Below are positions 1 to 20,064 of a DNA stretch of 20,064 nt, one piece after another (within the stretch, counting starts at the first letter, position 1; every line of letters begins with the position of its first letter). The translations under genes were made by a program, and so were the position numbers. The notes beneath the pieces were generated by a model. That model worked only from the letters and a program-made list of their open reading frames with translations. It searched no databases and was not told the DNA's origin. The stretch is from a virus: the IMG/VR virus record IMGVR_UViG_3300042309_001719, positions 1-20,064 of that record; one strand, written 5' to 3'.

Positions 1-591
1 CGCGTTGCCATGCTCATCAAAGCGGATGCCATCGAGGTACCGATAACTGTCGAGTGCCATGATTGGCGATGTGACTTGTTCGGCTTCGACCAGCTTTAGA
101 TCAAGTTGAACTGGCGAATCGATTCTCGGGTTACTGGTCAGCAAACCAAAGGACTCGCCATCTGAAACGCGAGCGAGCCGCATCGTGCGTAGCTTTTCTG
201 CCAGGCCAACTGCATCAGCCCAAGCGAAGAACTCTTGCTCAACAAAGCGGTTGGCGAATGCATCCGCAGTCAGCATCTGCAATCGAGGTCCGGTACCAAC
301 ACAGTCGTTGGCAAGAGTCAGCGAAATACCGCGGGCATAAGAGTTGTTCGCGACCTCGTAACGCGAACGGTTGCGTAGCGTGCGGCGTACTTCAGGGCTG
401 TTGGCCGCGCTGGCCGAAAGTCCGTCTGCGGCTGCCCAGTGGCGAACGTTGTCGATCGTGGTGGTCGCAGCGTCGTAGCGCCCCAGCATTCTCACTAACG
501 ACCAGGGGTGTCGGGCCGAGCGTCCACGGACGAGCGACCGATCTTTACGATCGCCGTTCTTGCTCAGAATCCCTGACAACAATTTAAACAT
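1..591 (-). CDS. Phage portal protein, lambda gpB-like (3' end beyond window)
   Basis: The reverse strand is open from an ATG at 591 to the window edge: 197 codons with no stop, so the C-terminus is missing. The translation begins MFKLLSGILSKNGDRKD and carries features of lambda-family portal proteins: ANSPEVRRTLRNRSRYEVANN followed by ARGISLTLANDCVGTGPRLQ, which matches the family pattern of a helical RNN(P/S)-AR segment leading to a VGTG(I/P)R motif. Portals form the dodecameric ring at the capsid vertex through which terminase pumps DNA. AAGGGA lies about 11 nt before the start. It follows the terminase and a 65-aa gene in the same direction, as in the lambda A-W-B order. Family assignment is from recalled motifs; the usual length is about 500 aa, so roughly 60% is outside. 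Confidence 0.85.
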   Translation of the reverse strand, partial: MFKLLSGILSKNGDRKDRSLVRGRSARHPWSLVRMLGRYDAATTTIDNVRHWAAADGLSASAANSPEVRRTLRNRSRYEVANNSYARGISLTLANDCVGTGPRLQMLTADAFANRFVEQEFFAWADAVGLAEKLRTMRLARVSDGESFGLLTSNPRIDSPVQLDLKLVEAEQVTSPIMALDSYRYLDGIRFDEHGNA

Positions 592-662
592 CCGTGAATC
601 AATCCCTTCTGTTAAACCCGACACCCCTGCCTATAGAAACAAGCTCAATCAAGCGCGAACGG

Positions 663-860
663 TTAGTCGGCACCTGGTGGCACGAGCTTGTTAAATCGAA
701 GGCCACGCTTCGGCTTAGAGGCGGCCGCCTTGGACGCCAGATACTTGTCAGCAGCAATCTGCTCGGTGAGCTTGTGCTGCTCGACGCTTCCGGCATCTCC
801 CGATGCCTTAGCGGGTGCTTTCGCACTCTCGCGAATCGTCTCTTGCAAGTTATCTGACAT
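663..860 (-). CDS. Small protein between terminase and portal (gpW position)
   Basis: 65 aa, MSDNLQETIRESAK to KLVPPGAD. The N-terminal half is helical, Ala/Lys-rich and charged; the C-terminus is a basic KPKRGLRFNKLVPPGAD tail. It sits between the large terminase and the portal, where lambda-like phages encode the head-tail joining protein gpW, but I see no sequence match to gpW, so the role is suggested by position only. A copy of the two-copy 40-bp element (895-934) lies 34 nt before its start, which suggests it is the first gene of a separate transcript with the portal. Only a weak Shine-Dalgarno-like GGTAGG is visible. Confidence 0.65.
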   Translation of the reverse strand: MSDNLQETIRESAKAPAKASGDAGSVEQHKLTEQIAADKYLASKAAASKPKRGLRFNKLVPPGAD

Positions 861-894
861 GCTATCGGCCTACCTAAGAATGAAGACGTGGACT

Positions 895-934
895 TCTATC
901 TGTAGGAATACCCGGTTCACATGTAGATTGACGG
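895..934 (-). promoter_or_regulatory. Bipartite 40-bp element, copy A
   Basis: On the plus strand it reads TCTATCTGT, three bases, AATACCCGGT, ten bases, ATTGACGG. The same blocks with the same spacing recur at 19100-19139. Read on the minus strand it is CCGTCAAT-(10)-ACCGGGTATT-(3)-ACAGATAGA, ending 34 nt before the ATG of the 65-aa gene. It lies in the only sizeable gap between terminase and the portal genes. A promoter or operator for the downstream structural genes is the likeliest role. It does not match a standard sigma-70 promoter. Confidence 0.6.
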
Positions 935-972
935 ACGAACCAGAAGATTTTTTTTGATTCAATCTTGGAGAG

Positions 973-3243
973 CTATTTGCTCCGGCGTCGCTTTTGCATT
1001 TCAGTAAAGCTCATTCGTCCCTTACGGACTTCAGCTTTACCTTCGATGCCTGGAAGAATCACTCCTTGCATGGATGCCGCGACCGCAGAACCAACCAAAC
1101 AGTCGAACCAGTGGTTGTCGGGCTGCTCCGGGCGCTGCTTCCACTCATCAACGCTCCGTCCGCGAGCCTCGGTTTTGATGAAGTACTCGGAAGTTAGGTG
1201 CTCGCCGAGCATGCGATGCGTTTCGGCGTTCGTACCAAAGAGCGAGAGGCAACCGCGATCACCCATCGAAACACGAAGCCGAGCGTTGATAAACGACTTC
1301 CACCAGTTGGTATCGTAGACCACATGTCGTATGGCTCGTTTGCCATTTACGTTCGGGATACGCCAGTTGAGTCCTACGCGATCACCTGGCCGGCGACGAT
1401 ACTCGCTAAACGGCAAGCTCGAAGCGCCGACGAACCGACCGTGGCTAGGAATGATCACAGCGGCGTGCTTGGACTGCCGGCAGAATTGGTAGACCACATC
1501 TGTCGATTGCCCCCAGTTAGCATCGATCAAGCAGCGTCCAATGCGCATCGCTGCACCATCGTCTCGTTGCCACTCGCGATCGAGCAGTTTCGATGTCAGC
1601 GATTCGAGGCCGGCGTAGATCGATCCCTCGAGTCCGGTTCCAGTCGCTTCGGAGCTCAGCGTCTGGCGAGCCTCGCGCAGCGTGAAGTACGGACGCTGCT
1701 GGTCAGGGTAGCAACCATAGTCAATCACATAACCGGTGAAATCATCCTCCCACGCAGCGACCACAAAGAAGAGTAGCTTCTGCTGGACGTCGATGAATGC
1801 AGTGAGATGATTCGCGCCGATCGAGACCAACCCGCGTTCCATGCGGTTGAATTTGCTGGCGACCTCTTCGGGTTTGAGCATCCCATCGACAACCGTCTCC
1901 GCCGGCAGAGGCTGGTTTTGATATTCGGCGAAGAACGCTGCTTCGTCTTGCAATTTGAGGTTCATTGCGTGTTGGATCGCGGAGAGTTCGTCGTAGTTGA
2001 ACCGCTCTTGCCAAGCGATAACGGCACCCTCGTCCATCGCGGCTTGGTTCTGACGATAGAACTCGGTGGCAGCTTCACCACCATCACCGCCACGCATCCC
2101 TTCGGCGCGGATTTCGGCGTAACGTTCCCATAGCGTTTCGTTCTTGGGGAACGCATAAACCATTTTGGTGCGTTCGCCATTCCATTCCGGATGGCGATTG
2201 CGATCGAGGATATTGTCGGCCATATCACCCGGGCGAATTACGGTGCAGGGCATGATGCCCGAGATCTTCTTGCCCGGCCCGGCCAAGCCAAGCACCGCGC
2301 CGGCGAGTATGCTTTCGCGATTCGCACATTGCGAGAGCGAACGAGCACTTTCATCCGTTTGCGGGTCATCCAGTACCACGAGACTTGGACGCACTGTTCT
2401 ACCGTCAGGACGCTTGAACTTCATACCTCGGATGCGGCCAGTTAGGCCGGCGACCTTGATGATCGCACCGCTAGCGCTGCTACCCTCGATCGTTGGCAAG
2501 ACGACTTCTTTTGCTGTCCATCCAATCTGAGTGCGTTTCCCTTTATAGAGTTGGCCGTTCGCCCGATTCGAAATCCCATCGAGGGCTTGGATGGGAAAAC
2601 AAACCTCTGGGAAGTCGGCTAAGAGCAACTCGTTGCTATCGAGTTCGGTTTTGATCGAATCGAGCATATCACATGCATGCCCTTCATCGCTGCCGATCAA
2701 ACATACGAAGTTGCGATGCCCATAGAGCACTGCCCAAATACATGCGACTTCGGCAATCGAACTCTTACCGCTACCACGAGCCATCGCGAGTGCGAACAAG
2801 CCCCCATGGACAACGGCTTGCTCAATCTTATTGATGACCTTAATATGGTCCGGCGACCAAGCCAGATGAAACGTCAATGGAAAATAGGTTTCACAAAAGT
2901 ATCGGAAGTCACGCGACGCGCGATCTTTGCGATCTGGGTTATCGACCTCTGATAGTTCACCAATGTCGCGACCGGCAAGTGCGAGCGCTGCATTTCGCGC
3001 ACGCGCTCGTTCCTTCATCGCATCGTATGGATCGACACCGTTGGTCGTACGAGGCGTATGTCGTACGACATGCATCCAAGCGCAATAGCGAAGCAAGTCA
3101 ACGGTCTTGTTGTCGCCGATGCGTGCGCCGGCGCGTTGACGATGCCGATAGAGTTGCCGTTCGCTGATCACCTCGCCTAGCGGCGTCGAGTTGAGTAGTC
3201 GGCATAGTTCGCTTGGTTTTAGTTTCCTTGGATCACTCGCCAC
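973..3243 (-). CDS. terL: Phage terminase large subunit with N-terminal HTH-like segment
   Basis: DNA-packaging motor and nuclease. With a GTG start at 3243 the protein is 756 aa. This start is preferred because AAGGAG lies 7 nt upstream and the gene then overlaps the preceding small gene by 11 nt; an in-frame ATG at 3300 would give 775 aa. Motifs (756-aa numbering): Walker A ARGSGKSS near 155-162 and Walker B LVVLDDP near 288-294. An RNase-H-fold nuclease domain follows with FIDVQQK, CLIDANWG and a C-terminal NHWFDCLVGSA, which supply the acidic residues expected. Residues 1 to about 45 contain a predicted helix-turn-helix-like stretch (SELCRLLNSTPLGEVISERQLYRHRQ), reminiscent of DNA-recognition domains normally found in small terminase subunits. 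The role is secure; the exact terminase subfamily is not. Confidence 0.93.
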   Translation of the reverse strand: MASDPRKLKPSELCRLLNSTPLGEVISERQLYRHRQRAGARIGDNKTVDLLRYCAWMHVVRHTPRTTNGVDPYDAMKERARARNAALALAGRDIGELSEVDNPDRKDRASRDFRYFCETYFPLTFHLAWSPDHIKVINKIEQAVVHGGLFALAMARGSGKSSIAEVACIWAVLYGHRNFVCLIGSDEGHACDMLDSIKTELDSNELLLADFPEVCFPIQALDGISNRANGQLYKGKRTQIGWTAKEVVLPTIEGSSASGAIIKVAGLTGRIRGMKFKRPDGRTVRPSLVVLDDPQTDESARSLSQCANRESILAGAVLGLAGPGKKISGIMPCTVIRPGDMADNILDRNRHPEWNGERTKMVYAFPKNETLWERYAEIRAEGMRGGDGGEAATEFYRQNQAAMDEGAVIAWQERFNYDELSAIQHAMNLKLQDEAAFFAEYQNQPLPAETVVDGMLKPEEVASKFNRMERGLVSIGANHLTAFIDVQQKLLFFVVAAWEDDFTGYVIDYGCYPDQQRPYFTLREARQTLSSEATGTGLEGSIYAGLESLTSKLLDREWQRDDGAAMRIGRCLIDANWGQSTDVVYQFCRQSKHAAVIIPSHGRFVGASSLPFSEYRRRPGDRVGLNWRIPNVNGKRAIRHVVYDTNWWKSFINARLRVSMGDRGCLSLFGTNAETHRMLGEHLTSEYFIKTEARGRSVDEWKQRPEQPDNHWFDCLVGSAVAASMQGVILPGIEGKAEVRKGRMSFTEMQKRRRSK

Positions 3244-3439
3244 GTCCCATCTCCTTTGCTTGCCATGCGCTGTAGTGCACGAGGTTGATCGTTCCATCAA
3301 CGTTCACCGGCGCACCTTCTTGTACGTCCAGTCGAATCTCCTCTGGCTCGATGCGTTCTCGGAATGCGGCCGACAATAGCTTCGCTGCTTGCTCTAACGA
3401 AAGCCTCGTCGGATCGACCTGATTGTTTCCTTCACTCAT
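3233..3439 (-). CDS. Small protein in the terminase small-subunit position
   Basis: 68 aa, MSEGNNQVDPTRLSLEQAAKLLSAAFRE to EMGRGE. GGAGAA lies 5 nt before the ATG. It overlaps the large terminase by 11 nt, so the two are translationally coupled. The segment LSLEQAAKLLSAAFRERIEPEEIRLD looks like a short helical DNA-binding fold, but the protein is much shorter than typical TerS (about 150 aa) and no family is recognised. Since the large terminase carries its own HTH-like N-terminus, DNA recognition may be split between the two. Function is inferred from position only. Confidence 0.7.
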   Translation of the reverse strand: MSEGNNQVDPTRLSLEQAAKLLSAAFRERIEPEEIRLDVQEGAPVNVDGTINLVHYSAWQAKEMGRGE

Positions 3440-3633
3440 CGCATTTCTCCATGGTTTGGCATCTTGAAACGTGGGGGCACCGATTGCGCACTGTCGCGTC
3501 TTAGCCGCATGTTCGCCTCGTTATGCGGAGCATGTTTGGACGCGACCGTCGCGTAATGTTGGGGCACCGGTGGCCTCCCAGGAAACATGCAGAATTACTG
3601 GAAAAACATGCGGGAATCGCCTGGATGTTCCTC
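3440..3633. promoter_or_regulatory. Divergent control region with AACATG/CATGTT sites
   Basis: No gene is visible here. The region separates the leftward terminase operon from the rightward accessory island. It contains four short sites in both orientations: CATGTT at 3508 and 3531, AACATG at 3584 and 3605. The same hexamers cluster before cassette repeat 4 (5732, 5742) and before the decayed repeat 7 (7901, 7954, 7976, 7986). They could be half-sites for a regulator, but no clear -35/-10 pair can be assigned for the leftward promoter. Confidence 0.4.
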
Positions 3634-3661
3634 GAAACGCATGGCTCATGTGTGTCATCGC
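3634..3661 (+). repeat. Cassette leader repeat, copy 1
   Basis: GAAACGC followed by the invariant ATGGCTCATGTGTGT and CATCGC. This is the most diverged of the six good copies in its flanks: it lacks the upstream GGCTTGATG block that copies 3, 5 and 6 carry intact. It lies 73 nt (counted from its ATG to the gene's ATG) before the amidoligase start. Confidence 0.85.
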
Positions 3662-3713
3662 GACGCAGAAAACGCGACGCAAAACACACCTCGAACCACA
3701 AAGGAACAGAACG

Positions 3714-4571
3714 ATGAACGCAAACGAAATCGCCTTCGGAATCGAATTCGAAACCACCCTCCCCGGTACCGACAACACACCGATCGGACCCTACCACAGC
3801 GGATACCAAGTACCTTGGCTGCCAACCGGATGGAAAGCAGAACGCGACGGGAGCATCCGCCCCGAAAACAACGCACGCAAAGGATGCGAGTTTGTAAGCC
3901 CAATACTCAAAGGGGTTGATGGCGTACGACAGATCGAAAACGCGATCGACCAAATCAACGCACGAGGTGGCCAAGTAAATTCGAGCTGCGGCCTTCACAT
4001 AACGGTTAGCTGGAATGGAGACGCGGCCGCTTTGGCAAGATTGATTTCCTTGGTCGGCAACCACGAACGAGCGATTTACGCTTCGACCGGAACCCGCAAA
4101 CGCGAACAAATGATGTACGCCAAGCGAATCAAACAATACGGAAACAAAGACAACGCCAAGAGCCGATGCGAATCGGATCGCTACCACCTGCTGAACCTGA
4201 CCCACCTGACCCGCGGCAAGAACCGAATCGAGTTCCGAGCCTTCGGCGGAACGCTCAACAAGACCAAAGTGGTCGGATACCTGATGATGGTTTTGGGTTT
4301 GGTTGAACTCGCCCTCAATACCAAACGCTGCAGCGAATGGGACTACATCAAAAAGGAAGGCACCAAGAGTTGCTGGGATCGCCCTGGTGCCGGCCTTGGC
4401 GAGACGGAACTCAACCGATTGTTCTACCGACTCGGATGGACCAAGGGTTGGTACAAGGGTGCCCTTCGCGACAAGGTCTACGGAGAGATCGCCAGCGAAA
4501 CCAAACCGGAATGGAAAACGATCAAAACCAAGCTCCTCGACCTCGCCCGCAAATACGACCGCGCGGCATAG
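3714..4571 (+). CDS. Amidoligase (Amidoligase_2, glutamine-synthetase-like fold)
   Basis: 285 aa from the ATG at 3714, chosen because AAAGGA lies 8 nt upstream; the frame stays open upstream but has no better start. Motifs in order fit the Amidoligase_2 family: FGIEFETTLPG near 7-17 (metal-binding Glu), GCEFVSPIL near 59-67, CGLHITVSW near 93-101 (His) and RIEFRAFGGTLN near 174-185. All expected polar residues appear present, so the enzyme is probably active. The family is predicted to join a carboxyl and an amine using ATP, making peptide or isopeptide-like bonds; the substrate is unknown. In a phage it could modify a peptide, a cell-wall component or a small molecule. It is the largest gene of the plus-strand island, headed by repeat 1 and followed by a terminator-like hairpin, so it looks like a self-contained unit. 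Confidence 0.85.
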   Translation: MNANEIAFGIEFETTLPGTDNTPIGPYHSGYQVPWLPTGWKAERDGSIRPENNARKGCEFVSPILKGVDGVRQIENAIDQINARGGQVNSSCGLHITVSWNGDAAALARLISLVGNHERAIYASTGTRKREQMMYAKRIKQYGNKDNAKSRCESDRYHLLNLTHLTRGKNRIEFRAFGGTLNKTKVVGYLMMVLGLVELALNTKRCSEWDYIKKEGTKSCWDRPGAGLGETELNRLFYRLGWTKGWYKGALRDKVYGEIASETKPEWKTIKTKLLDLARKYDRAA

Positions 4572-4589
4572 CCCACAACCAAACGAAAC

Positions 4590-4613
4590 GCCGAACACGG
4601 AGGTTCGGCTTTC
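4590..4613 (+). terminator. Terminator-like hairpin after amidoligase
   Basis: GCCGAAC at 4590-4596 pairs with GTTCGGC at 4603-4609 around a 6-nt loop and is followed by a short T run (4610-4612). It lies 19 nt after the amidoligase stop. The T run is short, so efficiency is doubtful. Confidence 0.6.
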
Positions 4614-4791
4614 ACACGTTTGGCGACGTGGGGCCAATTTTACGTCACCGTGGGGTCGAATCGTGTATGTCACTAATAGTGGCCAAACCCGAACCGCAAC
4701 ACAACGCGGCGCGTTTTGTGCGAACTGACGCGATCCTAAAAAACATTCAGATTCCTTTTGGAATCCTCGAAGGCTCGGCTTGAGGTTATTC

Positions 4792-4819
4792 GAACCGCAT
4801 GGCTCATGTGTGTCATCAC
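4792..4819 (+). repeat. Cassette leader repeat, copy 2
   Basis: GAACCGC, the invariant 15-mer, then CATCAC. Upstream is CGGCTTGAGG (4776-4785), and before it a small hairpin, GATTCC-TTTT-GGAATC (4750-4765). Downstream the TAAACGATTC block is shared with copy 3. It lies 61 nt before the next start codon. The rest of the gap 4614-4791 holds no gene. Confidence 0.88.
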
Positions 4820-4859
4820 GTAAACGATTCCATTCCCTTTCCGAAACGGAGAAAAAACC

Positions 4860-5150
4860 ATGAGCGAAACAACCAACAACGTCGAGCAAGCGATTCAAGC
4901 ACAACTGCGACGCCTCGAATGGATGATCCCCGACGCGCAACGGCGCTTGGCCGGTGTCGCACAAGAGATGTTGCGACGGGCCCAAAACGCGGTTCACGAC
5001 ACAGAGGCCATGCTGGCCAACCAACCCTGCAGCATGTCCTGGGTTGAGTTCGCTGAATGCGATCTCCGCAACGCGCGTGAAGCTAAAGCAGATCTCACCA
5101 AACTCTACGAGCAGCAGGCAATGCTCAAGTTCTTTTTGAAGAACGACTAG
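4860..5150 (+). CDS. Small helical protein, cassette 2
   Basis: 96 aa, MSETTNNVEQAIQAQLRRLE to LKFFLKND. Composition and heptad-like spacing suggest two or three long amphipathic helices with coiled-coil character: residues 8-50, and 60-96 after a NQPCSMSWVEF turn. GGAGAAAAAACC before the ATG supplies a good Shine-Dalgarno at the spacing used throughout the island. No family is recognised, and no signal peptide or membrane segment is seen. It is a single-gene cassette between repeat 2 and a strong terminator. Confidence 0.8.
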   Translation: MSETTNNVEQAIQAQLRRLEWMIPDAQRRLAGVAQEMLRRAQNAVHDTEAMLANQPCSMSWVEFAECDLRNAREAKADLTKLYEQQAMLKFFLKND

Positions 5151-5166
5151 CGAGAGAGATGGAATG

Positions 5167-5203
5167 GCCGGCGGCCCAAAGGAGCCGCCGGCAAATTCTT
5201 TTT
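5167..5203 (+). terminator. Strong intrinsic terminator
   Basis: A perfect 9-bp GC-rich stem, GCCGGCGGC (5167-5175) with GCCGCCGGC (5184-5192), has an 8-nt loop and is followed by AAATTCTTTTT. It starts 16 nt after the stop of the 96-aa gene. This is the clearest terminator in the island. Confidence 0.85.
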
Positions 5204-5235
5204 GAAATGTTTGCAAGCTCGGCTTGATGCGTTTT

Positions 5236-5263
5236 GAGCCGCATGGCTCATGTGTGTTATCGC
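5236..5263 (+). repeat. Cassette leader repeat, copy 3
   Basis: GAGCCGC, the invariant 15-mer, then TATCGC, preceded by CGGCTTGATGCGTTTT (5220-5235). It lies 61 nt before the start of the 85-aa gene. It follows directly on the terminator at 5167-5203, so transcription of the next gene must begin here or be retained by readthrough. Confidence 0.9.
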
Positions 5264-5303
5264 ATAAACGATTCGAACCCTTTTCCGAAACGGAGACAAG
5301 ACC

Positions 5304-5561
5304 ATGGCCAAGAACAGTAACGAACACAAAGCAACCGACGCAGCCCTTCGCGTGATTTTCAAAGCGATGGAAGCACACCAAGCACAAGAGATTCGAGAAG
5401 CGTACTACAACGCGGTCGAGGGATTGCGAACCTTGGCAGACGCCCTTGAGATTGCCGACGCCAACCAACAAGAGTCCGCAGGCCCTTTGCTCGTCGAACA
5501 CCTTTACGCCATCGAAGCCATCGACGCAATGAAGCGAAGTCGGCTCGGCGCGATCCTCTAA
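5304..5561 (+). CDS. Small helical protein, cassette 3
   Basis: 85 aa, MAKNSNEHKATDAALRVIFK to RSRLGAIL. It is predicted almost fully alpha-helical and acidic in the middle (ALEIADANQQESAGPLLVEHLYAIEAIDAM). AACGGAGACAAGACC before the ATG is the island's shared ribosome-binding context. No family is recognised and no membrane segment or cysteine motif is seen. It is a single-gene cassette between repeat 3 and a terminator. Confidence 0.8.
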   Translation: MAKNSNEHKATDAALRVIFKAMEAHQAQEIREAYYNAVEGLRTLADALEIADANQQESAGPLLVEHLYAIEAIDAMKRSRLGAIL

Positions 5562-5586
5562 ACCACCGCACAACGGAATGCCACGG

Positions 5587-5616
5587 ACGCCGCGAACGGA
5601 TGCGCGGCGTATTCTC
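5587..5616 (+). terminator. Terminator-like hairpin after cassette 3
   Basis: ACGCCGCG (5587-5594) pairs perfectly with CGCGGCGT (5603-5610) around an 8-nt loop, followed by ATTCTC. The T tract is poor. It begins 26 nt after the stop codon. Confidence 0.65.
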
Positions 5617-5781
5617 ATTCGGTCGCGACAGTCGCCCACCGTCGCGTCCTTTGTCTCGGATGCGACTGACGACCCCACATGGAAACAAGTGCAACACACG
5701 CCAACGTGGGGCAATGTGTGGCATGCAAACAAACATGAAAAAACATGTGGAAAAGCTGCTGAAATCGGCTTGCTGCAGTTC

Positions 5782-5809
5782 GAACCGCATGGCTCATGTG
5801 TGTTATCGG
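5782..5809 (+). repeat. Cassette leader repeat, copy 4
   Basis: GAACCGC, the invariant 15-mer, then TATCGG. Upstream lie CGGCTTGCTG and two AACATG sites (5732, 5742). It lies 58 nt before the next start. The remaining gap 5617-5781 holds no gene. Confidence 0.88.
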
Positions 5810-5846
5810 AAAACGATTTTTCATTCACAACAACGGAGACAAGAAC

Positions 5847-6116
5847 ATGAATCTCGACACCCTGATCGAAATCCTCAACGACTACCGCGATGAACATGGC
5901 GGCGATGCCGAGGTCCGGTTGATGACCCAACAGAACTGGCCATTTGAGAACCGCATTTGTGGCGTTACCTCGGGCCAAGAGATGAACGACACAAACGACG
6001 ACGACGAAGCCGACGACGATCAAGACGTTGCCGACGAAAACATCGTTTACATCGTCGAGGGTGGTCAGATTTGTTACGGCAGCAAACGAGCATGGGACAC
6101 ATGCCGAAATAGCTGA
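5847..6116 (+). CDS. Acidic conserved hypothetical protein, cassette 4
   Basis: 89 aa from the ATG at 5847, preceded by AACGGAGACAAGAAC; an upstream in-frame ATG inside the repeat lacks a Shine-Dalgarno. It has an N-terminal helix (LDTLIEILNDYRDEHGGDAEVRL), a central MTQQNWPFENRICGV strand region, a strongly acidic linker (NDDDEADDDQDVADE) and a C-terminal NIVYIVEGGQICYGSKRAWDTC. The pattern GGDAEVR...WPFE...VYIVEG.Q..YGSK.AW recalls small proteins found on phages and plasmids, but no function is known to me. A nucleic-acid-mimic or partner-binding role for the acidic linker would be speculation. Confidence 0.82.
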   Translation: MNLDTLIEILNDYRDEHGGDAEVRLMTQQNWPFENRICGVTSGQEMNDTNDDDEADDDQDVADENIVYIVEGGQICYGSKRAWDTCRNS

Positions 6117-6137
6117 TTGCAACACAGCGATGCGCCT

Positions 6138-6175
6138 GGGGAAAGATTCTGAAAAACCTTCAGAATCTTTTCCCC
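6138..6175. terminator. Bidirectional terminator-like hairpin
   Basis: GATTCTGAA (6145-6153) pairs with TTCAGAATC (6159-6167) around AAACC, with AAA before and TTTT after. GGGG (6138-6141) and CCCC (6172-6175) extend the stem. It lies 21 nt after the stop of the 89-aa gene. The A tract and T tract could allow termination in both directions. The GATTC...GAATC theme recurs before repeats 2 and 6. Confidence 0.7.
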
Positions 6176-6193
6176 TTCGGCTTGATGCGGTTT

Positions 6194-6221
6194 GAACCGC
6201 ATGGCTCATGTGTGTCATCGC
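6194..6221 (+). repeat. Cassette leader repeat, copy 5
   Basis: GAACCGC, the invariant 15-mer, then CATCGC, preceded by CGGCTTGATGCGGTTT. It lies 60 nt before the next start. This is the only copy not in the same codon phase as the other five relative to the island's shared frame. Confidence 0.9.
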
Positions 6222-6260
6222 AAATGCAATTTCAGTCCAAACCAGCTTAGGAGAAACAAG

Positions 6261-6509
6261 ATGCCAACCATGACAAACCGACCACGCCTGACCTCGGCCC
6301 AGTTCCTCAGCGCACACCGACGAGCGCTCCAGTCCGTCAGCGACCTGTACGCAGCGATCGAGGAGATGCCGATCCTTGCCGCTGCCGACCCAACAACCCT
6401 GAGACATTTCTTTGACGAGCTGGCCGATGTGCAAGCCACGGCTGCGAAGCTCGCCCAACATTTCCGAACACAGGTATGCACCAAAGAAAAGATTCCGAAA
6501 TCCTTCTGA
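6261..6509 (+). CDS. Small helical protein, cassette 5
   Basis: 82 aa, MPTMTNRPRLTSAQFLSAHR to KEKIPKSF. It is helical and Ala-rich, with hydrophobic heptads (SVSDLYAAIEEMPILAA, HFFDELADVQATAAKLAQHF). AGGAGAAACAAG before the ATG gives a good Shine-Dalgarno. An ATG at 6270 would drop three residues. Its last codons and stop lie inside a GATTC...GAATC inverted repeat (6491-6512) that normally precedes a leader repeat, so its C-terminus seems to run into the cassette boundary. No family is recognised. Confidence 0.78.
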   Translation: MPTMTNRPRLTSAQFLSAHRRALQSVSDLYAAIEEMPILAAADPTTLRHFFDELADVQATAAKLAQHFRTQVCTKEKIPKSF

Positions 6510-6528
6510 ATCCGGCTTGATGCGTTTT

Positions 6529-6556
6529 GAACCGCATGGCTCATGTGTGTTAACGC
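6529..6556 (+). repeat. Cassette leader repeat, copy 6
   Basis: GAACCGC, the invariant 15-mer, then TAACGC, preceded by CGGCTTGATGCGTTTT, identical to copy 3 in that block. It lies 55 nt before the start of the 104-aa gene and only 20 nt after the previous stop. It is the last good copy and seems to head a three-gene set (6591-7814). Confidence 0.9.
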
Positions 6557-6590
6557 GAAAACGATTCACCAACCCAACAACGGAGACGAA

Positions 6591-6905
6591 ATGACCGAAC
6601 ACGACCTCGACCTCACAATCACCAAGATCAGCAACCGCAACCGCACCGCTGGCGGATCTTGGGTACAAGGCAAGATCAACGATGAATACCGCTTCGACGC
6701 CTTGGTCTTCGCCGACCACGCCGACCAAGAATCCTTCGAACTGAATCAAAGCAAAATTTCGAAGCTTTGGATTCAGCGACTTTCCGACCGGAAAGTAATG
6801 TTCAACTTCGACCGTGGTTTGGATGTGCCGGCGGTCAACACGGAAGTCCAAGTGGTGGTCGACTTCCTTTGCGAGGGATTGTCGGACTTGGTCTTTGGTC
6901 AATAA
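6591..6905 (+). CDS. Conserved hypothetical phage/plasmid protein, cassette 6
   Basis: 104 aa from the ATG at 6591 after AACGGAGACGAA. It shows GGSWVQGKINDEYRFDALVF, then SKISKLWIQRLSDRKVMFNFDRGLD, then a helical C-terminus VNTEVQVVVDFLCEGLSDLVF. The arrangement W..G.i...F.A.VF...ISKL.I......FDRG.D resembles a family of short mostly-beta proteins (DUF7678-like, by memory) found in phages and plasmids. Function is unknown. After the gene, 6906-6998 holds a small inverted repeat (two CGATCG) but no convincing terminator, so it may share a transcript with the next gene. Confidence 0.8.
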   Translation: MTEHDLDLTITKISNRNRTAGGSWVQGKINDEYRFDALVFADHADQESFELNQSKISKLWIQRLSDRKVMFNFDRGLDVPAVNTEVQVVVDFLCEGLSDLVFGQ

Positions 6906-6998
6906 GCCGAAACGCAGCACGGACGCGCGTAGTCGATCGGTGGTTCGATCGGCCTGACGATGGCAGCCAACCACGAACACAGAATTGGAGAGACGAAG

Positions 6999-7568
6999 AT
7001 GAAGAAGGCAGAAGTAAAGATTGGTGGCAAGTACTACGCGAACGTTTCGGGCAACCGATGCGAGATTCAAATCGATGCCGAGAAGCCTCGCGGTGGCTGG
7101 GATGCAACCAACCTCGCAACCGGCAAGAAGATACTCATTAAGAGCGCTCAACGCCTTCTGGGAGAAGTGGGTGCGAAGCGGGGACGCGCGAAGGTCACCA
7201 CTGAAGGCAACGTAACGGTGGTTGAGAACGAACCGGCAACCGTCGAAACGATCGGGGGCGAAACGTCCACAGCGGTTGCGGTTCTCAAGAAGCCACGCAA
7301 AGCCAAGACCGAAACTACCGAGACCGGCGACGCCGGCGAGAAGCGATTGAGCTGCGTCGCTGCGGCCTTGAAAGTTCTTGGCGAATCGAGCGAACCGATG
7401 AACGCACAAGAGTTGATCACGGCGATGGAATCGAAGGGCTATTGGACAAGCCCTGGAGGCAAGACTCCACACGCGACGCTGTACAGCGCGATCCTTCGCG
7501 ACTTGGCCAAGGGCGACGACAGCAAGTTCGTAAAGACCGAACGCGGACGATTCACGGCTCGAGGCTAG
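6999..7568 (+). CDS. HARE-HTH (winged-helix) domain protein
   Basis: 189 aa from the ATG at 6999, preferred over 6960 because GGAGAG lies 6 nt upstream. The N-terminal part (1-60) is a small beta-rich module, MKKAEVKIGGKYYANVSGNR to ILIKSAQRLLGEV, followed by a basic, Thr/Glu-rich flexible linker. The C-terminal part (about 118-189) runs from CVAAALKVLGESSEPMNAQE through ELITAMESKGYWTSPGGKTP to a final FVKTERGRFTARG. This is the HARE-HTH pattern: helix, PM..QEL, GKTP..TLYS.ILRD, and a F.K...G.F hairpin. HARE-HTH domains occur in RNA polymerase delta, ASXL proteins and restriction enzymes, and are thought to sense DNA modification or contact DNA. In a phage with its own DNA methylase, a modification reader is an attractive guess. 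Confidence 0.85.
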   Translation: MKKAEVKIGGKYYANVSGNRCEIQIDAEKPRGGWDATNLATGKKILIKSAQRLLGEVGAKRGRAKVTTEGNVTVVENEPATVETIGGETSTAVAVLKKPRKAKTETTETGDAGEKRLSCVAAALKVLGESSEPMNAQELITAMESKGYWTSPGGKTPHATLYSAILRDLAKGDDSKFVKTERGRFTARG

Positions 7569-7580
7569 GAGACCAAGCCG

Positions 7581-7814
7581 GTGAAATACTTTTACGATTT
7601 GCGAACGGTGGATGACCTGGCCGACGGCGAGATTGCAACTCCAGAGCCAGGCATCACCTACGACCTGCGAACGATCAACAATCGCAGACTCGACGTCGGC
7701 AGCGTTGTTGACGTGATCCGACAAGGCCCAGTTCTGTTCGCGCGAACGACCAACGGAGACTCGATCGCAGTCTCCGGCCACGGCGCTGCCATCCTGGTAC
7801 CGCACGATTTGTAG
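7581..7814 (+). CDS. Small beta-rich hypothetical protein (GTG start)
   Basis: 77 aa, starting at GTG with AGGAGACC 9 nt upstream and only 12 nt after the preceding stop, so it is co-transcribed with the HARE-HTH gene. MKYFYDLRTVDDLADGEIAT is followed by ITYDLRTINNRRLDVGSVVD and a C-terminal VSGHGAAILVPHDL. The YDLRT motif occurs twice (residues 5-9 and 27-31), hinting at an internal duplication of a short strand-turn unit. No family is recognised. Confidence 0.78.
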   Translation: MKYFYDLRTVDDLADGEIATPEPGITYDLRTINNRRLDVGSVVDVIRQGPVLFARTTNGDSIAVSGHGAAILVPHDL

Positions 7815-7847
7815 ACAAGCCCGAAGCACGGAACGCTTCCCACCAAT

Positions 7848-7877
7848 CGCCCCACGTTTACACCGTGTGGGCGTTTT
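7848..7877 (+). terminator. Terminator-like hairpin closing cassette 6 operon
   Basis: CGCCCCACG (7848-7856) pairs imperfectly with CGTGTGGGCG (7864-7873), with a small internal bulge, and is followed by TTTTCTC. It lies 33 nt after the stop of the 77-aa gene. Confidence 0.6.
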
Positions 7878-7991
7878 CTCGTTGATGCGAACATAAGCCC
7901 AACATGCAACACAACGCGACACGTCGCGAAACTGCCGTTCGCCGGCGCAGCCACATGTTTGGAAGAATTTCGCAAAACATGCTCGCATGTT

Positions 7992-8036
7992 GGCTTGATG
8001 TTTTTGCGATTCGCTGGCTGACTGTTGAGGATCGTC
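7992..8036 (+). repeat. Decayed cassette leader repeat (copy 7)
   Basis: GGCTTGATG is intact, followed by TTTTTG, CGATTCGCTGGCTGA and GGATCG. It resembles the good copies in order and spacing but has lost the invariant 15-mer. It sits before a three-gene set (8067, 8295, 8538) just as the others sit before theirs. AACATG/CATGTT sites at 7901, 7954, 7976 and 7986 precede it. The gap 7878-8066 holds no gene. Confidence 0.5.
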
Positions 8037-8066
8037 TTTCGTTTCTCCAACAACCAGGAACCAACC

Positions 8067-8282
8067 ATGGCCCAACCAGCCCTTGAGCCGGCAGCTCCCT
8101 ACGAGAACCTTCACCTCGTTGCACGCGATTACCTCGATCGATTGCGTCATTCGCTCGACGCCTTGCAACAACCAGATGACCCAAAGCTGCGATGGCGGAA
8201 CGTTCACACGATGGCGCAGGTCAACGCACGCCTGGCTCAAGCCGGCGAGCTGCTCGACAAACTCAACGCAACCACCAAATGA
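8067..8282 (+). CDS. Small helical hypothetical protein
   Basis: 71 aa from the ATG at 8067, with AGGAACCAACC upstream. MAQPALEPAAPYENLHLVAR is followed by DYLDRLRHSLDALQQPDDPK and a C-terminal QVNARLAQAGELLDKLNATTK; two amphipathic helices are predicted. The loop LRWRNVHTMAQ is the only notable segment. No family is recognised. It begins a tight three-gene run (gaps of 12 nt each) with the DUF4314 and MSTRATI-type genes. Confidence 0.75.
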   Translation: MAQPALEPAAPYENLHLVARDYLDRLRHSLDALQQPDDPKLRWRNVHTMAQVNARLAQAGELLDKLNATTK

Positions 8283-8294
8283 AACAAGGAACCA

Positions 8295-8525
8295 ATGACT
8301 ATGCAGACACGATTGAAGAAAGGCGATCGCATCCGTTTGGTATCGATGCCGCAAGATCCAGACCCGATCCCCGTTGGATCGCTCGGGACTGTTGTCGCCG
8401 TTCATGACCACCGCGATTGGGCGCAGGTCGATGTCGACTGGGACAACGGCCGCTCGCTCATGCTGACGATGCCCGACGATTGTGTCGCCATCGTCGAACC
8501 CAACCACCACGAACCATCGAAGTAA
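8295..8525 (+). CDS. DUF4314 family protein
   Basis: 76 aa with AAGGAACC upstream (an in-frame ATG at 8301 is also possible). KKGDRIRLVSMPQDPDPIPV, then GSLGTVVAV, then WAQVDVDWDNGRSLMLTMPDD match the DUF4314 pattern: GDRI.L..M..DP.PI..G..GTV........V.WD.GR.L.L...D. It is predicted to be a small SH3-like beta barrel. The family is common in phages and mobile elements; no function is established that I know of. Its neighbours 12 nt away on both sides point to one transcript. Confidence 0.88.
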   Translation: MTMQTRLKKGDRIRLVSMPQDPDPIPVGSLGTVVAVHDHRDWAQVDVDWDNGRSLMLTMPDDCVAIVEPNHHEPSK

Positions 8526-8537
8526 GGAAACCAACCT

Positions 8538-8855
8538 ATGTCCACAAGAGCAACGATTGCCTGCAAGCAGGAAGATGGTCGCTACGCGGCTATCTATCTT
8601 CACTTCGATGGCTACCAAGACCATGCCGGCAGAGTCCTCAAAGAACATTACACATCGATCGAGTCGGCGCGAACGCTGGTCGCAGGCGGCGATATTCGGT
8701 CGCTCGCCAACGACGGAACGCCCGAACGATTCACCGACGGCAACCGAGCGGTTGTCATGCCCACTCGCGCAGCCTTGCATGAATTCGCCAGGAACTGCGG
8801 AGCGGAGTACATCTATGTCTTTGAAGACGAGGCTTGGCATAGTCATAAGTTTTGA
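8538..8855 (+). CDS. MSTRATI-type conserved phage protein
   Basis: 105 aa with AAGGAAACC upstream. MSTRATIACKQEDGRYAAIY and then LHFDGYQDHAGRVLKEHY, a middle TLVAGGDIRSL, and a C-terminal EYIYVFEDEAWHSHKF. The MSTRATI...DG...IY.H.DGY....G..L...Y.......L...GD...L pattern is a recurring small phage protein family of unknown function. The gene ends 10 nt from the convergent methylase stop, and no terminator fits between them, so the two convergent transcripts must overlap. Confidence 0.85.
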   Translation: MSTRATIACKQEDGRYAAIYLHFDGYQDHAGRVLKEHYTSIESARTLVAGGDIRSLANDGTPERFTDGNRAVVMPTRAALHEFARNCGAEYIYVFEDEAWHSHKF

Positions 8856-8865
8856 TCGCGACCTC

Positions 8866-10245
8866 CTATCGCATGTTATGTTCACGAGGCTGCATTGGGA
8901 TCGGAGATTCGCCGGTCCGTTCCAGGATGGCCTTGTTACCAGAGAACCTTTGGTACCTATCAACGATGACGTCACAGTAAAGCGTGTCGAGTTCCATCAA
9001 GAACGAATTGCGACCACATTGCTCGGCACCGATCATCGTCGAGCCACTACCACCAAAGAGATCAAGCACGTTCTCGCCTTGCACTGACGAGTACTGCATC
9101 GCGCGAACGGCAAGCTCCGCTGGCTTCTGAGTCAAATGTGACATTGACTGCGGATTGATCTTCTTCACCTGCCATAGGTCCGTCGCATTCTTGGGACCGT
9201 AGTACTTATGCCCAGCCCCTTCCTTCCATCCATAGAACGCCCATTCGTGAGCGCCCATAAAGTCCTTGCGTGTTAGGACCGGATGCTGTTTGTCCCAAAT
9301 GATGGACTGCGAGAAGTAGAGACCATGCTTCTTCAGCACGGGCGGATAGTTGCCGCAATTGGCGTAGCCGCCCCAGATGTAGAAGCAACGACCAGGTAGC
9401 AATACTCGGGCAATGTTTCCGAACCAATCTTCGAGCAGCTGATCAAAAGCCTCATCGCTAACAAAGTCGTTTGCTAACGGACGGTCTTTAGCACGAAGCT
9501 TTTTGTGCGTCGCCGCATGCTTCGGTTTGCCAGTCTCATGATCGACACCGAATGAAGCAGCGTTACCCTGGCCACCTTTGAGCCTCGAAGATGCTCCATC
9601 GTTCGTGAACGACGAGAGGCCGGCAGCGATTGCGTTGTTCGATCGCGGTTCAACCTTCACATTGTAAGGCGGATCTGTATTGCAAAGGTGAATCGCAGCG
9701 CCGGCCAGCAAACGATCCAAGTCTGCCGGCGATGAGGAGTTGCCACAGAGCAACCGATGGTTACCGAGGATCCAAAGATCGCCAGGTTGAGTGACCGCTT
9801 CGTCTGGCGGCTCGGGGATGTCATCCGGATCAGTCAAGCCTTCGTTGACGCCGGTATCCATCAGCTTGGCAAGTTCCTCAGCGTTGAATCCAAGCAACCC
9901 GAGATCGTAGTTCGCTTCCTGCAAAGCCGACAATTCGATCGGCAATAGATCGTAATTCCAATCAGATAGCTCTGCAGTCTTGTTATCAGCGATTCTGTAA
10001 GCCTGCACGGCTTCCGGCTTCAAATCGCGTGCTACGTGGACTGGAACGACAGATAGCCCAAGCTTCTTTGCTGCCTTCCATCGCGTGTGCCCGACAATAA
10101 TCACGCCATCGGCATCAACAACAATTGGTTGACGAAATCCCCACTCCTGAATACTTTTGGCAACAGCATCAACTGTCCCATCATTGATACGCGGGTTATT
10201 TTCGTATGGTCTAATCTGATCAATGGGTGTTAGCTTAATTTCCAT
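8866..10245 (-). CDS. ParB-domain / DNA N4-N6 methyltransferase fusion
   Basis: 459 aa. Residues 1 to about 130 are a ParB/Srx-type domain: KLTPIDQIRPYENNPRIND, QPIVVDADGVIIVGHTRWKAAKKLG near 39-63, and AYRIADNKTAE. The rest is a beta-class amino-methyltransferase with the catalytic DPPYN at 191-195 before the SAM-binding DLFGGSGST near 395-403; motif order IV then I defines the beta class. It transfers methyl from SAM to an exocyclic amine of adenine or cytosine. No cognate restriction enzyme is present, so it is an orphan phage methylase, perhaps protecting phage DNA or controlling packaging or transcription. The fused architecture is common in phages and prophages. It follows an HNH endonuclease gene with a 6-nt gap. 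Confidence 0.93.
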   Translation of the reverse strand: MEIKLTPIDQIRPYENNPRINDGTVDAVAKSIQEWGFRQPIVVDADGVIIVGHTRWKAAKKLGLSVVPVHVARDLKPEAVQAYRIADNKTAELSDWNYDLLPIELSALQEANYDLGLLGFNAEELAKLMDTGVNEGLTDPDDIPEPPDEAVTQPGDLWILGNHRLLCGNSSSPADLDRLLAGAAIHLCNTDPPYNVKVEPRSNNAIAAGLSSFTNDGASSRLKGGQGNAASFGVDHETGKPKHAATHKKLRAKDRPLANDFVSDEAFDQLLEDWFGNIARVLLPGRCFYIWGGYANCGNYPPVLKKHGLYFSQSIIWDKQHPVLTRKDFMGAHEWAFYGWKEGAGHKYYGPKNATDLWQVKKINPQSMSHLTQKPAELAVRAMQYSSVQGENVLDLFGGSGSTMIGAEQCGRNSFLMELDTLYCDVIVDRYQRFSGNKAILERTGESPIPMQPREHNMR

Positions 10246-10251
10246 AGCAAG

Positions 10252-10824
10252 TTACTTCCTTCTTCGAGAAACGGGAGGGGGAAACGGAATGTGTGACCAA
10301 GTCTTTCCAACGATCGCGTCATAGGCGGTCATCTTGTGGACTCCAATGGCTTTTGCTGCGTCAACAATGCTTGAACCAAACTCGACAAGACATCTCAAGC
10401 GCACGACGGTATCAGTCGTTAAACTGGCTAAGTGGTGCTCAGCGCCTCGGTGTGCTCCTTGCACGACGCCGAGCCGAATGTTGTCCGCTGCGTTTTCTTT
10501 TTGCGTCGCCCAGCGAAGATTGCTTACGTGATTGTTTTGCTTGTTTCCGTCGTAATGAGCGACCTGGGCATTGGGAAATGGCGGAGGGCCAAGGAAAGCA
10601 AGGGCAACCAGCCGATGAGCCTTAACAGTCCAGTACTTGCGACACTTGCTCAGCGAGTATCTGGGATATCCATGCACGTCCAAACGACACTTCATCACAT
10701 AGCCGGCTGGGGCCATCTTTGAAGCGTTCTTTCGCCGCAATCGTCCTATCGATGAGATTTCGTAGAGTTCTTCGTAGCCGGGGACTGGCAGCCAAGATTC
10801 GACTTCGGTTTCGCTATTCGACAT
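10252..10824 (-). CDS. NUMOD4/HNH homing-type endonuclease
   Basis: 190 aa. NUMOD4 motif at 11-31 (WLPVPGYEELYEISSIGRLR), HNH_3 core near 82-111 (AHYDGNKQNNHVSNLRWAT with the preceding KAHRLVALAF), and a C-terminal helix-turn-helix near 145-180 (VDAAKAIGVHKMTAYDAIVG). This combination is typical of free-standing phage homing endonucleases that nick or cut DNA in a sequence-tolerant manner. The start overlaps the upstream stop by 11 nt, with GAGG nearby. It is a relative of the endonuclease at 15514-16032 but not a close duplicate. Confidence 0.92.
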   Translation of the reverse strand: MSNSETEVESWLPVPGYEELYEISSIGRLRRKNASKMAPAGYVMKCRLDVHGYPRYSLSKCRKYWTVKAHRLVALAFLGPPPFPNAQVAHYDGNKQNNHVSNLRWATQKENAADNIRLGVVQGAHRGAEHHLASLTTDTVVRLRCLVEFGSSIVDAAKAIGVHKMTAYDAIVGKTWSHIPFPPPVSRRRK

Positions 10825-11383
10825 GAACTTTGTCCTCGATCTTTTCTAGTTCGGCCATCCGCTGAGATTTACCCACTAGGTTGCCGCACCAGTCGAATCG
10901 GCTGATGCTACCGAAAAGCTGATCGCAGTCGATTTGCGAGCCCAACTGATCAATCATGAAAGCAATCGCCGTTTCTGTTGGTCTTACATGGGTTGTTCGG
11001 TCGCGTTTGGATTCCGAGATTCGATGGATGAATCCTGATTGTTCAAGCCGTCGCACTGCCCTCGTGTAAGCCATCTTCTGAGCGGAGGTTATGCTTCCAC
11101 GTTTCCACGAAGACGGCGTAAATGGAACACCGACTTCGCGAATCGCGCGCACGAATCGTTCGTCGCTCCGTTGCAGGCGGTCGCTAAGTTCGATGAATGT
11201 TTCGATGTCCGCCATCACATTACAAAGCAGCTCGAATTCGAATGTTTTTAATTGGTGATTCATGGATTTAGGACAATGCGTTACAGAAACAAACTCTGAG
11301 TCCATTTGCGGCTGTTCCCACGACCCAAGATCGGTGGGGTCTGGCTCGGAGTACCTAAAGCTCTTCTGATGCCCGCGTGCCAT
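10814..11383 (-). CDS. Winged-helix (MarR-like) DNA-binding protein, start uncertain
   Basis: 189 aa if started at the ATG at 11383 (MARGHQKSFRY); ATGs at 11305 and 11263 are alternatives, and none has a strong Shine-Dalgarno. The core, LKTFEFELLCNVMADIETFI to KRDRTTHVRPTETAIAFM, contains helices followed by a likely recognition helix and wing (SAQKMAYTRAVRRLEQSGFIHRISESKRDRTTHVRPTE). That order fits a winged-helix regulator or replication-accessory DNA binder. It sits between the replication genes and the endonuclease/methylase pair, overlapping both neighbours slightly. No specific family is assigned. Confidence 0.7.
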   Translation of the reverse strand: MARGHQKSFRYSEPDPTDLGSWEQPQMDSEFVSVTHCPKSMNHQLKTFEFELLCNVMADIETFIELSDRLQRSDERFVRAIREVGVPFTPSSWKRGSITSAQKMAYTRAVRRLEQSGFIHRISESKRDRTTHVRPTETAIAFMIDQLGSQIDCDQLFGSISRFDWCGNLVGKSQRMAELEKIEDKVHVE

Positions 11384-11927
11384 AGTGGCAGACGCAACGT
11401 GGGGGCCACTGTTGGCCCACTGACGCGACTTCTGGCTGGTTGGATATTCCATTCGAACGTGGTGTAACGGTCGCGACACTCGCAAACGTCGGCGTCGGTG
11501 CGAGCGTGATGCGAATGGTCAAACCTGGGTAGTGCCAACTGCAGAGTGAGACACTCGCATCGCATTTGAGAAGAATGGCGATCTCGGCTGCCATGCGACG
11601 CGCGGTGTCCATGCTGCAACGGGACTCGTATGGTTCAAGGATGACTCTTCGAACGCCATCCACTTTTTCAATCGCTGGGTGGTCGATAGCGCGACCATAG
11701 CCGGCGTCAAACAGCATCGTCAGTACGGACTCGCCAGCAAAATGACGCGGTAGCCTTCCTGCTTTGGCTCCGCGACTGGCCGCGATCCTCAACCACTTTG
11801 GATCGCGGTTGTAGGGATCTGGCTCGACGAGATTCCAAGCTTTGCGAATGACATTAAAGCGATCCTCCATCTCCTGGCGGAGCTTTGCATCTCGACGAGC
11901 CTGTTCGATCCGGCTGATTTGGTTCAT
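11355..11927 (-). CDS. Hypothetical phage protein
   Basis: 190 aa from the ATG at 11927, with AGGAAACC upstream; the frame stays open upstream but that portion has no coding character. It has an N-terminal charged helix (MNQISRIEQARRDAKLRQEM), then AWNLVEPDPYNRDPKWLRIA, LPRHFAGESVLTMLFDAGYG, and a C-terminal MDTARRMAAEIAILLKCDASVSLCSWHYPGLTIRITL, perhaps an alpha/beta end domain. No family is recognised. Its position directly after the primase-helicase and the 319-bp structured gap suggests a replication-associated or regulatory role, but nothing in the sequence proves it. Confidence 0.7.
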   Translation of the reverse strand: MNQISRIEQARRDAKLRQEMEDRFNVIRKAWNLVEPDPYNRDPKWLRIAASRGAKAGRLPRHFAGESVLTMLFDAGYGRAIDHPAIEKVDGVRRVILEPYESRCSMDTARRMAAEIAILLKCDASVSLCSWHYPGLTIRITLAPTPTFASVATVTPRSNGISNQPEVASVGQQWPPRCVCHYGTRASEEL

Positions 11928-12246
11928 TGAATGGTTTCCTACGAAGGGGTGACAGGTGACTAACGACAAAGACGAATTGCGATCGCAGTGCAGCTTCGAA
12001 GTGGGTCTGCAGCGGCTGATGGATACATGCCATAGGGCATCAGAGAGAACTCGATAGTTCGCGACTTGATCGGGGCACCGAACCGGACTCGAACAATGGA
12101 CATCTGATTGCTCAAGAATCAGTCGAGTGCGCAGGGTTGCGGAGGGTATTTTGGTTGTTTTCCATGCGCGTGCGCGCATGGCAGATAACGAAATAACCAT
12201 GCGCAACCCTGCGCACTTGGCAAAATCCCAATGTTTTTGAGGGTTT
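11928..12246. other. 319-bp non-coding gap with nested inverted repeats
   Basis: No gene is supported here. A perfect 15-bp inverted repeat, GTGCGCAGGGTTGCG (12127-12141) and CGCAACCCTGCGCAC (12202-12216), encloses a perfect 8-bp hairpin CCATGCGC-GTGC-GCGCATGG (12162-12181). GAGTGCGCAG recurs as a direct repeat at 12125 and 12286, the latter inside the end of the primase gene. No T tract follows on either strand, so it is not an intrinsic terminator. It abuts the primase-helicase gene, so a replication origin or a structured RNA is plausible. Confidence 0.6.
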
Positions 12247-14865
12247 TTAAGCATGTTCAGATTGCTCCATTTCATCCACTTTTGAGAGTGCGCAGCCCTC
12301 AAAAACGCGCTTGTTTCGGAAGCGTCCGAAGGTGCGAGTCGCACAGTTAAATCGCGACTGCATTGAGGTCGAAAATCGCGTCTGAGATTGCTGCCCACCC
12401 CAGTTGCGATAGGCCTCAAAAAGCTCCGATGAGGAGGCTACGAGCTCAGGTGAAACCTCACAGCAGTCGGCAATGAAACGCCCCAGTTCGTCTGAGCTTC
12501 CCCGATACGACTTTGTCTCCTCGATGACCGACTTGGGTTCGATGAATCCGTTGGCTCGCCAGTCTTTGAAGCCATCTAGGAGCCAATTCAGGATCCCTGG
12601 ACCTTCCTCACCGACCAGCAGTTTGTGGTAGTCAGGGATGGGCTCGGTAACCTTGCGAAGGTCAACGCGGAATGGAATCAGCTTGATGCGACGCCAGATG
12701 CCTTCGTCAGTTCCATTGATCTGAGGCAGATGGTTCGTACTTAGCCAGAATTTATGTGTCCGCCGAAAGCTCCAATAATCCTCACGCATCCGCCTCGCGG
12801 TGATCTGCTCATCCCCAGTCAATTCCTTGACGCGAGCCTCGCGCAGCTTTGAACCCTCATCGGGCTCGCTGATGGCCACCAATCGCCGCTGGTAAAGCGA
12901 TGCAATGACGGTGTCGTGTTCATTCGTCGTGCCTAGAAGCAACTTGCTCGGTGCGAGCATCGCATAGTCGCCAAGCAACTCGACGATCGCATTCCACAGC
13001 GTTGACTTGCCGTTGGCACCCGAGCCGTAGCAGATCGGCAGAATGTGTTCGCCGACGTCGCCAGAGCACGAATAACCCAGCAGCGCCTGGATGTATCGCT
13101 TGGCTTCATCGTCGCTACCGAAGATCAGATCGATGAACGCTCGCCACTTAGGACATTGAGCTTTAGGATCGTACGCAACGTTTGCAATCTGCGTGATGGA
13201 GTCCGTCTGGCGATGATCGCGGAACTCCCAAGTCGATAAATCGAGAGTTCCGTTTTGCAGATTCAGAAAGTACGTGTTCTGATTCAGCAACTCATGATCA
13301 ATCGTCGTCCTCGCATCGCACCGAGCGAGAGACACCACATTCTCAATCGTGGTCTTGCGATTGGCCCAGCGACAGAAATCAGCCCACTCCTTTTGTTGCT
13401 TTTCAGTCTGAATAGCCAGCAGACGGTCCCAGTAGTTGCGGACTAGCCTCCGCGCCAAGCGAGTCGTTCGACTTTGATCGATGTCGACCTTCCATCGCTT
13501 CCCGTCCCAGGCAAGCCATTTCTTCCACGATGGCACATAACGCAGTTTGGCTTGGTTGCCGTCGATGAACTCCACAGCCATTGCGTTCTCGGTCTGGTCG
13601 CTTTTGAAATCCCAGTCGATGGCGGCCTTGGGAAAGCCAAGGTTGGCCGGAGGCTGGCCTCCTTGCTTGGAGGCGGCAGGACGCTTTTTCTTCGGCTCGT
13701 ACTGTTTCGTGACCTTGCTAAGAGCTTTGGCGATGGTCTTCTCGCCATAGCTTTCGCTACCGTGAATCTCATCCCATTTAGGACGCATCAGAGCGGAGCG
13801 ACGGAAAATACGATCGATCTGCGCTGCGTCTTTTGTGTAATAGGCGAGCGTGAACACGACTGAAGAATCGGCTTCGCTAGGCGAGTTCATCCTCTGACCC
13901 TCCCAATCGCCCTCCCATAAGGATGTAAACTTCGGCCCCGAGCCGTGTTTGCTGGTTGCAAGCTCGATGATCTCCTCATCGCTCAACGAAATCGCAACTT
14001 GCTCTTTCATTTGCGTTTCCCCAGCGACATAGCATCCTTCGCTTGTTGCATCTTGTTCGTTGGAGTGCGTTCCTGCGAGTATCTTCTTTGTCGTCGCTAA
14101 ATGGCAAAATTGATCAATGGAATACCGCCGGTAGCCATCACATTCGATCAGCTCTGCCTTGACTGGCTCGCGACCATTGCGCTGATCTTTTCGATTCAAT
14201 GTGCCCGGCAGTCGGAGTAACCGAGTAAGGTCGGTTGTATGATCACCGCTGATCGCAGCCGCAATGCCCGTGAGTATGCCTTGGGCCTGTAAAGCTTTGG
14301 TACTGGTTTTGGTCAAATGGTGGCAGCGATCCAAGAAGACACGATCTCTACCATCAAGCACATACCGTCTGGGTTTCTTACGTCCGTCGCTACCAATGGA
14401 CCATTCCGTCTCGACTGGAGGCGGATCGCCAACATCGTCGATCAGGAACGGACGATCCAGCGACCAATATAGATGTACACCATTGCCGCTATTGACTATT
14501 GCAGTTGGCACAGGGATCGCCTGTGAATTGCAACGTTCAACAGCTTGCGCAACATTGCATTCATCTAGATCTGCCCAGAGACATCGAATAATTCGAATTT
14601 GCCATGCTAGGTCGAACCGGCCTTTGTTACCAAATCGTGGACAGACTCCAAAAAACAAATTCGTACGCTCAGACTCGGAACTGGTCTCCAACCGAGTCAG
14701 CGTTTGTTCGAGCGTTGCCTCCTTAGCTGGCCGGTAACATACATTGCTATAGTCAACGCGGCTGCGCTTTCGTCCGCCTTCGCTCCACGATTCCACAGGT
14801 CGAAAGAGAATAAGGTCCGACGGCTCGAACAACGTCGTTAGTAATTTGATCGCTGAAAGACTCAA
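12247..14865 (-). CDS. Primase-helicase (AEP-like N-terminus, D5/P4-type SF3 helicase C-terminus)
   Basis: 872 aa with a TTG start, overlapping the upstream stop as TTGA, with AAAGGTGG 7 nt upstream. The N-terminal primase-polymerase part has WADLDE at 97-102, SGNGVHLYW at 126-134 and DLTRLLRLPGTLNRK near 212-226, the acidic pair, His and RLPGT pattern of archaeo-eukaryotic-type primases. Residues 350-382 (FRRSALMRPKWDEIHGSESYGEKTIAKAL) match the helical segment common in phage primases. A D5_N-like region comes next, then the helicase: Walker A GSGANGKST at 614-622, Walker B-like LVAISEPDE at 662-670, LSTNHLP at 708-714 and arginine finger WRRI at 724-727. It would unwind and prime phage DNA at the origin. 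It is complete, with no sign of frameshift. Confidence 0.95.
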   Translation of the reverse strand: MSLSAIKLLTTLFEPSDLILFRPVESWSEGGRKRSRVDYSNVCYRPAKEATLEQTLTRLETSSESERTNLFFGVCPRFGNKGRFDLAWQIRIIRCLWADLDECNVAQAVERCNSQAIPVPTAIVNSGNGVHLYWSLDRPFLIDDVGDPPPVETEWSIGSDGRKKPRRYVLDGRDRVFLDRCHHLTKTSTKALQAQGILTGIAAAISGDHTTDLTRLLRLPGTLNRKDQRNGREPVKAELIECDGYRRYSIDQFCHLATTKKILAGTHSNEQDATSEGCYVAGETQMKEQVAISLSDEEIIELATSKHGSGPKFTSLWEGDWEGQRMNSPSEADSSVVFTLAYYTKDAAQIDRIFRRSALMRPKWDEIHGSESYGEKTIAKALSKVTKQYEPKKKRPAASKQGGQPPANLGFPKAAIDWDFKSDQTENAMAVEFIDGNQAKLRYVPSWKKWLAWDGKRWKVDIDQSRTTRLARRLVRNYWDRLLAIQTEKQQKEWADFCRWANRKTTIENVVSLARCDARTTIDHELLNQNTYFLNLQNGTLDLSTWEFRDHRQTDSITQIANVAYDPKAQCPKWRAFIDLIFGSDDEAKRYIQALLGYSCSGDVGEHILPICYGSGANGKSTLWNAIVELLGDYAMLAPSKLLLGTTNEHDTVIASLYQRRLVAISEPDEGSKLREARVKELTGDEQITARRMREDYWSFRRTHKFWLSTNHLPQINGTDEGIWRRIKLIPFRVDLRKVTEPIPDYHKLLVGEEGPGILNWLLDGFKDWRANGFIEPKSVIEETKSYRGSSDELGRFIADCCEVSPELVASSSELFEAYRNWGGQQSQTRFSTSMQSRFNCATRTFGRFRNKRVFEGCALSKVDEMEQSEHA

Positions 14866-15137
14866 GCTGGGCCACCTTTCTCTGGTCCCTTGCTCGCATC
14901 CATAGCAACGCTCACCCCCATCGCTTTCAAAACTCGTGAACCATGTTCAGTCTCACACAATTTGACCACCGGCTCGGTTTCGTCTGCTAAAGACGCGAGT
15001 TGAGCCCATGTAACGCTTTTCCATTTGCGGCAGCGGTACGCGCGGAAGGAGATGCCTGAATCATCAAAACGGACAACGAGATTCAGACTTGGCAGATGTC
15101 GAATGATAGGGCAACTGAAATGGGTGAGCTGCGACAT
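14862..15137 (-). CDS. Small hypothetical protein, replication operon
   Basis: 91 aa, MSQLTHFSCPIIRHLPSLNL to SKGPEKGGPA. It has an N-terminal beta-rich part (LVVRFDDSGISFRAYRCRKWKSVTWAQLASLADE) that looks like a small beta-sheet fold with basic residues, and a flexible Gly/Lys C-terminus. Its stop overlaps the TTG start of the primase-helicase, so translation is probably coupled. GGAG lies 11 nt before the ATG. No family is recognised. A primase accessory role is possible from context alone. Confidence 0.72.
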   Translation of the reverse strand: MSQLTHFSCPIIRHLPSLNLVVRFDDSGISFRAYRCRKWKSVTWAQLASLADETEPVVKLCETEHGSRVLKAMGVSVAMDASKGPEKGGPA

Positions 15138-15139
15138 GA

Positions 15140-15529
15140 CTAGGCGATCTCCATTGCGGGCGAAAGCGTCTGTGATTCGGCATCATCGATCTGCACTTTG
15201 ATCTGTCCCTTCGGTTTGCATTCATGCTTGATCGACAGCAGCCAAACGACCTGCGAGTCGTCCCAGAACACGCCAGCATGCTGCAACGCATCGAGAACAG
15301 CCTTTTGCACGTTGTCACAATCGCGACGACGATCATCGGGCAGTGCAATGTCGATGCGGATCGCAAGTGGACCCATCAATGGTTTGATGCTTTTGGCGAT
15401 CGCGATGCGACGGACTTGGTGCCGATAGGTACGTGCGTCCTTAGATAGAACTGGACGCCCCTGGTAATAGCTGAAGTAATGATTTATGCTTGGTGGAAAC
15501 GGAAGTTCAAGTTCTATACGTGAGTCCAT
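15140..15529 (-). CDS. rusA: RusA family Holliday junction resolvase
   Basis: 129 aa with AAGGAAGAAC upstream. The catalytic pattern is complete: D70, D72 and K76 in RRRDCDNVQKAVLDAL, and D90/D91 in GVFWDDSQV, followed by K101. In E. coli RusA D70, D72 and D91 bind metal and K76 assists, and the numbering here agrees. The N-terminal LPFPPSINHYF is also typical. The dimer cuts four-way junctions made during recombination or replication, which can resolve branched DNA before packaging. The gene lies between an HNH endonuclease (16-nt overlap) and a small gene (2-nt gap), in a replication/recombination operon. Confidence 0.95.
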   Translation of the reverse strand: MDSRIELELPFPPSINHYFSYYQGRPVLSKDARTYRHQVRRIAIAKSIKPLMGPLAIRIDIALPDDRRRDCDNVQKAVLDALQHAGVFWDDSQVVWLLSIKHECKPKGQIKVQIDDAESQTLSPAMEIA

Positions 15530-16032
15530 GTTCTTCCTTTCAACAGTGCAATTACTGTGGCTCGCGTAATATCGAATCGAGATGCAATCTCTCCATATGA
15601 GTGTCCACTTGTCCTAAGTTCTCGAATCAGCGGAACATCTCTTTCTGTAATCTTTGCGCTCGAACTGCGGCTACCTCGTGCAATAGTTCCGTGAAGCCGC
15701 TTATCGCATCCGTTTGCTTCAGGCGTATCCCATCGCAAATTTTGGAGAATGTTGTTCTGTCGATTACCGTCGTTATGACAAGCTTCGTGACCAACTGGAC
15801 AATTCCCCACGAAGGCCTCTAGAACTAGGCGGTGAACTGATCGCCAATGGAGTTTTCCATTTCTAGTTAGACCGACACGCAGATACCCTCTTCGAAGCTG
15901 AGGTTTAAGCCTGTGCCAATCATCTGATTTATCTTTCCAGCGACTGAAAACAAGCTGCGACCAAACAGTGCCGTCGGTCCCGATCCGATAACCAGGGAAC
16001 CCAGATACAACGTGATACTCAACGTCGGCCAT
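15514..16032 (-). CDS. NUMOD4/HNH homing-type endonuclease, second
   Basis: 172 aa if started at the ATG at 16032 (MADVEYHVVSGFPGYRIGTDG); an upstream in-frame ATG at 16086 would add 18 residues that look unlike the family. The NUMOD4-like N-terminus (VSGFPGYRIGTDGTVWS) is followed by the HNH_3 core (VHRLVLEAFVG, then HEACHNDGNRQNNILQNLRW) and a C-terminal helix-turn-helix (SYGEIASRFDITRATVIALLKG). The first NUMOD4 block is weaker than in the other copy. Its C-terminus overlaps the RusA start by 16 nt, which suggests a settled insertion rather than a recent one. Confidence 0.9.
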   Translation of the reverse strand: MADVEYHVVSGFPGYRIGTDGTVWSQLVFSRWKDKSDDWHRLKPQLRRGYLRVGLTRNGKLHWRSVHRLVLEAFVGNCPVGHEACHNDGNRQNNILQNLRWDTPEANGCDKRLHGTIARGSRSSSAKITERDVPLIRELRTSGHSYGEIASRFDITRATVIALLKGRTWTHV

Positions 16033-16150
16033 AAGAAAGTCCGATATGTAGGAAACAAAGAAAGCCGGGACGGAGCGAATGGCCAATTAACACCGACTCG
16101 TTCGCTTGTTCCGTCCCAGCCGCACCCGTGCGAGTTCGAACCATTGCGAA

Positions 16151-16612
16151 TCAGAACGGCATACCTTCGGTTGAGGTTTCTCCGTTCGATACAGCGGCAA
16201 TTCGAATGCGTCGATTGAAGTAGACGTTGGTGTAGTCACCACGAGTCCGTTTCGTGACTTCCAAGGTCACATCGAGCAGTTCTTCAAGTCGCCCGGCCAA
16301 TTCGCTGAATCTGGAGAGTTCCAGTCCCAGCGTCTTCAGATCTCCCTTCACATAAGGGATCGATGCTTGTGTGATAACAGAGTTCTTGAAGATGTGACGA
16401 CCGGCATGTGAGCCAGACAGCACTTCCAAATCGAACTTGATCATCGGGTCGCCTTTTTGACTGCTCTCAAGTTTCACTGACTCGATGCGAGCTTGATACT
16501 TGCCGTCGGGGACCTCGTCATACTCTGGTGCTTCCGCGGTTGCGAAATCATCATCGAACGACGACAGATCAACGGATTGGTTGGTGGTTTCGTATTCTTC
16601 GTAATCGCTCAT
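16151..16612 (-). CDS. DUF669 family protein
   Basis: 153 aa. An acidic disordered N-terminus (MSDYEEYETTNQSVDLSSFD) leads into VPDGKYQARIESVKLESSQKGDPMIKFDLEV and a central HIFKNSVIT, then LGLELSRFSELAGRLEELLDVTLEVTKRT and NVYFNRRI. The pattern fits DUF669, which is regularly found next to phage RecA-fold ATPases and nucleases and is thought to act as a single-strand DNA-binding-like partner. Here the ATG overlaps the ATPase stop as ATGA, so translation is coupled. The gap downstream (16033-16150) holds no gene. Confidence 0.88.
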   Translation of the reverse strand: MSDYEEYETTNQSVDLSSFDDDFATAEAPEYDEVPDGKYQARIESVKLESSQKGDPMIKFDLEVLSGSHAGRHIFKNSVITQASIPYVKGDLKTLGLELSRFSELAGRLEELLDVTLEVTKRTRGDYTNVYFNRRIRIAAVSNGETSTEGMPF

Positions 16613-17412
16613 TGCTTAACAGCCTTTCCTGCTGGGGTGCTGCCCGGAGTGGAAGTAGACACAACAGTGCCTTTGCCGGGCGCAGGGCTCTGTGCGGTTG
16701 AATTCGAAGCGGTGCCGCTGAATGCCGAATTGAAGGCGGAGTAATCCAGTGGCAGCATCTCGGGCAAGCGACCTGTTCGATCGCCGGCCTCGTATGTTGG
16801 ATGAGGTTTGGTTCGGAGTACTCGATCGACGACGAGATTGCCGGCAGCGTCTTTACGAGATACCGAGTCGCCGTAGAGGATGATGTCGACCAGGCCTAAC
16901 ACAACGTTTCGAGCACGATCGGGTAAGCTCGGCGTGGTCTTGGTGTACTCGCCCGTTCGCGTTTCGATCGTCTTATCGACCGCGTGCGAGATGAGGATCA
17001 AGCCATACGGCAAGCTGGCCAAACGAGTCAGCACGCGATGCCATTCGTTTTTCACAAGAGCCCAGCCTTTGCCGTGGCCCATGTCCCCTTCGTACTCGAT
17101 GCCATGCTTGGCACAGACATAGTCCGAGCACATCTTGAACGCGTTGTCGACCGTATCGATCACCAGTGTCTTGAAATTGTGATCGCCCTTCGCAAGTAAT
17201 TTGCAGGCTTCCAGGAATGCTTCCCACGAGTAGGTCGGCACTTTGAATACCTCCAAGTGATTGAGACCTGGTTCGCATTCAAAGAACATAGCTTCGGGGA
17301 ACTGAGAAGCGAACGAACTCTTGCCAAGCTTGGGAACGCCATAGAGCAAGATCGATTGCTTTGCCAAGTCGGTGGTCGGTTTGGTCTTAGTGGTTGGTAG
17401 TGTCACTGTCAT
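16609..17412 (-). CDS. RecA-fold ATPase, Sak4/AAA_24-like
   Basis: 267 aa with AAAGGA upstream. Walker A is GVPKLGKSS at 25-33 and Walker B is TLVIDTVD at 82-89; GLILISHAVDK further on fits the sensor strand. The overall size and GVPKxGKS pattern match the AAA_24/Sak4 group of single-RecA-core phage recombinases. The last about 40 residues are a low-complexity Ser/Thr/Pro/Gly tail ending AGKAVKQ. It would promote annealing or strand exchange with the DUF669 partner and the adjacent nuclease. It lies 20 nt after the nuclease gene. Confidence 0.92.
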   Translation of the reverse strand: MTVTLPTTKTKPTTDLAKQSILLYGVPKLGKSSFASQFPEAMFFECEPGLNHLEVFKVPTYSWEAFLEACKLLAKGDHNFKTLVIDTVDNAFKMCSDYVCAKHGIEYEGDMGHGKGWALVKNEWHRVLTRLASLPYGLILISHAVDKTIETRTGEYTKTTPSLPDRARNVVLGLVDIILYGDSVSRKDAAGNLVVDRVLRTKPHPTYEAGDRTGRLPEMLPLDYSAFNSAFSGTASNSTAQSPAPGKGTVVSTSTPGSTPAGKAVKQ

Positions 17413-17432
17413 AAATAGGGTATCCTTTCAAA

Positions 17433-18479
17433 TCAGAACGGGGGTGCTTCAGAATCAACACGAGATAGCTCTTCGTTAGGGAGAGCGATCTCGTACAGGT
17501 TGTCAGCGACGTTTGGATTGAATCCCGATTGGCAATACGCCAAGTACTCGCACGGTCGTTGGTAAGAGAAACAGTTCGAGGTATTCAGCAGCCATTTGCC
17601 ACGGCGACGGGCATCGAGGTACTGCTGCGTGATTTCCCACACCTCGTCTTGCAACATTGCAAGTCGGTCTTCGGAGAGATAAATGAACTCGCGATGGAAT
17701 GCTTCGGGGCGTGAATACCATTCAGTTAGACGAGTTTGAAACTCTTCGTCCGTCTCAGGCATCTGACGTTTCGCAGTCGATTTGCCGCTCTTGTTCTTAG
17801 CCGCGAGTTCCGCGTGGCGAACTTCGTACTCTTCCTGCGTTTCGCCTTTGCCTTGCTTAAGCCGACTCTTGAGCAGCACGTTGTAGATGACGCCAACGAT
17901 CGGATACCCCAGTTCACGCAAGTAATAGCAGTACAAGGCGATCTGCGTATCGGTCCACAGCTTGTCTAGATAACTCGAATCAACTGTTGATGCAGTCTTA
18001 TGCTCGAGCAAATACAAACCATCGTGGCAGCGGACGATGCCATCGACCTTGCCAGCGATTCGAAATGTTTGACTCTGCCGACCAGTATCTGGATTGCGGA
18101 TCTCTCCGACGAACTCCTTTTCAACTTCGACGACTTCGAACTCTTCGGTTGCGTAGCGTTCGGCGTAACCACGGATCATCGCCGTTGCCAAATGCCACTG
18201 AACCATCTGATTCGGATCGACAACCCGATTCTCAAAGGCATCGTCGATGTAGGCGAGGACATCACGAAGCCGCGACTCAGTACTCGTCGACCGATACCAA
18301 AGCTCGATCGCGGTATGGACGACGCTACCGAACGACAACGCCTCGGCACGCTCACGCGGGCGCAAATTGTCGAGGTAACGGTTCTTGTACTTTCGCGGAC
18401 AATTACGAAACGTATTCAGCGCTGAATAGGTCAGCAGCGTCTTATCGCTTGATTCGGTTTGTGTAATGAACTGGGACAT
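17433..18479 (-). CDS. PD-(D/E)XK exonuclease, Cas4/RecB-like with Fe-S cysteines
   Basis: 348 aa. SALNTFRNCPRKYKNRYLD gives the first cysteine (C27); GSVVHTAIE gives H55; GKVDGI gives D146; and LEHKT gives E159 and K161, the H...D...EXK nuclease core. C303, C310 and C316 in NCFSYQRPCEYLAYC complete a four-cysteine set like the [4Fe-4S] cluster of Cas4 and AddB nucleases. It would resect ends to supply 3' single strands for the neighbouring RecA-fold ATPase. No CRISPR array or other cas gene is present, so this is a phage recombination nuclease rather than an adaptation protein. The ATG has no clear Shine-Dalgarno but is preceded by a GCACCC-rich repeat (18480-18510). Confidence 0.93.
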   Translation of the reverse strand: MSQFITQTESSDKTLLTYSALNTFRNCPRKYKNRYLDNLRPRERAEALSFGSVVHTAIELWYRSTSTESRLRDVLAYIDDAFENRVVDPNQMVQWHLATAMIRGYAERYATEEFEVVEVEKEFVGEIRNPDTGRQSQTFRIAGKVDGIVRCHDGLYLLEHKTASTVDSSYLDKLWTDTQIALYCYYLRELGYPIVGVIYNVLLKSRLKQGKGETQEEYEVRHAELAAKNKSGKSTAKRQMPETDEEFQTRLTEWYSRPEAFHREFIYLSEDRLAMLQDEVWEITQQYLDARRRGKWLLNTSNCFSYQRPCEYLAYCQSGFNPNVADNLYEIALPNEELSRVDSEAPPF

Positions 18480-18528
18480 GGGTGCTTGGGGTTACTGTCT
18501 TGGGGTGCTTTGCTGCGTAAATCGATGC

Positions 18529-18771
18529 CTAGAAGAATTTCATCTCGTATGTGTCTTGCTCCTCGATCGGAATGCCGTTGAGGCGTTTTGCACCTCGTTC
18601 GCGAGCGATTTGTGCTTCACTTAATTTCAGTGATGCATTAACTTGCGAGCACTTCTTGCAAATGCGATTGGCGGCACTCTTGGAACGAAAGGTTTCGTTG
18701 CATTTCAGGCACTTCCGATCACCGGGTTCATGGGGTAATAGTCGCGTTGACATCGCAATCGGATCTTTCAT
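18529..18771 (-). CDS. Small zinc-ribbon-like protein
   Basis: 80 aa. C21-x2-C24 (KCLKCN) and C38-x2-C41 (ICKKC) are separated by 13 residues, the pattern of a small treble-clef or zinc ribbon that could bind zinc and DNA or RNA. The flanks are basic, and the C-terminus is helical (SEAQIARERGAKRLNGIPIE). An ATG seven codons in (MSTRLLPHE) is an alternative start; neither has a strong Shine-Dalgarno. It lies between the nuclease and a small helical gene in the early operon. Confidence 0.72.
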   Translation of the reverse strand: MKDPIAMSTRLLPHEPGDRKCLKCNETFRSKSAANRICKKCSQVNASLKLSEAQIARERGAKRLNGIPIEEQDTYEMKFF

Positions 18772-18807
18772 CGAGTAGGTCAGAGGAGAGTGATGACAGG
18801 TTGCGAA

Positions 18808-19047
18808 TCAAACCGTGTCGACGGATTCGACCTCGAAGTTGCCTTCGTGATCGCTGGTCACCAGAAAGTGCTGGTGCGAGATGTTGGCAACAAAGCGGCT
18901 TTCACGAGGAAGTGCCTGACGAATGGCCTGGCAGCATTCGTTGAACTCTTTGGAAGCGGCTTCGAAGCGTTCGACCGCTCGCAGGTATCGCTGCAAAGCG
19001 AGCGAGATAGTGACTCGCTGATCAATATTCATGTTGGGTGCGCTCAT
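18808..19047 (-). CDS. Small helical protein below copy B of the 40-bp element
   Basis: 79 aa with AAGGAA 9 nt upstream. MSAPNMNIDQRVTISLALQR leads into long amphipathic helices (YLRAVERFEAASKEFNECCQAIRQALP) and a short C-terminal beta part (FLVTSDHEGNFEVESVDTV). No family is recognised. It is the first gene after copy B of the bipartite element (19100-19139), and it follows the sigma factor gene in the same direction. Confidence 0.7.
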   Translation of the reverse strand: MSAPNMNIDQRVTISLALQRYLRAVERFEAASKEFNECCQAIRQALPRESRFVANISHQHFLVTSDHEGNFEVESVDTV

Positions 19048-19099
19048 TGACTGGAATTCCTTTTGGTTGATGTCTCGTGTTGATTGAAAAGTTACTTTC

Positions 19100-19139
19100 T
19101 CTATCTGTTGAAATACCCGGTACCCGGGTGAATTGACGG
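19100..19139 (-). promoter_or_regulatory. Bipartite 40-bp element, copy B
   Basis: TCTATCTGT-(3)-AATACCCGGT-(10)-ATTGACGG on the plus strand, the same blocks and spacing as copy A at 895-934. It directly abuts the stop codon of the sigma factor gene and ends 53 nt before the start of the 79-aa gene. In this copy the variable ten bases include ACCCGGGT, making the centre palindromic. A promoter or operator separating the sigma gene from the downstream early genes is the likely role. Confidence 0.6.
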
Positions 19140-19736
19140 CTACGATTCCAGATATCTGTCGAATCCTGCTTCCTCGAAGAGCTTGCGGATCTGCAACATC
19201 CAGTCATTGAGCGTGGTGCGTGGGATGCCGAGGTCGCGAGAAATCTCGGTGATCGAGTGGGTTTGACGGCGACGGAGAATGTCTTGGAATTTCTCCGGTA
19301 ACTTCGACATGAACGTGGCTAGGTCCATTCGAAGGTCGTTGAGTTCTTCCTCACCAAGGCGACGTGCACGACCTAGCCGTCGATCTTGATCCTTGTCGTG
19401 TAGCGTCTGAGACATTTCGACTTGACCACCGTCATCACCACGGACGTTCTTGCTCAGACTGACGCGACCGGCAGTCGTGCGTTTAACAACGGAGCGATCG
19501 CGAACGACGTTGGCCAAATGGCGTTGCACCACGGTGCAGACGTACGGGTAGAGATGGCCAACGGATGGATCGTAAAGGCGAAGGCTCTTGGTCGCCCGAA
19601 CGTAGACCTCTTGGACCAGATCGTTTCGATCTTGCTGTGTAAAGTCGGACTTGGCGATTAGCTTTCCAACCTGCCGATGGATGACACTGCGAACGAAGTT
19701 GTCGTCACCAAGGTTGATGGATTGGTTGTCTGACAT
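19140..19736 (-). CDS. ECF-like RNA polymerase sigma factor
   Basis: 198 aa from the ATG at 19736, chosen because a perfect AGGAGG lies 7 nt upstream; an ATG 11 codons further up is less likely. The sigma-2 region is at about 14-78: DRNDLVQEVYVRATKSL resembles region 2.2, and YPYVCTVVQRHLANVVRDR resembles region 2.3-2.4. A linker rich in charged residues follows. Sigma-4 is at about 135-190: LPEKFQDILRRR, then SITEISRDLGIPRTTLNDWM as the helix-turn-helix. It would redirect host RNA polymerase to phage promoters. The cassette repeats or the two-copy 40-bp element are candidate targets, but that is inference. Planctomycetes carry many such sigma factors, so host origin cannot be excluded. Confidence 0.9.
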   Translation of the reverse strand: MSDNQSINLGDDNFVRSVIHRQVGKLIAKSDFTQQDRNDLVQEVYVRATKSLRLYDPSVGHLYPYVCTVVQRHLANVVRDRSVVKRTTAGRVSLSKNVRGDDGGQVEMSQTLHDKDQDRRLGRARRLGEEELNDLRMDLATFMSKLPEKFQDILRRRQTHSITEISRDLGIPRTTLNDWMLQIRKLFEEAGFDRYLES

Positions 19737-19739
19737 GAA

Positions 19740-19817
19740 CGGACCTCCTGATTGAGGCCCCACAGGCAACAGGTCCGAAAGTTAAAGCCTGTGAGGCCCG
19801 CTCGCTTGTTCGCGAGC
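19740..19817 (-). promoter_or_regulatory. Structured leader over the sigma factor Shine-Dalgarno
   Basis: Reading 5' to 3' on the minus strand: a 6-bp hairpin GCTCGC-GAACAA-GCGAGC (19800-19817); a 12-bp stem, GGCCTCACAGGC with GCCTGTGGGGCC (one wobble pair), formed by 19787-19798 and 19756-19767; and, inside its 19-nt loop, CGGACCT (19771-19777), which is perfectly complementary to AGGTCCG (19740-19746) overlapping the AGGAGG. The loop-to-SD pairing would form an H-type pseudoknot that blocks ribosome binding. Pairings are seen in the sequence; the switch is inference. Confidence 0.55.
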
Positions 19818-19862
19818 TGTTTCCTGATGTGAATCAGACCTGTCGTCCGCTACTGGCGAAAA

Positions 19863-19987
19863 TTCCCAAAACGGGCTGGGAAAGAAGAAGATTCCCAAAC
19901 GACATCGCACGAAACCCAGGAAAACACTTGGTAAACGTAATCAGAAATTCGCTAAAATCCCGAGAGTGGGGTTTGGGAAAATTCCCA
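19863..19987. promoter_or_regulatory. Cluster of TTCCCA/TGGGAA half-sites upstream of sigma gene
   Basis: TTCCCA at 19863, TGGGAA at 19877, TTCCCA at 19892, then the pair TGGGAA-AA-TTCCCA at 19974-19987. Five half-sites in 125 bp, two forming a near-perfect palindrome, suggest binding sites for a dimeric regulator controlling sigma transcription. The rest of 19818-20064 shows no gene that I can support, and I could not fix a promoter. Confidence 0.5.
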
Positions 19988-20064
19988 TGTCTTCAATCCA
20001 GAAAGAGACCAGCGCCTAGAATCTGCGCGAAACAGGCCTGAGTAGGATTGAGTGCTTCAAGCAG

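Follow-up and report, generated by a model that had tools for sequence, protein, structure and literature searches.

The window examined here is a 20,064-nucleotide stretch of an IMG/VR viral record. It carries an array of accessory genes flanked by a terminase gene and by a gene encoding a ParB_N domain and an N6/N4 DNA methyltransferase (positions 8866 to 10245, closing the array), both on the opposite (−) strand. Pfam searches of the genes that follow the six repeated elements described below identified an amidoligase (PF12224) after element 1 and a DUF7678 protein (c6), then a HARE-HTH domain protein (6999 to 7568, + strand; PF05066, 2.2e−12), after element 6. The four proteins in between (c2 to c5) have no Pfam match. 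As the initial annotation had claimed, the downstream genes are unrelated: they belong to separate families and share no BLAST similarity. Farther along the window lies a gene for a phage sigma-70-family factor (19140 to 19736, − strand; PF04542, 6.8e−7; phrog_1740, 7.8e−17). A near-identical 41.7-kb contig also encodes a large serine integrase. No single-subunit (T7-like) RNA polymerase was found in Pfam scans of the window genes and of 20 further open reading frames of this contig, which lacks most structural genes.

The 15-mer ATGGCTCATGTGTGT occurs exactly at positions 3641, 4799, 5243, 5789, 6201, and 6536, on the + strand every time, so that the reported set of six copies with an invariant 15-bp center is confirmed. 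There are no near-miss copies (3 or fewer mismatches) in the window, and shuffled sequences yielded a mean of 0.47 matches and a maximum of 3, never six. Each 15-mer forms the core of a longer element. Element 1 (3581 to 3662) comprises an A-rich block, CCTGGATG at 3620 to 3627, and the core at 3641 to 3655, and precedes the amidoligase gene (3714 to 4571). Element 2 (4739 to 4820; TTG at 4780 to 4782, core at 4799 to 4813) precedes c2 (4860 to 5150), element 3 (5183 to 5264; TTG at 5224 to 5226, core at 5243 to 5257) precedes c3 (5304 to 5561), and element 4 (5729 to 5810; TTG at 5770 to 5772, core at 5789 to 5803) precedes c4 (5847 to 6116). Element 5 (6141 to 6222; TTG at 6182 to 6184, core at 6201 to 6215) lies before c5 (6261 to 6509), and element 6 (6476 to 6557; TTG at 6517 to 6519, core at 6536 to 6550) lies before c6 (6591 to 6905) and the HARE-HTH gene; all six elements are on the + strand. 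Counted from the first base of each 15-mer, the ATG lies 73, 61, 61, 58, 60, and 55 nt away in copies 1 to 6, which bears out the range of 55 to 73 nt given previously. The sequences 5′ of the core are less uniform than had been described. The left flank GAACCGC holds for four copies, but copy 1 has GAAACGC and copy 3 has GAGCCGC. Three copies have CGGCTTGATG as their upstream block, and the other three have a variant of it (CGCCTGGATG, CGGCTTGAGG, or CGGCTTGCTG). Terminator-like hairpins, said to precede most copies, are clear at some, such as the hairpin at 5167 to 5192 (+ strand) between c2 and element 3 and the GATTCTG...CAGAATC hairpin directly 5′ of element 5, but not at all of them.

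The repeat is real and far more widespread than the window. Its exact 18-mer CGCATGGCTCATGTGTGT is present in 65 viral stretches and, among 84,980 species genomes of bacteria and archaea, in 30 bacterial-genome stretches, all from Planctomycetota and mostly from Pirellulaceae. Copies form tight clusters in two complete chromosomes (SV_7m_r and TBK1r) and in seven other genomes, and these clusters lie in prophages that share the gene order of the window. The copies are thus phage-only, and the sequence is not the general host repeat that the initial annotation had considered as a counter-possibility. A host regulon was also rejected, as matches with three mismatches outside the prophages are about as frequent as those of reversed-pattern controls. 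A nucleotide-level search of 50,697 phage records returned no match, and a search of a literature library for the core 14-mer found no paper.

Because a search with an exact 18-mer is biased toward invariance, we corrected for this by sampling relatives via their genes. In relatives found this way, the same genes are preceded by altered cores (e.g., AGGGCTTCATGTGTG, ATGGGAAATGTGTTG, and ATGCGAACTGTGTGT), and the TTG block is mostly retained. The core is therefore under strong constraint without being absolute; its described invariance applies to the window and to nearly all close relatives. Some relatives with the same gene order do lack the 15-mer, and the element there is diverged rather than missing. 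A similar revision applies to a seventh copy (7993 to 8034, + strand), in which GCTTGATG at 7993 to 8000 is followed by CTGGCTGACTGTTG in place of the core and by GATCG, and which precedes a gene at 8067 to 8282. This copy had been described as decayed, but it is conserved in freshwater relatives, and nine distinct relatives, with 83 to 100% identity in the gene, all have its (C/T)TGGCTGACTGT unchanged. We therefore regard it as a fixed variant.

To describe the conserved unit, we collected 272 distinct copies, of which 86 are non-redundant; most come from one phage family and hence are not independent. With position 0 set at the C of CGCATGG, the unit spans about 80 bp: A-tracts in helical phase come first, followed by GCTTG(A/C)(T/G)G, by the core CATGGCTCATGTGTG, and by a pyrimidine-A. 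The sequence is A-rich at about −57 to −53, −46 to −43, −36 to −33, and −23; GCTTG(A/C)(T/G)G occupies −18 to −11 and is followed by a T-rich stretch and by AA at −3 and −2; the near-invariant CATGGCTCATGTGTG lies at +2 to +16, and the pyrimidine-A at +18/+19. The TTG at −16 to −14 is near-invariant among the 86 non-redundant copies, although the search filter behind the 272-copy set partly required both the TTG and its distance from the core; in the exact-core set, collected without that filter, TTG is present in more than 180 of 198 copies. The A-phasing, in contrast, was not imposed by the copy search. Upstream A-content has a period of 10 to 10.5 nt with an amplitude of 0.088, more than 4 times the maximum of 0.019 reached in 1,000 samples of other CTTG(A/C)(T/G)G sites from the same phages. 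An ATG with a Shine-Dalgarno-like site follows in 263 of the 272 copies, mostly 55 to 80 nt from position 0 (median, 63 nt; 90% within 57 to 76 nt). Terminator-like hairpins lie upstream of 34 of the 86 non-redundant copies (15.2 in shuffles). In orthologous pairs, the bins containing the core and TTG are 0.93 to 0.97 identical, compared with about 0.74 to 0.90 for flank and coding bins. A shared regulatory element, as initially suggested, is supported by this fixed orientation and place, the restriction to phages, and the conservation above the flanks.

The genes downstream of the elements represent about 14 families, of which six are common. In phages with the same upstream gene and different next genes, similarity extends through the upstream spacer and the core and falls off between +20 and +40; when the downstream gene is the same, similarity reaches its full level at about the core. 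This comparison supports the cassette seams anticipated by the initial annotation; its pairs are not independent of one another, and the upstream genes were assigned mechanically.

From the location, orientation, conservation pattern, A-phasing, terminator enrichment, and seam position, we infer that each element is probably a dedicated phage promoter together with the start of the leader, shared by the approximately 14 cassette families. In this view, the −35 region would be GCTTG(A/C)(T/G)G, and the phased A-tracts near −55, −44, −34, and −23 (numbered as in the element) would act as a UP-like element; CATGGCTCATGTGTG would contain a non-canonical −10/melting region and a specificity determinant. 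Transcription would begin with the A at +19, which lies about 44 nt 5′ of the start codon; this predicts starts at 3657, 4815, 5259, 5805, 6217, and 6552 for elements 1 to 6. The TTG lies 35 nt 5′ of the conserved pyrimidine-A, and the A-tracts are one helical turn apart. Relative to a start at this A, the TTG falls at −35 and the A-tracts fall near −42, −53, −63, and −73. The A/T tracts at helical spacing 5′ of the −35 region are those of a UP element, and polymerase alpha subunits can bind UP elements at such helical positions; by analogy, the register of the A-tracts may have the same role here. Each accessory gene would then be its own unit of promoter, ribosome site, gene, and often terminator, with one regulator for all. 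Because one common stretch heads every cassette, genes could be swapped without leaving the regulon: recombination within this stretch would exchange the genes and keep regulon membership.

The resemblance to sigma-70/ECF promoters with UP elements, which extends to the upstream A-tracts, TTG, a plausible start site, and a short leader, ends at the core. If TTG is the −35 and the spacer is 17 bp, the −10 would read CTCATG; the core is not AT-rich and is unlike TATAAT. Such a −10 points to a special factor or to a sigma of an unusual kind. Between 3400 and 9000, no canonical sigma-70 promoter was found (2.5 expected), which we count in favor of a dedicated promoter, and of TTGACA/TATAAT-like hexamers at 16- to 18-nt spacing the element has the TTG only. 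The spacer and core are also constrained nearly base for base, which is unusual for a promoter; this and the unusual composition of the core count against the promoter reading.

Candidates for the factor that would read the core come from the 16 prophages that carry the array, one of which, from Roseiconus, has unrelated head genes. The genes for c3, c4, the HARE-HTH protein, the methyltransferase, and the sigma factor are common to all 16, as is a weak terminase match. Within the promoter reading, one possible but rather doubtful version is that the phage sigma factor directs RNA polymerase to the elements and thereby defines a sigma-specific phage regulon. Exactly one sigma homologue is found in the fetched region of each of the 16 prophages, and a promoter layout with a non-canonical −10 suits an alternative sigma. 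However, the homologues of the marine prophages are only about 18 to 38% identical to the window copy and differ in the segments expected to contact −10 and −35, and the element core is unchanged; sigma also occurs in relatives with diverged elements. Because sigma diverges where the core does not, and persists beside diverged elements, we did not adopt it as the reader, and co-evolution of sigma and element was rejected on the same divergence.

Another version, to which we give similarly limited credence, is that the element is used by the host polymerase with its main sigma and that the core is bound by an activator or a repressor, a phage DNA-binding protein that evolves slowly. The HARE-HTH protein would be the best candidate, possibly together with the DNA methyltransferase encoded next to it. 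Both proteins, like c3 and c4, are encoded in 16 of 16 array prophages, and the near-invariant GGKTPHATLYSAILR segment of the HARE-HTH domain is kept even where the N-terminal part is replaced. HARE-HTH domains have been proposed to be readers of modified DNA (PMC11037411), which we count in favor of this protein as a core binder. On the other hand, GGKTPHATLYSAILR may be generic to the domain, and distant relatives have HARE-HTH where no element was found.

The HARE-HTH gene, the downstream gene of the transcript predicted from element 6, is also associated with the only Rfam match in the window. A type II hammerhead ribozyme (6905 to 6972, + strand; RF02276, 39.6 bits; predicted cleavage at 6931/6932) abuts the c6 stop codon about 30 nt before the HARE-HTH gene. 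Hammerheads precede HARE-HTH in 14 of 14 other loci scanned with Rfam, the hammerhead core motif precedes 72 of 96 distinct HARE-HTH genes (3.4% of random stretches), and the stem sequences differ compensatorily among loci. Hammerheads flanking prophage genes are already known (PMC3088659); we found no description in the literature of one in the HARE-HTH context. In two phages (L141 and L221), HARE-HTH is preceded by a cassette element in the place of the hammerhead, as expected if the element creates a new mRNA 5′ end. Tentatively, the elements may represent an undescribed class of phage promoter in which a near-fixed 14- to 15-bp non-canonical −10/spacer box and phased A-tracts are read by a dedicated phage factor. 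In Pirellulaceae prophages, this class would provide a socket into which exchangeable accessory cassettes plug, and it would be paired with a hammerhead that splits off the HARE-HTH mRNA.

The presence of a hammerhead elsewhere in the array is one reason to consider that the element is itself an RNA signal in the 5′ leader, for protein binding, processing, or attenuation. Part of the copies also have a small stem 3′ of the core with some compensatory changes (two matched outer pairs in 17 copies, 5.9 expected). We consider this reading unlikely, since the stem is missing from many copies, a dyad centered at −4.5 has little covariation, phased A-tracts are a DNA feature, and terminators directly 5′ of several cassettes leave no space for a separate promoter. 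No Rfam family matches the element. Where present, the small stem begins at +19 and is compatible with an mRNA 5′ end; being limited to part of the copies, a 5′ stem-loop was rejected as a general feature. The dyad (4.1 of 8 pairs, weak covariation) was likewise rejected as a palindromic operator or MerR-like spacer and is a weak hint at most.

A primary role of the element as a recombination seam or a site-specific recombination site for cassette exchange is less likely still. In its favor are the switch of homology between +20 and +40 in phages with different next genes and the large serine integrase of the near-identical contig. However, a recombination site leaves the phased A-tracts, the narrow start-codon distance, and the upstream hairpins unexplained, and ordinary homologous recombination within a shared promoter yields the same seams. 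A conserved leader peptide (MAHVC...) from the ATG that begins the core is highly improbable, because invariance is no lower at third codon positions than at the first two, variants without ATG exist (AGGGCT and CCTGGCT), and the reading frame relative to the gene varies among copies.

Among known systems, the initial annotation had pointed to the start-associated sequences (SAS) of cluster K mycobacteriophages. Like the element, SAS are short asymmetric repeats in a single orientation before unrelated non-structural genes and are absent from the host. SAS lie 3 to 7 bp from the start codon and contain the Shine-Dalgarno core AGGAG (PMC3203893), whereas the element lies 55 to 80 nt upstream (median, 63 nt), has no Shine-Dalgarno sequence, and has a promoter-like structure on its 5′ side. 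Membership in SAS, which would require GGGATAGGAGCCC with the Shine-Dalgarno core in place of ATGGCTCATGTGTGT, was rejected, and the comparison does not hold in distance or in sequence. The closest functional analogy is with the intergenic repeats of halovirus HF2 (class I, 58 bp; class II, 29 bp), which were shown to carry promoters (PMC8707807). Both are intergenic viral repeats whose sequence and position are conserved among the members of a virus group. However, HF2 is an archaeal virus with AT-rich promoter motifs, whereas the putative promoter element belongs to a bacterial virus and has a core that is not AT-rich; we know of no sequence relation between them. Classical morons are autonomously transcribed phage accessory genes with individual promoters. 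The array genes resemble them in being accessory, seemingly separate units, often with a terminator, that are opposed to the neighboring structural genes, but differ in that all share one promoter-like sequence.

Planctomycete phages are hardly represented in phage databases, and the element provides a sequence tag for finding their accessory genes. It also poses a testable question, namely, which protein holds a 15-bp box fixed while the phage sigma falls below 40% identity, and the diverged copies before the same genes in relatives are natural mutants. We suggest that interchangeable genes in these phages share a recognizable control socket and that a gene inserted behind the element probably enters the same control circuit.

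Outside the accessory-gene array, the window carries two further repeats. An inverted repeat with 45-nt arms (82% complementary, 2-nt gap) lies at 12126-12217 in the leftward replication region, and a 40-nt direct repeat (80% identity) occurs at 895-934 and 19100-19139, its copies 18 kb apart. Both copies of the latter stand directly upstream of a leftward gene, and the direct repeat may be a second promoter-like element, one serving the leftward operons. The replication region also holds two minus-strand HNH homing-type endonuclease genes (HNH_3; 10252-10824 and 15514-16032), one of which includes NUMOD4; neither was detected in the marine planctomycete prophages. Contig IMGVR_UViG_3300042406_001896 (L155/L156) is near-identical to the window. 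Past the sigma factor gene it encodes a type I restriction-modification set and a YhcG-like nuclease, together with a ThiF/JAB fusion and a serine integrase of the large type with DUF2924.

Between the DUF7678 gene and the HARE-HTH gene at the array end lies a type II hammerhead ribozyme with an intact core (6905-6972, plus strand), which probably splits their transcript. An Rfam scan placed a hammerhead upstream of HARE-HTH in all 15 loci, and a core-motif search was positive for 72 of 96 distinct HARE-HTH loci. In two phages, L141 (around 987, minus strand) and L221, HARE-HTH has no hammerhead, and a cassette element stands immediately 5′ in its place. From this arrangement, it would appear as if the hammerhead and the cassette element were alternative ways to create the 5′ end of the HARE mRNA.
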